DNA from: a virus
Direction: 5' to 3' (one strand)
IMG/VR virus record: IMGVR_UViG_3300023179_009086
Coordinates: 1-64,000 of that record
Length of the DNA: 64,000 bases
A program made the position numbers and the translations under genes. This document shows positions 1 to 64,000 of the stretch, piece after piece. The notes below the pieces were generated by a model, which saw only the letters and a program-made list of their open reading frames with translations, made no database searches and had not been told where the DNA came from. Within the stretch, counting starts at the first letter, position 1. The number at the start of each line of letters is the position of its first letter.

Positions 1-511
1 CTGCTTGATTAACTTTTTCTTTAAATTCTGGAGAATTATTGTATTTATTCTGAATGGAAGGAAACTTTCTTAGAGTAACTAGAGCTTCTTCAATAGGATG
101 AATTATTTCTTCAGGTTTCTTTTTATCCTCAATATATCTTAGGTAGAGCCAGGAGAGATAATCTTCGTTTAAGTTGGAAAGATCAATCTCAGCATATTTC
201 TCTTTAATTTTTTCAGATAATTCTTCAATTTTAGTTTTAGGCTTAGATTCAGTAGCTTCTTGAATTAATTTTTTTAATTCTTCAAAAGTAGGAGGTAGAG
301 GTGGATTTAAGTTTCCTTCTTCTAAAGTAGTATTTGGATCACTAGTTTTAATAAACTTGTTGTAGTACTGTACAGCTAGACCTGCAGCGGCTCTTTCACC
401 TGGATACTTGGAGATAAAGATAGTTCTTAAGGCATCCAAGTCTTTAGATTTGGTGGCAGCTAACTTAGTTAACAGATTGGAAAAATATAATTGTCTTTCA
501 GATTTTAACAT
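1..511 (-). CDS. Hypothetical protein, 3' end outside window (partial)
   Basis: An open frame runs without a stop from an ATG at 511 to the left edge, giving the first 170 residues of a protein that continues outside the window. The start is supported by a GGAG six bases upstream of the ATG. The visible part is charged and probably helical. It contains a segment with TIFISKYPGERAAAGLAV near the N-terminus and then long Lys/Glu-rich helices. I recognise no catalytic motif and no family. The gene follows the ribonucleotide reductase alpha gene, where a beta subunit (NrdB) could be expected, but no di-iron ligand motif is visible and I do not call it NrdB. Function unknown. Confidence 0.75.
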   Translation of the reverse strand, partial: MLKSERQLYFSNLLTKLAATKSKDLDALRTIFISKYPGERAAAGLAVQYYNKFIKTSDPNTTLEEGNLNPPLPPTFEELKKLIQEATESKPKTKIEELSEKIKEKYAEIDLSNLNEDYLSWLYLRYIEDKKKPEEIIHPIEEALVTLRKFPSIQNKYNNSPEFKEKVNQA

Positions 512-606
512 TTTTGCTCCAAAACTAATTAAAACTTAATTATTAATAAGTTTTGAGACTTTATTTGATTCTTCTGATAAATTAAGATTTTTTAAAATCT
601 TTGCAA

Positions 607-1512
607 TTATCCTTCGCAGGCCAGGCATTCTGATCCATCTGCTAGTTGTTTTAGATCAATCTCTTCAATTATATTTCTTTCTATTTTTTGAGAAACTTTG
701 TCTGCTTTAATAATTTTTTCCGATCTGCAGTAATAAAGAGTTTTTAAACCTTTCTTCCATGCAGTAAAGTGTACCGCATGAAGATATTTAATTCCGGTAT
801 CGGGCTTGAAAAATACATTGACTGACTGCCCCTGATCAATGAACTGCTGTCTATCTGCCGCATGATCAATTACCCATCTTTGGTCAATTTCGATTGCTGT
901 CTTAAATACAGATTTTGTCCAATCATCAAAAATATCTAAACTTTGAATAGAGCCGCCACTTGAAATAATACTTGACCAAATATCTTGATAATCAAGTTTT
1001 GAGCTCTTAGAACACATATCTTTTATTATTTGATCTAGATACCTATTTTTATTCATATACGAACCTGACAGCGTATCCTGTCTGTAACAATTTGCTTTAA
1101 ACGGTTCTATAGAAGGCGAGGTATTTCCTAGAATAATTGAGGATGAGTTATGTGTCACCACCCCATTTTCAAGAACATAATCATGTGTCGTTGGAACTTC
1201 AATATCAAAAGTTGGCATAATTTCGCCTGTCGCCATCACAGATTCGACATACCAGCCATTTGTAAGCTCCATTCCTGAAATGAGCTCAACCACCTTAACC
1301 CAATCATGCTCTTTGGTTAGAAACTTATGATTTGCCGTACATCTTATAGAGAAGACGGACTCTCCCTTAATCATTATTAAATCAAGAACTTCCACATATC
1401 CGTTGAAATAAAATTTATTTACATCAGCAATCCCTTCCGATGTTTTTATAGAAATATTATTATCAGACTCAAACCATTGCGGCTGCTTCATCTTCACATT
1501 TTTAACTTTCAT
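607..1512 (-). CDS. nrdA: Ribonucleotide reductase class I alpha, C-terminal part, fused to C-terminal half of a split intein
   Basis: Residues 1-122 look like the C-terminal part of an intein, ending in NGVVTHN followed by Ser123, the +1 nucleophile. Residues 123-301 are the C-terminal end of class I ribonucleotide reductase. This part has the conserved SSSIILGNTSPSIEP segment, the Tyr-Tyr radical-transfer pair at 260-261 (KTLYYC) and a C-terminal Cys pair (CLACEG, C296/C299) of the kind that re-reduces the active site. The ORF is in the same phase as the upstream nrdA part. Between them lie 27 bases with two in-frame TAA codons and an AGGA nine bases before the ATG, so it should be translated separately. 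The natural reading is trans-splicing to the upstream half, giving an alpha subunit of about 597 residues without an ATP cone. A pseudogene split by nonsense mutation is the alternative, but the ribosome binding site and intact splice residues argue against it. Confidence 0.9.
   Translation of the reverse strand: MKVKNVKMKQPQWFESDNNISIKTSEGIADVNKFYFNGYVEVLDLIMIKGESVFSIRCTANHKFLTKEHDWVKVVELISGMELTNGWYVESVMATGEIMPTFDIEVPTTHDYVLENGVVTHNSSSIILGNTSPSIEPFKANCYRQDTLSGSYMNKNRYLDQIIKDMCSKSSKLDYQDIWSSIISSGGSIQSLDIFDDWTKSVFKTAIEIDQRWVIDHAADRQQFIDQGQSVNVFFKPDTGIKYLHAVHFTAWKKGLKTLYYCRSEKIIKADKVSQKIERNIIEEIDLKQLADGSECLACEG
1147..1512 (-). mobile_element. C-terminal half of split intein 3 in nrdA
   Basis: The first 122 residues of the downstream nrdA ORF carry intein blocks B (CTANHKFLT, T59/H62), F (TFDIEVPTTHDYVLENG) and G (VVTHN, H121-N122), followed by Ser123. 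Block B is unusual in a C-fragment: in classically split inteins such as DnaE it lies in the N-fragment. The fragment also starts with a stretch resembling the post-block-A strands of an intein (NNISIKTSEGIADVN). This is the layout of atypically split inteins such as AceL-TerL, whose N-part is only about 25 residues. No endonuclease domain is visible. Confidence 0.85.
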
Positions 1513-1536
1513 TGTTTATTTCCTAGTATTTTGCGT

Positions 1537-1776
1537 TTAATTTATTAATATAATTTCGTCATTTTCCATTAACTCTGATGCAATAATGGATATTTCTGAG
1601 CCATCCCTACTTACCTTTAGGCTTTGACCAATATGAATTTCTTTGGATGTGCCATCATCGAAGTCAACAGTAAGATACTCGAATGATTTCATGTCGACAC
1701 CAAGCTTGGCGCCTATATCGTCAAATGATATTGATTCTCCATCACTAGAAATAATCTTTGTATCAGAAGTTACGCA
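1537..1776 (-). mobile_element. N-terminal half of split intein 3 in nrdA
   Basis: From C987 (IAPNA/CVTSDTKI) to the stop codon the ORF encodes 79 intein-like residues. The first 26 or so match the short N-part of AceL-type split inteins in layout (Cys, then DTKI, then an acidic S-F-D-D-I helix). The remaining 53 include VDFDDGTS and an ASELMENDEIIL end. They look like a second, degenerate copy of the block-B region, because the T-x-x-H motif is replaced by IHIGQS. The C-fragment supplies its own TANH block B, so the two halves overlap in content. Confidence 0.8.
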
Positions 1777-4734
1777 AGCATTTGGCGCAATCGCAAGGAT
1801 GTGACTAAATCTTTTTCCTGTTCCAACGGCATCGGGAGCTTCACCCCTTTCCTTTCCAAGCTCAAGGTCGGCAATATCTAATAAACCCCTAATTTGTTTA
1901 AACATTCTAATATTGGTTGATTTTGCCAAAGCACTTTCAAAAGGAATTCCTTTTTGCTGCAAATAAGCATGAAACCCAAGCGCCCCAATTCCTATAGACC
2001 TCTCTCTCATGGCGGAGAATTTAGCCCTTGATATTGACTCTGGAGCATTTTCAATAAAGTAAGTTAAAACATTGTCAAGCATTTCTGCAACATCTTTTAA
2101 GAAAAGAGGATCATCTTTCCACTGATCATATGTCTCTAGATTTAACGATGAAAGACAGCAAACCGCTGTTCTCTCATCTGATGTGGGAAGAATTATCTCC
2201 GAACAATTGTGTGTGATGACGCCATTACATACCCAGAGATGCTGGTCTGTATGAACTCCCACACAATAAACATCCTGTTTTCCCGCTGGTTCTATTTTTG
2301 TAATTTTTGAAGATTTTTCTGAATTATTTTCAAATTTATCGTTTGCAACATAAGGTGAGCCGACTATATGATTAATCTTGTAAATACTTGAATATTCGGA
2401 GATACAAACTGAGTTTGTATCGTCATCAATGTTTGATGTTACTCCAAGATTCGAAAGAATAAGTTGAAGGCTTGCAGCATCTTCTTTGAATGAGCAAATA
2501 CTTATTTTTGATACAAAGATATGCTTGTCAAAATCTATGGATGTAGATGATGACAAAATGATCTTGCTTATGTAAGAAATATGTGTTTGTTTATCTGAAT
2601 TCCAAAGCCAATTTGGAATCATCATGTTTTCTATTGAATGATTTTCTGAAAAGTACTCTCTTACTTTTTCTATATTATTCTGCGTTCCAAATACGCCCTC
2701 ATGTGACTGAATAAATATATCATCTCCGATGTTCAATTCTGAAAGTGCAATCGCTTCAACTTTTCCGTTCTTCTTTGCCAGAATCTTATGATACCCAGTG
2801 ACAGTATGAGTCATGCCATTGTCGAGAGTAACTTTGAATGTCTCTGCATTTCTCTCAATTAGATTCATCTTCGTGGACTTTACAGGGCCATCATTTGATG
2901 CAAGAATAAGATCCTCTCCAAGATCATAAAGCTCTTTTGCAGTCAACATTCCAAAATTAGTTGGGACTCTCTGATCTCCTGAGACGCAGAGATTACTCTG
3001 TCGAACTTGTAGGCCTTTACTTTTTAGAAAATCTGGGAGAAAGCGATTTGATGTATCGATAAAGTGAATGTATGGCTCTCCTGTCTGCATTCTCAGCTCT
3101 AAAATCTTTTGCCACAATTCTTTCGCAGACACAACCTCCTTCACCTGACCGGTGTGTGGCTCTTTTAGTTCCCATGAGTCATCAACATTAGGATCTATCA
3201 TAGATCTCTCAATAATCTTCATAAAACTATCAGATATATTTATTCCATGGTGGAGATTTAGACATCTCATGTTTTGATCGCCTGTTGGCTTTCTCATTTC
3301 AAGAAATATAGGAACGTCAGGATGAGAAATATCCAGATAAGCGGCGTAAGATCCTCTCCGTGTATTTCCGCAAACAATTGGCGTTTCTCCCGCTCTAACT
3401 ACAATCTTTCCGGTCCGGACCACACAACAATGGACCATTCCTTCATACTGAATATGTTCTTTTCTTAACTTTTCAAGAAGGAAGTAATTCTTACTCCCAA
3501 CAAAAACTGTATACATATCTTGCCTTGGCTTGTCTCTTTTTCTATGAAAGATTCTGCTCTGTCGGCCAGCAATTACAGAAAGCGCCTGAACAATCGATGC
3601 GTTTTCTTTTATAGTGCTAAAGTAAATAAAACTATGCTGCCTGTTTCTTGTTGCATCCCATTCCGCAATTTCTTCAAGCATGGCGGAGGCATCCTCTTGG
3701 GTAATTCTTGACAAATCAATCCAAGAGAGACTCTTTAGCCCATCAAAATTCATACCTTTAGCATAAACGCTAACAGTGCCGTCTAAATTGTTAGCCTGCC
3801 ATGTTTCCAAATCTAGATTTGATAGAATTTCTGTTATTCTTGAAATCTTTCTTTCTTTTTTTAGATGGAATTCACATACGCCGTCCGCCCTAATATGAGC
3901 ATCTGCCTGTATTGCAATTTTCAGGCGAGTAAGTGCATCTAGTTTGGATTGTGATCTAGACTTCTTTGCTGCGTTCCAGAACCTAACTTCATTATGAAAC
4001 TTCAATTCTGATGCACGAACCTTCTCTAGTTTTTTTGACCAGCCAGATTTAACTTTTCTCTCAACAACCATAGAGTGATCTTCCGTTACTGAAATTTCTA
4101 TTCCTCTAGTTTTGTTATAGAATTTGATTATATTCCCATTATATTTTTCAGATACTATTTCTAGTGGTTTTTCAAAACAGATTCCTCCATCATCATCGAT
4201 CACTGCAACATCGTCATTTTTAGTCAGTAGCTCCATAGGCTTCCAGCCTGAAGATGTCAGTATTTCTGTTCCGGGAACATAGCAATTCCCTTGTTTGAAA
4301 GCCAGGGATGAAGCATCATAAATCTTTAGGTGTGGCATAACACCAGTAGATTTGTCACCAGCCGACCTAATCCCAAAACCCAAACCAACGCCGCCGCCAA
4401 GCATTGATAACCAGTTTGTCTCAGAAAGAGTGTCTACCAGACCCTTGGCTGTATCAGGAATCCATGATAGAAAACAACTAATTGGTAAACCATACTTAGT
4501 TCTACCAAAGGACAGAATTGGGGTGGAATAGCTCAACCAATGCTTGCTAGCATAATCATAGAGTCTCTGGGCATGATCTTGATTTGAGGAGAATTGCTTT
4601 GAAACAAAAGCAAACCTCTGCTGTGGTGAGGTTTCTTCATCTCTCATGTATGATTCTTTTAACCTTTTTAGGCCTAACTCATCAAATAAAGAGTCTCTAC
4701 TATAATCTACATTAATTCCAAGATAACTAGACAT
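1537..4734 (-). CDS. nrdA: Ribonucleotide reductase class I alpha, N-terminal part, with two internal inteins and N-terminal half of a split intein
   Basis: This is the large subunit of ribonucleotide reductase, making dNTPs for phage replication. Extein segments are residues 1-150, 458-582 and 844-986. Active-site equivalents are visible. C87 (LPISCFLS) matches E. coli C225, N581 with C844 and E846 (SNL/CSE across intein 2) matches N437/C439/E441, and C859/C860 (AVCCLSSLN) match C462. There is no N-terminal ATP-cone, as in many short phage and NrdE-like enzymes. Intein 1 covers residues 151-457, intein 2 covers 583-843, and the N-part of a third runs from C987 to the stop at 1065. The ATG at 4734 has GGAG seven bases upstream. 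GC content here is visibly higher than in the glycan region. No beta subunit lies in the window. The ORF cannot give an active enzyme without three splicing events, one of them in trans. Confidence 0.95.
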   Translation of the reverse strand: MSSYLGINVDYSRDSLFDELGLKRLKESYMRDEETSPQQRFAFVSKQFSSNQDHAQRLYDYASKHWLSYSTPILSFGRTKYGLPISCFLSWIPDTAKGLVDTLSETNWLSMLGGGVGLGFGIRSAGDKSTGVMPHLKIYDASSLAFKQGNCYVPGTEILTSSGWKPMELLTKNDDVAVIDDDGGICFEKPLEIVSEKYNGNIIKFYNKTRGIEISVTEDHSMVVERKVKSGWSKKLEKVRASELKFHNEVRFWNAAKKSRSQSKLDALTRLKIAIQADAHIRADGVCEFHLKKERKISRITEILSNLDLETWQANNLDGTVSVYAKGMNFDGLKSLSWIDLSRITQEDASAMLEEIAEWDATRNRQHSFIYFSTIKENASIVQALSVIAGRQSRIFHRKRDKPRQDMYTVFVGSKNYFLLEKLRKEHIQYEGMVHCCVVRTGKIVVRAGETPIVCGNTRRGSYAAYLDISHPDVPIFLEMRKPTGDQNMRCLNLHHGINISDSFMKIIERSMIDPNVDDSWELKEPHTGQVKEVVSAKELWQKILELRMQTGEPYIHFIDTSNRFLPDFLKSKGLQVRQSNLCVSGDQRVPTNFGMLTAKELYDLGEDLILASNDGPVKSTKMNLIERNAETFKVTLDNGMTHTVTGYHKILAKKNGKVEAIALSELNIGDDIFIQSHEGVFGTQNNIEKVREYFSENHSIENMMIPNWLWNSDKQTHISYISKIILSSSTSIDFDKHIFVSKISICSFKEDAASLQLILSNLGVTSNIDDDTNSVCISEYSSIYKINHIVGSPYVANDKFENNSEKSSKITKIEPAGKQDVYCVGVHTDQHLWVCNGVITHNCSEIILPTSDERTAVCCLSSLNLETYDQWKDDPLFLKDVAEMLDNVLTYFIENAPESISRAKFSAMRERSIGIGALGFHAYLQQKGIPFESALAKSTNIRMFKQIRGLLDIADLELGKERGEAPDAVGTGKRFSHILAIAPNACVTSDTKIISSDGESISFDDIGAKLGVDMKSFEYLTVDFDDGTSKEIHIGQSLKVSRDGSEISIIASELMENDEIILIN
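2206..2988 (-). mobile_element. Intein 2 of nrdA (261 aa), inserted directly before the thiyl-radical cysteine
   Basis: The intein runs from C583 (CVSGDQRVPT) to N843 (NGVITHN), with Cys844 as +1 nucleophile. That cysteine is also the catalytic thiyl-radical residue (E. coli C439 equivalent, SNL/CSEI). The block-B area around residues 640-650 reads TVTGYHKIL (T645/H649). The central part, about residues 690-800, resembles a degenerate LAGLIDADG endonuclease: an SFKEDAASLQLILSNLGV segment is seen, but clear catalytic acidic motifs are not. The +1 Cys and the terminal His-Asn indicate splicing competence. Confidence 0.9.
3364..4284 (-). mobile_element. Intein 1 of nrdA (307 aa, with likely LAGLIDADG-type endonuclease region)
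   Basis: The intein runs from C151 (block A, CYVPGTEILT) to N457, with Thr458 as +1 residue (VCGN/TRRGS). Block B is SVTEDH (T217, H220). The C-terminal block reads VVRTGKIVVRAGETPIVCGN, with Gly instead of the usual penultimate His, a known variant. Residues of about 262-430 have the look of a DOD homing endonuclease, with A-x-x-A-D-A-H-x-x-A-D-G-like and F-x-L-K-K-x-R-K-I-x-R-I segments, but the LAGLIDADG helices are not textbook, so endonuclease activity is uncertain. The junction regenerates the extein reading FKQGN-TRRGSYAAY. Confidence 0.9.
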
Positions 4735-4751
4735 TTTATTTCTCCGATCTA

Positions 4752-5291
4752 TTATGATTCTAATTCTGGATTATACTGTTCCGATATTTGTCCATCTTTC
4801 CAAATTCTAACTAAATTTGTTTCTTCAGAAAGTGTAAATACTGATATAACATCTTTTCTCATTGAAAATGAGGCTGCGCTTATATGTCTAGTTCCACATC
4901 CATCTGGAACATCCAAAATTGGATTATCTACTGTTAGATAAATCTTACTACCTAATATTTGTCCATCTCTATTGATAACTATAGATCCATCATTGTTCTC
5001 TTTTATAAGAGAATGAAATTCTTTTTCAAAGGAACTAATGGAAATATTTAAATATTTTTGAATTGGATTTAATCCAATTTGCCTCATTCCTGGCACAATA
5101 TGATCTCGGTAAAAATCAAAATTACCAAAAACTATTAGGCAGCCAATATTGGCTGCTGTTTTATGAGAGGAATTTGAAATCTCAATTAAAGAATTATAGA
5201 TCTTCTTTTCTACTTTTTGAAACTCTCTTGCAGAGTTAAATTGAAAAGAAAAATCTACAGATGATACCTTCTGTAAATCTTCTGTAGTCAT
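4752..5291 (-). CDS. Diadenylate cyclase (DisA_N/DAC) domain protein, candidate c-di-AMP synthase
   Basis: DAC-domain enzymes condense two ATP to cyclic di-AMP. The signature motifs are recognisable. D101-G102-S103 sits where the family has DGA, followed by INRDGQILGSKIYL. G133-T-R-H136 sits where the family has GTRHR, and S155-E-E-T158 (LSEET) matches the conserved SEETG. The spacing from DG to RH is 34 residues, close to the family's roughly 31. Two deviations matter: DGA is DGS, and RHR is RHI, so activity is not assured. The 179-residue protein is essentially only the cyclase domain. It has no transmembrane helices (unlike CdaA) and no DisA linker or HhH DNA-binding domains. AGGA lies six bases before the ATG. 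It follows the prkA-yeaH-spoVR genes by 8 bp and precedes nrdA by 17 bp, so it is probably co-transcribed with both. Confidence 0.85.
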   Translation of the reverse strand: MTTEDLQKVSSVDFSFQFNSAREFQKVEKKIYNSLIEISNSSHKTAANIGCLIVFGNFDFYRDHIVPGMRQIGLNPIQKYLNISISSFEKEFHSLIKENNDGSIVINRDGQILGSKIYLTVDNPILDVPDGCGTRHISAASFSMRKDVISVFTLSEETNLVRIWKDGQISEQYNPELES

Positions 5292-5299
5292 TTGTTATC

Positions 5300-6682
5300 C
5301 TATCCGCTAAATCCATCCTCATCATAAGTAAGATGAACTTCTTCATTTTTAGCATTTATAGTCTGAATATTAATTGGATTTTTCCATATTTCATAAATAT
5401 ATTCACATACTTTTTCTATATGTTTGATATCCAAAGTTCCAATATGGGTACTTTCATGTTTTAATTGTAAAAATCCATCTTCCACACCGACGATGCTAAC
5501 CAGGGGTGCTCGATAGTCATAGAGATTTTTAACCAGGGACTCTGCAACATCATCTACATCAGTAGATACGACCTCTACTATTTCATCAAAATTATTTTTA
5601 TAATGTTTATAAGTAAACAACTCAAGTTCTTGTACTAATTCTTTAGTTAGATATCCTTTTACAAAAGAAATATCATCCTCTTCCTCTACTACTTCAAAAA
5701 CTTTTTGAAGTCCATTTATATTAGATTCTCCTTTTTGATATTTTTCATCCCATCTTTTTTTAATATCATTAAAAATAGAAAAACCCAAAAAATATGGATT
5801 AATATTTAATTTATTAGATCCAGGTTGAACTACTCTTTCATGTACTTTACAAAATTCTAAATGTTCTGATTGAGAAGTTAAATCAGTTTCATACATTAAA
5901 TCTGCATGGCAAAAACTTGCAAATCCTTCATTCATAATTTTTGTCATATATTGTGGATAAAAATAATAAGATTCTTCTCTAATTATTTCTAAAACATCTT
6001 TTTTCCATGATTCTAAATCTTTAGAATAATTTACCAAAAACCAAATAAGATCATATTCAGGATGTGGTGGAAAAGTGTCATTTAAAACATGCATTTTTTT
6101 AGAAGTAGCTGGAAGTCCGTGCATATCCGCAAATTCTCCATTGGAGATTTCTTTTATAAGAGTTCTTTTTTTTGGATATGGTTTTCTATGAATTCCTTTG
6201 TGCCAATCAATATGTTTATCTATTGCAAATCCTATATCCATTACTCTTTCTACTTCTTTTAAGCCATAATGAGCAATATACTCCTCTATTCTCTGAGCTC
6301 TTTCTGCAGCATGATAAACCATTTTATTATCTGTTTGTTTAAACAAAAAATTATTTTTAAAAAAATGAACATGTCCAAAAACATGGGCAGCTACCATTAG
6401 ATTAACAATATCTGAATTTGTATCTAATAAAAAAGCATAAGAAGGATCATTATTTAAAACTACTTCATAAATTTTTGAGTGTCCCATTTCTCCTTGCATT
6501 TTTTGATAATCATAAGATTGCCCATAAGACCAATGTCTAGCTCTAGTAGGTAATCCATAACTAACTACTTCTAACATTACTTCATTAGGAACTATTTCAA
6601 AATTAACTGGATAAAAGTTTAGTCCAAAATTTTTAGCCAATTTTTCCATTTCAACAATTTTTTCTGTTAATGTTTTAGACAT
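5300..6682 (-). CDS. spoVR: SpoVR/YcgB family protein
   Basis: SpoVR-family proteins (B. subtilis SpoVR, E. coli YcgB) act with PrkA and YeaH-type proteins in sporulation, stationary phase or stress. Their biochemical activity is not settled. The family signature is clear near the N-terminus: YGLPTRARHWSYGQSYDYQK, then an AAHVFGHVHFFKNN segment with closely spaced histidines, and AERAQRIEEYIAHYGL. The 460-residue length fits the family. I chose the ATG at 6682 rather than an in-frame ATG at 6706 because AGGA lies six bases upstream of 6682. This start overlaps the end of the DUF444 gene by 8 bases, which suggests translational coupling. The order PrkA, DUF444, SpoVR is that of the bacterial module. 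Confidence 0.93.
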   Translation of the reverse strand: MSKTLTEKIVEMEKLAKNFGLNFYPVNFEIVPNEVMLEVVSYGLPTRARHWSYGQSYDYQKMQGEMGHSKIYEVVLNNDPSYAFLLDTNSDIVNLMVAAHVFGHVHFFKNNFLFKQTDNKMVYHAAERAQRIEEYIAHYGLKEVERVMDIGFAIDKHIDWHKGIHRKPYPKKRTLIKEISNGEFADMHGLPATSKKMHVLNDTFPPHPEYDLIWFLVNYSKDLESWKKDVLEIIREESYYFYPQYMTKIMNEGFASFCHADLMYETDLTSQSEHLEFCKVHERVVQPGSNKLNINPYFLGFSIFNDIKKRWDEKYQKGESNINGLQKVFEVVEEEDDISFVKGYLTKELVQELELFTYKHYKNNFDEIVEVVSTDVDDVAESLVKNLYDYRAPLVSIVGVEDGFLQLKHESTHIGTLDIKHIEKVCEYIYEIWKNPINIQTINAKNEEVHLTYDEDGFSG

Positions 6683-7871
6683 TTTTATCCTTTTTTGCAA
6701 TACCATCTATATTAAAAAACATTTTTAATGCATCAAAGACTTCATCTTTAGAATTTACTTTCATAGTTACAAATCTTGTTCTTTTAATTTTTTTCTTTAA
6801 AATATCATGAAGAGTATCATAACCAGATTTATTCCATTGAATTTCTCTATCATTAGGGGCTATCTCTCCGTACCCTATGGCAGTACATAGTGGCAATAAT
6901 TTTTCAATATATTTAATACAAAGATTATTGTCTTCTCCCCAATTATCACCATCAGAGAATTCAAAAACATAATTATTCCAATATTCAACAGGGTGATGAT
7001 TTTGTATATGTTCGTACGCTAATTTAAAAGCAGTACTACAATTTGTACCACCAGAGCTTGAGATTTTAAAAAATTCTTTTTCCTCTACAATAAAAGCTTT
7101 AGAATCGTGAGCTATAAAAACAAAATCTATTTTTTTATATCTTCTTTTTAAAAATTGAACCATCCAAAAATAAAAACTTTTGGCAATATAAGTTTTTTCG
7201 TTATTCATGGATCCACTTCGATCCATCATAATATATACTGCAGCATTAGAATGATATTCTCTAACAATATCATAATTTTTATATCTTAAATCATCTTGAT
7301 TAAAGTTTGCAATTTTGGCTTCACCTTTTGCAGCATTTCTTTTTAGATTTTGAAGAATAGTTTTTTTCAAATCTAAGTTAGGCATAATGCCTTTTTTATC
7401 AATTGATGCAAATTCTTCATTTTCAATTTCAATAACAGAAGTTTGTTTTGGCTCCATCCATGGAAGGTTGAGTTCTTCCAACATAATGTCTACCAATTCA
7501 TCTATTGTAACGTCTGCATCAAAAGTTCTTTCACCTTCTTTATTTCCAGCTCCATCTCCGCTGGATTCTTCTGGCTGGCCACTTTTTATTTTAAATTTAT
7601 CACCCTTACCAGCTTTAACACCCTGACCGGTAGCATCTTGAGAATTCAATTTGCCATATTTGATTTTATATTGATCAAGAAATCTGATGGGAACTTTAAT
7701 TTTTTTATCCCCATCGGATGTAATGATATTATATTCGGTAATAAGATCTTTGCCATTTTTACGAATGGCATCTTTTACCAACTCTTTATGTCTATCTGAG
7801 TCTCTCTTACCTCTTCTTTTTAGCTTCCAGATATCAGAGAGATTCTCAGAGGATTTGGAAGTAGAGCTCAT
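6675..7871 (-). CDS. yeaH: YeaH/YhbH family protein (DUF444), von Willebrand A-like
   Basis: Residues 21-70 match the YhbH/YeaH N-terminal pattern (GKRDSDRHKELVKDAI, then KIKVPIRFLDQYKIKYG). Residues of about 210-385 form a von Willebrand A-like domain with a MIDAS motif D217-x-S-G-S221 (MDRSGSM) and a downstream threonine (SGGTNCSTAF). That domain probably binds a divalent metal and mediates protein contacts. A Gly/Ser/Lys-rich linker lies at about 85-118. The start codon overlaps the prkA stop by one base (TAATG), and the end overlaps the spoVR start. In bacteria the protein is encoded with PrkA and SpoVR and works with them under nutrient and stress conditions; the exact role is unknown. 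Confidence 0.93.
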   Translation of the reverse strand: MSSTSKSSENLSDIWKLKRRGKRDSDRHKELVKDAIRKNGKDLITEYNIITSDGDKKIKVPIRFLDQYKIKYGKLNSQDATGQGVKAGKGDKFKIKSGQPEESSGDGAGNKEGERTFDADVTIDELVDIMLEELNLPWMEPKQTSVIEIENEEFASIDKKGIMPNLDLKKTILQNLKRNAAKGEAKIANFNQDDLRYKNYDIVREYHSNAAVYIMMDRSGSMNNEKTYIAKSFYFWMVQFLKRRYKKIDFVFIAHDSKAFIVEEKEFFKISSSGGTNCSTAFKLAYEHIQNHHPVEYWNNYVFEFSDGDNWGEDNNLCIKYIEKLLPLCTAIGYGEIAPNDREIQWNKSGYDTLHDILKKKIKRTRFVTMKVNSKDEVFDALKMFFNIDGIAKKDKNV

Positions 7872-9781
7872 TAGTTTCTAGCCATTAATGAACTAACATA
7901 TCTTAGTAATTTGTTAGCAGACTCTGCTGTATATCCATGTTTTTCACATAGAGTATTAATAACTACATTAATTCTTTTAAGCTCTTCCTCATCTGGATTT
8001 CTAGTGCTTACAGTCAATCTGATGACATCTTGTCTTTCATCAAAGAGTTGCTTCTCTAAAGCTTCCTTTAGTTTTGGATGATCTTTGTAATTATAAGAAC
8101 CATTACTACTTTTGGCGCTTCTAAGCATTTTTCTATAGATTTCTTGTCTAAATGACTTTTTACCGCTCTCAGTAATTCCAACTTTTTCTTCAATGGATCT
8201 CATAAGTCTTTCATTTGGATCTTTTAAATTACCCCACTCATCTTCAATTTTAGTTCCATCTAGGAAAGCTCCAACATGATCCATATAATTATTGAGAAGA
8301 TTCTGAAGCTCTTCTTCAAAATTAACAAAGAAAGCTTTTTGAACTTCGCTCTTAGCAAGTTTTGAGTATTCTTCAATAACAGATGTCATAATATTTTCAA
8401 GTCTTTCAATTTCTTTAGAATCAAGTTTTGGATTAGTTTTAAATCCATCTCTAATAGATCTAATTACATCAATAGGAGTAATGCAAGTTGCACCTTCTTG
8501 TGCTAAAGTAGAAGAAATTCTATTAACAATATATCTAGGTGAAATTCCAGACATGCCTTCTGTATCAAATTCTTTCTTTAGAAGAGCAACATCTCCATGG
8601 GAAAAACCTTCGACTTCGTCACCATTATAGAGCCTCATTTTATTAATTGGTGTTGCCGCAGAGTTTTTGGACTCTTTAAGTCTTGATAGAATTGAGAACA
8701 TTGCTGCACAATAAAGTGTATATGGAGCAATATGTACTGATTTAAGATCTGAATTTTTAACTAATTTTTCATAAATCTTAACTTCATCGCTTACATTGAG
8801 ATTATAAGGAACTTTTACAACAATAATTCTATCATGTAAAGCTTCCATTTCTTCTTTTGCTAGAAATCTTTTATATTCGGTCTCATTGCTATGAGCAAGC
8901 AAAAATTCATCAGCATAGATGAGTGGAAATCTTCCAGTTTTAATATTCTTTTCTTGAGCAAGAGTTAATAAAACATAAAGAAATTTTTGATCTACCTTTA
9001 GCATTTCTACGAACTCCATCATGCCTCTGTTGGCTATATTGAGTTCTCCATCAAATCTAAAAGCTCTAGGGTCTGACTCCGATCCATACTCTCCAATCTT
9101 ACTCAAATCCATAGATCCTACTAGCTCGGAAATATCTTGACTCTTTTTATCTGAAGGAACAAAAGTTCCTATTCCAACTCTAGATTGCTCAGAGAAAATA
9201 ACTCTTTTAACTGGTAGATCTAAAAAGTTTCCATTGTACTGTTCTTTTAACACTAAATCCATAAGTGGACTTAACTGTCCTTCTATTTTAATTCCATAAT
9301 TTTCTAGCAAAGATTTTCTCAGATCATTTGGAATAGCCCAAAGTGGATCCTCATGCATAGGAGACTCGGAAAGAGCATAAATGGCACCCTCTGGAGTTTT
9401 TGAAAACTCCTCCATGCCTCTTTTTAACATAATAGCCAATTGTGACTTACCAGAAGAAGTTGGTCCGTATAGTAAAAGTATTCTTCTTGAAACCTCAGAG
9501 CCAGCCGCAGCAGCCCTTAAATAAGACATAATTTGCTCAATGGAATCTTCTGCTCCAAAGATTTCATTAGCAAAAAAATTATATTTAGTAATTTGTCCAG
9601 ATTCGCCTCTCTCCACTCCGGCATGCTCAATCATCTTTAAAACTCTAGAATGAGAGCTTATATTTAAGGCTGGATTCTCTATTACCATTTCCAAATAGTC
9701 TTTTAAGGTACCAGACCAAGAAAGTTCATTAGTTTTCTTGATATGCTTTGTCATTTCTTGGATAAGTTTGGCTGACTTCAT
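7871..9781 (-). CDS. prkA: PrkA family AAA+ protein (described as serine protein kinase / ATP-dependent protease)
   Basis: This is a full-length PrkA (636 aa; bacterial members are about 640). The N-terminal AAA+ PrkA domain has a Walker A motif G106-PTSSGKS113. It is followed by the family-typical YALSESPMHEDPL, a region with SRVGIGTFVPSDKKSQDISELVGS, and MMEFVEMLKVDQKFLYVLLTLAQE. The C-terminal part holds the PrkA C-terminal domain. PrkA was named a serine kinase, while more recent work on the Bacillus protein favours an AAA+ protease-like activity. A strong GGGAG precedes the ATG at 9781. It leads the three-gene unit with DUF444 and SpoVR, and a small zinc-ribbon gene ends 3 bp upstream. 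Confidence 0.95.
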   Translation of the reverse strand: MKSAKLIQEMTKHIKKTNELSWSGTLKDYLEMVIENPALNISSHSRVLKMIEHAGVERGESGQITKYNFFANEIFGAEDSIEQIMSYLRAAAAGSEVSRRILLLYGPTSSGKSQLAIMLKRGMEEFSKTPEGAIYALSESPMHEDPLWAIPNDLRKSLLENYGIKIEGQLSPLMDLVLKEQYNGNFLDLPVKRVIFSEQSRVGIGTFVPSDKKSQDISELVGSMDLSKIGEYGSESDPRAFRFDGELNIANRGMMEFVEMLKVDQKFLYVLLTLAQEKNIKTGRFPLIYADEFLLAHSNETEYKRFLAKEEMEALHDRIIVVKVPYNLNVSDEVKIYEKLVKNSDLKSVHIAPYTLYCAAMFSILSRLKESKNSAATPINKMRLYNGDEVEGFSHGDVALLKKEFDTEGMSGISPRYIVNRISSTLAQEGATCITPIDVIRSIRDGFKTNPKLDSKEIERLENIMTSVIEEYSKLAKSEVQKAFFVNFEEELQNLLNNYMDHVGAFLDGTKIEDEWGNLKDPNERLMRSIEEKVGITESGKKSFRQEIYRKMLRSAKSSNGSYNYKDHPKLKEALEKQLFDERQDVIRLTVSTRNPDEEELKRINVVINTLCEKHGYTAESANKLLRYVSSLMARN

Positions 9782-9784
9782 TTT

Positions 9785-10069
9785 TTATTCTCCCTCTCCA
9801 TATATATCTCTAATAGTATGTTGGTCACCGTTTTTTATTTTTTCTACTATATTTCTTGCTTCTTCACGCGCCTTTTCGACAATTTCTTGAGAAGATTTAG
9901 AAACTTTACTTGAAATTGTGTTATATATTCTATTAAAATTAGAGTTTCCACATTTTTTACAAATAATATTTTTAAATTTATTTTTATTTATAGACTGAAA
10001 ATCAATTATAGTACAAGAAAGCGTCTGTTCATTTTTGCAATCTATACATTTAATATTATACGTCGGCAT
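9785..10069 (-). CDS. FmdB-like small zinc-ribbon protein
   Basis: A 94-residue protein starts MPTYNIKC as FmdB-type putative regulators do. It has two zinc-knuckle pairs, C8-x2-C11 and C37-x2-C40, followed by a charged helical tail rich in Glu/Lys (EIVEKAREEARNIVEKIKNG) that could form a coiled coil. Zinc binding is a safe reading; the role is unknown. The gene overlaps the upstream 62-residue ORF by 14 bases and ends 3 bp before prkA, so it is part of the same transcription unit and may be a partner or regulator of PrkA. Confidence 0.75.
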   Translation of the reverse strand: MPTYNIKCIDCKNEQTLSCTIIDFQSINKNKFKNIICKKCGNSNFNRIYNTISSKVSKSSQEIVEKAREEARNIVEKIKNGDQHTIRDIYGEGE

Positions 10070-10244
10070 TTTCTTTTCCTATAAAAATAACTCGATCTTC
10101 TTCAAATTTTATTTTTCCAGCCATAGCTAGATCTCTAATTATTTGCTTTTGAAATTTTTTATCAGAAATAGTAATAGTAACTTCAAGCTCTTCCGTCTCT
10201 AAGTTAACATTAATATTTTTAATTCTACCTACTTCTTTTTCCAT
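10056..10244 (-). CDS. Small hypothetical protein (62 aa)
   Basis: A short, highly charged protein with alternating hydrophobic residues (INVNLETEELEVTITIS), suggesting a small beta-sheet followed by a helix. I recognise no family. The frame is held between two neighbours: the upstream gene's stop is directly adjacent to its ATG and its end overlaps the zinc-ribbon gene by 14 bases. This packing, typical of the whole window, is the main support for it being a real gene. Confidence 0.6.
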   Translation of the reverse strand: MEKEVGRIKNINVNLETEELEVTITISDKKFQKQIIRDLAMAGKIKFEEDRVIFIGKENADV

Positions 10245-10550
10245 TTATTTATCGGCAAAAATAGCATTAATTATATGAGGATTATCTTGATTAATTAAAA
10301 ATAAAATAGAAGTTTTTTTATCTTTTTTAATTTTAGAAATTAAATTGAATGGAATTGACATAATTGGAACGGCTCCAATTATAATTGGTGAATCTATCAT
10401 TTTATCTATAGGCAATAGATCTAAATATTTTTCAGACATATTTATATTTAATACTAAATATTTTGAATATTCTTCAGATAAAGAAATTTTTATTTCTATA
10501 ATATCATTTTTATTAATGCCAGATGATTTTATCCCTTTTCTATATTTCAT
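10245..10550 (-). CDS. Hypothetical protein (101 aa) downstream of the helicase
   Basis: I place the start at the ATG at 10550, which has GGAG six bases upstream and overlaps the end of the DnaB-like gene by 11 bases. Longer in-frame versions begin at a TTG inside the helicase gene and are unlikely. The protein is beta-rich with a basic N-terminus (MKYRKGIKSSG) and a middle part reading DSPIIIGAVPIMSIPFN. I do not recognise a family. Its position directly after the helicase suggests a replication-associated role, but this is only context. Confidence 0.6.
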   Translation of the reverse strand: MKYRKGIKSSGINKNDIIEIKISLSEEYSKYLVLNINMSEKYLDLLPIDKMIDSPIIIGAVPIMSIPFNLISKIKKDKKTSILFLINQDNPHIINAIFADK

Positions 10551-11907
10551 TTTCATCTCCACTATCTGCAATCCAATTATCAGGAAGACTTTCAATTCTA
10601 CTTTTATCAAAAGCCTTCTTTAAGAGAATTGCACCCTTAGCGCCATCTCGATTTTTTACAATATGAATTTCCATATCTTCTCGGAGATGTTCATCTTCTC
10701 TATTTCCAATAATTAAAGCAATAGCTGCGTTATCTCCAATCATTTTACTTCTGCCGAAGTCTTCTAGATTTACATCATCTACTTTTTTACCATTAGTTTT
10801 TTTCTGGGCTGCTTTTCTTTGCGCTGCAGTAACTACTGGTAAATTCTTTTTTCTACAGAATTCATGTAATTCCTCAGAAACTTTTCCAACGTCGAGCCAG
10901 TCGGTTCCTACCGCTCCAATAGTGGGCTTCATAAGCTGAAGATAATCAACAAAAACTGCATCTGGTTTAAAGATGCCAAGAATAGTTTCATATTTGGCCT
11001 CTATTTCTCCCATGGTTGTTCCACGGGGCATATCTAGAATGTAAAAAACTTTATCATAAGTTTTTTGAAATTCTAAACATTTAGACCATCTATAATGCTC
11101 ATCTCCAGAAAGGGTAGCCCTCATAATTCCCCTATGTCTAATTCCAGCAAGATTGGCATCTAGTCTTTGTTCCAATTGCTGTTTAGACATTTCCAGAGAA
11201 ATGTAAAGAATATTTTTTCCATCTGGATGGCCAGTAATGCCTTCTGCAGGATCATTGCTACCCCTCCATGCATTAATAGCCATATTCATCATTAAGAGGG
11301 ATTTTCCAGAAGATGAAGCTCCACCGATGACTAACATCTCTGAATTTTTAATTCCCCAAGTATAATCGTCTAATTCTTTATAACCAGAGAGAAAACCTCT
11401 GATTTGTTCTGGATTTTCTAATACATAATCATAGTGTCTTAAACGATCTTCTGTAGAATCAGAAACTCTTCCTTCTGAAAAAGCACTTTGTTTATAAAGT
11501 TTTTCAGTTTGAGCAATGACTTTTTTAATATCATCATTGATATCTTTAATATCACTACCTTCTTCTTCTATTTCTTCTACTTTTTTAACTAACCTATCAG
11601 CAAGATATTTATTATATCTTATTTTAATTTTATCTATTAAAAATCCAATCTCATTAGCTTGAGTTTTTTCACCCTCAATAATAGAAATAACTCTTGTGGG
11701 TTCCCCATCTTGTTCTAGAAGTTCTTTTAGTACATTGTGAGAGGGTGGGATTTTATGTCTTGAATAATAAGTGCAAATTTTTTCTACAGCTGGTTTAAAA
11801 TCTGGTAACAAAACTGCTTTTATTAGATCTGGATCTAAATTTCTAATTACCTCATTATACTCTAGAGGTCCTTTGGACATCCAAGATAAAATTTTAGCAT
11901 CTATCAA
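10540..11907 (-). CDS. dnaB: DnaB-like replicative DNA helicase (T4 gp41-like)
   Basis: This is the hexameric 5'-3' helicase of the phage replisome. The RecA-like core has Walker A G195-GASSSGKS203, the SLEMS segment (H1a), a Walker B hydrophobic strand ending in VDYLQLMK, a glutamine sensor in VTAAQRKAAQ, and a C-terminal KNRDGAKG resembling the arginine-finger region of DnaB. Residues 1-140 form the helical N-terminal and linker part. At 455 residues it is about the size of T4 gp41 and bacterial DnaB. Its ATG overlaps the loader gene stop (4 bases), the usual coupling of loader and helicase. No intein is present, although such helicases often carry them. Confidence 0.95.
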   Translation of the reverse strand: MIDAKILSWMSKGPLEYNEVIRNLDPDLIKAVLLPDFKPAVEKICTYYSRHKIPPSHNVLKELLEQDGEPTRVISIIEGEKTQANEIGFLIDKIKIRYNKYLADRLVKKVEEIEEEGSDIKDINDDIKKVIAQTEKLYKQSAFSEGRVSDSTEDRLRHYDYVLENPEQIRGFLSGYKELDDYTWGIKNSEMLVIGGASSSGKSLLMMNMAINAWRGSNDPAEGITGHPDGKNILYISLEMSKQQLEQRLDANLAGIRHRGIMRATLSGDEHYRWSKCLEFQKTYDKVFYILDMPRGTTMGEIEAKYETILGIFKPDAVFVDYLQLMKPTIGAVGTDWLDVGKVSEELHEFCRKKNLPVVTAAQRKAAQKKTNGKKVDDVNLEDFGRSKMIGDNAAIALIIGNREDEHLREDMEIHIVKNRDGAKGAILLKKAFDKSRIESLPDNWIADSGDENEI

Positions 11908-12569
11908 GATTTCCTCCTTTGATCCTTGCCTCCCACGTATAAGACCTCTATATGCTGCGACCTAAGCGACTTAAAGGTTCTTCCGAAGTGGCCTGCAAAT
12001 ATTTTATCCACATCATCGGCGTTAGAACACATTATGGTTGGTAGGCCATTTTGAAATCTGCTTCGAAGCAGATGTTCCATTGTAGAACCAAATAACTGCT
12101 CGGATTTTTCAGATGGAAAAATCCATCTTGGATCCAGCTCATCTATGGCCAAAAAATCTGTATCCAAAAGTGATTGTAAATATTCTCCACTATTGTCTTT
12201 AATTACTTTATTAACAATATCTGCCATAGTAGTATAGATTGATTTATAATCACTTACAATTGCTAACTTTAAAAGACAACAAATGCTATAAGTCTTACCG
12301 ACGCCTAAAGATCCAACTAAAATCATAGATCCGCCATGATCGTATATTTTATTGATATCTTTTAATTTTTCTCTAAATAAATCTGCAAAATTTTGATCAC
12401 CAATAAAATCCTTAAAAGAAGAATTCCAATAAATTGTAGGAATACCGGCTACTGCATATCTATCTATTCTAGATGCTTTTTTCTGACAGTTAAAACAAGA
12501 TCCATTTTGACAAGTACATTCATTATATATTTTTTGTTTTTCTCTAGTAATTTTATTATCAGGAATCAT
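11904..12569 (-). CDS. DnaC/IstB-like AAA+ helicase loader
   Basis: A 221-residue AAA+ ATPase with Walker A GSLGVGKT and Walker B FLAIDELD, and a later SNADDVDKIFAGHFGRTFKSLR stretch with candidate sensor and arginine-finger residues. The N-terminus carries four clustered cysteines (C18, C20, C25, C28) that could bind zinc, as in DnaC/DnaI-type loaders. It lies directly upstream of the DnaB-like helicase with a 4-base overlap, so the most likely role is loading that helicase onto single-stranded DNA. An IstB-type transposition ATPase is the other member of the fold family, but no transposase is near. Confidence 0.88.
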   Translation of the reverse strand: MIPDNKITREKQKIYNECTCQNGSCFNCQKKASRIDRYAVAGIPTIYWNSSFKDFIGDQNFADLFREKLKDINKIYDHGGSMILVGSLGVGKTYSICCLLKLAIVSDYKSIYTTMADIVNKVIKDNSGEYLQSLLDTDFLAIDELDPRWIFPSEKSEQLFGSTMEHLLRSRFQNGLPTIMCSNADDVDKIFAGHFGRTFKSLRSQHIEVLYVGGKDQRRKS

Positions 12570-12966
12570 CTTCTACCTTAAAATTTAAGACATTACTTGA
12601 ATTAGTTTCTTTAAAAGAAATAGAAAGATCATCTTCATTATCATGATGTTTTTTACCCAATAATGATCTTGGTATATTTAAAAATGTTTCAGAATAAGAA
12701 ATTCCATTTTCTGGAAAAAATTCTTCAATATATTCTTCTTTTTCAGGAGGATTTTCTTCAGAAATATGTTTAATATTTTTTTCTTTTATTTTATTAGAAT
12801 TTTCAATTTTAACAAAATTGACTTTATTTTTAAATAATAAATATAATTCTCCATTTTTATTTAAAATAATTTTATCAGAATCCTGACTAGCAACAAGGCC
12901 AGAAATTTCCCATCCGCCGTCTAGAAAGAAAGACGCATATTTACCAACTAAATTTGTGTTTGACAT
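12559..12966 (-). CDS. Small protein with possible LSm/Hfq-like N-terminal fold
   Basis: A 135-residue protein. The first 55 or so residues have a five-strand beta pattern with GKYASFFLDGGWEISGLVASQ, then KIILNKNGELYLLFKNKVNFVKI. This resembles the Sm1/Sm2 layout of LSm proteins (a strand containing a polar-Gly turn, then an ILNK-G-type strand). The rest is acidic and probably disordered. The resemblance is by eye only and may be a generic SH3-like barrel. The gene overlaps the loader start by 11 bases and the upstream gene stop by one base, so it is part of the replication unit. Confidence 0.55.
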   Translation of the reverse strand: MSNTNLVGKYASFFLDGGWEISGLVASQDSDKIILNKNGELYLLFKNKVNFVKIENSNKIKEKNIKHISEENPPEKEEYIEEFFPENGISYSETFLNIPRSLLGKKHHDNEDDLSISFKETNSSNVLNFKVEDDS

Positions 12967-13565
12967 TATATAATCTCCATATTTTTTGCTTTAGAAATTA
13001 CCAAAAATTCTATTGAGTCCATTGGTAATTTATAATTTTCAATATACTTTTCTAAAATTTTTAAATCACTAATTTCATCAATTTGATGTTTTTCAAAAAT
13101 TTCTGGATAATCTTTTTTAATTATTGAAAGAAATATTTCCAATTTATTTTTATCAGAATTTTTTTGTAAATAAAAAGAATACATTCTTTCAAATTCGTTC
13201 ATCATTGATGGCATTAAAAATAAATTTGTTCCAGTTACAGATTTATCACCACTTCTAAATTTATAATCAAACATCCAATTAATATAATTATATATTTTAT
13301 TGATTACTTTTCCTTTGGCTTCTAATTTTAGAAGAGGTGAAAGATCCTCATAGTTTTCTGGTGCAAATGTCTTAAATAATTTTGCAAAATCACGACTTTC
13401 TTTTCCCTTTCCAGGATCATCTTTCCATCTAACAAGTCTAAATCTTACCCCATTTTTTTGTTCATATTTATGACAAAAATACGCCATAAGCGTAATATGA
13501 TTCCATTTTGAACGTTCTTTTTCTATCCATTCTGGAATCATTACATAAAATTCTTCTTGGGTCAT
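12966..13565 (-). CDS. Hypothetical protein (199 aa) of the replication block
   Basis: The start is set at the ATG at 13565, preceded by a strong AAGGAG. A longer frame to 13631 begins at a GTG with no ribosome binding site. The protein is helical and basic-acidic mixed, with WNHITLMAYFCHKYEQ and an RLVRWKDDPGKGKESRDFAKLF segment followed by long helices. I do not recognise a family. Its place just upstream of the loader and helicase would suit a replication accessory or DNA-binding protein, but nothing in the sequence proves it. Confidence 0.7.
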   Translation of the reverse strand: MTQEEFYVMIPEWIEKERSKWNHITLMAYFCHKYEQKNGVRFRLVRWKDDPGKGKESRDFAKLFKTFAPENYEDLSPLLKLEAKGKVINKIYNYINWMFDYKFRSGDKSVTGTNLFLMPSMMNEFERMYSFYLQKNSDKNKLEIFLSIIKKDYPEIFEKHQIDEISDLKILEKYIENYKLPMDSIEFLVISKAKNMEII

Positions 13566-13657
13566 AGAACTCCTTCTGCAGGGATAGCTACAGTTGTAGA
13601 AACTTTTTACTGCATAAGCAAAAATAACCACAGGATGGTAAACGAATTATTTTTTTA

Positions 13658-15187
13658 TTATGTCCATTTAACTGGTTTTCTATCTGGATAAGATAAAATC
13701 TCTTTTTTTGGCATTAAAATTTTAAAAGCAGGCTCACTTTCATAAATTTTAATTCTAGATTCAGAATGATCTTTTAAATACTTACAATTATCATAAAAAT
13801 CAACAATTATTGCTTTCTCTTTTCCTTTTGCTAGTCTAATAACTCTACCTATTCTTTGTAGGGCTCTACCGCTTGACTTTCCTGAGCCAGCCAAAACTAG
13901 TGCATCAAGTTCTGGTATATCTACGCCTTGATCAAAAATTTTTGAGGCAACAAGAACTTCAATTTTTCCATCCTTCATATCTTGAATAGTTTCCAACCTA
14001 TTTTTTGTAGATTTTGCGCCATCTAAAAATTTTGCATTGATTCCATCTTCAGATAATAAATCCATAATTTTTTTACCGTGATTAACTCTAACCACTAAAA
14101 TTAAAATTTTCTTGCCTGCAGATAATAATTTTTTTGTTGCTTTTAAAATTAAAGCATTCCTATCATCATTTTCTACAATATATTTTGTATATATTTGAGG
14201 ATAATTTGTTCCAACATTTCTTATTACTGGAACATTAAAAAAATGAATTTCTGGAGGAATCAAAAATCCTTTCTTAATTAATTTCGTTGCATTTAAATCA
14301 TAAATTTTCTTGCCAGCCACTGCTTCAATCAAGATATCATCTCCAGTATCTCTCCATGGAGTTCCAGATAATAAAAATCTATGTTTAGCAGAAATACTAG
14401 CTTTATGAATAAATTGTAATGTTTCCGAAGCAGCATATTGGCATTCATCAAAAATAAATAATTGTGCTTCTTCTACTTTTTTTCTAATTTCTAACTTGGT
14501 AGACGATTTTAAAGATATATTTTTTTCTTCTGTTAAATCATTGTCTTCTATTTTTGCTTCTTTATCAAAGGCTGCGGCAGCAGACCAAATTGTCATAATG
14601 GTAATTTGATGACCTAATTCACAAATTCCACCTCCCACAATTCCACAGGTAATTCCGTATGCACTTTCTATAGTATTTTTCATTTGATAAAGTAATTCAA
14701 TACCTATTACATAAATAACAGTTGGAATATTATATTGCGCTGCCAAGCTAGCTATTATTAGACTTTTTCCACCACCGGTGGCAACACGAATTATTCCAGA
14801 ACCATTTTCCTTAGCAGCATCTAGGGCTGCCCTTTGATATTCTCTAATCTCAAATTTAGAAGTATCAAGTATTAGTGGTGGTCCATATTTTAGAATTGGT
14901 CTATGGTCTTCTACAGAATATTGTATTTTTTCTTCATCCAATATTTCTTTAACTCTAGTTAAAAACCCAACTGGAAATTTCTGAGACTGACTAAATAATC
15001 TTATTTTGCCATCCCAACCGCCCATCTTCCCAGAAAGACCATAGCCACCTCGTCCACCAGTCATAAACTGGTATCCAGGGTGGCTATAGCTTAAAGATTC
15101 ATCTAATTTTTGAAAAAGATTTAAACTTAATTGTCCATCAATTTTTATAAAAGTATTGTAAATTTTTAAAGTTAACATAATTTCCAT
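13658..15187 (-). CDS. uvsW: UvsW-like SF2 DNA helicase
   Basis: A 509-residue superfamily 2 helicase with motif I ATGGGKS (136-142), motif II DECQ (247-250, a DEAH variant), motif III SGTPWR, and motif VI QRIGRVIR. The N-terminal 110 residues form a small domain with a GGRGGYGLSGKMGGWDG segment, as in T4 UvsW-type enzymes. UvsW unwinds D-loops, R-loops and stalled forks and controls origin versus recombination-dependent replication. Two starts are possible: the ATG at 15187 without a clear ribosome site, or the ATG at 15178 preceded by GGAA. A strong promoter-like element lies just upstream at 15215-15243. Confidence 0.9.
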   Translation of the reverse strand: MEIMLTLKIYNTFIKIDGQLSLNLFQKLDESLSYSHPGYQFMTGGRGGYGLSGKMGGWDGKIRLFSQSQKFPVGFLTRVKEILDEEKIQYSVEDHRPILKYGPPLILDTSKFEIREYQRAALDAAKENGSGIIRVATGGGKSLIIASLAAQYNIPTVIYVIGIELLYQMKNTIESAYGITCGIVGGGICELGHQITIMTIWSAAAAFDKEAKIEDNDLTEEKNISLKSSTKLEIRKKVEEAQLFIFDECQYAASETLQFIHKASISAKHRFLLSGTPWRDTGDDILIEAVAGKKIYDLNATKLIKKGFLIPPEIHFFNVPVIRNVGTNYPQIYTKYIVENDDRNALILKATKKLLSAGKKILILVVRVNHGKKIMDLLSEDGINAKFLDGAKSTKNRLETIQDMKDGKIEVLVASKIFDQGVDIPELDALVLAGSGKSSGRALQRIGRVIRLAKGKEKAIIVDFYDNCKYLKDHSESRIKIYESEPAFKILMPKKEILSYPDRKPVKWT

Positions 15188-15214
15188 TTATTTTTATATT
15201 CATATTCATGATAT

Positions 15215-15243
15215 ATTATAAACAGAAATTAATTTTGTGACAA
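15215..15243 (-). promoter_or_regulatory. Sigma70-type promoter upstream of the uvsW-like gene
   Basis: Read on the minus strand, TTGTCA (15238-15243) is followed after exactly 17 bases by TATAAT (15215-15220). That is five of six matches at -35 and a perfect -10 at the ideal spacing, lying in the 61-bp gap between the FtsZ-like gene and the helicase. It should start a transcript covering the replication genes by host RNA polymerase. It is the best bacterial promoter match I found in the window. Confidence 0.75.
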
Positions 15244-15248
15244 CTATT

Positions 15249-16607
15249 CTAGCGTTTTCTCCTCATATCAATGAGGGAATTTTGAGAACTTCCTGTAACT
15301 TGAAGTCTATTAAAACCAGAATTTTTTCTTTGAATTTTTTTATGAATCTCACTAGCAACATTAGCTACTGCATCATCTTCAAGTGACATACTCATAGCCT
15401 TTACTCTATCTTTTTCTTTTTGAGAAGAAACTGCAGATTGAGCTTTACTTTCTTCTTTTAAAGTTTCTATTCTAGATTTAGGGAGTCCTAATCCAGCAAA
15501 CCAGCTATAGATTTTAACAGAATCTGTTTCAGATTCAACATCATAAATACCCTGAAATATAAAGGCGCCCTTTGTTTGTTCAGAAATCATATGAAAACAA
15601 TAATTAATATTAATGGCTGGAAGTTTATCTAAAACTTCTTTAGAACCAGTAATAATAACTCCACCCACCCTTGTTTGAGTTAAATCAAAACCTTCAGCTA
15701 GCATGTTAGAATTTAAACTATCAATAACTGATTCAGCTAGGGCGGTCTCATTCATATAATCTTCAACTTCAATGACACCATAAACAGAACAATCTCCTGC
15801 AGAAACAATCTTCCCGAAATCACTTGGATCCAGAGAAGTAAATCTTGATGGTCTAGAAGTTAAATGGTTAAAGACATCAATAGGTTCAACGATAGCTCTA
15901 TTGGAGGCCTCCCAGAATTTAGCCTGGGATAGATTTGCATAAATAGCCTCTATTCTAGCATTATCAACAACAACTAAAGAAGCAATAACATTGGCCGAGG
16001 AAAGTTTGGCTAACTTAGAAAGAGTTTCAAGGGAATTCTTTTTAGACTGAGAATCCTCTGTAGCTTTTGGCAATACATAAATAACTCCAACCGGAGTTCC
16101 AAACTCATATAACATAGGTACCATAGTTTCAACAGAGGAAGATCCAGTTCCTCCGCCACCAGAAACAGCTAGGTAAACCATATTATTGCCTTCAATAATT
16201 TTTCTAGAGAATTCTGTAATCTCATCCAGAGATGAAGCAAAAATCTCTCGACCCAATTCAAGATCTTTTCCGGTTCCGCCAAGAGTTCCGGTTAACAGAA
16301 GTTTGTTATGGGGAAGCACATCAATATATTCAAGATCTTGAGAAGAAGTGTTTATAACTCCAGCATCATAACCTAGCTTGTGAAAAACTTCGGCAATTCT
16401 AGAACCAGCCTGGCCGACACCTATTACGGCCATTTCAATAGCCACACTTCTTTTAGCAACGACTTTTGGCACTTCTTCCTCCACTTTCTTTTCTAATCTT
16501 CCTCTAAGTTTTTGTAAAGTAGCAGCATCTAAAGCAGATTTATTTAATGCAGATGTTAACTTATCATTTTCTTCTTTTATTTCTTCTTTTGTTTTATTTT
16601 GTTCCAT
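15249..16607 (-). CDS. FtsZ/tubulin-like GTPase
   Basis: Tubulin-superfamily GTPases polymerise into filaments; phage members such as PhuZ position the replication compartment. The start is the ATG at 16607 with AGGA six bases upstream, giving 452 residues. Motifs (this numbering) are GVGQAGSRI at 63-71, NTSSQDLEY after it, the G-box SGGGGTGSS at 149-157 and a T7-loop-like SLDPSDFGKIV with D260/D263. Nucleotide binding and catalytic aspartates are therefore kept. About 60 charged, coiled-coil-like residues precede the domain. A tail of about 75 residues follows, ending in a basic peptide (MRRKR), as in FtsZ and PhuZ tails that bind partners. The GQAG is closer to tubulin/CetZ than to typical FtsZ. 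The start overlaps the glycosyltransferase gene by 14 bases. Confidence 0.9.
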   Translation of the reverse strand: MEQNKTKEEIKEENDKLTSALNKSALDAATLQKLRGRLEKKVEEEVPKVVAKRSVAIEMAVIGVGQAGSRIAEVFHKLGYDAGVINTSSQDLEYIDVLPHNKLLLTGTLGGTGKDLELGREIFASSLDEITEFSRKIIEGNNMVYLAVSGGGGTGSSSVETMVPMLYEFGTPVGVIYVLPKATEDSQSKKNSLETLSKLAKLSSANVIASLVVVDNARIEAIYANLSQAKFWEASNRAIVEPIDVFNHLTSRPSRFTSLDPSDFGKIVSAGDCSVYGVIEVEDYMNETALAESVIDSLNSNMLAEGFDLTQTRVGGVIITGSKEVLDKLPAININYCFHMISEQTKGAFIFQGIYDVESETDSVKIYSWFAGLGLPKSRIETLKEESKAQSAVSSQKEKDRVKAMSMSLEDDAVANVASEIHKKIQRKNSGFNRLQVTGSSQNSLIDMRRKR

Positions 16608-17547
16608 AAAAATCCTCACAATATTTATTGATTTGTTCTGCAATTGCAGATGGTTCTATAACTGCAAACGGAATTAAAGAATCAGACTGATTATACCCAG
16701 AAACTCTACATAAGTAGTTTGAATGCTCTTTCATCGGCTCAACATTAGAGGTAATAATATCACATCCAATTTTTTTAGCTTCAAAAAAACACATACCAAG
16801 ACCCTCCCTAGTTGAGGGGGCAATAATACAATCTGCTTCAGCATATGCATCATGAATTTCTTGCCTAGAAATTTTTTGACCAATAAAAGTTATTCTTTTA
16901 TCTTTTACTTCCATATTTTTGAGTCCAGAAATAATTAATCTAACTTTTTGAAAAGAAACTAATGAAAAAGAGTTAATAACAGCAGGTGTATTTTTTTGAT
17001 TAATTTCAGAATTAGATCCAGGATGATAAAAAGTTATTATATCTTTTTTTTCTTTTTTTATCTTGGAAAAATTAGGACAAAAATCCCAAGTTATTTTTTT
17101 TGCATTTGAAAAATTTTTAAATAGAAAAAATGTTTGATCTGTTAAACAATATACTTCAGAAAATTTTTTATATTTATTTTGATAAAGATCAGTTTTCATT
17201 GACCATTCGGGCATAGGAATGTCTATTACCTGCACTCCTATCTTAGAAATAGCCTCTACCCAATGAGAATCTTTTATAAAAGTTTCAAACGAAAATATTT
17301 TTTTAATATTATATTTTTTAATATAAGAAATAAGTTGTAAACTATAAGAAATATCACTATTAAATAATAAAAAATTATTCATTTCACTTTTAAAGTGTCC
17401 GGTCCATTTATTATTAACATAAATAAAACTTTTCTTAGGAATCATAAAAACTTGATTTCCTAATTGTTCTTGATAAATTTTAAAAGATTCAGCAAGATAA
17501 TATAAACCAGAAATAAATGGATATGTAATTACACCAATATTTTCCAT
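16594..17547 (-). CDS. Glycosyltransferase, GT-B fold (GT4-like)
   Basis: A 317-residue protein with the C-terminal half typical of GT4-type retaining glycosyltransferases. A FIGQKISRQEIHDAYAEAD stretch is followed by the E-x7-E signature E248-GLGMCFFE256 that binds the donor nucleotide sugar. The N-terminal half has the alternating strand-helix pattern of an acceptor domain. Sugar specificity cannot be read. It is the last member of the glycan gene run, overlapping the FtsZ-like start, and its ATG overlaps the stop of the GT2 gene (TAATG). Confidence 0.88.
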   Translation of the reverse strand: MENIGVITYPFISGLYYLAESFKIYQEQLGNQVFMIPKKSFIYVNNKWTGHFKSEMNNFLLFNSDISYSLQLISYIKKYNIKKIFSFETFIKDSHWVEAISKIGVQVIDIPMPEWSMKTDLYQNKYKKFSEVYCLTDQTFFLFKNFSNAKKITWDFCPNFSKIKKEKKDIITFYHPGSNSEINQKNTPAVINSFSLVSFQKVRLIISGLKNMEVKDKRITFIGQKISRQEIHDAYAEADCIIAPSTREGLGMCFFEAKKIGCDIITSNVEPMKEHSNYLCRVSGYNQSDSLIPFAVIEPSAIAEQINKYCEDFYGTK

Positions 17548-18242
17548 TATTGTTTCATTCTTTTTATAGAATCTTGTTTAATTTTTTCTACATTAGTTAA
17601 TAATAAATTAAGATTTTTTGGATTAGAAGTCAAAGAAACTTTATTAATAGTATCTCTATGATAAAGATACAATGGATCATGAATATAATTAATTTTATAT
17701 TTTTCAACAATTCTCAACCAAAGATCATAGTCTTCTGCTAAAAGATAACTTTCATTAAAGTTACCAACTTCTTCCAAAATTTTTCTCTTGACCATGACAG
17801 ATCCGGAAGCTACAAAGTTATTTTTAATCATATTATCATATGAGATATCTATTTCTTTTTTATAGAAAGGACTAGTAATTGTTATTCTATTAATCCAGAA
17901 TCTATAATTCCCACAGACCATGGCCGCATCATTTTGCATTAAACTATTTAAACTAGCTAGAATTCTTCCTGGTAACATAGCATCATCTGCATCAAGAAAA
18001 GCAATATACTCTGATGAACTATTTTTGATTCCCAAATTTCTAGCAGCAGCCGGACCTGAATTAGTATCAGTTTTTAAAAAATTAATTCCATATTTCATTG
18101 CAATTTTTTCAGGAGAATCTGAAGAGCAATCATCTATTAAATAGATATTTTTTTTTAAAATACCTTGTTTTAAGCAACTATTTAAAGCTGCTTCTAAATA
18201 TTTTGTTTGATTAAAAATTGGAATAATTACATCAACATTCAT
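17547..18242 (-). CDS. Glycosyltransferase family 2 (GT-A)
   Basis: A 231-residue GT-A enzyme. It starts with VDVIIPIFNQTKYLEAALNSC, the classic family 2 opening, and has SGPAAARNLGI and the metal-binding DAD motif at 84-86 (FLDADDAML). An AEDYDLWLRI segment supplies the candidate catalytic base. The length matches a single GT2 domain with no membrane helix, so it should act in the cytoplasm on a soluble acceptor or at the inner face of the membrane. It overlaps the next glycosyltransferase gene by 11 bases. Confidence 0.92.
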   Translation of the reverse strand: MNVDVIIPIFNQTKYLEAALNSCLKQGILKKNIYLIDDCSSDSPEKIAMKYGINFLKTDTNSGPAAARNLGIKNSSSEYIAFLDADDAMLPGRILASLNSLMQNDAAMVCGNYRFWINRITITSPFYKKEIDISYDNMIKNNFVASGSVMVKRKILEEVGNFNESYLLAEDYDLWLRIVEKYKINYIHDPLYLYHRDTINKVSLTSNPKNLNLLLTNVEKIKQDSIKRMKQ

Positions 18243-19143
18243 TTAACAACCATAAATAATAATCTGATAATGTTTCTTTTTTAAAATTGCTAAGAATAAA
18301 TTCCCTAGCTCCCAAGGACAAATCTTCCCTTAATTTTTCATCTCTCAAAATTATTTCCGAGGCCCTACTTAATTCTTCAATATTTTTATTTACAATAATT
18401 CCTGTCTGATAATGAATACCCATCATAAAAACCCTAGGATGTGTAACCACTGGTACACCTGCAGCTAATTGCTCTAGTACTGCTTCAGATTTAGTTTCCG
18501 ACAAGCTAGTACAGACATATCCTGCGTAACTACTAGCTACCTCTACATGTTCCATGTATCTATATGGAATAGGATATCCTAACAAATCTAGCTTGTCAAC
18601 AATTTTTTTTCTTAACTCCAGTGCCGTATTTAAATCTTTTGAGTCATGGGAGGAATTTCCTTTCCATAAAATTTTATGGATTTTTTTTTCTTTAGGAGTC
18701 CAAAGGTCATAATCTGGTCCTGTCATAAATTCTTCAATTCTATAATTTAAATATTTTTTTAATTTATATTTAATTTCTTTATTAACAACTAAGATAAGAT
18801 CTGGATGTATATCTTTACAAAGTTTAATTTCTTTTTTTGGATCAGTTCCGTCAAACAAATTAGGACCCAAAATAATTTTTTTACCTTTTTGTTTTTCTTG
18901 TTTGACAATAAACAAAAATTCTTCTGTTAAACCGCTCCACCAATGGACGTAATTATTAGTTTTAAAATTATATTCTTTAATATTTTTAATATTAACATTA
19001 TTAATATCAGTTTGTAACTTTGTAAAAATATTAAAATTTACTTTACAAAATTTTGTAAAGTTCCAGCAGCTTATGCCTGGCCCATTAGTAAAATTTCCAT
19101 ATCCATAATTAAAAACTAAAAGATTAACATCTTCCATATTCAT
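18232..19143 (-). CDS. Glycosyltransferase, GT-B fold
   Basis: A 303-residue GT-B-like protein. The second half holds CTSLSETKSEAVLEQLAAGVPVVTHP, the donor-site acidic pair followed by an A-A-G-V-P-V-V strand usual for GT4-type enzymes. The first half contains KIILGPNLFDGTDP and a Trp pair (HWWSGL). Substrate unknown. Starts at 19143 or 19137 are both possible. It overlaps the cupin gene by 20 bases, so it is translated with the GDP-mannose genes. Confidence 0.85.
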   Translation of the reverse strand: MNMEDVNLLVFNYGYGNFTNGPGISCWNFTKFCKVNFNIFTKLQTDINNVNIKNIKEYNFKTNNYVHWWSGLTEEFLFIVKQEKQKGKKIILGPNLFDGTDPKKEIKLCKDIHPDLILVVNKEIKYKLKKYLNYRIEEFMTGPDYDLWTPKEKKIHKILWKGNSSHDSKDLNTALELRKKIVDKLDLLGYPIPYRYMEHVEVASSYAGYVCTSLSETKSEAVLEQLAAGVPVVTHPRVFMMGIHYQTGIIVNKNIEELSRASEIILRDEKLREDLSLGAREFILSNFKKETLSDYYLWLLNEC

Positions 19144-19507
19144 CTTCTAATCTAACAACATCATCTAAATGATCAGTTGATGTTTCTATAATTTTAACGT
19201 CTTCATTTTCTGCATAAAAACGATGAATTAAATTAGCTTCTATATGAAATGAAGAACCTTCTATTAAATGATAATAATTTTCTATATTATTTTTTAATAT
19301 CATTAAAGTTAATGAACCAGAATCTATATAAATAGTTTCTTCTTTAATTTTATGAAATTGTTTGGATGTTTTATGTCCTTTTTTTATAAAAAGAATTTTA
19401 GAAACATATCCGGCTTCTTTACTATGCGCCCAAATAATCTCATAACCCCAAGGTTTTTCTATTTTTATTGTATTAAAATGTTGTTCAGGATAATGATGAT
19501 AAATCAT
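19124..19507 (-). CDS. Cupin protein, mannose-6-phosphate isomerase (type II)-like
   Basis: A 127-residue single cupin. It has EKPWGYEIIWA, a hallmark of the C-terminal ManC/ManA isomerase domain. It also has a metal-binding cluster with QFHKIKEETIYIDSG and a later LIHRFYAE motif. The guanylyltransferase domain of bifunctional ManC is absent, so it could make mannose-6-phosphate or act as a sugar-binding cupin. It sits directly after and overlaps GDP-mannose 4,6-dehydratase, consistent with a GDP-mannose-derived sugar pathway. No phosphomannomutase or GDP-mannose pyrophosphorylase is in the window, so host or other phage genes would have to supply them. Confidence 0.8.
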   Translation of the reverse strand: MIYHHYPEQHFNTIKIEKPWGYEIIWAHSKEAGYVSKILFIKKGHKTSKQFHKIKEETIYIDSGSLTLMILKNNIENYYHLIEGSSFHIEANLIHRFYAENEDVKIIETSTDHLDDVVRLEDEYGRC

Positions 19508-20456
19508 GTAGATACATCTCTTCTAATAACATTTTCCAATTATATTCTGGTTTCCAACCTAATTTTTTTCTAGCTTTTTCAGCATTTCCAAGTAGATAAG
19601 AGACGTCTGATGGTCTCATAAATTTTTGATCTTGTTCATAAACATCTTCAAATTTTAAATCTGCAATAGTACAAACGTATTTTAACATTTCTTCTATTGT
19701 AGCTCCGGCTCCGGTGGCTATGATAAAATCATCAGGCTCTTCTTGCTGAAGCATTAAGTGCATCGCTTTACAATAATCCTTGGCATGACCTTCATCTCTG
19801 AAAGCATTTAAATTTCCCATTTTTATTTTTTGTTCTTTTCCTACTTTTATTTTTGCAATACCACTAGTAATTTTTCTAGTGGCAAAATCAAAACCCCTTC
19901 TAGGAGAGCTGTGATTGTGAAGAATACCATTACAAGCAAATAAATTATAAGACTTTCTATAATTAATTACTGACCAGTAAGCTGCTAATTTTGAAATAGC
20001 ATAAGGTGACATAGGATTCATTATATTTGTTTCTATAAAACCATTTTCAGGACAAATAGATGATCCAAATAACTCTGAAGTAGAAGCTTGATAGTATCTT
20101 GTATATGGAGAAATATTTCTAATTAATTCTAATTGATTAATTACCGCTTCTCCATTAATACGAAAAGAATATGTTGGTTCTATAAAAGACTGACCTACAT
20201 GAGACATTGCTGCAAGATTATACCACTCATGTGGTTTGTAATGATGCAAAATTCTGCAAATAAAAGTAGAATCAGTAATATCACCAATTAATAATTTAAA
20301 ATTATTATTATCAATAATTTGATTTAAATTATCTAATTCGTTTTTTGTACTTATTCTTCTAGTAATTCCTATAACTTTATAACCTAAAGATATAAGATGT
20401 TCTGATAAATAAGATCCATCTTGTCCGGCAACACCAGTTATTACTGCTATTAACAT
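19485..20456 (-). CDS. gmd: GDP-mannose 4,6-dehydratase
   Basis: This extended short-chain dehydrogenase converts GDP-D-mannose to GDP-4-dehydro-6-deoxy-D-mannose, the precursor of GDP-fucose, rhamnose and perosamine. It has the glycine-rich NADP site TGVAGQDGSYL, the STSELFG serine/threonine/glutamate segment, the catalytic Y-x3-K (PYAISKLAAYW), and the highly characteristic NHSSPRRGFDFATRKI substrate segment. At 323 residues it is full length. A weak GAGA precedes its ATG. A terminator lies about 35 bp upstream, so it needs read-through or its own start; a TATAAT at 20485-20490 is a weak candidate. No downstream epimerase/reductase gene is seen. Confidence 0.95.
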   Translation of the reverse strand: MLIAVITGVAGQDGSYLSEHLISLGYKVIGITRRISTKNELDNLNQIIDNNNFKLLIGDITDSTFICRILHHYKPHEWYNLAAMSHVGQSFIEPTYSFRINGEAVINQLELIRNISPYTRYYQASTSELFGSSICPENGFIETNIMNPMSPYAISKLAAYWSVINYRKSYNLFACNGILHNHSSPRRGFDFATRKITSGIAKIKVGKEQKIKMGNLNAFRDEGHAKDYCKAMHLMLQQEEPDDFIIATGAGATIEEMLKYVCTIADLKFEDVYEQDQKFMRPSDVSYLLGNAEKARKKLGWKPEYNWKMLLEEMYLHDLSSLS

Positions 20457-20491
20457 ATTTTTCTCTATTTTATTTTACTTAAAAATTATAA

Positions 20492-20523
20492 AAAAAGCAG
20501 CTAGTTCAAATTAGCTGCTTTTT
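20492..20523 (-). terminator. Rho-independent terminator downstream of the endonuclease gene
   Basis: A perfect 12-bp inverted repeat (AAAAAGCAGCTA with its complement) encloses an 8-base loop. On the minus strand it is followed by a T-rich run, giving a GC-containing stem plus U tract. It lies 8 bp beyond the endonuclease stop and before gmd. Its symmetry means it could also work on the opposite strand, although no opposite genes exist here. It is the only clear intrinsic terminator I found. Confidence 0.85.
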
Positions 20524-20531
20524 AAAAATTA

Positions 20532-22115
20532 TTAAATTATTTTTTTATACAATCTTTGTCCAGCATCATATATTTTTGTCCATTTTAATTCTTCTGCATA
20601 TTCTTTTTCAGATAAACATCTGGAATCCATATTTGCTCTACAAGCAAGTCGATTATATGTTGCTTTATTATCGGTCCATTTCCAACTCAAAATATCATGA
20701 TCCTTTTTAAATCCATGTTGGAGAAGAAAGCTTCCAACTCCATATCTAAGATCTACCCAATAATGAATTTCATTATATTTGCCAAATAATTTTTTTTCAA
20801 GATATGATAAGAGTTTGGAAAAGCCTCCAACAACTACTGTATTTAGTGCTGATGAGAGTCTTTCTATTATCAATTTCTTTCCTACAACTCTATATGAGAG
20901 ACAAGTCAAAATTTCATTATTATATTTTAAACATATATTTTTATATTTTCCACTTCCAGGTCCCATTAGATGGGTTCTTTCATAAAATGCTGATGCATCA
21001 GCAGAATTAATAATTTCTATTTTTGTTTTTCTTGCAAAAATTTTATTAGAAGTTTTTCCCAAAGAATTATCAACTATTGATTTAATTATATCAATCTTTG
21101 TCTCTATTTCATCAGATCTAAATTGAAAAATTCTAAAATTAAATAATTCATATTTTTCTCTCATAGAAAAATGATAATTCTTATTTTTAACTACATTATC
21201 TGAATGCCAATATAAACCATCGGCATTCAGATAATGTGATTCAGAAAGTTTAAAATCAGGTCTATAATTAATAATATCTTTATCTATTTCATTTATTTTT
21301 TTATTCCATTTTTGAATTCCAAAGGTATTTTCTATAATTTTTTCTATATTAGTTTTTGAAAAAATAAAATTAGAAATAAAATTATTAATATCTTCATCTG
21401 TATAATTTTCTTTATTTCTAATCCAATGACTAAACCAATATAGTGAAATATTAAATGTTTTAGAGAATTCAATTTTAGAATAAAATTTACCTTTATAATT
21501 TACTCCATATTTTTCCGCATATTTTTTTTTAGATTTATTTGCAATTTCTTTATTCATAGCAGGAGCAATTGCACCATATTTTTGGATATTTGTTTCTTCT
21601 ACTTTTTTTCTAATTTCAGGAAGAGACATTACCCATTCAACGCCATATTTCTTTAAATAAGTTTCTTTTTGCTTTGAAATTGCTAGATCTGATGCAGAAG
21701 CATGTTCAACACCATATCTTTCTAAAGATGTTTGTTTAAACTTTTCTTTTATTTCTTCACTTTGTAGTGGACTGTTTACCCCATATGAATCAAAAAGAGA
21801 TTTTTCTTGTTTTTGTTTAAACTCATCAATCTGCATTGCATTTTCTGAGCCATACTTTTCTTTCATAGTTGATTTTAATTTTAAAATTCTAGTTTCATCT
21901 ACTTTTTTAGCATTTTCTTTAGATCTTTTTAAATTAAATTTTTTTACATATTTGGCAATAACATTGATAGATGAATCAACTTCTTCAGCAATTTCTTTTA
22001 GAGTTTTATTTTCAATTATATACTTCTCTTCAAGCCAATGCTTATCTCTATAAGGTGGACTATAGTTTTTACCAAATCTAAAAGTTTCTAGTCTTCTATC
22101 TTTTTTCTCTTCCAT
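20532..22115 (-). CDS. Stand-alone homing-endonuclease-like protein (Vsr/EDxHD-type) with HTH and KYG repeats
   Basis: A 527-residue protein. Residues of about 35-65 look like a helix-turn-helix (LKEIAEEVDSSINVIAKYVKKF). Residues of about 85-205 carry at least five copies of a repeat with KYG/SYG/RYG-V and charged helices, like the DNA-recognition repeats of phage homing endonucleases. Residues of about 285-345 hold a Vsr-like nuclease core with YRPDFKLSE, LNADGLYWHSD, a KYELF helix and FRIFQFRSDE. The C-terminal 160 residues (AFYERTHLMGPGSGKY...) look like an acyltransferase-like or other accessory fold. Such genes spread between phages. It stands alone between glmS and gmd, with AAGGGGG before the ATG, its own terminator and a promoter-like element. 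It has no role in glycan synthesis that I can see. Confidence 0.75.
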   Translation of the reverse strand: MEEKKDRRLETFRFGKNYSPPYRDKHWLEEKYIIENKTLKEIAEEVDSSINVIAKYVKKFNLKRSKENAKKVDETRILKLKSTMKEKYGSENAMQIDEFKQKQEKSLFDSYGVNSPLQSEEIKEKFKQTSLERYGVEHASASDLAISKQKETYLKKYGVEWVMSLPEIRKKVEETNIQKYGAIAPAMNKEIANKSKKKYAEKYGVNYKGKFYSKIEFSKTFNISLYWFSHWIRNKENYTDEDINNFISNFIFSKTNIEKIIENTFGIQKWNKKINEIDKDIINYRPDFKLSESHYLNADGLYWHSDNVVKNKNYHFSMREKYELFNFRIFQFRSDEIETKIDIIKSIVDNSLGKTSNKIFARKTKIEIINSADASAFYERTHLMGPGSGKYKNICLKYNNEILTCLSYRVVGKKLIIERLSSALNTVVVGGFSKLLSYLEKKLFGKYNEIHYWVDLRYGVGSFLLQHGFKKDHDILSWKWTDNKATYNRLACRANMDSRCLSEKEYAEELKWTKIYDAGQRLYKKII

Positions 22116-22129
22116 AGGAGTGCCCCCTT

Positions 22130-22157
22130 AGGATAATTATATCCTTCCTGCAGGAAA
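22130..22157 (-). promoter_or_regulatory. Inverted repeats with embedded TATAAT upstream of the endonuclease gene
   Basis: Two adjacent palindromes fill the short gap between glmS and the endonuclease gene. AGGATA-TAAT-TATCCT spans 22130-22145 and contains a perfect -10 box (22136-22141, minus strand). TTCCTGCAGGAA spans 22145-22156. No good -35 is present at the usual distance, so this may be a promoter controlled by a bound protein, a hairpin leader, or a processed site. The symmetry would also suit an autoregulatory operator. Confidence 0.45.
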
Positions 22158-22165
22158 GTACCACT

Positions 22166-24001
22166 TTATTCTATGGTGAGGCTCTTAGCCAGATTAATCG
22201 GTCTATCTACGGAGCAACCTCGCAAATCGGCAAGGTGTAGTGAGATAAGCTGTCCTACAATTAAGAAAGTAATTGTATTAAGAATTTTATTTTCATTAGA
22301 TGGGATAATTATACTATAATTAACTGAATTAATAAAATCTTGTGGACAACCTTCTTCAAAAATACCGATAACCTGACCATTGCGACTAGTTATTTCTTTA
22401 ATATTTGCCATCATTTTGGTTCCGAGAATATTATTCTCAACCAAAGCAATAGTAGGTCTAATATTATTAATTAATGCTAATGGACCGTGCTTTAGCTCAG
22501 ACCCAGAATATCCTTCGGCATGAATATAACTTATCTCTTTTATTTTTAAAGCATATTCTCTAGCTATAGGTTCAAGTTTATCTCTACCAATAATTAACAT
22601 TGAATCAATATTTTTATAATTATTAAAAATATCTCTAATATCATTAGATTTTAATAAAATTTTTGAAATCTTATCTGGAAGCAAATATAATTCATTTATA
22701 ATTGAAATATAATTTTCAGGAGACATGGTTCCCTTTGAACCAAGTAGGGCTGCAAGAAGAATCATATTAATTATTTGATTGGTAACAGATTTGGTAGCAG
22801 CAACAGATGCTTCTTTACCAGATCTAATATAAATTCCACAATCTACCATTCTTGAAATAGTAGATGAAACTACATTTACTATACCAATAATAGTTGAGTT
22901 TTTCTTTTTAAAGTTATTTATACATCCTATTGTATCTGCTGTTTCACCAGATTGAGATACACAAATTAATGATGTTTTATCATCTGCAATAATATCATAA
23001 TATTGCAGTTCTCCAGCAGAAATTGCTTTGGATTTAATTTTAGCCATAGATTCCATAGCATATGCGCCAATTTGAGATGCATAAAAAGCAGAACCACATC
23101 CAGTAAAAATAAACTCTTGAGTTTTTAAAATTTTAAAAAGATGTGATTCAATACCGCCTAGTTTTATTAACTCTAATAATGGATTTACTCTACCGGCTAG
23201 CGTAGTTCTAATATATTCTGGTTGTTCAAAAATTTCTTTTTCTAAAAAATATTTATATTTATCTTTAGTATAAATTGAATTTACTGAAGATAATTCTTCA
23301 AAAGAAAATGTAGAATCTTTTCCAGAAAAATGTTTAATAATAATATTTTTTTTATGTTCTAAAATAGCATATTTATTATTTTCTAAAACTACTGTTTTTT
23401 TAACAAAATATGGCAAAGAAGGTATATCTGAAGATATATAAAATACATCAGAATCAATTCCAATACAAAGTGGAGAACCTAATCTTGCTAAAAATAATTT
23501 TCCTGGATTATCTAAATGAGCCATGACAAATGCATAGGCACCTTTTAATTCAGAAAAAACAATGTTTAAAGCTTCTTCAATATTGGAAGTTTTTTCATGC
23601 CAATATTGTATTAAATTTGGAATAACTTCTGTATCAGTTTCTGAATAAAAGGAATATCCATTAGAAATTAAAAAACTTTTAATTTCAGTATAATTTTCTA
23701 TAATTCCATTATGAACAACTGAAATTTTTTTATTATTTGATAAATGAGGATGAGCATTTGCTTCTGTAATGCCTCCATGAGAGGCCCATCTATCATGCCC
23801 AAATCCTATAAAGGAATCACCAGTATCAATATGATCCGGTAGTTTTTCTGGATGACCAACAGATTTGATGATGTCAAATCTATTAGAATAGACTACACTA
23901 ATACCACAACTATCATATCCTCTGTAAGAAATATTTGATAACATTTCTTTTAATTCAGAGTAGTAATTATTTTTACCTATTATACCTACTATACCACACA
24001 T
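22166..24001 (-). CDS. glmS: Glutamine--fructose-6-phosphate aminotransferase (isomerising)
   Basis: GlmS makes glucosamine-6-phosphate from fructose-6-phosphate and glutamine, the entry to UDP-GlcNAc and amino-sugar glycans. It is full length (611 aa; E. coli 609). The glutaminase domain starts MCGIVGIIG with nucleophile C2 and has HDRWASHG, HNGIIENYTEI and SETDTEV. Two SIS isomerase domains follow, with TGCGSAFYASQIG, SQSGETADT and GSELKHGPLALI. The protein ends LAKSLTIE, matching the conserved C-terminal tail. All key residues are kept. No ribosome site is obvious before the ATG. The upstream 177 bp are extremely AT-rich. Confidence 0.97.
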   Translation of the reverse strand: MCGIVGIIGKNNYYSELKEMLSNISYRGYDSCGISVVYSNRFDIIKSVGHPEKLPDHIDTGDSFIGFGHDRWASHGGITEANAHPHLSNNKKISVVHNGIIENYTEIKSFLISNGYSFYSETDTEVIPNLIQYWHEKTSNIEEALNIVFSELKGAYAFVMAHLDNPGKLFLARLGSPLCIGIDSDVFYISSDIPSLPYFVKKTVVLENNKYAILEHKKNIIIKHFSGKDSTFSFEELSSVNSIYTKDKYKYFLEKEIFEQPEYIRTTLAGRVNPLLELIKLGGIESHLFKILKTQEFIFTGCGSAFYASQIGAYAMESMAKIKSKAISAGELQYYDIIADDKTSLICVSQSGETADTIGCINNFKKKNSTIIGIVNVVSSTISRMVDCGIYIRSGKEASVAATKSVTNQIINMILLAALLGSKGTMSPENYISIINELYLLPDKISKILLKSNDIRDIFNNYKNIDSMLIIGRDKLEPIAREYALKIKEISYIHAEGYSGSELKHGPLALINNIRPTIALVENNILGTKMMANIKEITSRNGQVIGIFEEGCPQDFINSVNYSIIIPSNENKILNTITFLIVGQLISLHLADLRGCSVDRPINLAKSLTIE

Positions 24002-24178
24002 GTTATATATTAAAATATTAATATTTTTTATAATAATTTTTTAATTCTATTTTTAAAAATTTTATTAAAAAATATTTAAGTAAAATTTTTATTTTATATA
24101 TCTGCTAATAAAAATTTAATTTTTTAAATAAATAATAAAATATAAAATTTAATACAACATTTACTACAATATTTTATA
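24002..24178. other. AT-rich intergenic region, longest gap in the window
   Basis: The 177 bp between glmS and the UDP-glucose dehydrogenase-like gene are over 90 percent A/T. They contain runs of A and T and no ORF, tRNA or clear hairpin. A promoter for glmS is likely to lie here, but I cannot pick one pair of boxes with confidence. I see no ordered repeats that would support an origin. Confidence 0.5.
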
Positions 24179-24970
24179 TTAATCTTTCCTCATTTTATTT
24201 CTTTCTGATACACACCCAGATAAAACTTCACATGGAATATTTAAATTTTTCATTTGTTCCAATAAAGCACTAGTATCTTTGGGAAAGCAATGACCCCCAT
24301 AACTAAGACTTTTATCTGGACCTGGAACAGTTGTATGCATTGGATTTATCCATCCATTTTTTAACATAAGATTTTTTGTTTTGTTAAAATTAATATTTAG
24401 CTCATTACATAATAAATAAAATTCATTAAATATTTGTACTTTTATTGCATAAAAAGTATTACAAAAAATCTTCATTGATTCAGATTCATGTGATGTACAT
24501 ATAGATATTTCTGCATTAGGATAATATTTTTGATAAAGAGAAATAATATTTTGATGTTTAATATTATTAAAACCAATAACTATATGTTTTTGATTATGAA
24601 AATCATCAAATGCTGTTCTTTCTGTTAAAAATTCTGGATTATGAACAATTTTAATATTGTATTTTTTTTCTAAAATATGACATGTTCCTGGCAAAACTGT
24701 TGATTTAATTACAACTAAACCAGAAAAATTATTTTCTTTAAGTAAATTTAAATTTTCTTCTATAGCAGAAAGATCATATCCATGTCCATTTTTATATGGA
24801 GTGGGAAGGCAAAAAAATATAATATTAGAATTTATTATAGAATTAATCGATCCAATATTTTGATATTTATCATAAATATTTATTTTTAAACCATTATTAT
24901 AAAATGATTTATTTAAAGCAGATCCGACAAATCCATTACCTATCTGTGATATTATCATTTTAAAATTCAC
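24179..24970 (-). CDS. Short UDP-glucose/GDP-mannose dehydrogenase-like protein
   Basis: NAD-dependent nucleotide-sugar dehydrogenases oxidise UDP-glucose or similar sugars to uronic acids. It has the NAD site SQIGNGFVGSAL, LPTPYKNG, KSTVLPGT, HNPEFLTERTAFDDF, the core helix with ESMKIFCNTFYAIK, and the catalytic cysteine in GGHCFPKD. At about 263 residues it holds the NAD-binding and central domains but lacks the C-terminal nucleotide-sugar domain of the usual 390-450 residue enzymes. It is therefore a reduced or altered version. The frame begins with GTG at 24970, overlapping the methyltransferase stop (GTGA); an ATG at 24958 is the alternative start. Confidence 0.85.
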   Translation of the reverse strand: MNFKMIISQIGNGFVGSALNKSFYNNGLKINIYDKYQNIGSINSIINSNIIFFCLPTPYKNGHGYDLSAIEENLNLLKENNFSGLVVIKSTVLPGTCHILEKKYNIKIVHNPEFLTERTAFDDFHNQKHIVIGFNNIKHQNIISLYQKYYPNAEISICTSHESESMKIFCNTFYAIKVQIFNEFYLLCNELNINFNKTKNLMLKNGWINPMHTTVPGPDKSLSYGGHCFPKDTSALLEQMKNLNIPCEVLSGCVSERNKMRKD

Positions 24971-25611
24971 TTAACACAATAAATTACAAAAGAACCATTT
25001 TCAATAAATTCAGTATCAATTATTTTAAAATTTAAACTATTTAATATTTTTAAACAATTTTCATGAGATGGTCTATATCCCTCAAAACTTCCTGAATTTT
25101 TATTTGTTTCTGATATTTTTTTATTAAAATGTAATATAGATATTCCATTATCTTTTTGAATTCTATATATTTCAGATAAAGTTAAAGTTAAATATTCTAA
25201 AGTTGGAATATGTTGAAGAACATGAAAAGAGTAAATTATATCAAAAAAGTTATCTTTAAAATTTATTTTTTCAACTTCAGATAAATTTAAAAAAATATCC
25301 TCATTTAAACAGTGCTCTTTACAAAATTTTATCATATTTTCAGATATATCTGTACCATAAAATTTTGCTTCTTTTCTTTTTGAAAAAAACTTTAATATTC
25401 TTCCAACTCCACAGCCAAAATCTAATATTTTATAACCATTTATATTATTTGTATGTTTTAAAATTATATTATCTATAACACTAATAACAATAGTCTCGTC
25501 AAAAGAAGAAATTCCAGTATTTTTACTTTTTAAAGTAGAAACTCTTTCGTATTTTGCTTCGTCTATAGTATCTACATTCCAAAATTTTTTTATTTTTTCT
25601 GAATCATTCAT
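24967..25611 (-). CDS. SAM-dependent class I methyltransferase
   Basis: A 214-residue Rossmann methyltransferase with motif I KILDFGCGVGRILKFF, the acidic YGTDISENMI for SAM ribose contacts, and FDIIYSFHVLQHI, a motif typical of small-molecule and sugar methyltransferases. No DNA-methyltransferase DPPY/NPPY motif is present, so DNA modification is unlikely. Its place between a nucleotide-sugar dehydrogenase and a sulfotransferase-like gene suggests O-methylation of a glycan. Confidence 0.88.
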   Translation of the reverse strand: MNDSEKIKKFWNVDTIDEAKYERVSTLKSKNTGISSFDETIVISVIDNIILKHTNNINGYKILDFGCGVGRILKFFSKRKEAKFYGTDISENMIKFCKEHCLNEDIFLNLSEVEKINFKDNFFDIIYSFHVLQHIPTLEYLTLTLSEIYRIQKDNGISILHFNKKISETNKNSGSFEGYRPSHENCLKILNSLNFKIIDTEFIENGSFVIYCVK

Positions 25612-25617
25612 AACTAC

Positions 25618-26322
25618 CTACTTATTAACTTGCTTATCAATATAATTAATATTATACTTTATATTAATAAAATTAGAAATTTTATTTAATTCATTTTTGT
25701 TATTTATAAAATTTAAAAAATTTACTTCTAAATATTGATATTTATTCAAACTAAACCTATTTAAAGACCATTGATTTAATACTTCATTTGCATACCAATA
25801 AAATTTATTAAAATCTGATAAATTATTCCATTCTATTGTATTTTTGTTATTGATAAATTTATCATATGGCTCAAATAATGAATTTTTCCATAATTCATTA
25901 TAATATTTTTTATATTTTAAATCATTATATTCTAAAGATCTTTTTTGTAATCTTAAATTAAAAGATTTTGCAATATCAGTATTATTTCTATTTATTTTTA
26001 AAATTTTAAAATTATAATTAGAATTTATTAAAAAAGGTAAAAAATATCTGCCTAATTTATGATCTGTGATAAAAATATTTTCTTTATTAGAAAAATTTAT
26101 TAATTTATTTTTTAAATATTTATCACATAAATTATAATATTCTTTGTTATTTTTTTCTTGATTTTTTATCTCACTAACAGGAATATCCGACCATGGTTCA
26201 TGTGCTACGATATTGTTATCATTGATATGAATAAAATCTTTTGAATAATTAGATTCACCAAATATATATGATAAATATCCAGTTCCACATCTTCCAGATG
26301 AATATGTAAAAATTATATTCAT
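25618..26322 (-). CDS. Sulfotransferase-like P-loop protein
   Basis: Sulfotransferases move sulfate from PAPS to a hydroxyl, often on a carbohydrate. The N-terminus has a P-loop-like PAPS site FTYSSGRCGTGYLSYIFG. A basic strand-helix KILKINRNNTDIAKSFNLR follows, corresponding to the 3'-phosphate-binding region (R-x-x-x-D-x-x-x-S). The start at 26322 gives a 4-base ATGA overlap with the glycosyltransferase gene; the longer frame begins at TTG. The family match is by eye. A sulfotransferase fold is the best reading, and the substrate would be the locus glycan. Confidence 0.72.
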   Translation of the reverse strand: MNIIFTYSSGRCGTGYLSYIFGESNYSKDFIHINDNNIVAHEPWSDIPVSEIKNQEKNNKEYYNLCDKYLKNKLINFSNKENIFITDHKLGRYFLPFLINSNYNFKILKINRNNTDIAKSFNLRLQKRSLEYNDLKYKKYYNELWKNSLFEPYDKFINNKNTIEWNNLSDFNKFYWYANEVLNQWSLNRFSLNKYQYLEVNFLNFINNKNELNKISNFINIKYNINYIDKQVNK

Positions 26323-27233
26323 TTTCTTGACATCTTTAAACAATGTTCAAAAAATATTTCATAACTTAAAATTGTTTTATTCCATGAATATTCTTTTACA
26401 CTATTTATACAATTATTGGATAAATTTTCAAAATTTAATTTTTTTATAATATTAATTTTATTAATTAAATCTTCTATATTTCTTTCAAATAAAAAACCAT
26501 TATATCCGTCTTTTATTAAATATTTTGACCATCCAACTTTTGTGCTCAAAACTGGTATACCACACGCCAATGCTTCCAAAACTGGCATTGGACCACCCTC
26601 TGATTTTGAAGCACATATTAGAACAGATCCTTGATTATAAAAACTTGGCATTGCAGAGTTATCTATCTGCATATCTCTAGATTGAGTTAATAGTTTCAAA
26701 TCTTTTAATTTACTAAAAGTTGGAAATATAATATCACTATATCCTTTTATATCTCCATGATTGTTTTTGCTTGTATTTCCAGCCCATAAAAATATATTAT
26801 TAAAATTTAATTTTTTACTTTTAAAAAAAATATTTGGATCATATCCAGTTTGTGTCAAAAAAACTTTACTTGAATTTAGATCATTTTTTAAAGCAATTGA
26901 TGGAACACCAATGGCAATGTATTTATTACAAAAGTTTATAATATCTTTTTCAGACATACACCTCTTTTGCCAAGAGTTATAACTATGTATTCCTACACAT
27001 ATTTTGTTATTTGTAAAATTTCTAATATTATTTGGTCCAACTTTATGTATATTTCCCCAGTAAAACCAAAAAACTAAATCATAATTATTAAAATCTAATA
27101 TAATTTTTTTATTAAGAATATCTTCTTCATAAACTAACTCATAATTAAATTTTTTAGAAAATTTAATAATATTTTTAGCTATTATATCGTAAGCCCAGTC
27201 TTTAGTGTCTGCTACTATAAGTATTTTATTCAT
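26319..27233 (-). CDS. Glycosyltransferase, GT4-like
   Basis: A 304-residue GT-B protein starting MNKILIVADTKDWAYDIIAKNI. The donor domain has SEGGPMPVLEALACGIPVLSTKVGWSKYL, with the E-x7-E pair and the A-C-G-I-P-V strand, then a DGYNGFLFERNIEDL segment typical of the family. FWFYWGNIHKVG in the N-terminal half hints at a protein-specific acceptor site. It overlaps its neighbours on both sides by 4-8 bases. Specificity unknown. Confidence 0.9.
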   Translation of the reverse strand: MNKILIVADTKDWAYDIIAKNIIKFSKKFNYELVYEEDILNKKIILDFNNYDLVFWFYWGNIHKVGPNNIRNFTNNKICVGIHSYNSWQKRCMSEKDIINFCNKYIAIGVPSIALKNDLNSSKVFLTQTGYDPNIFFKSKKLNFNNIFLWAGNTSKNNHGDIKGYSDIIFPTFSKLKDLKLLTQSRDMQIDNSAMPSFYNQGSVLICASKSEGGPMPVLEALACGIPVLSTKVGWSKYLIKDGYNGFLFERNIEDLINKINIIKKLNFENLSNNCINSVKEYSWNKTILSYEIFFEHCLKMSRK

Positions 27234-28356
27234 ATTTTTTTATAAAATTATAATAATCTAAGTTTTTATTTTTTTCTAATAAATTAATATTTTCAAAAAA
27301 TATATTAGAATAGTTTTTTTTCAAAATACCATTTGTTCCTAATTTTATTAAATTATTTGTTGCTTCAAAATTATTAAGATATAAAAGTTTTTTTGTTTCT
27401 TGTGATGCAAAAAGATTTTTATTTCCAAAATTATTATAAGCAATTACTGGTTTTTTCAAAAACATTGATTCTCTGATAGACCTTGACAAAGACTCCATCT
27501 TACAGCAATGTAGTATGCAGTCCATAGATTTTATATAAAAATTTGCATCAGGAACTAATCCTGTAATATTTACATAGTTTTGAATATTTAAATTCAAACA
27601 ATTATTTTTAATAGTTTGAATATATTCTTTATCTCCATCTCCTATAAAATATAATTTTCTAGGAAAAACAATATAGTTGTGTTTTTTTTCAATAGATTTA
27701 AAAATGTCAATTGCATCAAAAGGATTTTTAGATGGTTGAATTCTCCCTATAACTCCTATAGAAAATTCACTATTTGGTATATTAAAATTTTTCTTTCTAA
27801 ATTCTTTATAATCAAAATTATTTAATTCTAAATAACGTTTTAAGTTTAATGGTGGATGCAAATAAATAAATTTATTTTTTATTTTTAAATCTATATCTTT
27901 GTTTTTATTATATGTTAATGATAAATGATGATTTAAAGTTTCTTTTGAATTAAAAATAAAAAAATCAACATTTAAATTATCATTTAATGGAGATAAAACA
28001 TGAATAGAATTTTTTCCTGGAACATAAATATTTATATTTTTTTTATTTTTTAGTTCTTGTTTTATTTCATCATTTAATATTCTATATTGTAATATAAAAA
28101 AAAGATCAGTATTTTTTATATTTTCTAATAAAATATTTTTTGAATAAAATTCTTCTGTAAAAACTTCATTTGTTAAAATATTAAATCTTTTTGAAAAAAT
28201 ATCAAAATTAATAAAATCTTTAAATATATTATTATTTTCTATATCAAAATTAATCCAAGTATTATAATTTTTATTTTTAAAATATAAATATAATTCTATC
28301 ATTGATGTTTCTGCGCCACCAATGCCAGCTGGTGGTCTTATAATTCCTATTTTCAT
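27226..28356 (-). CDS. Glycosyltransferase, GT4-like
   Basis: A 376-residue GT-B enzyme starting MKIGIIRPPAGIGGAETSMIELY, a usual GT4 N-terminal pattern with a glycine-rich acceptor loop. The donor domain begins GVIGRIQPSKNPFDAI. It continues with FIGDGDKEYI, VNITGLVPD and the acidic pair in MESLSRSIRESM. All landmarks of an active retaining enzyme are there. The DNA is among the most AT-rich of the window, with codons almost entirely ending in A or T. Confidence 0.92.
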   Translation of the reverse strand: MKIGIIRPPAGIGGAETSMIELYLYFKNKNYNTWINFDIENNNIFKDFINFDIFSKRFNILTNEVFTEEFYSKNILLENIKNTDLFFILQYRILNDEIKQELKNKKNINIYVPGKNSIHVLSPLNDNLNVDFFIFNSKETLNHHLSLTYNKNKDIDLKIKNKFIYLHPPLNLKRYLELNNFDYKEFRKKNFNIPNSEFSIGVIGRIQPSKNPFDAIDIFKSIEKKHNYIVFPRKLYFIGDGDKEYIQTIKNNCLNLNIQNYVNITGLVPDANFYIKSMDCILHCCKMESLSRSIRESMFLKKPVIAYNNFGNKNLFASQETKKLLYLNNFEATNNLIKLGTNGILKKNYSNIFFENINLLEKNKNLDYYNFIKKYE

Positions 28357-28370
28357 GTTTTTCTCTTATT

Positions 28371-29243
28371 TTATTTTTTTAAAAAATTTAAAAAATTTTT
28401 AGATTGCTTTTTCCATGTCCAATTTTTTACTATTTCATTTTGAAATAAAATTCCATTTAAATTTAAATCAATATTATTATTTATAATATTGTTAACTTTT
28501 AAATTAAAATCATTTTCTGATATAATAATATTATCTTTTAAATTTTTGTTTTTAAATAATTCAGAAACATTTCCAACATTTGTTGATATTACATTTCTTC
28601 CACAAGCTGATGCTTCTAGCACTGGATTTGGAGTTCCCTCTGATGAGCTATAGCATATTAAAGTTCCTATTTTATTGTAAAAATCTACCATTTGGTTTTC
28701 ATCAAACAAATCTTTATTTGTAGCTGTTATTAGTTTTGCATTTTTATTTTTTAAAATTATATTTTTAATAATTTCAAACCTTTTTTCTTTTCTATCAGAA
28801 TTACCTACAAATCCAAAAATATTTTTATATTCATTTGGATTTGTATATTTTTTATATATTTTTTCATCCACACCAAATGGTGTATAATAAAATGAATTAT
28901 AATATTTTTTATACTCTTCTAGTAAATGAATATTTGATACACTAAATTTTTTATGTTTTAATAAAATTTCTTTAATATTTATTGGTCTATTTTTTTCATG
29001 GCTACTTATTGTAGTTATTAAATTTAAATCTTTATTTATTAAATAAGGTTCAATAATTTTATAGATTGGCCAATTTAATAAATAAATTATATCAAAATTT
29101 TTTAAATTAAAATTTTTAACTTCATTAAAATGAATAATTTCTGCATTTAAATTTAAATGTTTTTTTAAATTCATAGCCCTTTTATATAAGGCCCATTTAT
29201 AACTATCTACTATAAATAAATATTTTAAATTATTTGTTTCCAT
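28371..29243 (-). CDS. Glycosyltransferase, GT4-like
   Basis: A 290-residue GT-B enzyme. The donor half has GFVGNSDRKEKRFEII, a VDFYNKIGTLICYSSSEGTPNPVLEASACGRNVIST stretch with E-x7-E, and a short C-terminal helix. The N-terminal acceptor half is short. It is separated from the preceding gene by 14 bp and overlaps the next upstream gene by 19 bp. Substrate unknown. It resembles the 26319-27233 protein in layout, which suggests duplication within the locus. Confidence 0.88.
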   Translation of the reverse strand: METNNLKYLFIVDSYKWALYKRAMNLKKHLNLNAEIIHFNEVKNFNLKNFDIIYLLNWPIYKIIEPYLINKDLNLITTISSHEKNRPINIKEILLKHKKFSVSNIHLLEEYKKYYNSFYYTPFGVDEKIYKKYTNPNEYKNIFGFVGNSDRKEKRFEIIKNIILKNKNAKLITATNKDLFDENQMVDFYNKIGTLICYSSSEGTPNPVLEASACGRNVISTNVGNVSELFKNKNLKDNIIISENDFNLKVNNIINNNIDLNLNGILFQNEIVKNWTWKKQSKNFLNFLKK

Positions 29244-30133
29244 TTTTCTATATATGTTTTAATATTAAAATATTTAATAGCTGTTTCTCTACCAGCATTT
29301 GAAATTTGATCATAAAGCGTTTTATTAGATAATAATAAATTAACTGCCTTTATCATACTATTTGGATCATTTGCAATTAAACTATTTACTTTATCTTTAA
29401 AATAAAATGGTGTATCATAATTTGAGGTTGTAATTATTGGCAAACCACACATCATGGCTTCGCCTCTAGATCTTGGAACTGCACTATGCAATGCTGTATT
29501 TAGATATCCAGAGTATGAATTATAAATATCAACTAATTTTGGATATGGAAATGTTCCAATATTAGATGGTATTCCTTCATTGCCATGACCAATTACGTCA
29601 CAAATTTTAGTCTGATCATTAACAAGTTTCCAATTAGAATATCCTAAAAATTCCCCTCTTTGTTTAAATAAACTATATGATGATAATATTCTTTTATTTT
29701 TAATTATATTTAATAGTTTAAATTCATTTGGATCAAAACCATGAACTATGTGATAGTGTTTTTTGGCTGGCATTTGTTTTTTAAATTTGTCCATAGATAC
29801 TTTTGAATTCCAGACAACAATTTTACACCAATCTGGAATTTTAAATGGAGTATGTGTTTGAACTACTGCTATTGGTTTTGCGCCATTTTTTACAAATGGA
29901 TAATAATCTTCATGTTTTATTCCAGATCTAATCATTATAACATCAGGAGATATATCTTTTAAATTATCTTTTGTTATAAAATTGACATTATCTTGTTTTG
30001 GCCTTCCCAATGATTCATGCGTATGCAATTCATTATTTACTCCCATACAATAAAATGTTGCATTATTTTTAAAAAATTCATATTGATGACCACCATGTAC
30101 TAGGAAGTCTAAAACTTTAGGATATGATTTCAT
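29225..30133 (-). CDS. Glycosyltransferase, GT-B fold
   Basis: A 302-residue protein; the ATG at 30133 is preferred over the TTG one codon earlier. It holds VVWNSKVSMDKFKKQMPAKKHYHIVHGFDP (acceptor-side) and a donor domain with VPRSRGEAMMCGLPIITTSNYDTPFYFKD. A single glutamate is clear at the position of the E-x7-E pair, so this is a more divergent member. It overlaps both neighbours by about 20 bases. Confidence 0.82.
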   Translation of the reverse strand: MKSYPKVLDFLVHGGHQYEFFKNNATFYCMGVNNELHTHESLGRPKQDNVNFITKDNLKDISPDVIMIRSGIKHEDYYPFVKNGAKPIAVVQTHTPFKIPDWCKIVVWNSKVSMDKFKKQMPAKKHYHIVHGFDPNEFKLLNIIKNKRILSSYSLFKQRGEFLGYSNWKLVNDQTKICDVIGHGNEGIPSNIGTFPYPKLVDIYNSYSGYLNTALHSAVPRSRGEAMMCGLPIITTSNYDTPFYFKDKVNSLIANDPNSMIKAVNLLLSNKTLYDQISNAGRETAIKYFNIKTYIEKWKQII

Positions 30134-31154
30134 CAATTGTTTTCTCTATAATATTTGAGACATTTTTTATTGAAAAATCATTAAATAAATTAGATTTTTT
30201 TATTTTATTATTAAATACAAATCTTAATCTTTCTTTTAAAGATTCAATATTTGGTTTTGCCCATTTTTGATCACTAGAGTATAGTTTATTCCATTCCATT
30301 CCAGTTACTGGAACAATTTTATGATTAATATAATAAATGTTTTCTTTTAAAAAATCAGTAATACCACCGTATTTTGTTGTAATAATTGGATTACCAAAAA
30401 ATGCTGCCTCATGAATGGGCATACCCCAGCCCTCTCCATAGTGTGGTAGAACAAAACAATCACTATAATTATGCAAAGAATAAATATTACTTTCAGATAA
30501 ATAATCTGATATTAAAAAAACTTTTGCTTTACTATTATAGTATTTTTTTATTTTTTGTATTTGCTCTATTATATCTGAAACTTTTAAATTAGAAATTAAA
30601 TTAATTTTTAAAATTAAAACAACTTCTTCTCCATATTTAAATTCATCAAAATAAGCATTTAATAATTCATTATAACCTTTTCTTGGTTGCCATTGAAAAA
30701 TAGAATAAAATTTATAATAATTTGGATTTAAAAAATATTTAGATAAAGTATTTTTTAATTTAATATTTTCCGTATTTAAATTAGCAAGAGATGGAGTTGG
30801 AATTATTTTAATGGGATTTTTGTACCCAGCCTTAAGACAAACCTCCTTTACCAATTCACATGGAGCCCAAATTTCGTCAGAATCAATAATACTTTTCGAC
30901 CATTTCTCTGGTAAAGAATCAGTTTCCCAATAAAAATAAATAATTCGATATTTTCCAGATCTATCAGCTGGATAGGGTGGATGATTTAAAAAGAATTCTA
31001 TATCATATTTTAAATTATGATCATATGAAATAATATCATGAATAATTTTATAATCAATTTTATGATTTAAAATTTCTTGAAATGATTTTTTAAAAGCCTC
31101 TGTAGCCATTCCATATCCAGAATTGCTTTTAACTCCATTAAAAATTATATTCAT
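30117..31154 (-). CDS. Glycosyltransferase, GT4-like
   Basis: A 345-residue GT-B enzyme. It starts IIFNGVKSNSGYGMATEAFKK, has a YFYWETDSLPEKW segment common in this type, and a donor domain reading FVLPHYGEGWGMPIHEAAFFGNPIITTKYGG with E-x7-E intact. FSIFQWQPRKGYNELLNAY marks the domain boundary. It resembles the 32524-33609 protein in the E-S/T-LP-x-x-W segment and may share ancestry with it. Confidence 0.9.
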   Translation of the reverse strand: MNIIFNGVKSNSGYGMATEAFKKSFQEILNHKIDYKIIHDIISYDHNLKYDIEFFLNHPPYPADRSGKYRIIYFYWETDSLPEKWSKSIIDSDEIWAPCELVKEVCLKAGYKNPIKIIPTPSLANLNTENIKLKNTLSKYFLNPNYYKFYSIFQWQPRKGYNELLNAYFDEFKYGEEVVLILKINLISNLKVSDIIEQIQKIKKYYNSKAKVFLISDYLSESNIYSLHNYSDCFVLPHYGEGWGMPIHEAAFFGNPIITTKYGGITDFLKENIYYINHKIVPVTGMEWNKLYSSDQKWAKPNIESLKERLRFVFNNKIKKSNLFNDFSIKNVSNIIEKTIDEIIS

Positions 31155-32527
31155 ATTATTATTCCATCAATAATTTTCATTTTATTATCAATATTAATTT
31201 CTATTGGTTTTTTAAAATCTTGAATAATTCTTTTAAAAAATATATTTGCAATATTTTCTGCATTATATTCTTTTGATTTTAAAACATTTTTATAATTATA
31301 GTTATAGTTATCATTAATAAATAATTTAATTTTATTAAAATCATAATTTATTTTATCAAATGTTAAAGAAATTGTATCTTTTAAAAGATCTGGTATTCCA
31401 CCAACTTCGGTACTTAAAATAGGCAGGCCTGATGCTAATGCTTCTAAGATAACATTTGGAACACCTTCCATTTCTGAGGTTAATAGTAAGCAATCAATTT
31501 TCTTATAAAAATCTAAAGCATTCTGCCATCCCAACATAGTAACATTTTTTCCTTTAGAATATGAAATTACTTCTAATTTTAATGGTCCATCACCAGCTAT
31601 ATATAAAGGTAAATTTAATTTTTCAGCTAGATCTATAGCTAATAATGGATTTTTTTCTTTAGAAAGTCTTCCTATAAAACCTAGATTTTTAATTTTAGTT
31701 GTTTTTCTGGAAAAATTAAATTTATTAAAATCTAATGGTGGAGGACAAATAATTTGTTCTTCAACATTAATATTTTTACCAACAAGAGTGGAGGTTTTAA
31801 AAACTACATCTATATTTTCTCTTTTTTCTATTAAAGACATAGCATCTGGCCATACAAAATCACTATGATAAATTTCATAAATTTTAATAGAAGGATTTAA
31901 TTTTTTATATGATAATAAATCATTATATAATTTTTTACTATTATAAAAAATTATTTGTTCATAACTATTTAAATTTAAAAATTGAAATAAATTATTTAAA
32001 TAATTTTTTATTTTAATATTTTTTGAAAATGTTGAATTTTTAATTTTATTATCAGAATTAATTAATAAATCAATAGGTAAATATGAAGGAACAAATTTTA
32101 ATAAATTTTCTAAATAAACTTCTGCGCCACCATATAATTGATATGGAATAATAAAACATATTTTAGCATATAAATCTATATATTCTTCTTTTTGTTTTGA
32201 AATAATTAATCTATTTATAATAATTTTTCCAATAGATCCTTTATTTTTTTCAATTAAAATTTCATCAGGCTCTTGGGGTAAAGAGCAATGTATTTTTTTT
32301 ACATTAAAAATATTAGAATCAATTATTTCTTTTATATTTTTTAATAAAATTTTATTTTTAAAAAATGAAATATTTAAAAAACTATCTCCAGATTGTTTTT
32401 TGCAAATTAATTCAATAATAAAATTATTACTTAAATTACTTACTGGAAGTTTAATTTTGTAATTAGAAAAAATTTCTATAGGAAAATTATATAAATTTTT
32501 ATTAAACTGTGAATCAAAAAGTTTCAT
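31151..32527 (-). CDS. Glycosyltransferase, GT4-like, with N-terminal extra domain
   Basis: At 458 residues this is the longest glycosyltransferase of the set. Residues of about 1-120 are a beta-rich extra domain without recognised motif, possibly carbohydrate-binding. The GT4 core starts at about 125 (CFIIPYQLYGGAEVYLENLL). Its donor domain has GFIGRLSKEKNPLLAIDLA, IAGDGPLKLEV, MLGWQNALDFY and SEMEGVPNVILEALASGLPILSTEVGG. It is a complete, probably active retaining transferase. It overlaps both neighbours by 4 bases. Confidence 0.92.
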   Translation of the reverse strand: MKLFDSQFNKNLYNFPIEIFSNYKIKLPVSNLSNNFIIELICKKQSGDSFLNISFFKNKILLKNIKEIIDSNIFNVKKIHCSLPQEPDEILIEKNKGSIGKIIINRLIISKQKEEYIDLYAKICFIIPYQLYGGAEVYLENLLKFVPSYLPIDLLINSDNKIKNSTFSKNIKIKNYLNNLFQFLNLNSYEQIIFYNSKKLYNDLLSYKKLNPSIKIYEIYHSDFVWPDAMSLIEKRENIDVVFKTSTLVGKNINVEEQIICPPPLDFNKFNFSRKTTKIKNLGFIGRLSKEKNPLLAIDLAEKLNLPLYIAGDGPLKLEVISYSKGKNVTMLGWQNALDFYKKIDCLLLTSEMEGVPNVILEALASGLPILSTEVGGIPDLLKDTISLTFDKINYDFNKIKLFINDNYNYNYKNVLKSKEYNAENIANIFFKRIIQDFKKPIEINIDNKMKIIDGIII

Positions 32528-33609
32528 TTTATTAAATTTTCAATTTGTTTTGCAACACTATTCCAATTATATGTTTCTTTTAATATTTCATTATTTAAAA
32601 ATAATTTTTGAAATAAATTATTATAATTTTTATAAGCATTAATCATTTCTTGTGCTAAATGATTTACATCGGGCATATAAATTTTTGCACCTTTATTCAC
32701 TCTCCAATATTGATATTTTTCATCAGCTTCTACTTGTTTTACATCAATTAATAAAGAATTTTTATCATTTAAAAAATCTAATTGTCCGGTGCATCTAGGG
32801 GCAATAATAATTTTATTTAAAAACAAACCTTCTAATAAAGGTAAACCAAATCCTTCTGATGATGAAGCACTAACTACAGCATCACAAACATTATAAAGTG
32901 GTACAATATCATCAAGAGTATCAATAACAACTTCAACCGTTGGAAGATTTTTACCAAATTTTTTTTGAGCGTTCATTAATTGTTCTAAAAAATAACATTC
33001 AAATTTATGTTTTGGTTTATTAAGATTAGTTTTTATAACTAAACATACATCATCATCTTCTTTAAAAGCAGAATAATAAGCTTCTAAAATTAAATTTATA
33101 TTTTTTCTATAATGTGGTATTGAAATATTTAGAAATTTAAATTTTTTATTATTTTTTAATAAAAATTTATTCTTGTTATTAAGTATAGATAAATCTATAC
33201 CATGTGGTATAGTAATACATTTTTTAGAATCCCATCCGTTAGCTATAAAATTTTCTCTAGTCCAATTGCTAGATGGAAAAACATAATCAATATGTTTTAA
33301 TTCTGATATCCATTCTTTAGGTAAAATAGAAGATTCATAATTATAAATTGCTGCTTTTACTTTAGATTTTTTATTAAATCTTGTATTAAAATTTACGGGT
33401 AGAGTATAAGCAATATCAAGATCTGGAGATGGATGCCATTTTTCCAAATCTTTAATTAAATTATCAGGTATTAATTCTCTTCCGTTAATTGATTTTAAAT
33501 ATAAATTATTGCCTCTATTTTTAAAAGCAGTAAGTAACCCTCTCATAGTTACCGCCCAACTATGAGAGGTTCCAAGCATAGTTTCAGACCTTATATTTAA
33601 AAAATTCAT
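32524..33609 (-). CDS. Glycosyltransferase, GT4-like
   Basis: A 361-residue GT-B enzyme and the first gene of the glycan run. It has SSILPKEWISELKHIDYVFPSSNWTRENF, FLNISIPHYRKNINLILEAYY and a donor site in SASSSEGFGLPLLEGLFLNKIIIAPR with E-x7-E. Two starts are possible. The ATG at 33609 has no ribosome site. An ATG ten codons later (33579, MLGTSHSWAV) has an AAGG upstream. A TATAAT lies at 33616-33621 without a -35, so a promoter for the locus may be here. Confidence 0.9.
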   Translation of the reverse strand: MNFLNIRSETMLGTSHSWAVTMRGLLTAFKNRGNNLYLKSINGRELIPDNLIKDLEKWHPSPDLDIAYTLPVNFNTRFNKKSKVKAAIYNYESSILPKEWISELKHIDYVFPSSNWTRENFIANGWDSKKCITIPHGIDLSILNNKNKFLLKNNKKFKFLNISIPHYRKNINLILEAYYSAFKEDDDVCLVIKTNLNKPKHKFECYFLEQLMNAQKKFGKNLPTVEVVIDTLDDIVPLYNVCDAVVSASSSEGFGLPLLEGLFLNKIIIAPRCTGQLDFLNDKNSLLIDVKQVEADEKYQYWRVNKGAKIYMPDVNHLAQEMINAYKNYNNLFQKLFLNNEILKETYNWNSVAKQIENLIK

Positions 33610-33636
33610 AAGGTAATTATACTAAAAATATTTAAT

Positions 33637-36600
33637 TTAAGCCGAGAAACTACAAGGAAATGGACCTTCAATAAAAACGCCAGTAGAAGTTGAGCCAGTA
33701 ATAAAGAAGCAATCATCAGATTCTGATAAAATTACTTCTGGAACGCATTTACCAAGTCCAATTCTAGAAAGATCATTAATATTAATTGTTAAATCATTAT
33801 TTTTAAATCCAGATTTTTTCAAATAAACACCCAGATTTAAAACTGTTCTATTTTCAGTAATAACAGAGTCATATAGTATATTTTTTGTTTGTAATGTTAA
33901 AATTCCAGTAGATGGATCTAAAGTTGATCCTACTTTAAAAATAACTCCAGTTGTAATATCATAATAAATAATATTTAAAGATATTGAGTTTGTAATATTA
34001 AACGAATTAAGCTCATCAGTTTCTGATGTTAAAAGAAAAGCCTTATAATATCCTGGCAAATGACCAGGAACTGAAAGCATACTTTTGATTGCATCTGTAA
34101 CATCAAAACCAATGGTATCTGTTGCAATACCAGATATTGGTGCCAAAGATGAGATAATAGAAGTATTTGTAGATAAAATTAAATCCAAATACTTTGATAA
34201 ATTATTTGCATTAATATTTTCATAAGGAATTAATTTAAAATTAGAACTTGTAATATTAAAATCTTGAGATGCAATAAAGTTAATTGTTGCTGATATAACT
34301 TCGGTTTTTGAATTTAAATTTAAAGGAAAATTAAAAGATAATTCATTTAATTTTGGTCCAGCATATCCAATTAAAATTTCAGAAGATGTAATTTCATTTG
34401 ATACTTCCTCTTCATATGCTATGATAAAATCATTTGATAAAAAGTAAGTTTTATAAATATAAGAAGAAGAAGTTGTAACACCAGACGCTTCAGTTTTAAA
34501 TATTAAATTAGCAGCACCTTCACCAGGATTGGTAGAAAGTAATTCTCCAATTTTTATATATTCTTGTTCAAGAACTAATGAATTATTATTTTGATAATAG
34601 TAATAGGCAGTAGTAATATCATTAATTCTTCTTATTCTAAAATTAATGCTTTCATCCTCATCTTCTGGTGCAGGAATACTGTAATCAAATGCATAAATTT
34701 CAGAAGAACCATCATTGACAGAGCCGCTCCAGAAAATCTCTACACCATCTCCATTCCCAGACTGCCTCCATCCCAACTTTAAAACCGAGGTTCCACTATA
34801 TTCATTATTCATAGTAACTTGCATATAAGTCTGGATACTTCCTAATAATAATTTTGATGGGTCCCAGGAATTTCTTTTTCCAGTAAAAGAAATTGTAAAA
34901 TCTCCTGTTAAATCTGGTTCAGCAATAGGTCTGGTTAATGTTGAATAAGTTGAGGTAGAGGTATTAACATTAATTTCAAAAGAAGAATATGTGGTATAAT
35001 TATTAATTGTAGTATTTCCATCATTAGAATATGATGGCCAAGAAGAAAATCCAGAAGAATATATTTCTGGATAAGAAGAGTTTAAAATAATATCATTACT
35101 AGAATATGAAACCTCTGTCTCTGTAGTATAGCCATCTGCCGCATATCCATCGACTAAGGCATCTACATAAAGACTGGAAATTGCTTTTGATATTTTAACC
35201 CTTCCTAGTGATAAATCTGTAACACTACCTGAATCGTTGCAGCCGACTAATGTACCATCTGAATATCTCATGGCAGGATATCCTGCTGCAGTATTACAAG
35301 TTCCATTATAAGATTTTATAAAAGATTCATAAATATTAATTGAACAATCATCAATAGATCCCGGTGGTAGTGGTAATAAAACATTAACATATTCAAAATC
35401 ACCATGATGAGGTACTCCTGGTGCGGAAAGAATATCACCATTAGGTATATATAAATCATTTGGTAAAACTTTTTGATTTTTAATAACTGGTGATTCACTT
35501 AATTCATTAAAACAAACTTCATTTTCACATAAACAATTTTCTGTTTTAACTTCTAAAACAGCTTGTTCTACAAATCTTCTTAAATCAATAACATTTAATA
35601 AATTATTAGAAAATAAATTCCCAGCAGATGTAATGGTCCAGTTTTTAAAATCTGCTGGTATATTAACTAATAAATTATTATCAGCAAAAGTATTAACTTC
35701 TGTACCAGAATAAACTATAAGATCAAAAGCAGAGGAACCAATAAAACTTACTGAATTACCATCTAGAGTTGTAACTAAAGCAGAGGCATTTAATCCAGTA
35801 AAAGAAATTTCTGATATAAAATATTCTCCAGCATCACTTTCAGTTTCTGGAATAACAATTTTATCACCAGCTCTAATAATTCTTGTAGTCTCTTGGGAAA
35901 TTACACTAAAAGAAATAGCGTTAGTAGAGGTAGTGCAAACTCCAGTGTTAGCTATATCTTCAAAAATTAAAGGATAATTATTAACAGAATCAATATTAGA
36001 AAGTCCAATCTCTAAAACTGTAAATTCTTCTGGAATGGAAAAATTGATATACCCATCAATTGCATCCTCTATAATTGAAATATCGCTGCCATCAATTGAT
36101 CCATCATTATTTACATCTGATTTATAAAAATTAATTAAATCAATACTTCCATTTAATATTAAATTTTGAGTTACAGACGAGGTATAAGTATTTCCTGCTA
36201 ATTCTAGTACAGAATTAAGGTCCTGATAAGTAATCTTTCCATCGGAATTTAAATCTGCAACATTTTGAACTGAACAAGAAATTGATGAAATTTTATATTG
36301 AGATCCACAATTGCAACTGGTATCTGGAATAAAAATTCTATTTAAAATTGCTTTAGTTTTAATATCATTAGAAGGATTTATAAAATAAATTTTATCTGGA
36401 GTTATTTGTCCAACATAAGAAAATGTTCCAGAAATATCAGCTGGAGATCTATCATTATTATCTACAACATAACCTAAAATATTTGGATTTAAATCTAAAA
36501 TAGAATTTAATTCACTTTCTAATAGAATAGTAACACTATAAGAATCTAAAATTCTTGTAAAAGTATAATTTCCAGTTCTTGGATGAGCAATTGGTGTAGT

Positions 36601-38133
36601 AAATTTTTCAGATCTATCTAGAATAATATAATTTTTTTCTCCATTTATATTTTTTAATTCTATATCTTTTAATGTAAATGGAATTAAATTATTTCCTATA
36701 TATTCTATATAACTTGGAACTTCAAATTGAACTCCATCCTCAGAGAAAATTTTTCCACTAGCTATTTCTATTGTAGAAGTATGAAGTTCAAACCATAAAC
36801 TTCTATCGGAATCATCAACATATTTATTATTAACTATATCAAATTCTGTAAATAAAGTAGTTTTTAAATCATATTCTTCTTGAATGGTCAGGGCTTGACC
36901 ATTCTGTTCTTTTTTATAAGCTTTATCATACCCCTGATACAATCTAATTGTACCTGTTGAGGTGTCTCCAACTCTTTTTATAATAAAACAATAATAAGAG
37001 TCTATTTCAAGGGATGGTTCTAAATTTGGATTTGCAATAAGTGTTGATGAGAAATCAAAATTAACAATAGTAGGAGTTTCTCCTAATTTTATACCCATTG
37101 AAATAAAATCATTATAAGAATAAGATGTCTCAACTAAAGATATTGCTTCTGGGTCAAAATTTATAAGATTTTCTGGAATAGCATCGGTAATACAGTTAGC
37201 AGCAGTAGTTAATTTGTGAATAGAAATAACTAAATTTCCAGAAAATTCTGAAGAAATAGAGGTATCAAGACCCATTAATAAAGATATATTTTGTAAACCA
37301 TTTGTTTTGGCTAAAAACTTTTGACCATAAGCAGTAGCAGAACTTTCTCCGGCAGAAAATAATAATATTTCTGCAGGATCTGTTTCATAATAAATTTCAC
37401 TTGTTGAAAAAGTTTCATCAAGTGCCTCTGAAAAAATATCTAACAAAGATAGTTCTTCAGAATAAGTTATAAAATTATTTAAATAAAAATTAGGACTTTC
37501 TATTTGAGAAATAGAAAGGGATTTTGGAAAAACTTCTATTGCATCAGATTCATAAATTAAAAGATCAATATTTTGTGATGATAAATAATCATAAGAACTA
37601 ACAGAATTATTGTAAAAAGAACTTCCTAATCCACCACTTAAGTTGTTAAAATATATAGCATATATATATTTATAATAATTAGAAGTTATTTTTTTTAAAG
37701 AATCTTCAAAATTTAAATATTCAGTAACAATTTCACCTCTAGAATCTAGTGGATTATATCTTGATCCTAGAATTATAATTTTTACTGGATAATTATTTTT
37801 AATAGTAGCATTCTTAAGTTCAAAAATAATTCTTTTTCCATATTCAGCATCAGAAGGCTGTCTGTCTAAATAGATTGGTTTACCATCAAATTTTCCGGCA
37901 CTAATTACAAACTTTGAAATATTTTCAGCATAAAAACCTGGATTACTTAATGTAAGAAGTATGCGATTTTCAATTGGATTATCTTTTACTAAACCACTGC
38001 CATGAGCAGAAGCCATATGATTAGATGTTAAACCCCTTAAATGGTTTTGCTCCTGATCTAAATCTGCTTCTGATAACTTTTGTCCATCAAAAAAGTTAAC
38101 TCTTGGCACAATTGTTATATTACTTGTTGACAT
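33637..38133 (-). CDS. Large tail/baseplate-associated protein with dockerin-like Ca-binding repeats (1498 aa)
   Basis: The start is the ATG at 38133 with GGAGAG five bases upstream; the longer frame begins at a TTG. The N-terminus reads TIVPRVNFFDGQKLSEADLDQEQNHLRGL, a type of start I associate with phage baseplate or tail attachment proteins, though I cannot name a family. Residues of about 625-695 contain two Ca-binding loops, DLNSDGKITYQDL and DVNNDGSIDGSDI, spaced as in type I dockerins. Residues of about 1000-1150 look like a beta-sandwich of lectin type (LTGDFTISFTGKRNSWDP). It is mostly beta-structured with few charged helices. It lies last in the tail run and is a likely distal fibre or receptor-contact protein. 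Confidence 0.75.
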   Translation of the reverse strand: MSTSNITIVPRVNFFDGQKLSEADLDQEQNHLRGLTSNHMASAHGSGLVKDNPIENRILLTLSNPGFYAENISKFVISAGKFDGKPIYLDRQPSDAEYGKRIIFELKNATIKNNYPVKIIILGSRYNPLDSRGEIVTEYLNFEDSLKKITSNYYKYIYAIYFNNLSGGLGSSFYNNSVSSYDYLSSQNIDLLIYESDAIEVFPKSLSISQIESPNFYLNNFITYSEELSLLDIFSEALDETFSTSEIYYETDPAEILLFSAGESSATAYGQKFLAKTNGLQNISLLMGLDTSISSEFSGNLVISIHKLTTAANCITDAIPENLINFDPEAISLVETSYSYNDFISMGIKLGETPTIVNFDFSSTLIANPNLEPSLEIDSYYCFIIKRVGDTSTGTIRLYQGYDKAYKKEQNGQALTIQEEYDLKTTLFTEFDIVNNKYVDDSDRSLWFELHTSTIEIASGKIFSEDGVQFEVPSYIEYIGNNLIPFTLKDIELKNINGEKNYIILDRSEKFTTPIAHPRTGNYTFTRILDSYSVTILLESELNSILDLNPNILGYVVDNNDRSPADISGTFSYVGQITPDKIYFINPSNDIKTKAILNRIFIPDTSCNCGSQYKISSISCSVQNVADLNSDGKITYQDLNSVLELAGNTYTSSVTQNLILNGSIDLINFYKSDVNNDGSIDGSDISIIEDAIDGYINFSIPEEFTVLEIGLSNIDSVNNYPLIFEDIANTGVCTTSTNAISFSVISQETTRIIRAGDKIVIPETESDAGEYFISEISFTGLNASALVTTLDGNSVSFIGSSAFDLIVYSGTEVNTFADNNLLVNIPADFKNWTITSAGNLFSNNLLNVIDLRRFVEQAVLEVKTENCLCENEVCFNELSESPVIKNQKVLPNDLYIPNGDILSAPGVPHHGDFEYVNVLLPLPPGSIDDCSINIYESFIKSYNGTCNTAAGYPAMRYSDGTLVGCNDSGSVTDLSLGRVKISKAISSLYVDALVDGYAADGYTTETEVSYSSNDIILNSSYPEIYSSGFSSWPSYSNDGNTTINNYTTYSSFEINVNTSTSTYSTLTRPIAEPDLTGDFTISFTGKRNSWDPSKLLLGSIQTYMQVTMNNEYSGTSVLKLGWRQSGNGDGVEIFWSGSVNDGSSEIYAFDYSIPAPEDEDESINFRIRRINDITTAYYYYQNNNSLVLEQEYIKIGELLSTNPGEGAANLIFKTEASGVTTSSSYIYKTYFLSNDFIIAYEEEVSNEITSSEILIGYAGPKLNELSFNFPLNLNSKTEVISATINFIASQDFNITSSNFKLIPYENINANNLSKYLDLILSTNTSIISSLAPISGIATDTIGFDVTDAIKSMLSVPGHLPGYYKAFLLTSETDELNSFNITNSISLNIIYYDITTGVIFKVGSTLDPSTGILTLQTKNILYDSVITENRTVLNLGVYLKKSGFKNNDLTININDLSRIGLGKCVPEVILSESDDCFFITGSTSTGVFIEGPFPCSFSA
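36050..36265 (-). repeat. Duplicated dockerin-type calcium-binding motif within the 1498-aa tail protein
   Basis: Two copies of the pattern D-x-N-x-D-G-x-I-x-x-x-D, each followed by a helix, lie about 48 residues apart. The first (DLNSDGKITYQDLNSVLELAG) and the second (DVNNDGSIDGSDISIIEDAI) keep all calcium-ligand positions of EF-hand-like dockerin loops. This is an internal protein repeat, not a DNA repeat. Confidence 0.75.
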
Positions 38134-38163
38134 TAACTCTCCATAGTTTTTCAATAAGATTTT

Positions 38164-38170
38164 TATTTAT
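38164..38170 (-). promoter_or_regulatory. Possible T4-type late promoter motif (ATAAATA)
   Basis: The 58-bp gap before the 1498-aa gene contains ATAAATA on the coding strand, about 31 bases before the start. T4-like late promoters use TATAAATA, and related phages use NATAAATA. In DNA this AT-rich the motif is expected by chance, so this is only a candidate. Confidence 0.25.
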
Positions 38171-38191
38171 TAATAGACTAAATAATTGATA

Positions 38192-41100
38192 TTAGCACGC
38201 CTTTCTTTTAAATTTTACAAGAACGTTAGTATGAGATGGCTTTAATCTATTAACTAAATATACAATTAAATCTTCTATTTCACTAGAGTTAATTTTACCA
38301 AAATCATCAACAACCTCTATATCAAACTCATAAATACCCCTGATTAAATCTGTTATAGTAACATAATTATTGTTATTTTCAAATATTTCAAAATCATTAA
38401 TATAAGATGTATATAGATCCTCCTTTACTGGAAGTATAGTATTTAAATTAGCACTATAATTTAAATCTAAATAATTTCCAGAAGAATCTTTTATTTGTAA
38501 TCTATCATTTTTACTAATTCTAAAATTATCAATTCTAGATAAACAAGAATTAAATCCATCATATCTAGAACCTATATAAATTTGTTCCAGAGAATCTGTA
38601 ATAGAAATTATTCCATTTAAAACAGAGCTAGAATTAGTTAATCCATCTATAGCTAATTTTAGATAATCATTTCCTGTATTTATCTTCCATGCCGCAGATA
38701 CTTTATGCCAAGAATTTGAGATCCAATCAATAGGTTGATAAACAAAAGATTCAAAATATTTATTAGATATTTTAAAATATATTTTTTGATTTTCAAAATA
38801 TATTTGAATTCTAGATTCATTTGAAGATTTTTCAAAATATTTTACAATAACTGGATCATTACTTATTAATTTAGTTTTTAGATAAATAATTTTTCCATCT
38901 TTTTTAAGAGTAGCACCACTAGCAAAATTATTAAAAACTCCAGTTCCACCTTCTAGTCTACCAGAAATTTTAGATCTAAAAATTTCATCATATCTATTAG
39001 TTTCATAAATTAAAGAATCTTTTTTCTGAGGAAGGGTAATTGAAATAATTTTTTCTGCAGAAGTTGGTAGTTCAATAATACTAGTAGAAGATGGTGTAAT
39101 AAAAGCAGTTTTTACATTATATGAATCAAAAATTACTCTTCTTTTATTATCTGTATCAGAAGATAATAATGGACTAATCCAAAATTCTATTGTTCCAATA
39201 TTTTTATCAAAAATATTAGGAGCACTATAAAAAATTGGATTAGTATTATAAAATTTACCAGAATACTTAAAATTATTATTTACGCTATTATAGCCAACAA
39301 TTAATTCATTATTGCTTGCATATTTTGCTTCATTAAATAAAGGACCGCCTTCGGCTCTATGAGCTTCTACATAAGTTTCATTAGCAATACTATCAGTATA
39401 ACCTAATTTTTTCATTTCTGAAATAAATTTAATTTTATTATTTATAAAATTAGATAATAATTCTAAATCATTAGCATTTAATTTATATTTAAAATTATCT
39501 TTTGTATTTAAAAATATTTTATTTCTAAGTCTTCTAATTTGCAAATCAAATGGATCATCAAAATGTGATAAGAAAATTGTTTGTTCATCAAGACAAGGTT
39601 TTTTATTTGAAATATATTCTTCAGTAATATTTCTTGCAAAAGTACTGGCAGATTGATAACTTCTTATATCTCCAGACATTTCTGTAATAATTTTTACCTC
39701 ATCTAATAATCCACCTAATTTTTTATTACCTAAAATATCAGAACCTAAGAATATTTTTTCTCCAACTCTAGGTAATTTAATTTTTAAATAAGATGGATAT
39801 TCAAAAAGATAACTACCAGATGGTAGCTTATACTCTACTTGGCCATTACTACCATAAGTGGTAATGTAGAATACACCATTAGAATATTTATAAATTTCTG
39901 CATAATCTCCATTATTATTTTCATCTGTAATATTATCAGATTCAAAAATTGAAAATACTAATGGTTCATAATCAATATCTATAAGTTTAAAGTTACCACT
40001 AACTTTAGTTATCTTAGTGTAAAAATTAATTAATTGATATATTTTATTATCAACTATAGAAAGATATTCAGAAGCAAATCCTTCTGAAGTTTCTCCTTCA
40101 ATATACAAATAATTATCATCTGAATAACCATCTTTACAGTAATTAATATTATCTGATTCAAACTTAATAGAAATTAATCTTCCATAATTTAAAATTTGAT
40201 AAATTGAACTTGTATCTAGATTATTGTTAATTTCAAATGAAAAAATATTTTCATTTAGCGATCCAGAAGGTATAGTATCATCTAGTAAAATTCTTTTAAT
40301 TTTAACAGATTTTAAATCTATTGGTTTTGACATATTGGTAATAAAACCAGAAACTTCATTTAAATATTCTGGACCTAAAATACTATTACTTGAATAATTT
40401 ATTTTTTCAGAAATTTTAGATTTGTTTAAACCAAAATTTTCAATCCAAATATCAAGATCTGATACCTCAATAGAAGGTACCCAATTACAATCTATATCTT
40501 GATATAAAAAGTCTATATTTCCATTGTTTAAATTAATTCTATATTTTGGATTAATAACATTATTTTCTACAATAGAAATTAAATTATTATCAACCGTATA
40601 AAGTACTCCACCAAGCTCCGTTGTAACTTTCTGGCAGTCTGTTTGATAAATTTCAAACTTAGTGGAAGAAAAAATAGTATTAAGTTGATTTCCAAAAATA
40701 TTTGGTGGGCGATAAAATTCTATATTTGTAGCAGATGTTGTAAAATAATATGGTGTTAAATTTTCAATATCTAATAAATAAATAGTCTTATTATCTACAG
40801 AACCAATAACAAAAGCTTTATTATTTAGTTCAGAAGCTAAATTACCATTTTTAATAATAATTGTTTTTCCAATATCATCATTAGTAAAGGAAGATGATAA
40901 GGAATAAAGATAATTTTCTCCAGCTAAAATTTGACCATCATTATATACTTCATAATAAGAAATTTTAGTTTCAGAAAAATCTTGAATTACATCTCTAGCA
41001 ATATCTCCAACTTTTGCGTCTCTCCAGGGTGAAAGATATCCGCCAAATCTATATAATGATGGAGTTTCTTTGCCATCGATAAAAAGGTGCATTTCATCTT

Positions 41101-44100
41101 GTTGATATTCTGTATTAATTCTCCAGGAGGCTCCAATGTGATGAAATTCTCCAGGTAAAAAATCTTTAATGTTGGAAGAAATATTGTAAAAATTTTTATC
41201 TTTTTTAAATAAAGAATCATAAATTCTAAAATTTAAATATCCATAAAAATCTTTATATATAGAAATTCTATTTTGATATAAATCTTCTCCAGAATCAAAA
41301 ATATATCTTTCCAGATCAGAAACAAGCACAAGTGTATCAATATCAGATCCGGATTCCATATATCCATAAGCATCAAGATATCCATCTGCTTTATTATAAA
41401 ATTTAAAATCAATTAAGTTAGTTTGAATTAATAACTTATCAGTATCTTCTAAATTTGTATCAATTTTACTAGAATTTAAATTTAATTCAATATAATCTAT
41501 ATCAATAGATATTTGATTATAAAGATCAATAAAATTATCTGAAACTATATCTTTATCATTAAATTTAATATAAATACCATTTTCTATAATATTATCACAA
41601 TTATAAGTATACTGATTAAAGGTAGAATATTTAATTCTTGAAATAATATTATTTTTGTAATAAATTGTAATTAAATTATCATATTTATTTATTACAACTT
41701 GTAAATTATAAAAATTATTATCTGCCCAATTAAATGGAATTAAGTCTAAAATATCTTTAGAAATACCATCTATAATTGCTAAGTATTTTTGACTTGAACT
41801 AGCTGCAAGTGAAATTTTAATATCTTTATTTCCATCAAAGATTTCTGTAATTGTTGTTCCTATTAAATTACCAGTAATATTTCCTGAGAATTTTCCAGAG
41901 TTTGATCCAATGATATTGGAATCAAAATCTAAAACTTTAAAAGAAATTTCATATTGTAAATCTTGAATGCAATTTAATGGCAAATAAAGATAACTATTGG
42001 AATCTTCAATATTATTAATTCTATAAACATTTGATATTAAAGATGTATTAAAGTTTCCAACTTTTTTCCAATTATTAATATTATGTTCTGTTCCACCAAT
42101 AATTGTATTAATTAAATCACTTCCAAAATTATAAATTGATTTCCATCCACCATTTTCTAATAAAGATTGTCCGCAAAATCTATATTTTGCATCACAAGAA
42201 TCTATTGGACATTCTGAATCATCCAACATAGATTTTGCATATGAAAATCCACCATCTGTGGTAATTTTGCCTTCAATATAATCTTTTAATTCTATTGATT
42301 CATATTCAATATTATAACCATCAAGTGCGTATCCATCTGGACCAATAGATACTATAGATTGATTTGGAATAACTGATTTTATTTTCCAGCTTCCAACATT
42401 ATTTTCATCTACTTTACAATTTTCATCAAACCAAATATATATTGATTTATTATCAGTATTTATATCTGGTATACCATAAACATTTTTGCTATCTTTATTT
42501 AATGTAAAAATAAAATTATTAGGATTACTTTTTCCAGAACCAATATAAATATTGCTTAAACTTAATCCTTCTTCAATTAAATAATTAAATTTAGAAATAT
42601 TTATTTTATTTTTTACAACAGGATCTAAACATCCAATAAATATTTTATTATTTAAATCAGAAATTCCATCAATTTCGGAATTTAAATTATATTCTGAATT
42701 AAACCAAGAATTTAAATTTAAGAAATCAAATAATTCAGAATATTGTCCTGCAGACAATAAATCAGAATAAGCAATATTAAAATTATAATTATTTATTTTT
42801 AAATTAACTTGATTTAATATAGGCTGTCTAAAAATATCTAAATTTAATTCTTCAGATGTAAAATTTACCAAAATTGGTCTAGGATCAAAGTTATATAAAT
42901 ATTCTGAATTAAATTTTTCTCTAATAATAGAAATAACTGGAGTTAATATAATTCCATTTCCACTTGGTCTAGTTGAATTAATTACTTCACTACCAAGCTG
43001 GGTAATATATTGTTGATTATCCGGGATCCTATTAACATAAAATCCATAAATATTTCCATCATCCGGGATAAAATCTATTTCATTTTCATTTATATCAATA
43101 AAAGATATTATTGAATAAACTCTACCATCTTCTAAAACATATTTACAGCCATTAATTTTATCATTAAGAATATTAAATTTTTCAGATAAATATGAAATAT
43201 TTATTTCTTCTGTTAATGTTATTTTAATTTTATTAAAATTTTCATCTCTAAATAATTCTAAAGAAGAAATATCATCATATGTAATACAGTTACAATTTTT
43301 TATAATATATGGACCATCAAAATTGGGTGTCTCATTTTGAGAAATATTTTCATCTTTTATTTTTAAAATATAAATTTTATCTGTTTCAGAATTTATAATT
43401 GGAGATAAAGCGCCAGCTATTAAAAGTACTTTATTTTCATCTCCTACTGAAAATACAAATGGACTGGAGTAATAAGATAAGAATATTTCCAAACCATCGC
43501 CTAGGAAGCCCCTGGACGACACTGGGAGGCCAGATATAAAACCACCCATACCAAGGGTGGACAACCTCTCTGCTAGCATCCCAGAGTCATTTCTGTAGAA
43601 ACTAGAAAGGGAAGCGGATGATCCGGTAAGGGTTGCTGAAAATGAGATGGAGTGTTTTGAAAATTTAGAAGAATTTAATCTATCATGATATTTTGTAATT
43701 CCAAAAGGACCTATTTTTTCTTCATTTTCAATATATTGGTAATTGTAAAGAGATAAATTATTTCCCGTCCAATCAGTGATACCATACCTATCATCTGACA
43801 TAAATAATTCAAAATTTTGATCTTTAAAAATATTAGAATTAAATTTTAAATTAAAATAAATTTCAGCCATTTTTGAAAAATCAAAAGTAAGATTAGCATC
43901 ATTATTGATTCCATGCCAATCATTTCTAATCCAACAGCTAAAAGTACCTTCATCTAAATTTATTCCCGTCTTTGCCGGAGTTGTAATAACAACATCATTA
44001 TCAATTAAAACTCCAGAATCAAATTTTCCAGATTCAAATTTTAAAATTCCATTATATTCTATATTTCCGGGATTTAATAAATCTCTTCCCAAAATCCATG

Positions 44101-47100
44101 ATCCAAAAAATGATTCTGAAATTTCTGGAGTCTGTTCTGTAAATTTTTGAATTAAATTTTCAAAAGAAGAAATTACAGGACCTCGAGAAAATGCTTCAAG
44201 AGTACCTTGTAATGCTTTTCTGTAAATTTCTCTATCAGTATTTTGTAAAAATTTTGTAAAAAATGGAATTTTAGTTAATAATCCAAAATTATTTTTTAGC
44301 GAATCTCTTAAAGCACCATATTTATAAGTAACATAATATGTTTCAGATTCTAAAATAGAATTATTAATTTGCCAATTAATTTCATTATCACCATATTCAT
44401 ATGAAACAACTAGATTATCTGTAGTTGCTGTATAATTATAATAAATTGAACCAGAAGTATACCATGTTGCTAATCTTGTGCCTGGTAATGGAATAAAATC
44501 ATTTAAATAAGTAATTTGAATTAAATCATAATTATTAATTAAACATTCTTCTGAAATATTAATATTAACATTAGATCCTACTTCTGTTATATTAATTTCA
44601 TTAACAATTTTAGCCACACCAATAGTAGGTAATATATATCCAGAAATATCCGGAAGGTTAGAAACAGTTGTTTCTCCGGTAAATATATCATAACTTAAAA
44701 TTTTAAATTTTAAACCAATACTATCTTTTACATAATCATTTAATAAATTAATATTTAAATCAACATCTAAATAAATTAAACTTTCAGTATTTAAATCTTC
44801 AACATTATAAATTTCTGTATTAAATTTTAAACCATCTAAAGTTTGATCTGATATTTCTAAATTTAAAGTTAAATTTTTAATACTATAAATAAATCCAAAA
44901 TTTTCTTTTGGAATAGAAAAAGTATAACCAAAATTATTTTTTGCTTTAAAATTTTTATTATTTTTTAAATCCAAATAGTTATTAATAATATTAAAACTAG
45001 GTAAATATAAATTTTTACCATTATCAACAATAGATTCTAAGGCATCAGATTTAGAACTTGCTTTTTCTCGATAATTAAAATTTAAAGAATTAGAACCAAA
45101 AATAGAACTTAATTCATATAATCCATAAAATAAAGTAGGGGTTAATCTTGTATAAATTAAATAATCTTCTGTAATTATATTTGTTTCTATTTCATTATTA
45201 TTAAAATCTAAAACGGTAGTTTCATTTGGCAATTCAAAACAAGAATTTAAATTTTTAATATAAATACCATTATTTATAGAAGTTTTATCAGTTAAATAAA
45301 AATAATCTTTATCTGAAGAAACTTTCTTTCTATAAATACCATTACATGTAATAATATTAACATTATCCGATATTATTTTAGCATGTTCGTAAGAAGCATA
45401 ACCTAAATCTATATCATAATTTAAACCTACAGAAACATGTATAATTCCATTATTATAATCAACAATATAATCGCCAATATTTTGTAAATTAGCTAAAGCT
45501 ATTGTATTTATAGATAAATTTTCTTGATTTTTAATTAATTTAGATTTAGTAGAAGAATAAAATTCATTATCTGTAAAAAAATATTTTTCATTAATAAAGT
45601 TTTTTTCATTTAAAATTAATGATGAATCAACAAAAGTTCCAATTGCATCATTTTTTTGATTTAAAATATTTTTATTATTTAATTGTATTGAAAGGCAATA
45701 TATTCCAATATAATATTCTTGATTTAAAATGGGTAAATCAGAAGAACTTGTTAAAGCAAAAGAATTTATATTTTCATTACCATCTGGATCTGCAAAAAAT
45801 TTAATATTCATATTTTGAACTTCACCATTGATATCTTTTAAAAGATATTCAGAGGAGTTCAAATTAATTAAATGAGAAGGAATAGGTGGACTAATAATAA
45901 TATTATTAAGACTTAAATTATTTGTTATTTTAAATTTAAAAATAGAATTTAAAAATTTAAAATAAGGAAATATTTTTTCATTTTGTATTTTATCAAAATT
46001 TGGAATACTGTTATTTATAGAAGAAAATTTTGGAGGATTTAAACCAGAAAATGTTATTTCATTTTTATAAAATGAAATAGGCTGATAAGTTTCTCCAGTT
46101 GTCTGATTATATACAGAAAATACTTTAGTAATTGGTGCATTCTTTGTTTTTAAAGTATAAGTTGATAATAAATTTGATTCAACTTGTTCATTTAAAACTT
46201 CAATATGTATTTCTGGTTTATAATCAATATTTTCAACAAATTGTTGTTGATAACTAAAAGATATTGTTGCAATATTTTGCTGCAAAGATCTCCCAGAAGT
46301 TGCAACAAAATCATTATTATCAGTATAATAATCTAAATCTTTAGTATAAGTTTTTCTATAGAAATAATTAACATAGTATTGATAACTACTAGTTCCAAAA
46401 AGATTTTTATCTCCAAAAACAATTACTTCTCCAGTTTGATAATTGACAGTATATTCACCAGATGAAGATGGTAATTTGGAAGTATTAAATGGAATTTCAT
46501 ATAAAAATATATTTCCATCTATACCATTAATTGAAAGATCTCCTATAGTTCCAAGTTCTCCAGATTCATTTGTAATTGGTGCATTTTTTAAAAAAAATCT
46601 TGTTGATTCTTGTGGAATTGATTCATAAGAAACTTTTTCAATATTATAAACTAAAATAGAATCTATATTAATTTTTTCAGAAAAATCTTTATACAAATAA
46701 GAAATTTTAATTAAATCACCAGGAGATGGAAGAATAAACCCAGATGATTCAGATAATAAAATTTGATTAGAATTTAAAGAATTATAAGAAAAAGCTCTTT
46801 TTGGATCATATCTATTATCTTTAATAGAATAATTTAATTTTTCAATATTATAAATATATTCAGTTTGTTCACATAAAGCTGTTGCTTCTTTAATTATTGA
46901 TAAACTTTCTAATTTAATAATATTATTTTTTTCTAATGTTAATAAATATCCTGAAATATTTGTATTTAAATTACTAAAAATAATTTCTTCTGAATAAAAT
47001 TCTTGTTGTAATGAAATTGGATAATCTGAAACAATTTTTTGAGATAATATTTTAGAATTAGAATTAAAATATAATTCCTTAAAAATTAAATTCCGACCGG

Positions 47101-47671
47101 CCGGGAACTTTGAGATAGATTCAACCATATAAGCATTTTCATGTGCCAATCGATCTTTAGCACCTGCACCCCTAATTCTGAATTCATCCTCTACTCTTAC
47201 AGAAATATAGTTATCAGAAAGAGCTTCACCAATATGTTTTTCTACTTGATAAAGCTCTTCTGCTCCCACAGATAAAATATTTTTAAGATTAGAACCATCT
47301 AGATTATAAGTCTTTGGTAGATTCAAAAAAATTCTATCTCTGATTGGATTATAAGAATCTGAACCTACAAAGTAGATAGATCTACTGATATCATCATTAG
47401 CCAACTGGTCGCCATCTTCAGCTAAAAATTTAATCTGATCTGTGTCTTTTAAAGTTAATAAATAAAGATTTCCAGAAACTTGTGGATTAGTTGTTAATAA
47501 TATAGAAGTATCAGAAACAAATACATTTAATATTTTTATAGCATCTTCTAGTCCAACGGAAGAGTTTACTTCAAAGTTATCTACAGTAATTAATGTAGAT
47601 AATTTTTTATTAAAACCTATTTCTAATTGGGTAGATGATATTACCTGTAATGTATTTGGTCTTAAAGCCAT
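38192..47671 (-). CDS. Giant tail protein with LamG/concanavalin-like segments (3159 aa)
   Basis: The ATG at 47671 has AGGG six bases upstream. The N-terminal 250 residues (IRDRIFLNLPKTYNLDGSNLKNIL, then VEDEFRIRGAGAKDRL) look like a baseplate-attachment part. By position after the J-like gene it is a candidate for the gpI/gp7 role. The rest is beta-rich. Three segments resemble LamG or concanavalin-like domains: one near GTFSCWIRNDWHGI, one near EFHHIGASWRINTE with FIDGKETP, and one near SWHKVSAAWKINTG with IDGLTN and YIGSRYDG. Such domains bind sugars or proteins. The protein ends with a short YEFDIEVVDDFGKI beta part and a basic tail. It is probably a fibre or wedge that reaches toward the cell surface. 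Confidence 0.82.
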   Translation of the reverse strand: MALRPNTLQVISSTQLEIGFNKKLSTLITVDNFEVNSSVGLEDAIKILNVFVSDTSILLTTNPQVSGNLYLLTLKDTDQIKFLAEDGDQLANDDISRSIYFVGSDSYNPIRDRIFLNLPKTYNLDGSNLKNILSVGAEELYQVEKHIGEALSDNYISVRVEDEFRIRGAGAKDRLAHENAYMVESISKFPAGRNLIFKELYFNSNSKILSQKIVSDYPISLQQEFYSEEIIFSNLNTNISGYLLTLEKNNIIKLESLSIIKEATALCEQTEYIYNIEKLNYSIKDNRYDPKRAFSYNSLNSNQILLSESSGFILPSPGDLIKISYLYKDFSEKINIDSILVYNIEKVSYESIPQESTRFFLKNAPITNESGELGTIGDLSINGIDGNIFLYEIPFNTSKLPSSSGEYTVNYQTGEVIVFGDKNLFGTSSYQYYVNYFYRKTYTKDLDYYTDNNDFVATSGRSLQQNIATISFSYQQQFVENIDYKPEIHIEVLNEQVESNLLSTYTLKTKNAPITKVFSVYNQTTGETYQPISFYKNEITFSGLNPPKFSSINNSIPNFDKIQNEKIFPYFKFLNSIFKFKITNNLSLNNIIISPPIPSHLINLNSSEYLLKDINGEVQNMNIKFFADPDGNENINSFALTSSSDLPILNQEYYIGIYCLSIQLNNKNILNQKNDAIGTFVDSSLILNEKNFINEKYFFTDNEFYSSTKSKLIKNQENLSINTIALANLQNIGDYIVDYNNGIIHVSVGLNYDIDLGYASYEHAKIISDNVNIITCNGIYRKKVSSDKDYFYLTDKTSINNGIYIKNLNSCFELPNETTVLDFNNNEIETNIITEDYLIYTRLTPTLFYGLYELSSIFGSNSLNFNYREKASSKSDALESIVDNGKNLYLPSFNIINNYLDLKNNKNFKAKNNFGYTFSIPKENFGFIYSIKNLTLNLEISDQTLDGLKFNTEIYNVEDLNTESLIYLDVDLNINLLNDYVKDSIGLKFKILSYDIFTGETTVSNLPDISGYILPTIGVAKIVNEINITEVGSNVNINISEECLINNYDLIQITYLNDFIPLPGTRLATWYTSGSIYYNYTATTDNLVVSYEYGDNEINWQINNSILESETYYVTYKYGALRDSLKNNFGLLTKIPFFTKFLQNTDREIYRKALQGTLEAFSRGPVISSFENLIQKFTEQTPEISESFFGSWILGRDLLNPGNIEYNGILKFESGKFDSGVLIDNDVVITTPAKTGINLDEGTFSCWIRNDWHGINNDANLTFDFSKMAEIYFNLKFNSNIFKDQNFELFMSDDRYGITDWTGNNLSLYNYQYIENEEKIGPFGITKYHDRLNSSKFSKHSISFSATLTGSSASLSSFYRNDSGMLAERLSTLGMGGFISGLPVSSRGFLGDGLEIFLSYYSSPFVFSVGDENKVLLIAGALSPIINSETDKIYILKIKDENISQNETPNFDGPYIIKNCNCITYDDISSLELFRDENFNKIKITLTEEINISYLSEKFNILNDKINGCKYVLEDGRVYSIISFIDINENEIDFIPDDGNIYGFYVNRIPDNQQYITQLGSEVINSTRPSGNGIILTPVISIIREKFNSEYLYNFDPRPILVNFTSEELNLDIFRQPILNQVNLKINNYNFNIAYSDLLSAGQYSELFDFLNLNSWFNSEYNLNSEIDGISDLNNKIFIGCLDPVVKNKINISKFNYLIEEGLSLSNIYIGSGKSNPNNFIFTLNKDSKNVYGIPDINTDNKSIYIWFDENCKVDENNVGSWKIKSVIPNQSIVSIGPDGYALDGYNIEYESIELKDYIEGKITTDGGFSYAKSMLDDSECPIDSCDAKYRFCGQSLLENGGWKSIYNFGSDLINTIIGGTEHNINNWKKVGNFNTSLISNVYRINNIEDSNSYLYLPLNCIQDLQYEISFKVLDFDSNIIGSNSGKFSGNITGNLIGTTITEIFDGNKDIKISLAASSSQKYLAIIDGISKDILDLIPFNWADNNFYNLQVVINKYDNLITIYYKNNIISRIKYSTFNQYTYNCDNIIENGIYIKFNDKDIVSDNFIDLYNQISIDIDYIELNLNSSKIDTNLEDTDKLLIQTNLIDFKFYNKADGYLDAYGYMESGSDIDTLVLVSDLERYIFDSGEDLYQNRISIYKDFYGYLNFRIYDSLFKKDKNFYNISSNIKDFLPGEFHHIGASWRINTEYQQDEMHLFIDGKETPSLYRFGGYLSPWRDAKVGDIARDVIQDFSETKISYYEVYNDGQILAGENYLYSLSSSFTNDDIGKTIIIKNGNLASELNNKAFVIGSVDNKTIYLLDIENLTPYYFTTSATNIEFYRPPNIFGNQLNTIFSSTKFEIYQTDCQKVTTELGGVLYTVDNNLISIVENNVINPKYRINLNNGNIDFLYQDIDCNWVPSIEVSDLDIWIENFGLNKSKISEKINYSSNSILGPEYLNEVSGFITNMSKPIDLKSVKIKRILLDDTIPSGSLNENIFSFEINNNLDTSSIYQILNYGRLISIKFESDNINYCKDGYSDDNYLYIEGETSEGFASEYLSIVDNKIYQLINFYTKITKVSGNFKLIDIDYEPLVFSIFESDNITDENNNGDYAEIYKYSNGVFYITTYGSNGQVEYKLPSGSYLFEYPSYLKIKLPRVGEKIFLGSDILGNKKLGGLLDEVKIITEMSGDIRSYQSASTFARNITEEYISNKKPCLDEQTIFLSHFDDPFDLQIRRLRNKIFLNTKDNFKYKLNANDLELLSNFINNKIKFISEMKKLGYTDSIANETYVEAHRAEGGPLFNEAKYASNNELIVGYNSVNNNFKYSGKFYNTNPIFYSAPNIFDKNIGTIEFWISPLLSSDTDNKRRVIFDSYNVKTAFITPSSTSIIELPTSAEKIISITLPQKKDSLIYETNRYDEIFRSKISGRLEGGTGVFNNFASGATLKKDGKIIYLKTKLISNDPVIVKYFEKSSNESRIQIYFENQKIYFKISNKYFESFVYQPIDWISNSWHKVSAAWKINTGNDYLKLAIDGLTNSSSVLNGIISITDSLEQIYIGSRYDGFNSCLSRIDNFRISKNDRLQIKDSSGNYLDLNYSANLNTILPVKEDLYTSYINDFEIFENNNNYVTITDLIRGIYEFDIEVVDDFGKINSSEIEDLIVYLVNRLKPSHTNVLVKFKRKAC

Positions 47672-47678
47672 TTTTGCC

Positions 47679-50600
47679 CTAATTAATTCTAAATTTATCT
47701 TTTGAAACTGCGTTTATAATAATTGTACCAGGAATAATAGTCTGATTCTCTAAGGCATAAATAAAAGCTTTTCTTCCAGTTTCACCAGACTTATTAAATA
47801 AAGAAATATTAACTGAATCTACGCCTCTTACTCCTGCGGCAATAGAAGAAACATCAGAATAATCAACTCTTGATCCTAGCGAATTAGTAGTTAATAAACC
47901 AGTAATTGCTGTAATAACATTTTGTTCTATAGAAGTTGCTTCTGTTAAAAAATCATCATTTATTAAAATAGTTCCAGATACATCTACTGATATTGCAAAA
48001 GCCTCTTTTACTAAAACATCTGCAGTAATTGGTCTAGAAGCCTCAACTGCTTGGGTTGCATCAATAACAAGTCTATTTAAATTATATGTAATTTGCAATC
48101 TTTCTCCATTTTTTGGAGCCAAAAATGAATAATCAACATTATAATTTGTAAAAGAAATTGGCTGAGTAAAGGCTGTAGCTTCAAGCGTTCCTTTTAAAAT
48201 TCCAGATGCATTTTTAAAACCATTTAAAATTGATATAGAGTTAATTCTTCCAAAAATATTATTTGTAATTTTTACTCCAGAAGTTCTAGCATAAATATCT
48301 TCTTGCTCATTGGTATTAAAAATTTGACAAGATACGATAATGGTATCGCCAGAGTTAAATGAAATAGGATTATTAGAATGAGATGGTATAGAAAATTTTA
48401 AAGATGATAACAAAGAATCTTTAGAAGATCTATTTTGATCATATAAATTATTTAATAATCCATAACCGTGAATATCCAAATCATAAGAAACGCCACCTGA
48501 TAAGTAAGAAGCTTTATCTATTTTTGCAATACCATATGTATCTGGAATTGAAGATATATTTAATTTTGATGATAAAGCATTTGTAATGTCAATAATATTA
48601 CCATTAGTATTAATTCCAGATATTTCTAAATTATATCTATTAAAAGAAATGCCTTGTACTTTTATTTTTCCTGGATTAGTGATCGAAGAAAATACAAATC
48701 TTAACTGAGCCGGACCATATCTAAATACAGAAGATGGTATTGAATTAATAAAATTAAAATCAATTGGTTGATTTAAAATATCTATAGTTCCACCAATGCT
48801 GATTAATGTATTGGCATTGGCAATAGATTGAATAGGCAAATTAACTAAATCTGTTTGAGAAATTAAAAAGTCTATTTTAGAAACATAAGAAACATAAATA
48901 GGTGATTGGTTTGCAAATAAACTATCGACTAAAGTATTAATACCCTGAGCGTCTCTAGCCTGCTCACTTGGAAGAGTAATTATATTATTGGAAAAAGTTC
49001 CATCGGTCCCTTCAAAGTTATATAATTCTATTTTATTATAGAAAACTTCAACAGCCTCACCGGCAGAGCCCATAGAATCTGTAGGTAGAATAATTTTTTT
49101 CCCAATAATACTACCATTATTTAATGTTGTATTATATAATTCTAAACTATCAGAAGATCTTCTAATAGAAATTACATTATTAATTGTTTCATTAAGAACT
49201 GATAAATCTACACCAAAACTTTCTACTCCATTTACTGTAATAATTGATATTATTGAGTTTATAGAAGATTCAGTCCAAATAGAAGCAATAGAAGTAATAT
49301 TATTTAATATTTCAACTTGATACTCTAAAGCGTCATTACTTAATGTAATTAAAGATTCTTCTTTAAAGATACCATTAGGAGTAGTCCAATCTATAACATC
49401 ATTACTAGATCTTGTTTTATAAACAGATATATTGTCATATCCTGCAAAATCAACGGCAGGATCAAAATATTTTCTCCAAATATAATTAACAGAAATTACA
49501 TCAGATGGAGTAGGTAGTTGTCTACCAGAAATTGTAATTTGTCCGTCCATATTAAGACCAGTTTTTTCATCAAAATTTTGATCAGAAATAATATAAACTT
49601 CACCAGTAGTTAAATTTTGTACTCGGCTAACTCTAATAACTGGTTTGTGAATAAGATTTATAATATTTCTATTAGTTTTATTAACAAATGAAGCTTCATT
49701 AGTTTCTGAAATATCTAAATAAACATATTCTAAATTATTTATATCTGTAAAATTTAAAGAATCAATACTATTAATTGTACCTTTAGAAATTGATTCTCCA
49801 AGAACTTTTTTAGATCCAGAGATAAAATGAATTTTATCATAACCAAATGGACTTCCGCCAACACTATCTGAGACATCTTTTATTAGTTCAAAATTTCCAA
49901 TTGTTTCACCATATTGGTTAATATATTTTTGAACTAGCTCTCCAGATTGACTACCTGTAATTGAAATTACATTGCTGACCGGTTGAAGTGGTAAATTATT
50001 ATTTTTTAAAGCTAAAAATCTTCTTTCTTCTATTGTTCTAGTTAAATCTTGATTTTGTTGTCCAAGAACATAGTCATTTTCCTCTCGAGTGGGATCTCCT
50101 TTTCCAGATAGATCTGTAAAAATATATGATTCAGAAATTGATTCAGTTTTAGTTCCAAGAACATAAATATCTACTTTTCCACCATTTCCTGAATTTAAAA
50201 TTCTAGTTCCACCGTCAGAAGTTGCTATAGTTTCAGTTCCATCTCTTAACATAAGAGAGCTTCCTGGTTCCACTACAATAGCATCTTGAATTCCATTCAA
50301 TGATAAAACTGCATTTCTATAACCAGCACTAGTTCCAATATTTGCCCCACTGAATATAGACAAAATTCTAGATCTAAATCCATCATCTCCTTCGCGATTT
50401 TGACCGCCAGAAAATGAAGATAGATTTGTTACAACTAATCCATTAAGATTGACATCCAAAGAAATCATTTGAAGGGAAGAGATATTTCCGGCAGTACCAA
50501 TTCTTGTACATTGAACTGGAACTTCCAAAGCATAATTAGCAGTTATACCAGCTAAATTTAAAGATTTTTTTAATCTATTAGCATTAGCACTCAACCTGCC

Positions 50601-50990
50601 CTTATCTCCAACGGACATGGAATAATTTCCAAGAGTTTTATAAGTTAGACCATTTCTAGAAGTTGCTGTAGTACCAGTTGGAATTGGAATATCTGAAGAT
50701 AAATTATTTGTACAAATAACAATAAATCCAGAAGCTGGAGATCCAGTTTTTCTACCTATACCAAAATTACTAGCCAATAAATCTAAATCTTGACCAGAAG
50801 AAGATGCTAAAGATTGTTTTTGAGATACAACGTTTAAAACATTGTAAAATCTAGCAATTTGGTCAGCTGGAAGATCAATAAAAAGATCTCTAGAAACACT
50901 TCCAGGCTTGGTATCTAAATTTGGTTGGCTAATTTTAAGCCTTTCAATCATAGAATTTACGATATCACTAAAACCTCTAGAACTAGCCAT
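47679..50990 (-). CDS. Baseplate J-like protein (T4 gp6-like wedge)
   Basis: A 1103-residue baseplate wedge protein. The N-terminus has MIERLKISQPNLDTKPGSVSRDLFIDLPADQIARFYNVL and DLDLLASNFGIGRKTGSPASGFI, the usual opening of Baseplate_J proteins. It is followed by IPIPTGTTATSRNGLTYKT and the GGQNREGDDGFRSRILSIFSGANIGTSAGYRNAVLSLNGIQDAIVVEPG core, which is diagnostic. The remaining 750 residues are beta-rich insertions not found in P2 gpJ; T4 gp6 is also long (660 aa), but this is larger. GAGG precedes the ATG. Its partner gp25/W-like protein is encoded immediately upstream. Confidence 0.93.
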   Translation of the reverse strand: MASSRGFSDIVNSMIERLKISQPNLDTKPGSVSRDLFIDLPADQIARFYNVLNVVSQKQSLASSSGQDLDLLASNFGIGRKTGSPASGFIVICTNNLSSDIPIPTGTTATSRNGLTYKTLGNYSMSVGDKGRLSANANRLKKSLNLAGITANYALEVPVQCTRIGTAGNISSLQMISLDVNLNGLVVTNLSSFSGGQNREGDDGFRSRILSIFSGANIGTSAGYRNAVLSLNGIQDAIVVEPGSSLMLRDGTETIATSDGGTRILNSGNGGKVDIYVLGTKTESISESYIFTDLSGKGDPTREENDYVLGQQNQDLTRTIEERRFLALKNNNLPLQPVSNVISITGSQSGELVQKYINQYGETIGNFELIKDVSDSVGGSPFGYDKIHFISGSKKVLGESISKGTINSIDSLNFTDINNLEYVYLDISETNEASFVNKTNRNIINLIHKPVIRVSRVQNLTTGEVYIISDQNFDEKTGLNMDGQITISGRQLPTPSDVISVNYIWRKYFDPAVDFAGYDNISVYKTRSSNDVIDWTTPNGIFKEESLITLSNDALEYQVEILNNITSIASIWTESSINSIISIITVNGVESFGVDLSVLNETINNVISIRRSSDSLELYNTTLNNGSIIGKKIILPTDSMGSAGEAVEVFYNKIELYNFEGTDGTFSNNIITLPSEQARDAQGINTLVDSLFANQSPIYVSYVSKIDFLISQTDLVNLPIQSIANANTLISIGGTIDILNQPIDFNFINSIPSSVFRYGPAQLRFVFSSITNPGKIKVQGISFNRYNLEISGINTNGNIIDITNALSSKLNISSIPDTYGIAKIDKASYLSGGVSYDLDIHGYGLLNNLYDQNRSSKDSLLSSLKFSIPSHSNNPISFNSGDTIIVSCQIFNTNEQEDIYARTSGVKITNNIFGRINSISILNGFKNASGILKGTLEATAFTQPISFTNYNVDYSFLAPKNGERLQITYNLNRLVIDATQAVEASRPITADVLVKEAFAISVDVSGTILINDDFLTEATSIEQNVITAITGLLTTNSLGSRVDYSDVSSIAAGVRGVDSVNISLFNKSGETGRKAFIYALENQTIIPGTIIINAVSKDKFRIN

Positions 50991-51000
50991 AAAATACCTC

Positions 51001-51429
51001 TTACATTAACCTAATAGTAATATTATCAAAAACTTCTGTCAATTGCTGGGTTAGAACAGATATTCTTAAATTATATAATCTTGGATCTACATTATCTCTT
51101 AAAACACCAATATCTAAAACAGAGACTATAACTTCTGCCGGAGATAAAGTTTGAGATCTTGCTTGTCTTTTCTGCATAGCAATTAGTCCGTTTATTGCAG
51201 ATAAAGCAGTATTTTTTATTTCTGCTTCTGTTAATTTAAAATCTGTAGATCCAATTTCTATTTGTCCCAATCCACTGCCATATCCTGGATGATACTTATT
51301 ATCACCATAAGCAGTTAATAAAATTTTAATAATATCTTGTCTTAATTTTTGATTTCCAGAGACCGTAACAATATATCCAGAATTATCTATCTGCAAATCA
51401 CCTTTAAAAATTTTTAAATCAAATGACAT
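51001..51429 (-). CDS. gp25/W-like baseplate wedge protein
   Basis: A 142-residue protein of the gp25-like (GPW/gp25) family. It carries the family order: VTVSGNQKLRQDIIKILLTAYGDNKYHPGYGSGL, then a helix ALSAINGLIAMQKRQ, then a C-terminal beta part ending LTEVFDNITIRLM. The family sits at the sheath-baseplate junction and starts sheath assembly; members have a lysozyme-like name but no lysozyme activity. AGGTTG lies before the ATG. It is directly followed by the J-like gene, as in P2 (W-J) and T4-like phages, and is a strong marker of a contractile tail. Confidence 0.93.
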   Translation of the reverse strand: MSFDLKIFKGDLQIDNSGYIVTVSGNQKLRQDIIKILLTAYGDNKYHPGYGSGLGQIEIGSTDFKLTEAEIKNTALSAINGLIAMQKRQARSQTLSPAEVIVSVLDIGVLRDNVDPRLYNLRISVLTQQLTEVFDNITIRLM

Positions 51430-51494
51430 TTTTCAACCTAATTATCTATAGAAAAATAATAGATAAATATAGGTAAAATTATGCATTTAATTAT
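51430..51494 (-). other. Intergenic hairpin region before the gp25/W-like gene
   Basis: A 65-bp gap in otherwise packed tail genes contains an AT-only inverted repeat, TTATCTAT with ATAGATAA around a 9-base loop. It could be a weak terminator, an RNA-processing site or part of a promoter region. The evidence does not decide between these. Confidence 0.35.
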
Positions 51495-53531
51495 TTACCC
51501 CACCAATAGTTCGACAAATAACTTATATACTGAATAAACTCTTTCTGTTAAAACATTAACAGCTTCTCCAATAGGAATTTCTGAAATTTGTCTTTTTCTT
51601 TCATCATCAAAAGTATCAGGATTAACTTGAAGATACATCATATCTATTTGAGATTTAGTCATTAAAGAAATTAAATATTTTTCTTCAATTGTGAGCATAG
51701 CAATAATTATTGCAATTAAATCGACAATTCCAACACCACTTCTGATTCCAATTATTACTTCTAAATCTTTAGCAACCCCACTTCCAACTGAGTTTTCAGT
51801 TTTTGCTTTTCTATCTTCTTGCTCAATTCTTTGATTGATATATTTTCTTGGAACTTGAACTAAATTTACCAAAGAAGACATAAGATAAGAATCAGGTATA
51901 GAGGAATTGCGATTAATATCAGTTTGAAGATTAAGAGAATCTTGTTCAGAATCTTTAGTACCAAGCAATAACATTATAGAATCTTCAATAAGAGCATAAT
52001 TATTTAAAATAACTCTTTCTTTAGAGAGTTCTCTATCAACTACTGGAACTGCTGATAGAACTGAAGATTTTGGATCATAGCAACTTCCAAAAAGACCTTT
52101 ACCGGTTCTTCTTTGCGTTACAGAGATTTGTTCTATATTTTTTTTAGTACTTTCAGCTAAAGCTTCTAGTGTATCTAGCATTCTAATAATTAATAATGAT
52201 TCTAAATAACCTAAAAGCTCTCCAGAAACACTTGTTTGAGCTATTTGTTTACTATTATCTTCTCCTATTAAATAAGGTATGGCACTATCTTCGTAGGCTT
52301 TAGTTCCGGAAATAACATCTGTCCTTATTCTAATAATAGTTTCTAGCAAACTAGACTTTAAATAATTTCCATTAACTATTCTTTTTGTTATTGGTAAAAA
52401 TGGTTCTGCAACAATTTTGTTTGAATCATTAATACATTTTGAAATTCTTCCATCTTTAACTAATGGAAAAAGTAATGAAGAATAACTATATATATTTTTT
52501 TCAATATTATTTAAAGAAAGATCACTAGGTTCTTTTAAAATTAAATCATTATAAAGTTTATTTATATCATTAGAGTTTAAGAAATTAGAGGAATCTTCAC
52601 TTATGTACGCATAATAAATAAATAATAAATATCCAGTATAATTTGCTTTAAAAGTTTCTTGATTATTATCATAAAATTCTTTTGGGGTCTTAATAGACCA
52701 AGAAATAGGATCTCCTCCACTTCTATCTTTTTGATAGATTTCCTCTACTTTTTGCAATAAATTTTTTCCATCTTCTATTTTTTTAGATAATAATGCTGAT
52801 ATATAATTATTATATTTAGTTTCTAAATTTTGTATTACATCTTCGGAATTTTGATCGGCTTCTATTAGTTGATTAAGTATGTCTGAAAAAGTTTGTATTT
52901 CTGTAACTGCTTCTTCAGAAAAATTTCTTTCTTTTCTTAAAAAATCTGCTGAACTTATATTAGTATCAACAAGATTAAAATGTGAAATTCCAGCGTTGCA
53001 TCCAATAGTGCTAAAAGCTTGTCTTATATCTAAATAAGAAGTATAAATATTTTCAGCATTAACTTTATTAGTTTGTAATATACCATTGCTATCAACTATT
53101 GATAAAGTTATTCCTTTAGTATCTTCATCTATATCTTCCCAAGATGGAAGCCCTAACATTCTAAAAAAAGCATTTTGATAACTTTCTAATGGCGTTGATT
53201 CATTAGATATTTCTTCAAAAATGGTGCTTATTCCATCTGGATTATTAATTGTTGATGTAATAGCTTCAAAAATACTAGATGGTAAATAACTAGATCTTGT
53301 ATCTTCAATTGATTTAATAAATGTATCAAATTCTGTATTAATTAAACTAAAAGCATATTTATAAAAATTTTTATTAGAATTATCTTGTTCATCTATATCT
53401 ACGAAAGTCTCTGAAACATTAGCCTGAGCTTCTTTTAATATATTTATAAAACTAGATTCTTCTGATCCAAAAAGAAGATTGTTATCAGAAATAATTCCTA
53501 TAATTTTATCAATATTTGCTTGAGAAGACAT
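51495..53531 (-). CDS. Tail/baseplate-region structural protein, unknown (678 aa)
   Basis: A helical 678-residue protein with no motif I recognise. It is rich in Ser, Asn, Glu and Ile and contains long acidic helices at about 200-270. Near the C-terminus there is a hydrophobic stretch, VGIVDLIAIIIAMLTIEEKYLISLM, that could be a membrane or buried helix. It lies between the 2662-aa giant (overlap of one base, TAATG) and the gp25/W-like gene. That position suits a baseplate wedge, hub or tape-measure-associated component. Confidence 0.7.
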   Translation of the reverse strand: MSSQANIDKIIGIISDNNLLFGSEESSFINILKEAQANVSETFVDIDEQDNSNKNFYKYAFSLINTEFDTFIKSIEDTRSSYLPSSIFEAITSTINNPDGISTIFEEISNESTPLESYQNAFFRMLGLPSWEDIDEDTKGITLSIVDSNGILQTNKVNAENIYTSYLDIRQAFSTIGCNAGISHFNLVDTNISSADFLRKERNFSEEAVTEIQTFSDILNQLIEADQNSEDVIQNLETKYNNYISALLSKKIEDGKNLLQKVEEIYQKDRSGGDPISWSIKTPKEFYDNNQETFKANYTGYLLFIYYAYISEDSSNFLNSNDINKLYNDLILKEPSDLSLNNIEKNIYSYSSLLFPLVKDGRISKCINDSNKIVAEPFLPITKRIVNGNYLKSSLLETIIRIRTDVISGTKAYEDSAIPYLIGEDNSKQIAQTSVSGELLGYLESLLIIRMLDTLEALAESTKKNIEQISVTQRRTGKGLFGSCYDPKSSVLSAVPVVDRELSKERVILNNYALIEDSIMLLLGTKDSEQDSLNLQTDINRNSSIPDSYLMSSLVNLVQVPRKYINQRIEQEDRKAKTENSVGSGVAKDLEVIIGIRSGVGIVDLIAIIIAMLTIEEKYLISLMTKSQIDMMYLQVNPDTFDDERKRQISEIPIGEAVNVLTERVYSVYKLFVELLVG

Positions 53532-56500
53532 TAATTTACCATATCTGTAAAAGCTACTTGAGGATTTAGACTTGGAGTTCCATTACCAGAATCATCTGTA
53601 GAATCAACAAATTGATTGCCAGTAAATAATACAGTTAAAATTCTATCAACTTTGACTAAAGCTCCCGGTGGAAAGATTTCTGGCGAAATAGTGGTAGCTG
53701 TAGCATCGGGAATACAATCTGAAGAATCTCCAGTAGTAGTAGTTGTAATAACAGTAGAAATACCCCTATCTGTTACGGCCTGAACTATTACATTGCAAAT
53801 ACTTGCTTTAATGGTAACTTTACCAGGAGTCTTAGAAGTTATTTTGGCAGTATAAATAGATCCATTTTTTGCCCATAAAAGATCTTGATTTTTATCTATT
53901 TTCTCAATACTAGCACCAGTAGCAGTAGTATCTGAAACAATTGTAATCGCAATTTTTTCTCTAGCATCTAAAGAATCAATGATTTCATCATCATATGAAT
54001 CTCTAGGTATGATTTGAATGGTAGCGGAATCTCCAGCTTTTATAGTTACCGAATCACCGATTCCAGAAGCATATTCCATGGCGCCAGTAATGGTAGGCAT
54101 GGTAGATACGGCACCGTCTGTTACAACTTCTGTAACAATATTGGATGGATCAATATATCCTTCTAAATCAGTTTCATCAGTATCTTCAATTAATTTAAAA
54201 GTAGTATTTAATGGATTAATAACAAACTTACAAGAATCGTCAATTGCTTTATTTGTACAATCAACCAAATTAGTATAAGCTGACATTACACTTTCCACAG
54301 ATATAGTACTTGGAATATCTCCAACTGCTAATTTTTCTCTTATCTTAACAACAATACCTTTTTCTCCAACAAAGAAGTCTATAAAATCTGTGACACAATT
54401 AAGATATGGTCTAACTATGTCTCCTCCAAAATCTGAGTTAAATCCTGGAAGATCTAATAATAATTCATTGGTTTGAGAAGCACCACAAGCGGCAGCAATA
54501 TCATCCGCTACTTGTCTTAAATCAACAAAGTAAATTTGTGGAAAATTATAGACATCAATAGTATTAATAGCATATTGAAAGTCATCATTTTCTGCCCAAT
54601 TTCCATTAGCAAAATCATAAATACCATAGTCAAGATATGGGAAGTTAAATAATTCTGGATTATCAATTAAAACAGTAGGATCTATAGTATTTAAAAGATT
54701 TTCTAAATAAATTTTAAATTTAGAAGCTCCACCTACTCCTACATAATCATCGGATAATTCTGTAAAGGGGTTTCCAGATAAAAATAAATCATCATTTAAC
54801 TTTCTATAATTCAAATACAATGTATAAGGATCAGTAGTACTACCATCACCGCTGATGGCAATTGGTTTTTTAGATCCAAATATACCAGGATCTTTTTCTA
54901 TCCAAGAAACAGAACCATTTAATAATAAAAAGATATCTACGGAAATTCCTTCAAAGAATCCAGCATTGGCTTGCATTTTCAAAATAGCGTCACCAAGTTC
55001 TTCGCGATATCCTTGGTTAAAGACTCCAGAACTTGAATTACCTCCTTGAGCACAATAATTTAGTAAATCGTCTACCATCCGGCTCTTAAATAAACCTCCT
55101 TTTTGTTCATAAGAAGCCGTTTTTCTAATAACTTGTCTTTCTTCTCTATCAAATTTTTGAGTTTCTGCGGCTGGAAAATTAATCATTTTTGCAAAAATAT
55201 TATCAACTACTGGATATTTAATTCCATTAATTTCATCAAATCTAATTGATAATCCATTTTCTTCTATAAAATAAACGTTAAATTTTTCATCTACAATGGC
55301 AAAAGATGGTATTCCTCCAAAAGTTTTTGTCACAGTGGTGGTAGTAGTAATTGGTTCATATGTAATTGGATCAATTGTAGATTCAATAACTTCTATATCT
55401 GCCACCAGTGGTTTTGCTTTATAGGTATAAGTTCCATTAGATCCAGTTCCAGCATATTCGATAAAATCGGAAAATCCATCAATGGGGCTAATTAACTTTA
55501 TATTTTCTTGATTAATTGTTGATCCGGTATGAATTTCTAGGGAATTGCCATTTTTACTCAACATAGCTGGAGGAGAATCTAATGTAAATAAATCATCTAT
55601 AATTTTTTTCTTAAAGAAAATTCCAATAATGCCCCAGGCATAATCACTAGTTAAACCAGCTGATTTAAATTGGAATTCTACAAATCTAGGATCATTTTTT
55701 CGATCTAAAGTAGCCGTACCAAATGAGAATCTTTTTTTAGATTTAGTGCAAGAAATTCCAAAAGAACCATCAAAGGTTCCGCCATTAAATCTTAACTTTC
55801 CATAATTTATATTATCTATAAATCCATCACCATCTTGATCGCCTGAAAAATATCCACCTTCTAAAACTACTTTATTTTCATTTGTTTGAGAATCAATAAG
55901 ATCAGGAAGTGGATTTCCTGCATATCCGGTGTTGTTTGGAACAACAATATAGGTACCATTATTAATGGCTTCAGAAACTTTATATAAAACATTGTTGACA
56001 GGATTACCAGCCCCATCTTCTGGTGGATTATTATAATCAACATCTATAATTTGTTCTGGATCATTATTTTCAGAATCAGGTGTATTTCCATTTTCACCAG
56101 TTCTTTCTACTGAAAGGTTGGTATAGTCTTGTGCCAATGGAATCATAGCATCTGGAACAATAAAACCTCTTGGAGCAACCCTGCCAACAATTAATCCTGC
56201 TAACATTGAAGGATCGATACAAGCGGGTTCATCTTCATCTTGGGTGATCTGGCATGGGAAGGAAAAAACCAGTTGAAGTAGCTCTAGTATTAATCCTAAA
56301 ATTTGAACTATTGGTTCAATAACTTGCAAATCAGCTTCAATAGTTAAAAGATGTTCATTTAATACTAATTCTAAATTTTTAATTGATTCAAAATCTCTTC
56401 TTCTGACAGCTATATCTAGTGCTGTTATAGTTTCATTAATAGCAACAATAATTCCTAAAATTTTTTGAATAACACAAAGTAATAACTCTAATATATGCAA

Positions 56501-59500
56501 TAAAATTGTTAAAAACAATACTGGCATAGAGATTTGTGGAAGCAATAAAATTAAATCAAATAAACAAGCAAATAATCGAATTACTGCAAAAGCTAATTTT
56601 ACAGGATTTAATAAAGCACAAATAACGTCAATAATACAAAAAATAACTTTAATAGGAATATAAAGAATTTTTAAAAATTTTAATTGAGCAGAAATTTCTG
56701 CTGTTAAATGAAATGATAAATCACAAACACTTTTTAAAGCCTCTTTAGCTGTAAGGGATTTATCATATATAACTGGACCAACTTTAAGTTTAGCTTTATC
56801 AATAATATCATCTAAAGATTTTTTAGATTGTTTATCTATAGAACTTTTTGCTTTATCAAAAAATTTTTCAATATCTTGACCTGCAGTTGGATCTAAAACT
56901 CTTTCAGCTTTTAATCTATTTCTATTTGAATTTGTAATAATAAATTTAGCACAATCTGATCCAGAAAAATTTAAATTATAAACTGAGGGCTCTAAAATAA
57001 CACTATAAATATAAAATTCTCCATCTCTTTTAATAAAATTTGAACTAGTTCTATAACCACCTAATTCAAATTTTGAATCCTTATCTCCACCTTTTACTTT
57101 TACAATTATCTCTAGAGGTGAGGAGCCTAGTTTTATATTTGAAAAATTATTTTGAAAATATTCTGTTTTATCAAATTTTGTAGTAATACTATAAATTTCT
57201 GGAACTTTAGCTTCAATTACATGAGTTTGCTCTATAAATGTTGATACTATAATAAAAAGTTGATTATCAGATGATTTAGATATAAAACCAGAATCATATT
57301 CAAATGATTCAGGTAAATAAGTATAGTATTGATTTAAAGAATTTATAGAAGTAGACCTTCCACTAGGACCTATATTTGCATCTAGTACAGAATCTACTAT
57401 TCCGGATAAACTATAATTTGCACTAGATAAAGCATCAGTTAATGCAGATGCTTGCCTCATTAGTGAATTTACTTGCTCTACAGCGGCAGTGATTTGAGCA
57501 GCAGTAGCATTAGCATCATTTATTAAAAATTGAAGATTATCTGTAGCATTATTTAAATCAAGAATAGAATTATTTGATGAAGTTGCTAATGCAATAGCTG
57601 CATCAGAAGAGTTATCAGGATTACTTAGTACTTCTTGATTTCTACTGGAAATATTTGAAACTTTTGAACTTGTTTCTGTTAAAATAGATTCTGCAGATTT
57701 TACAGCACTATCTCTATTTTGAATTACATCTAAAGTATTAGAATTTACAACAATTACATTTTCTTCAAGAAATCCATCTTTTTTAATTTCATCAGATAAA
57801 AAAGCACCAAAAATTTTATTAGAACTTTCAGGTAGAATGGTAGATTCTAAATTTCCAAAGGTAATTTCTAAATTAATTGGTTTAATTTTAATAGGAGATA
57901 CAAATTTAATATACAAATCAGAAGAAGAATTTCCACCAATTATTGATCTATATATTGCACCACTACTATTTGATTTATCTGAAGAATCAGATTTATTTAC
58001 ATATCCATATTTTTGGTAGTATGTTAAACCACTAGAATCAATAATTGGAAGAATTAAAGATGCACTATTTTGTTTAAAATTACTAAAATAAGTTTCTATT
58101 CTTCTAGCTTCTAAATTTTTAATTTTAACTACTTGAATATCATTTGATGTAGTTATTTCATAATCTGATGAGTTAAGAGTTTTTGAAACTTTTGTATATA
58201 ATTCAGAACCATAAATAGAATTATATTCATAATCATCTATGCTAATAGATACATCTGAATATCCATTTAGATTTAATGAAGATATACCCCTGAAATAAGC
58301 ACAGGCAATATTACTAGAAAGATAAGTTATTTTTCCAACCAAATTTTTAGTGATTTCTTCAGAACCTATATAAAATTGATAACAATCTTTATAATATTTT
58401 TTATCTTTTTTTGGTGCATTAAATATAATAAAAAGATGATCAAGTGTATCCTGAACAGATATTTTTTCATTTCTAATTTCGTTCAGTCTTGATTCGGAAA
58501 TCATACGAGATGGAATTGCTTTTTTAATTTTAAAATTAATACTATCTTTTTCTGTTTTATTTGCATTTGCAATATTAGAAATATCAAAATTACAAATACA
58601 ATCTTTTTGATTATCTGATTTAGCAATTAATCCAAGAATATATGGAGGATTAATAAAAGCTCGTCTATCTGGATCATCTGATCCAAGTTGAAGAACAGCG
58701 GCCGAAGAATATTTATCAGACTCTGAAAACAAAATTGTAGAATCAGAAGTAAAAATTTCATTTGAAAAAATTAAATAAGCTTTACTTGATGTTATAGGTC
58801 CATCAATTAAAGCTCTAACATTATATGGGCCGGATTCTATAGGTCCGGGAATAGAAATTTCAGCAAAGTTAGATAAAATATTTTTAGAAAAATTTTGGTC
58901 TCCAAAAGACCATATTATTTTTTTATTAGAATAATAAGTTTCTCCATAAATGTTGATAGAAATAACATCTTCTTTTAATCCAAAAGTTTCAACTAATGCT
59001 TTACTTTTTAAAGCTAGATAAGCAAAAATATTATTTTTGTTTTGAGATGTAAAAATATTAGAAGTACATCCAATTTTTATTTTAGCACTATTTCCACTAA
59101 ATAATAGTGGAATAGAGTCGGGACCATTATTATTAATAGAAGTAAAAGTTAAATCTTTAGTTACTCCTTTTGGTTTATAATAAATGGAATTAAATGAACC
59201 AAAATTAACTTTATCAGAACTTTTTCTAGGTAAAGTTGCAGAGGTTGCACTATCAAGAGATATATAAACAACAATATCTTTATTTGTTTCTTTATTTTTA
59301 GTTTTTTTAACTTTAAGATAAACTGGAAATTCTCCCAGGTTAGTTGTCAACTCTGACCATTTTTTATTAATATTTATTATAACCGAATTAGAAGTAGCTA
59401 TAAAACCTGGATCCAATTTATTGGCAATTGTTTTATCTCCAGTGCCCCCTACTACTAGAAGTGCCTCTTCTGCGCTTTCTAAATTTTCACCAATAATTTC

Positions 59501-61519
59501 AATAGATATTTCATCATTAGTTCTAAGCGGGTTACCTCCAAGATATCCATTTGGACTAATAGAGGTAATTTTTGCCTCTCCTAGGGAAATATTTATATTT
59601 GGTCCAGGAAGTCTTACGAATTGTCCGGTTGTATCATCAATTATATATGTAGCAAAACAAATTTTATTTGTAGTATCAGATAAATCAAAATATTGTTCTG
59701 TATCAGTAGATGGAATAGTATTGTCAGTTTTAAAATATTTTTTTAATTTATTTATTCCAGAAGATGAAAGTTTTAAAATCAAATCTTTTGGATCTATTCC
59801 AGAATCAACTGTAGAATCAAGTGAAATTAATTCTATCCAATGTTCTGGAATAACTGTATCAATATCTTTTGGAATAGTAATTTCATTTGAATAATTAAAA
59901 GAAGAAGTAGAATCTGGGGCGCTAAGTAAAAAACGAGGATAGTTACCAGACATAATATATCTAGTATGCTCTTGTTGTGTTGAGTAGAATAAAACTTCTC
60001 TACTATCAATAATTTGATTATTTTCTCTATCTGTAATTACAATTTCTGGTCTATTTATAGAAGATAAAATTGTATCAACAGAAGTTACTCCATATTTGCT
60101 TGTATTATTTTCAAAAAGAGGAATAGTTTTATATTTTTTATATAAATTATTAACTTCTTCTTTTATATTTTGTGTAGTACTAAAATATAAAGGTTTATAA
60201 TCTAATGGAATTGTAGCAATCTCAATTGGTTGAGAATAATTTATTTCTAAATTTTTATCTAAACTTTTATTGTTATTATCTTGAATATTGTTATTTGCAG
60301 CATTAGATTTTATTAAAGGTGCTAAATAATATTTTAATTTAAATTGATTTAAATTATTTATAGAATTTTGTAAATAGATAGAATCTAATCCAGTATAAAT
60401 AATTTCTTCATCAATTTGACTACCGGAATTTTCTGGGTAAGAAATTTCACCATCTTTCAGAGTAAGAGATGGTAGCTGATTATATTTCAATACTAGTGGA
60501 CAATACTCATAAGTTGAGTCATTTTTTGTTAAAATTTCAAGAATATAAAATAAAGATTCTTTAATACCATTATCTTCTCTAGTAGTAAAATTACTATAAT
60601 ATTCAGCAGAATCTCTACCAGAGAGGTCTGGCATTTTGATATAAAAATTAGAATTAAAAAATGTGTAATATCCACATAATTGTAATTTATCATCTGCTTC
60701 TGCAATTAGAACCTCTTCTCCAATTCTATAGAGTGGAAAAATTTCTAAAATTGCAACAGAAATAATATTTTGAATTTCAATTGATGTAAAATTATTTGGA
60801 TTTTGATTTAATTCATTTAATTTTTTATATATATCTAAAAATTTTATATTAAAATTGCCTACAAAAGTTCCGGGTCCGGCTTTGGCTTCTTCATTAACAA
60901 GGCTTAATACAGAATATATATCTAAAATTGACTCAAATGGAATAAATTGAAAAGAAGCAAATGGAGAAATATTTTTATCTCTAAAATTTTTTTGTATATT
61001 TTCACTATAAACTGTTTGAAGATCTGAAGCAGTACTTTGACTAAAAACTGTACTTAAAATAAATTCTGGAACGCCATCTTTTTCATAGAAATTTTTGCTA
61101 GAACCTAAAAATTTTGAAATCTCATAAAAAGTTCTATTTAAAGCAATTTTAAGATCAGATAATTGTTTATATCCTGCAAATGAAACATCTTTTCCTAAAG
61201 CAGAATCTTTTAATAAATATTTTGCAATAATTTTTTCTTTTATAGCTGTTACTTTTGCATCATAAGATGTAGTATCTTTTTTCTTAAAATTATAGTTAGA
61301 ATTATTGGTATTAACCTGTACAATTGCTCCACCAGATAGTGGAATAGCGTCTGCAGTATTAGATGGAATAATAACTTTAGAATATGCAGTAAGAAAGGAT
61401 TTGGTACCTTCTAAATCTGGACTAGTTGGATCACAGTTTACTTGAACAGCAATTTGATCTTCATTAGTATTAATTTCTCCAATGACAAGAGAAGTTATTG
61501 ATATTGGTGTATTACTCAT
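53531..61519 (-). CDS. Giant tail protein with IPT/TIG-like and Ig-like segments and a long hydrophobic tract (2662 aa)
   Basis: The first 1200 residues are beta-rich. They include an IPT/TIG-like start (ITSISPNGYLGGNPLRTNDEISIEIIGENL). At about 1270-1390 a low-complexity Ala/Ser/Asn helical region (coiled-coil type, VKSAESILTETSSKVS) follows. At about 1610-1790 lies a strongly hydrophobic tract of several potential membrane helices (VIFCIIDVICALLNPVKLAF, ILLHILELLLCVIQKILGII). At about 1890-1900 there is a DQDGDGFIDN calcium-type loop. Near the C-terminus an Ig-like (Big-type) segment contains SVTIKAGDSATIQIIPRD and PGKVTIKASICN. No ribosome site is visible before the ATG. Position after the spike suggests a hub, tape-measure or membrane-acting tail protein. 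Confidence 0.8.
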   Translation of the reverse strand: MSNTPISITSLVIGEINTNEDQIAVQVNCDPTSPDLEGTKSFLTAYSKVIIPSNTADAIPLSGGAIVQVNTNNSNYNFKKKDTTSYDAKVTAIKEKIIAKYLLKDSALGKDVSFAGYKQLSDLKIALNRTFYEISKFLGSSKNFYEKDGVPEFILSTVFSQSTASDLQTVYSENIQKNFRDKNISPFASFQFIPFESILDIYSVLSLVNEEAKAGPGTFVGNFNIKFLDIYKKLNELNQNPNNFTSIEIQNIISVAILEIFPLYRIGEEVLIAEADDKLQLCGYYTFFNSNFYIKMPDLSGRDSAEYYSNFTTREDNGIKESLFYILEILTKNDSTYEYCPLVLKYNQLPSLTLKDGEISYPENSGSQIDEEIIYTGLDSIYLQNSINNLNQFKLKYYLAPLIKSNAANNNIQDNNNKSLDKNLEINYSQPIEIATIPLDYKPLYFSTTQNIKEEVNNLYKKYKTIPLFENNTSKYGVTSVDTILSSINRPEIVITDRENNQIIDSREVLFYSTQQEHTRYIMSGNYPRFLLSAPDSTSSFNYSNEITIPKDIDTVIPEHWIELISLDSTVDSGIDPKDLILKLSSSGINKLKKYFKTDNTIPSTDTEQYFDLSDTTNKICFATYIIDDTTGQFVRLPGPNINISLGEAKITSISPNGYLGGNPLRTNDEISIEIIGENLESAEEALLVVGGTGDKTIANKLDPGFIATSNSVIININKKWSELTTNLGEFPVYLKVKKTKNKETNKDIVVYISLDSATSATLPRKSSDKVNFGSFNSIYYKPKGVTKDLTFTSINNNGPDSIPLLFSGNSAKIKIGCTSNIFTSQNKNNIFAYLALKSKALVETFGLKEDVISINIYGETYYSNKKIIWSFGDQNFSKNILSNFAEISIPGPIESGPYNVRALIDGPITSSKAYLIFSNEIFTSDSTILFSESDKYSSAAVLQLGSDDPDRRAFINPPYILGLIAKSDNQKDCICNFDISNIANANKTEKDSINFKIKKAIPSRMISESRLNEIRNEKISVQDTLDHLFIIFNAPKKDKKYYKDCYQFYIGSEEITKNLVGKITYLSSNIACAYFRGISSLNLNGYSDVSISIDDYEYNSIYGSELYTKVSKTLNSSDYEITTSNDIQVVKIKNLEARRIETYFSNFKQNSASLILPIIDSSGLTYYQKYGYVNKSDSSDKSNSSGAIYRSIIGGNSSSDLYIKFVSPIKIKPINLEITFGNLESTILPESSNKIFGAFLSDEIKKDGFLEENVIVVNSNTLDVIQNRDSAVKSAESILTETSSKVSNISSRNQEVLSNPDNSSDAAIALATSSNNSILDLNNATDNLQFLINDANATAAQITAAVEQVNSLMRQASALTDALSSANYSLSGIVDSVLDANIGPSGRSTSINSLNQYYTYLPESFEYDSGFISKSSDNQLFIIVSTFIEQTHVIEAKVPEIYSITTKFDKTEYFQNNFSNIKLGSSPLEIIVKVKGGDKDSKFELGGYRTSSNFIKRDGEFYIYSVILEPSVYNLNFSGSDCAKFIITNSNRNRLKAERVLDPTAGQDIEKFFDKAKSSIDKQSKKSLDDIIDKAKLKVGPVIYDKSLTAKEALKSVCDLSFHLTAEISAQLKFLKILYIPIKVIFCIIDVICALLNPVKLAFAVIRLFACLFDLILLLPQISMPVLFLTILLHILELLLCVIQKILGIIVAINETITALDIAVRRRDFESIKNLELVLNEHLLTIEADLQVIEPIVQILGLILELLQLVFSFPCQITQDEDEPACIDPSMLAGLIVGRVAPRGFIVPDAMIPLAQDYTNLSVERTGENGNTPDSENNDPEQIIDVDYNNPPEDGAGNPVNNVLYKVSEAINNGTYIVVPNNTGYAGNPLPDLIDSQTNENKVVLEGGYFSGDQDGDGFIDNINYGKLRFNGGTFDGSFGISCTKSKKRFSFGTATLDRKNDPRFVEFQFKSAGLTSDYAWGIIGIFFKKKIIDDLFTLDSPPAMLSKNGNSLEIHTGSTINQENIKLISPIDGFSDFIEYAGTGSNGTYTYKAKPLVADIEVIESTIDPITYEPITTTTTVTKTFGGIPSFAIVDEKFNVYFIEENGLSIRFDEINGIKYPVVDNIFAKMINFPAAETQKFDREERQVIRKTASYEQKGGLFKSRMVDDLLNYCAQGGNSSSGVFNQGYREELGDAILKMQANAGFFEGISVDIFLLLNGSVSWIEKDPGIFGSKKPIAISGDGSTTDPYTLYLNYRKLNDDLFLSGNPFTELSDDYVGVGGASKFKIYLENLLNTIDPTVLIDNPELFNFPYLDYGIYDFANGNWAENDDFQYAINTIDVYNFPQIYFVDLRQVADDIAAACGASQTNELLLDLPGFNSDFGGDIVRPYLNCVTDFIDFFVGEKGIVVKIREKLAVGDIPSTISVESVMSAYTNLVDCTNKAIDDSCKFVINPLNTTFKLIEDTDETDLEGYIDPSNIVTEVVTDGAVSTMPTITGAMEYASGIGDSVTIKAGDSATIQIIPRDSYDDEIIDSLDAREKIAITIVSDTTATGASIEKIDKNQDLLWAKNGSIYTAKITSKTPGKVTIKASICNVIVQAVTDRGISTVITTTTTGDSSDCIPDATATTISPEIFPPGALVKVDRILTVLFTGNQFVDSTDDSGNGTPSLNPQVAFTDMVN
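56250..56690 (-). other. Hydrophobic, membrane-helix-like tract inside the 2662-aa tail protein
   Basis: Residues of about 1610-1760 carry a run of hydrophobic segments. These include ILYIPIKVIFCIIDVICALL, LAFAVIRLFACLFDLILLLP, VLFLTILLHILELLLCVIQ and ILGLILELLQLVFSFPC, separated by short polar turns. The rest of this protein and its neighbours are polar and beta-rich, so the tract stands out. It could insert in the host membrane during DNA entry, as hydrophobic parts of tape-measure proteins do, or form a buried helical core. Confidence 0.7.
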
Positions 61520-61550
61520 AGAATTTATTTTACTTTTTTAAATAAATATT

Positions 61551-63989
61551 TTAAGTTAATTGCGTTGTTAAATCAACAATTTCTGCAGCAACTTCCGCAA
61601 CTCTTTCTGCATCAGTTGGATTACCAGAAGTATTATTAGCTGTATTGGTAGGTGTTCCAGCATCTTTTGGAACTCTACTCTTTTCAAGAACTTTGACTCC
61701 CCCCATACCTCCATTTAAAATAATGCCATTTCTAGATTGAAGAGTTATTGATCCAGCATTATTTATCATCATAGGAGTATTATTTTTCATACCAGAAATT
61801 ACAATTCCTTTTTCACTAATAGAGATTATAAAATCTGAATCAATGGCTTCCGGATTATCACCAGAATTACCCTCCTCTTCATCCATAAGTCCTTTATTTG
61901 TTAAATTTACTCTTAAATCTAATCTACCGGGATTCCAAGTTCCATCACTAGAATGTCCCCCAATATTAAACATGGTATCACCATCAGTTTGTACAGATAA
62001 GCTTCTACCTTTTTTATCTTTACCAAACCACATAACTGCACCACCTTGGGTATCAAGTGTAATGCTTTTTCCATCGGCTGCGTCAGATCCAATAGAAGTC
62101 TCTAAAGATCCTTCTAAATTTATATTTGCGCTAACTCCACTATAAGATGGATCTGATTCCGACTGATCTAAATCACTATTAGAATAGACTGGAAGATCTG
62201 AATATATTTTCCCACCAAAAACAAATGAGCCACCTGGATTAATAATAGGATCTTGAGGATCTATTAGAACTGTTCCATAAGCTTTTTGGTATTCTTTTTG
62301 GCTAGGATTGGAGAGAGAGCCTTCAAATCTAGCGCTTGATTTTTCAAAAGTTTCAGAAACAGCCATACCAATTGTTGCGACACCAGACAAAACAGAGCTT
62401 ACAAGAGGTGGTGGATTTACAGATGTAATGTAATTTGCCAAAAGCATTTCGCAGGCAGCATACATATTATGATATTTAGTAGTATTAACCCTAATTTTTA
62501 AACCATTAACATCTGATTTTCCAAAATAACCATTTGAATTTGAAAATTCTATGCCAGAATATCTAGTGGTATTTAATCCCTTGACTGATAATGCTAAAGC
62601 CGCTGGATCACCACTAGAGGGCGGAAAAATAATTTTTCCATCATTATCTCTTAATGTAACTGGAATTTTCTCCAAAGAACTTGGTTGCGCAAATCCATTA
62701 GTAATCTGGGGAGTATAGTTGTCTGGATCTTTCATAAAATAAGTTTCATCTACATACATAACATTACCATATCTAGATGATTTTGGAATATTAACTTTTA
62801 AAACCCCTTCTTTATCAAGAATTACTCTTGTATTATTTGAAGAAATAAAATCTTCTTTAATATTTGTATGAGTATTTAATTGAAAATGATAACCAATTCC
62901 TCTGCTAAAATTATTTTTTATTTTAATAAAAGCAGGGTTGTTATCCTCAATAACTTGATAAGAATCTCTTGAATTTTTAAAATCATCAAATAAAGTAACT
63001 CCATAGTTAATATTAATTGGACTATAATTATTTTCTTCAGATAATAAATTTCCAGAAATTACTTGCAATAATTGATCTGGTGCCATGTAAAAAAGATTAT
63101 AAAGATTTCTACTTTCATAAAATCTTCCCAGCTCTACACTATCGTAAGCACTATCTGGATTATTTGTTAAATTTAAAATTTGCTTTTCATTTTCAAAACC
63201 AATAAATTTAGCCTTTTCAGTTACTTGATTAATTATTTTTTTATAAAATGTTAATGGAACATTTCTTGGATTATTCATAATTTTAGCATCATAGGCTTTT
63301 GCCGGATAGAGTAATCCAATTTTATTTTCAGTATTTAAATCTGGACGAGTAACCGCATACATATTAGAATTTGATTTAATTTGATCTGATTCATTTTTTG
63401 ATTTCTGATGATATTCTCCAGAAAAGCTTCTAGAAGCAGCAGAAATTATTTGTGAATAATGAGAAATATTATTTAAAAATGTAGAAGAATTTAAAGTTTC
63501 AATAGAAATTCCATTTCCATTATTTTCTAATAATTCTATTGTTCCACTTTGTCCTTTATAGGCTTTAAATAATAATTTTTGATTAATCAAACTTCTTAAT
63601 AAAATATCTCCGGGTTCAACTTCATAGTTTCCATCAATCATGACACCTTGTTCTGTATTAGGCAAAGGTTCTGACATACTTTCATGATTTTGTTGAGCAG
63701 GATTGAAAATTCCTTTAATAATCTGAGTGTGATTTGTAGATCCAGGAAAAACTCTAATAGCAAGAGCTTTAGATCCAGTTTGAGGTTTATAAAATAAACC
63801 AAATTGTCCACCAGTTATGGATCCTAATTCTGTATCAAGAATTTCACTTGGAGCCGAAGTATGTTTTGCAACTATAGTTCCATTACTTGATATTTCTTTG
63901 ATAATTACCTCTTGAGGAATCATGGAGGTAAGATTTTCAAAAATATCGTTTCTAACGGCGTTTATAATTCCTTGAATTATTTTACTCAT
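61551..63989 (-). CDS. Baseplate central spike / gpV-like protein
   Basis: An 812-residue protein. Residues of about 25-95 look like an OB fold as in gpV/gp5/VgrG spikes (VIIKEISSNGTIVAKHTSAPSE, then GSKALAIRVFPG, HTQIIKGIFNP). The C-terminal 180 residues have short beta-repeats typical of a triple-stranded beta-helix needle: SITLDTQGGAVMWFGKDKKG, SLSVQTDGDTMFNIGG, DFIISISEKGIVISG, SITLQSRNGIILNGG. The middle 500 residues are unfamiliar. It is complete; GAGGT lies seven bases before the ATG at 63989. It heads the baseplate run in the window, as V precedes W and J in P2. Confidence 0.82.
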   Translation of the reverse strand: MSKIIQGIINAVRNDIFENLTSMIPQEVIIKEISSNGTIVAKHTSAPSEILDTELGSITGGQFGLFYKPQTGSKALAIRVFPGSTNHTQIIKGIFNPAQQNHESMSEPLPNTEQGVMIDGNYEVEPGDILLRSLINQKLLFKAYKGQSGTIELLENNGNGISIETLNSSTFLNNISHYSQIISAASRSFSGEYHQKSKNESDQIKSNSNMYAVTRPDLNTENKIGLLYPAKAYDAKIMNNPRNVPLTFYKKIINQVTEKAKFIGFENEKQILNLTNNPDSAYDSVELGRFYESRNLYNLFYMAPDQLLQVISGNLLSEENNYSPININYGVTLFDDFKNSRDSYQVIEDNNPAFIKIKNNFSRGIGYHFQLNTHTNIKEDFISSNNTRVILDKEGVLKVNIPKSSRYGNVMYVDETYFMKDPDNYTPQITNGFAQPSSLEKIPVTLRDNDGKIIFPPSSGDPAALALSVKGLNTTRYSGIEFSNSNGYFGKSDVNGLKIRVNTTKYHNMYAACEMLLANYITSVNPPPLVSSVLSGVATIGMAVSETFEKSSARFEGSLSNPSQKEYQKAYGTVLIDPQDPIINPGGSFVFGGKIYSDLPVYSNSDLDQSESDPSYSGVSANINLEGSLETSIGSDAADGKSITLDTQGGAVMWFGKDKKGRSLSVQTDGDTMFNIGGHSSDGTWNPGRLDLRVNLTNKGLMDEEEGNSGDNPEAIDSDFIISISEKGIVISGMKNNTPMMINNAGSITLQSRNGIILNGGMGGVKVLEKSRVPKDAGTPTNTANNTSGNPTDAERVAEVAAEIVDLTTQLT

Positions 63990-64000
63990 TTTACGACCTC

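What the first reader, a model, noticed from the sequence alone, without database searches (positions are those of the whole stretch)
607..4734. nrdA carries three inteins, the third split between two ORFs with its own ribosome binding site
Direct reading: the upstream ORF ends inside an intein (C987 onward) and the downstream ORF begins with an intein C-part ending VVTHN/S. The two ORFs are in the same phase (starts 3222 bases apart) and are separated by two in-frame TAA codons. An AGGA lies nine bases before the second ATG. The extein halves complete each other as class I NrdA with all active-site cysteines and the Tyr-Tyr pair. This points to a trans-splicing ribonucleotide reductase that seems to have arisen by nonsense mutation inside a formerly contiguous gene.
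Basis: partly seen in the sequence, partly recalled or inferred. Interest (0 to 1): 0.9.

Follow-up and report, generated by a model that had tools for sequence, protein, structure and literature searches.

The report
Phage nrdA with overlapping split intein
A phage ribonucleotide reductase is encoded in two pieces that should be joined after translation by a split intein; such two-piece enzymes are known, but here the two intein halves overlap and carry the same catalytic segment twice, once intact and once worn, a layout I found described nowhere and saw in only one other phage.

Summary
In detail: ORF A (1537-4734, -) and ORF B (607-1512, -) together encode a complete 597-residue class I NrdA with three inteins, the third divided between the ORFs. 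Trans-splicing is the best reading. The proposed origin, a nonsense mutation in a formerly contiguous gene, is not supported. A relative (L002, an IMG/VR contig) has the same two fragments with matching ends but a 1.4-kb homing-endonuclease-like gene between them, and other phages have nrdA split at the same residue with such genes inside (L092, L114, L122, L123, CP21). So the window carries an old 'fractured' gene without the endonuclease, most simply lost. The new point is the split itself. The N-fragment (79 aa) is block A plus a second, degenerate block-B segment ending at the canonical split point; the C-fragment (122 aa) begins like a canonical C-intein but then holds the middle region and an intact block B, F and G, like atypically split VidaL. 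Halves therefore overlap. The extra N-segment is under purifying selection and is not a copy of the intein's own block B, which points to a chimera of two inteins. Splicing itself is untested. New variant of a known kind.

The parts
1537..4734 (-). ORF A: NrdA N-extein, intein 1, intein 2 and the N-part of intein 3 (1065 aa)
   Evidence: Ribonuc_red_lgN and Ribonuc_red_lgC matches
607..1512 (-). ORF B: C-part of intein 3 plus NrdA C-extein (301 aa)
   Evidence: Ribonuc_red_lgC 2e-29, intein_Cterm TIGR01443 over cut-off
3364..4284 (-). intein 1 (307 aa, contiguous, with an insert that reads like a LAGLIDADG endonuclease)
   Evidence: an intein of 307 aa at the same site in L002; endonuclease type judged by eye only
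2206..2988 (-). intein 2 (261 aa, contiguous); its +1 residue is the NLC active-site cysteine
   Evidence: Intein_splicing and intein_Nterm matches; absent in L002
1678..1776 (-). intein 3 N-part, block A (residues 1-33, Cys1)
   Evidence: HMM of same-site inteins, model 1-33
1540..1677 (-). intein 3 N-part tail: second, degenerate block-B segment (B'), TxxH replaced by HIGQ
   Evidence: HMM model 68-112, 17.3 bits against at most 10.0 in about 9,300 scored shuffles; purifying selection
1513..1536 (-). gap between the halves: AGGA-type ribosome binding site (1521-1524) and second in-frame TAA (1516-1518); in L002 a 1.4-kb endonuclease-like ORF lies here
1480..1512 (-). C-part head MKVKNVKMKQP, resembling the start of canonical C-inteins at this nrdA site
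   Evidence: best of 20,652 8-mers against a PSSM of canonical starts; L122 and L123 start MKVKK/MKVKQ
1147..1479 (-). C-part core: middle region, intact block B (TANH), blocks F and G, ending VVTHN before S+1
   Evidence: HMM model 31-150; VidaL best PDB match, E 3e-4

Best explanation
Intein 3 is a naturally split, class-1-type intein that joins the two halves of a phage class I NrdA in trans. The catalytic Hint domain is rebuilt from block A of the N-fragment (residues 1-33) and the C-fragment (middle region, block B with TxxH, blocks F and G). Cys1 makes the N-S shift, Ser+1 of the C-extein takes the chain, and Asn122 with His121 releases the intein. The remaining N-fragment tail (B', about 45 aa) and the first ~10 residues of the C-fragment are homologous to the two sides of the canonical split site. 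They most likely came with a homing-endonuclease gene that moved, with its flanks, into an early position of another intein allele. The resulting arrangement is still seen in L002; the window's lineage has most simply lost the endonuclease. B' lacks the catalytic His, and I infer that B' plus the C-head serves as an assembly element holding the fragments together. Shown by sequence: the two ORFs, conserved splice residues, exact extein complementation, the duplicated block-B segment, its conservation, and the endonuclease-like ORF in L002. Inferred: splicing activity, the order of evolutionary events, and the role of B'.
For: Architecture. Empty-site relatives confirm the junction. L002 has the same fragments (C-part 74% identical over 122 aa, N-part 56%) with an endonuclease-like ORF between. 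Same-site splits with an endonuclease-like ORF between canonical halves: L092, L114, L122 and L123, CP21. The L002 endonuclease matches the VSR-type endonuclease inside the split PolB intein of Aeromonas phage Aes123: tblastn 7e-4, hhalign 97% and 99.4%. Duplicated block-B segment. C-part resembles VidaL. C-head. B' is not a copy of the intein's own block B: pairwise 19 against 59 for L092 N, tree. pN/pS of B' is 0.31, against 0.41 for block A and 0.26 for the C-part. AlphaFold2 of the read-through intein: pLDDT 89.2, pTM 0.75, B' and the C-head as strands; 49 PDB matches at E <= 0.001, headed by inteins.
Against: No splicing data. Only two sequences carry the overlapping layout. The fold search superposes poorly on solved inteins (rmsd often above 12 angstrom), so the model does not show which block-B segment packs against block A, and it was made with the stop codons read as glutamine. 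Synonymous sites are saturated between window and L002, so pN/pS is approximate. The record holds no recognised NrdB, though it is incomplete. Loss of the endonuclease in the window, rather than gain in L002, rests on parsimony.
Confidence: 0.75

Rival explanations
1. Nonsense mutation inside a formerly contiguous intein, with a new start site downstream, made the split recently.
For: The two ORFs are in the same phase with two in-frame TAA codons and only 24 bases between them.
Against: L002 has the same split with an endonuclease-like ORF between the halves. The N-part lacks the middle region and ends at the canonical split point, and the C-part begins like a canonical C-intein, which a point mutation cannot give.
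Confidence: 0.06
2. The tail of the N-fragment is a dead relic of a replaced intein, tolerated but without function; the working intein is simply an early-split (VidaL-type) intein.
For: B' has lost TxxH, and the C-part alone supplies everything after block A, as in VidaL or the L091 RecA-like intein with a 15-residue N-part.
Against: B' stays protein-constrained between window and L002 (pN/pS 0.31, lower than block A) and its predicted strands are confident.
Confidence: 0.3
3. The split NrdA no longer splices; the halves are a decaying pseudogene or act as an unspliced two-subunit enzyme, as in Aeromonas phage Aeh1 (known from the literature).
For: Phage RNR genes interrupted by inteins have been suggested to be degenerating (PMC3653736, on Campylobacter phages); no NrdB found in the record.
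Against: Splice residues Cys1, TxxH, His121, Asn122 and Ser+1 are intact in both phages, and the exteins show low pN/pS (0.10-0.16).
Confidence: 0.08

Closest known systems
[quoted passage not shown] 2009, NAR 37:2560; not held here, cited in PMC7090010 and PMC3653736; details of the endonuclease from memory)
   Same: Phage-type RNR gene split inside an intein; the closest relative L002 has an endonuclease-like gene between the halves.
   Different: The window has no endonuclease, and its intein halves overlap instead of meeting at the canonical site.
Split PolB intein of Aeromonas phage Aes123 (L079; PMC11923092)
   Same: Tandem ORFs ending and starting inside an intein; its VSR-type endonuclease is homologous to that of L002.
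   Different: Canonical split, serine nucleophile, DNA polymerase host gene.
Atypically split inteins (VidaL 6vgv, AceL-TerL, PolB16 OarG in PMC10189870)
   Same: The long C-fragment carries blocks B, F and G; VidaL is the best PDB sequence match of the C-part.
   Different: Those have N-fragments of about 15-25 residues; here the N-fragment is 79 residues with an extra block-B segment.
Same-site split or contiguous NrdA inteins: L092, L114, L122, L123, Campylobacter CP21 (split); CP220, F355, L088 (contiguous)
   Same: Same insertion residue in NrdA, homologous Hint domain.
   Different: Canonical split or contiguous; block B present once.

Membership tests
naturally split intein | N-fragment with Cys/Ser1 and block A on one ORF, C-fragment with block G (HN) and +1 nucleophile on another | tested here: met
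naturally split intein | extein halves complete one another exactly | tested here: met
   597-residue NrdA; empty-site relatives show the same junction
naturally split intein | splices in trans | not testable with these tools
   needs co-expression
canonically split intein (about 100 + 35-40 aa) | N-fragment through block B, C-fragment of 35-40 aa | tested here: not met
   79 + 122 aa; N-part lacks model 34-67, C-part spans model 31-150
atypically split intein | long C-fragment carrying block B | tested here: met
atypically split intein | short N-fragment (about 15-25 aa) | tested here: not met
   79 aa with extra segment B'
fractured gene (split intein with homing endonuclease between halves) | endonuclease ORF between the halves | tested here: not met
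   24-base gap in the window and no match to the L002 endonuclease in the record; met in L002
class I NrdA | catalytic cysteines, C-terminal CxxC, LYY pair | tested here: met

The most novel reading that the evidence does not exclude
A third natural split-intein layout: overlapping halves, in which the N-fragment keeps a catalytically dead second copy of a Hint segment that pairs with the head of the C-fragment and works as an assembly clamp while the active Hint domain is built at an early split site. It would have arisen when a homing-endonuclease gene moved with its flanks from a canonically split intein into another intein allele.
Probability: 0.45. Interest if true: 0.7.

Novelty: new variant of a known kind. 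Interest (0 to 1): 0.5.

Why it matters
Split phage RNR genes are known, so the trans-splicing enzyme alone is not a surprise. The overlapping halves would show how split sites move inside inteins, linking canonical and early-split forms through endonuclease mobility, and would offer a natural split intein with a built-in docking module, which is useful for protein ligation. The window and L002 give a pair with and without the endonuclease-like gene.

Tried and rejected
Searches with the N-fragment alone found only L002 in IMG/VR and, in phage records, one weak match to a DNA polymerase at E 0.09. A scan with the five-member L092/L114/L088/CP21/L086 alignment failed for lack of conserved stretches; the narrower one gave L122 and L123. 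The AlphaFold2 model of the L002 endonuclease was poor (pLDDT 60), so no fold search was made with it; its class rests on sequence. Pfam named no domain in it with confidence. MAFFT alignments of the fragments with contiguous inteins pulled the L002 N-tail onto the C-part's block B, so the structure was predicted without N-tail homologues. Local duplication of the intein's own block B as source of B' was rejected. Assembly error and simple read-through were rejected because of L002. Dassa 2009 is not held.

Full report
What is there. On the minus strand of this 76.6-kb phage record (G000), nrdA is encoded by two ORFs. ORF A (1537-4734, 1065 aa) carries the first part of NrdA, two contiguous inteins and the first 79 residues of a third. 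ORF B (607-1512, 301 aa) carries 122 residues that finish the third intein and then the rest of NrdA. Taking the inteins out leaves a 597-residue class I NrdA with SNLC, PISC, AVCC, the LYY pair and a C-terminal CxxC. Pfam and NCBIfam place both halves in the RNR large subunit. Phage relatives without an intein here read APNASSSIIMGNTSPSIEP straight through the site, so the spliced product IAPNASSSIILGNTSPSIEP would be scarless.

Why it is a trans-splicing arrangement. Cys1, the block-B TxxH (in the C-part), the block-F region, His-Asn at the end and Ser+1 are all present, and the exteins are under strong constraint between window and L002 (pN/pS 0.10-0.16). L002, an IMG/VR contig from a metagenome, has the same two fragments, but about 1.4 kb apart. 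The halves there cannot be joined by reading through stop codons, so joining at the protein level is the natural reading. Activity has not been measured.

Origin of the split. In L002 the gap holds an ORF that overlaps the end of the N-part ORF and the start of the C-part ORF. Its C-terminal region resembles the VSR-type endonuclease that lies between the halves of the split PolB intein of Aeromonas phage Aes123 (tblastn 7e-4; hhalign 97% for the L002/L092 pair). The same kind of ORF lies between intein halves at this same NrdA residue in L092, L114 and L122, and a shorter related ORF in Campylobacter phage CP21; L123 has an ORF there that reads like another (HNH-like) type. The fractured layout is therefore widespread at this site, and the window's 24-base gap is most simply a loss of the endonuclease. 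A nonsense mutation of a contiguous gene would not give these ends. The in-phase start codons are a coincidence with odds of one in three, and L002 happens to be in phase too.

The unusual part. An HMM built from seven same-site inteins (contiguous or canonical-split, N and C joined) matches the window's N-part at model positions 1-33 and then 68-112, skipping 34-67, and matches the C-part at 31-150 (an earlier model agrees). Positions 68-112, the block-B segment, are thus encoded twice. The N-tail alone scores 17.3 bits for the window and 16.9 for L002, against a maximum of 10.0 among about 9,300 scored shuffles. In the N-part the TxxH motif has become HIGQ; in the C-part it is TANH. The N-part ends where canonical N-inteins end (ELMENDEIILIN against ELTENDEIVSV in L092). 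The C-part begins MKVKNVKMKQ, the best of 20,652 8-mers in the window's proteins against a profile of canonical C-intein starts, before continuing with the middle region. Its best sequence match among solved structures is VidaL, an early-split intein.

How it may have come about. The extra N-segment is unlike the intein's own block B (local score 19) and closer to that of the canonically split L092 (59); in a small tree it does not group with the C-part's block B (under 50 columns, inner nodes weak). The simplest account is that an endonuclease gene, with the flanking parts of a canonically split intein, was placed at an early position of another intein allele. L091, a RecA-like gene with a 15-residue N-part, a similar endonuclease-like ORF and a 137-residue C-part, shows that such genes do sit at early split sites. 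This order of events is inference.

What the extra segment does. It is constrained at the protein level (pN/pS 0.31, block A 0.41, C-part 0.26; synonymous sites saturated), so I lean towards a role in holding the fragments together rather than a dead relic. AlphaFold2 of the read-through intein (both TAA codons read as Q) is confident (pLDDT 89.2, pTM 0.75) and gives strands in B' and in the C-head. Foldseek finds inteins at the top (49 matches at E <= 0.001), but mostly with poor superposition, so I do not use the model to say which block-B segment packs on block A.

Relation to what is known. Natural split inteins usually have N-parts of about 100 aa and C-parts of 35-40 aa; atypical ones have N-parts of 15-25 aa (PMC10189870; PMC11923092). 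Split phage RNR genes, including intein-interrupted nrdA in ocean metagenomes, are described (PMC3653736, citing Dassa 2009; NrdA-2 in PMC7090010). The case here belongs to natural split inteins, fits neither the canonical nor the atypical length class, and its fractured-gene ancestry is visible only through its relatives. I found no description of naturally overlapping halves in the searches made, which cover open-licence papers only.

Limits. Two sequences carry the layout; no reads, expression data or splicing assay were available. No NrdB was recognised in the record, which ends close to nrdA and is probably incomplete.

Noticed in passing
window 4752-9781 (-): On the 5' side of nrdA lie a DisA/DAC-type nucleotide-binding domain protein, SpoVR, DUF444 (YeaH-like) and PrkA kinase genes in a row, an unusual set for a phage; SpoVR and a DUF444-like C-terminus also precede nrdA in L002.
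   Followed up: partly
window 20532-22115 (-): Free-standing homing endonuclease gene (phrog_3339, E 6e-46).
   Followed up: no
window 22166-24001 (-): 611-aa protein matching phrog_13807 end to end, with glutamine amidotransferase / GFAT-like matches.
   Followed up: no
window 33637-61519 (-): Very large ORFs (1505, 3159, 1103, 2662 aa), one with a baseplate wedge match; function of the largest not examined.
   Followed up: no
L092 4424-8639: NrdA with two split inteins in one gene: a tandem split at the NLC cysteine without an endonuclease and a split with an endonuclease-like ORF at the third-intein site, so three ORFs would need two trans-splicing events.
   Followed up: partly
L091 1055-4089: RecA-like gene with a 15-residue N-intein, a VSR-like endonuclease ORF and a 137-residue C-intein, plus another C-intein-like ending further down the same ORF.
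   Followed up: partly
L077 2492-5546 (Campylobacter phage CP21): Third NrdA intein split with a truncated endonuclease-like ORF between the halves, while CP220 keeps it contiguous; the ORF between is annotated only as a hypothetical protein.
   Followed up: partly
L076, L080, L082 (Campylobacter phages CPt10, CP20, CC_R7): The NLC-site intein of nrdA is split with two small ORFs of unknown function between the halves; CPt10 is annotated as a disrupted pseudogene although both intein parts look intact.
   Followed up: partly

What the first reader, a model, noticed from the sequence alone, without database searches (positions are those of the whole stretch)
1147..1776. Split intein 3 has an unusual break and apparently redundant block-B segments
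The N-part has 79 residues and the C-part 122, more than the 130-150 of a mini-intein. The C-part alone carries block B (TANH), blocks F and G, and strands that normally follow block A. This matches the early-split AceL-TerL type. Yet the N-part continues for about 53 residues into what looks like a second, decayed block-B segment lacking T-x-x-H. It may be an intermediate in the evolution of a split intein, or an N-part with an added tail that shapes fragment association.
Basis: partly seen in the sequence, partly recalled or inferred. Interest (0 to 1): 0.75.

Follow-up and report, generated by a model that had tools for sequence, protein, structure and literature searches.

The report
Overlapping split intein in phage reductase
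A phage enzyme gene is cut in two by a self-splicing protein whose halves overlap: both carry the same folding segment, one copy working and one disabled but still preserved by selection, which looks like a natural halfway stage in moving the break point of a split intein.

Summary
NrdA intein 3 is split into a 79-residue N-part and a 122-residue C-part, both with block-B-like segments. A second virus (L001) has the same architecture, with a gene of the endonuclease kind between the halves. At the corresponding NrdA site other phages carry contiguous inteins (Campylobacter phages) or canonically split ones (CP21, WX1, Klebsiella KP13-7/phiKp_21, L048, L049), several with a related gene in between. 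A profile of that family alone reads the window N-part as positions 1-32 followed directly by 69-112: a canonical N-part with about 36 residues deleted inside, not an early-split N-part with a foreign tail. The C-part reads 31-109 plus blocks F and G. Block B is thus encoded twice; the N copy lost T-x-x-H (H-x-G-Q in both viruses). That copy is not decaying: 25/44 residues identical at saturated synonymous divergence. Best reading: splicing uses N 1-33 plus C 9-122 (AceL/GOS-TerL-like break). The acidic tail and basic C-part lead are a retained canonical interface, probably used for capture, and the whole is a natural halfway state between canonical and early split sites. Architecture is well supported; the tail's function and the direction of evolution are inferred.

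The parts
1540..1776 (-). N-part of NrdA intein 3 (79 residues), at the end of the N-terminal NrdA ORF 1537-4734
   Evidence: family profile positions 1-32 and 69-112
1678..1776 (-). N-part residues 1-33: Cys1, block A and first helix; the part that contributes to the splicing core
   Evidence: profile 1-32; helices 18-24 and 29-33 in the model
1540..1677 (-). N-part residues 34-79: acidic (net -7), catalytically disabled second copy of the block-B hairpin, ending where canonical N-parts end
1624..1635 (-). residues 48-51 H-I-G-Q at the place of T-x-x-H (H-L-G-Q in L001)
   Evidence: alignments
1537..1539 (-). TAA stop of the N-part ORF
1516..1518 (-). second in-frame TAA between the two parts
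1519..1524 (-). AGGAAA, likely ribosome-binding site of the C-part ORF (TAGGAA also present in L001)
   Evidence: sequence; consensus resemblance only
1147..1512 (-). C-part of NrdA intein 3 (122 residues), at the start of ORF 607-1512
1489..1512 (-). C-part residues 1-8, basic lead MKVKNVKM, like the first strand of canonical C-parts
   Evidence: strand 87-95 of the readthrough model
1147..1488 (-). C-part residues 9-122: strands after the helix, working block B, blocks F and G
   Evidence: profile 31-109 at residues 6-83
1327..1338 (-). C-part residues 59-62 T-A-N-H, the working block-B motif
1147..1218 (-). C-part residues 99-122, blocks F and G (HDYVLENG-VVTHN)
607..1146 (-). C-extein of NrdA, first residue Ser (+1)
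   Evidence: (Ribonuc_red_lgC E 2e-29)
1777..4734 (-). N-extein of NrdA, itself holding inteins 1 and 2

Best explanation
This is a naturally split class-1-type intein in a phage class I ribonucleotide reductase large subunit, whose two halves overlap. The N-part holds block A plus the first helix (residues 1-33), then, after an internal deletion of about 36 residues, the block-B hairpin of a canonical N-part with T-x-x-H lost. The C-part starts with a canonical-like basic lead strand, then carries its own copy of the deleted strands, a working block B and blocks F and G. Shown by sequence: the architecture, its presence in two viruses and selection on the tail. Inferred: the splicing core is N 1-33 plus C 9-122, so the functional break is the early one (after helix 1). 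Inferred: the N tail (34-79, net -7) pairs with the C-part lead (+4) as a leftover of the canonical interface, helping the two large chains find and hold each other. Inferred history: an intein canonically split by an inserted homing-endonuclease gene acquired, by recombination, a C-part reaching further upstream. The overlapping segment became redundant, the N-part lost the strands now supplied by the C-part and its catalytic motif, and in the window lineage the endonuclease gene was also lost.
For: Same architecture in L001 (N-part 55%, C-part 74%, C-extein 80% identical). Family profile without window and L001: N-part = positions 1-32 then 69-112; C-part = 31-109; tail 23.5 and 20.0 bits against 0 of 2000 shuffles for each tail. 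Gapped alignment with one deletion and a common C-terminal end. Related inteins: contiguous in PC14, NCTC12673, CP220, IBB_35, CPt10, CC_R7, CP20; canonically split in CP21, WX1, L048, L049, KP13-7, phiKp_21. The gene between the L001 halves is related to the genes between the halves in CP21 (E 4e-18), WX1 (3e-17) and KP13-7 (2e-8). Selection on the tail: 25/44 residues identical, pS 0.77, pN 0.25, codon-position differences 14/6/27; neutral simulation mean 2.5/44, maximum 9/44 of 5000 runs, 87% with a stop. Charges: tail -7 in both viruses, canonical N-part block-B segments -6 to -7, own C-part block B -1, C lead +4. AlphaFold2 with 15 rows: mean pLDDT 92.7, pTM 0.82, tail forms strands; Hint structures Z 16-17. 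[quoted passage not shown] canonical halves are captured by opposite charges (PMC11923092).
Against: No splicing or binding was tested. The tail alone is a generic block-B match: block-B segments of window intein 2 (21.2 bits) and a Salicola phage intein (28.6) score like it (22.7), so descent from the same-site family rests on position, shared end and the intervening gene. In a six-frame search of all loci the tail domain reached only E 1.6 (window) and 0.53 (L001). A tree of whole inteins was unresolved. The first AlphaFold2 run with 3 rows failed (pLDDT 35); in the second the relatives' block B was aligned to the C-part copy, which favours the early-break core, and no coordinates or contacts could be inspected. 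The order of events is not shown. Only two viruses carry this architecture.
Confidence: 0.6

Rival explanations
1. Early-split (AceL/GOS-TerL-like) intein whose N-part tail is a functionless relic that has not yet been lost.
For: The tail lacks T-x-x-H; GOS-TerL has an N-part of 37 residues that can be cut to 27 (PMC11766414, passages).
Against: Protein-level conservation across two viruses at saturated synonymous divergence; near-constant length, charge and H-x-G-Q.
Confidence: 0.15
2. Domain-swapped assembly: the N tail supplies the structural block-B hairpin and the C-part supplies the missing strands, with the C-part block B outside the core.
For: The tail is closer to the family block-B profile (22.7, 20.1 bits) than the C-part's own copy (13.5, 8.1).
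Against: The tail lacks both T and H, which the C-part keeps; 123-132 of about 140 residues of solved inteins align to the model across 1..210 at about 2 A, which fits N 1-33 plus the C-part run in order.
Confidence: 0.12
3. The tail came from another intein (for example intein 2 of the same gene) carried in with the endonuclease gene, making the N-part a chimera rather than a deleted canonical N-part.
For: Block B of intein 2 resembles the tail (Smith-Waterman z 3.0 and 5.2; 21.2 bits against the family profile).
Against: Best pairwise partners are inteins of the same site (CP21 z 6.6 and 7.6; KP13-7 z 9.3 for the window tail but 1.7 for the L001 tail); the tail starts and ends at family profile positions 69-112.
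Confidence: 0.2
4. A dead or dying intein and gene; the halves no longer splice.
For: NrdA of related Campylobacter phages has been described as degenerating (PMC3653736, passages).
Against: Splice-junction residues and block B intact; C-extein 143/179 identical between the two viruses with pN 0.11 at pS 0.76.
Confidence: 0.05

Closest known systems
AceL-TerL and GOS-TerL (atypically split inteins, break after helix 1, S2)
   Same: Break after the first helix; the C-part carries block B, F and G.
   Different: Their N-parts are 25 and 37 residues and natural atypical N-parts are given as 15-35 (PMC11766414, PMC13014065, passages); here 79, with a disabled second block B. Their sequences were not compared here.
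VidaL (atypically split, S1)
   Same: Best solved-structure match of the C-part (6vgv, E 3e-4).
   Different: VidaL breaks after strand 2; N-part 16 residues (PMC13014065, passages).
NrdA inteins at the corresponding site in Campylobacter and Klebsiella phages (CP220, PC14; CP21, WX1, KP13-7)
   Same: Same gene and corresponding site, about 25-33% identity of the rows compared with the window parts; related gene between the halves in CP21, WX1 and KP13-7.
   Different: Contiguous, or split at the canonical endonuclease position without overlap.
Fractured genes: canonical split inteins with a free-standing endonuclease gene between the halves (Dassa et al. 2009; content recalled, the paper seen only in reference lists; text not held)
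   Same: L001 has this kind of arrangement.
   Different: The overlap of the two halves; the window has lost or never had the gene.

Membership tests
Class 1 split intein | Cys1, T-x-x-H in block B, penultimate His and terminal Asn, Ser/Thr/Cys +1, on two separate polypeptides (features recalled) | tested here: met
   C1, T59-H62, H121-N122, Ser +1; two in-frame stops between the parts
Class 1 split intein | trans-splicing activity | not testable with these tools
   needs an assay
Atypical S2 split (AceL/GOS-TerL type) | break after the first helix, C-part holding block B, F and G | tested here: met
   profile coordinates and model helices 18-24, 29-33
Atypical S2 split (AceL/GOS-TerL type) | short N-part (15-35 residues; 37 in GOS-TerL) | tested here: not met
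   79 residues in the window, 78 in L001; size range from PMC13014065 and PMC11766414
Canonical (S0) split intein | N-part carries blocks A and B, C-part only F and G (about 35-50 residues) | tested here: not met
   N-part lacks positions 33-68 and T-x-x-H; C-part is 122 residues with its own block B
Fractured-gene arrangement with endonuclease gene between the halves | endonuclease gene between N- and C-part genes | tested here: inconclusive
   absent in the window (24 bases between stop and ATG); in L001 an ORF related to the CP21/WX1 genes, its C-terminal part in PHROG 22677 of unknown function and only weakly (E 0.028) an endonuclease family; nuclease activity not tested

The most novel reading that the evidence does not exclude
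Natural hand-over intermediate: a split intein caught while its working break moves from the canonical endonuclease position to the early position, with overlapping halves, and with the former canonical interface (acidic N tail, basic C lead) kept and reused as a separate capture clasp after losing its catalytic residues.
Probability: 0.4. Interest if true: 0.78.

Novelty: new variant of a known kind. Interest (0 to 1): 0.62.

Why it matters
How inteins come to be split at non-canonical places is open: a direct jump would need one mutation to create two matching, active halves. An overlapping pair removes that problem, because both breaks can work while one copy is relaxed. [quoted passage not shown] If the tail is a capture module, atypical split inteins, whose halves rely more on hydrophobic contacts (PMC11923092, passages), could be given faster or tighter pairing by adding such a clasp.

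Tried and rejected
Single damaged stop codon: rejected, two in-frame stops and a ribosome-binding-like site. Assembly artefact: rejected, same architecture in an independent record. Recent duplication of the C-part's own block B: disfavoured, tail against own C-part Smith-Waterman z -1.4 (window) and 0.2 (L001). More carriers: searches of IMG/VR with the N-part alignment, the C-part and the C-part alignment found only L001's contig; of 21 NrdA loci found with the C-extein alignment, one is L001's contig (L004) and the other 20 (L005-L024) have no intein at this site; a DNA pattern for IAPNACV gave 36 loci, none an NrdA intein; two genome-contig scans found no relative. AlphaFold2 with 3 rows failed. 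Whole-intein tree: long branches, unresolved, not used. Literature searches whose listings showed no overlapping or redundant natural split intein; passages read. Of the 137 phage records matched by the C-part at E up to 10, 8 loci were opened; later searches led to 5 more loci.

Full report
Setting. The window is part of a 76,606-base unnamed virus record. On the minus strand lies a class I ribonucleotide reductase large subunit (Pfam and NCBIfam) with three inteins; the third is split. Its N-part (1776..1540, 79 residues) ends the ORF 1537-4734, its C-part (1512..1147, 122 residues) starts the ORF 607-1512. Twenty-four bases lie between stop and start; a second in-frame TAA lies among them and AGGAAA precedes the ATG.

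A second virus has the same thing. The only relative in IMG/VR found with the C-part or with the alignments of either part is one contig (L001). Its NrdA has an N-part of 78 residues (55% identical, one gap only, next to the end), a C-part of 122 (74%) and a C-extein 80% identical. Between the halves it has an ORF of 445 residues that overlaps the C-part start. The 20 other NrdA loci found with the C-extein have no intein at this site.

The relatives explain the anatomy. tblastn of the C-part against 50,697 phage records gave Campylobacter phages as the best matches, E down to 8e-12, in NrdA. At the corresponding place (just upstream of the S-x-I-E-P region; in Firehammervirus phages the flank differs by about one residue, so identity of the site there is by alignment) PC14 and NCTC12673 carry a contiguous 153-residue intein and CP220, IBB_35, CPt10, CC_R7 and CP20 a contiguous 146-residue one. 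CP21 and WX1 carry the same intein split at the canonical endonuclease position with an ORF between. Klebsiella jumbo phages KP13-7 and phiKp_21 and two IMG/VR contigs (L048, L049) carry canonically split relatives, KP13-7, phiKp_21 and L048 with an ORF between. The L001 ORF is related to those of CP21 (E 4e-18), WX1 (3e-17) and KP13-7 (2e-8); these are comparisons against one or two sequences, so E is relative to tiny databases. Against all phage records it found only CP21 (two records) and WX1 at E up to 1e-5. It was not related to the L048 ORF (E 0.22).

What the N-part is. Aligned in seven rows, both N-parts show one internal gap of about 35 columns and end where canonical N-parts end. A profile built from PC14, CP220, CP21, L048 and L049 only, without window and L001, matches the window N-part at positions 1-32 (5.1 bits) and 69-112 (21.8 bits), and the C-part at 31-109 (40.0 bits). 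The tail alone scores 23.5 bits (window) and 20.0 (L001); 0 of 2000 shuffles of each reach this (best 8.4 and 6.2). So positions 69-112 are encoded twice, and 33-68 only in the C-part. The T-x-x-H of the N copy reads H-x-G-Q in both viruses. Limits: block-B segments of other inteins score alike (Salicola phage 28.6, window intein 2 21.2, window tail 22.7), and leaving out the Firehammervirus rows and WX1 lowers the tail scores to 15.2 and 12.7. In a search of 11,909 six-frame segments the tail domain reached only E 1.6 (window) and 0.53 (L001). Pairwise, the tails fit CP21 best among twelve targets (z 6.6 and 7.6), and the window tail fits KP13-7 at z 9.3 but the L001 tail only at 1.7.

The tail is kept by selection. 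Between window and L001 synonymous sites are saturated (pS 0.77 in the tail, 0.76 in the C-extein), yet 25 of 44 tail residues are identical (pN 0.25), and differences by codon position are 14, 6 and 27. A neutral simulation at the same divergence kept 2.5 of 44 on average, at most 9 in 5000 runs, and 87% gained a stop. N core residues 1-32 are no better kept (18/32).

How it most likely works. The catalytic residues are in N 1-33 and in the C-part, so the core should be N 1-33 plus C 9-122. AlphaFold2 on the readthrough fusion with 3 rows failed (pLDDT 35). With 15 rows it gave pLDDT 92.7 and pTM 0.82, with the tail as strands 34-39, 44-48, 52-57, 60-65, 74-77 and a strand 87-95 over the C-part lead. 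VIA-align finds complete inteins at Z 16-17, for example NrdJ-1 with 130 residues at 2.0 A and VidaL with 128 at 2.0 A, spanning model residues 1..210. Foldseek's own alignments had large rmsd, mostly 13-18 A. In the input alignment the relatives' block B sits on the C-part copy, MAFFT's choice, which favours this core; in another alignment MAFFT placed the L001 tail on the C-part block B as well. No contacts could be read. Charges suggest the role of the tail: net -7 in both viruses, like canonical N-part block-B segments (-6 to -7; contiguous CP220 -7, contiguous PC14 -2), while the C-part's own block B is -1 and its first nine residues are +4. The lead outscores 621 of 621 (window) and 620 of 621 (L001) other ORF starts in the loci when compared with three canonical C-part starts (a test chosen after seeing the likeness). 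In canonical split inteins opposite charges of the second N lobe and the C-part drive capture, and atypical ones rely more on hydrophobic contacts (PMC11923092, passages). I infer that this intein keeps the canonical capture pair beside an early-split core. [quoted passage not shown]

History (inferred). The split relatives at this site are all canonical, most with an ORF between the halves, and L001 keeps a related ORF directly after the N-part. A recombination giving a C-part that starts further upstream, then deletion inside the N-part and loss of its T-x-x-H, explains all features; the window would have lost the ORF. The reverse order is not excluded. A whole-intein tree was unresolved.

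Against known kinds. Natural atypical N-parts are given as 15-35 residues, with breaks after strand 2 (VidaL, PolB16) or helix 1 (AceL, GOS-TerL) (PMC13014065, passages); GOS-TerL has 37 (PMC11766414, passages). The window intein shares the break but not the N-part, and is neither a plain S2 nor a plain S0 split. I found no report of overlapping natural halves (open-licence papers only; the 2009 fractured-genes paper was not held).

Noticed in passing
window 2245-2994: Intein 2 of the window NrdA is absent from L001, whose NrdA is uninterrupted there, while intein 1 is present in both.
   Followed up: partly
L001 4618-4690: Strong RNA hairpin (-24.9 kcal/mol, z -5.3) between the N-part stop and the start of the intervening gene; it may control that gene's translation. 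There is no room for it in the window.
   Followed up: partly
L034 2760-4241, also L033, L039 and L086: In CPt10 and relatives nrdA is also cut upstream by what looks like the C-part of another canonical split intein (VYDIEVKDNHNFFANGLCVHN); the CPt10 record calls the gene a pseudogene and PMC3653736 calls it degenerating, but a split intein would explain the break.
   Followed up: partly
L031 2847-4229 (GU296433.1): The 3' NrdA ORF with intein is not annotated in Campylobacter phage NCTC12673, though annotated in PC14.
   Followed up: no
L035 3680-4498 against L086 2776-3894: The gene between the intein halves is intact in WX1 (372 residues) and ends early in CP21 (272) with the rest in other frames.
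   Followed up: no
L037 3192-5162 (Salicola phage SCTP-2): One protein carries two inteins, the first a contiguous relative of VidaL.
   Followed up: no
window 3357-4284: Intein 1 appears to end in V-C-G-N, without the usual penultimate His.
   Followed up: no
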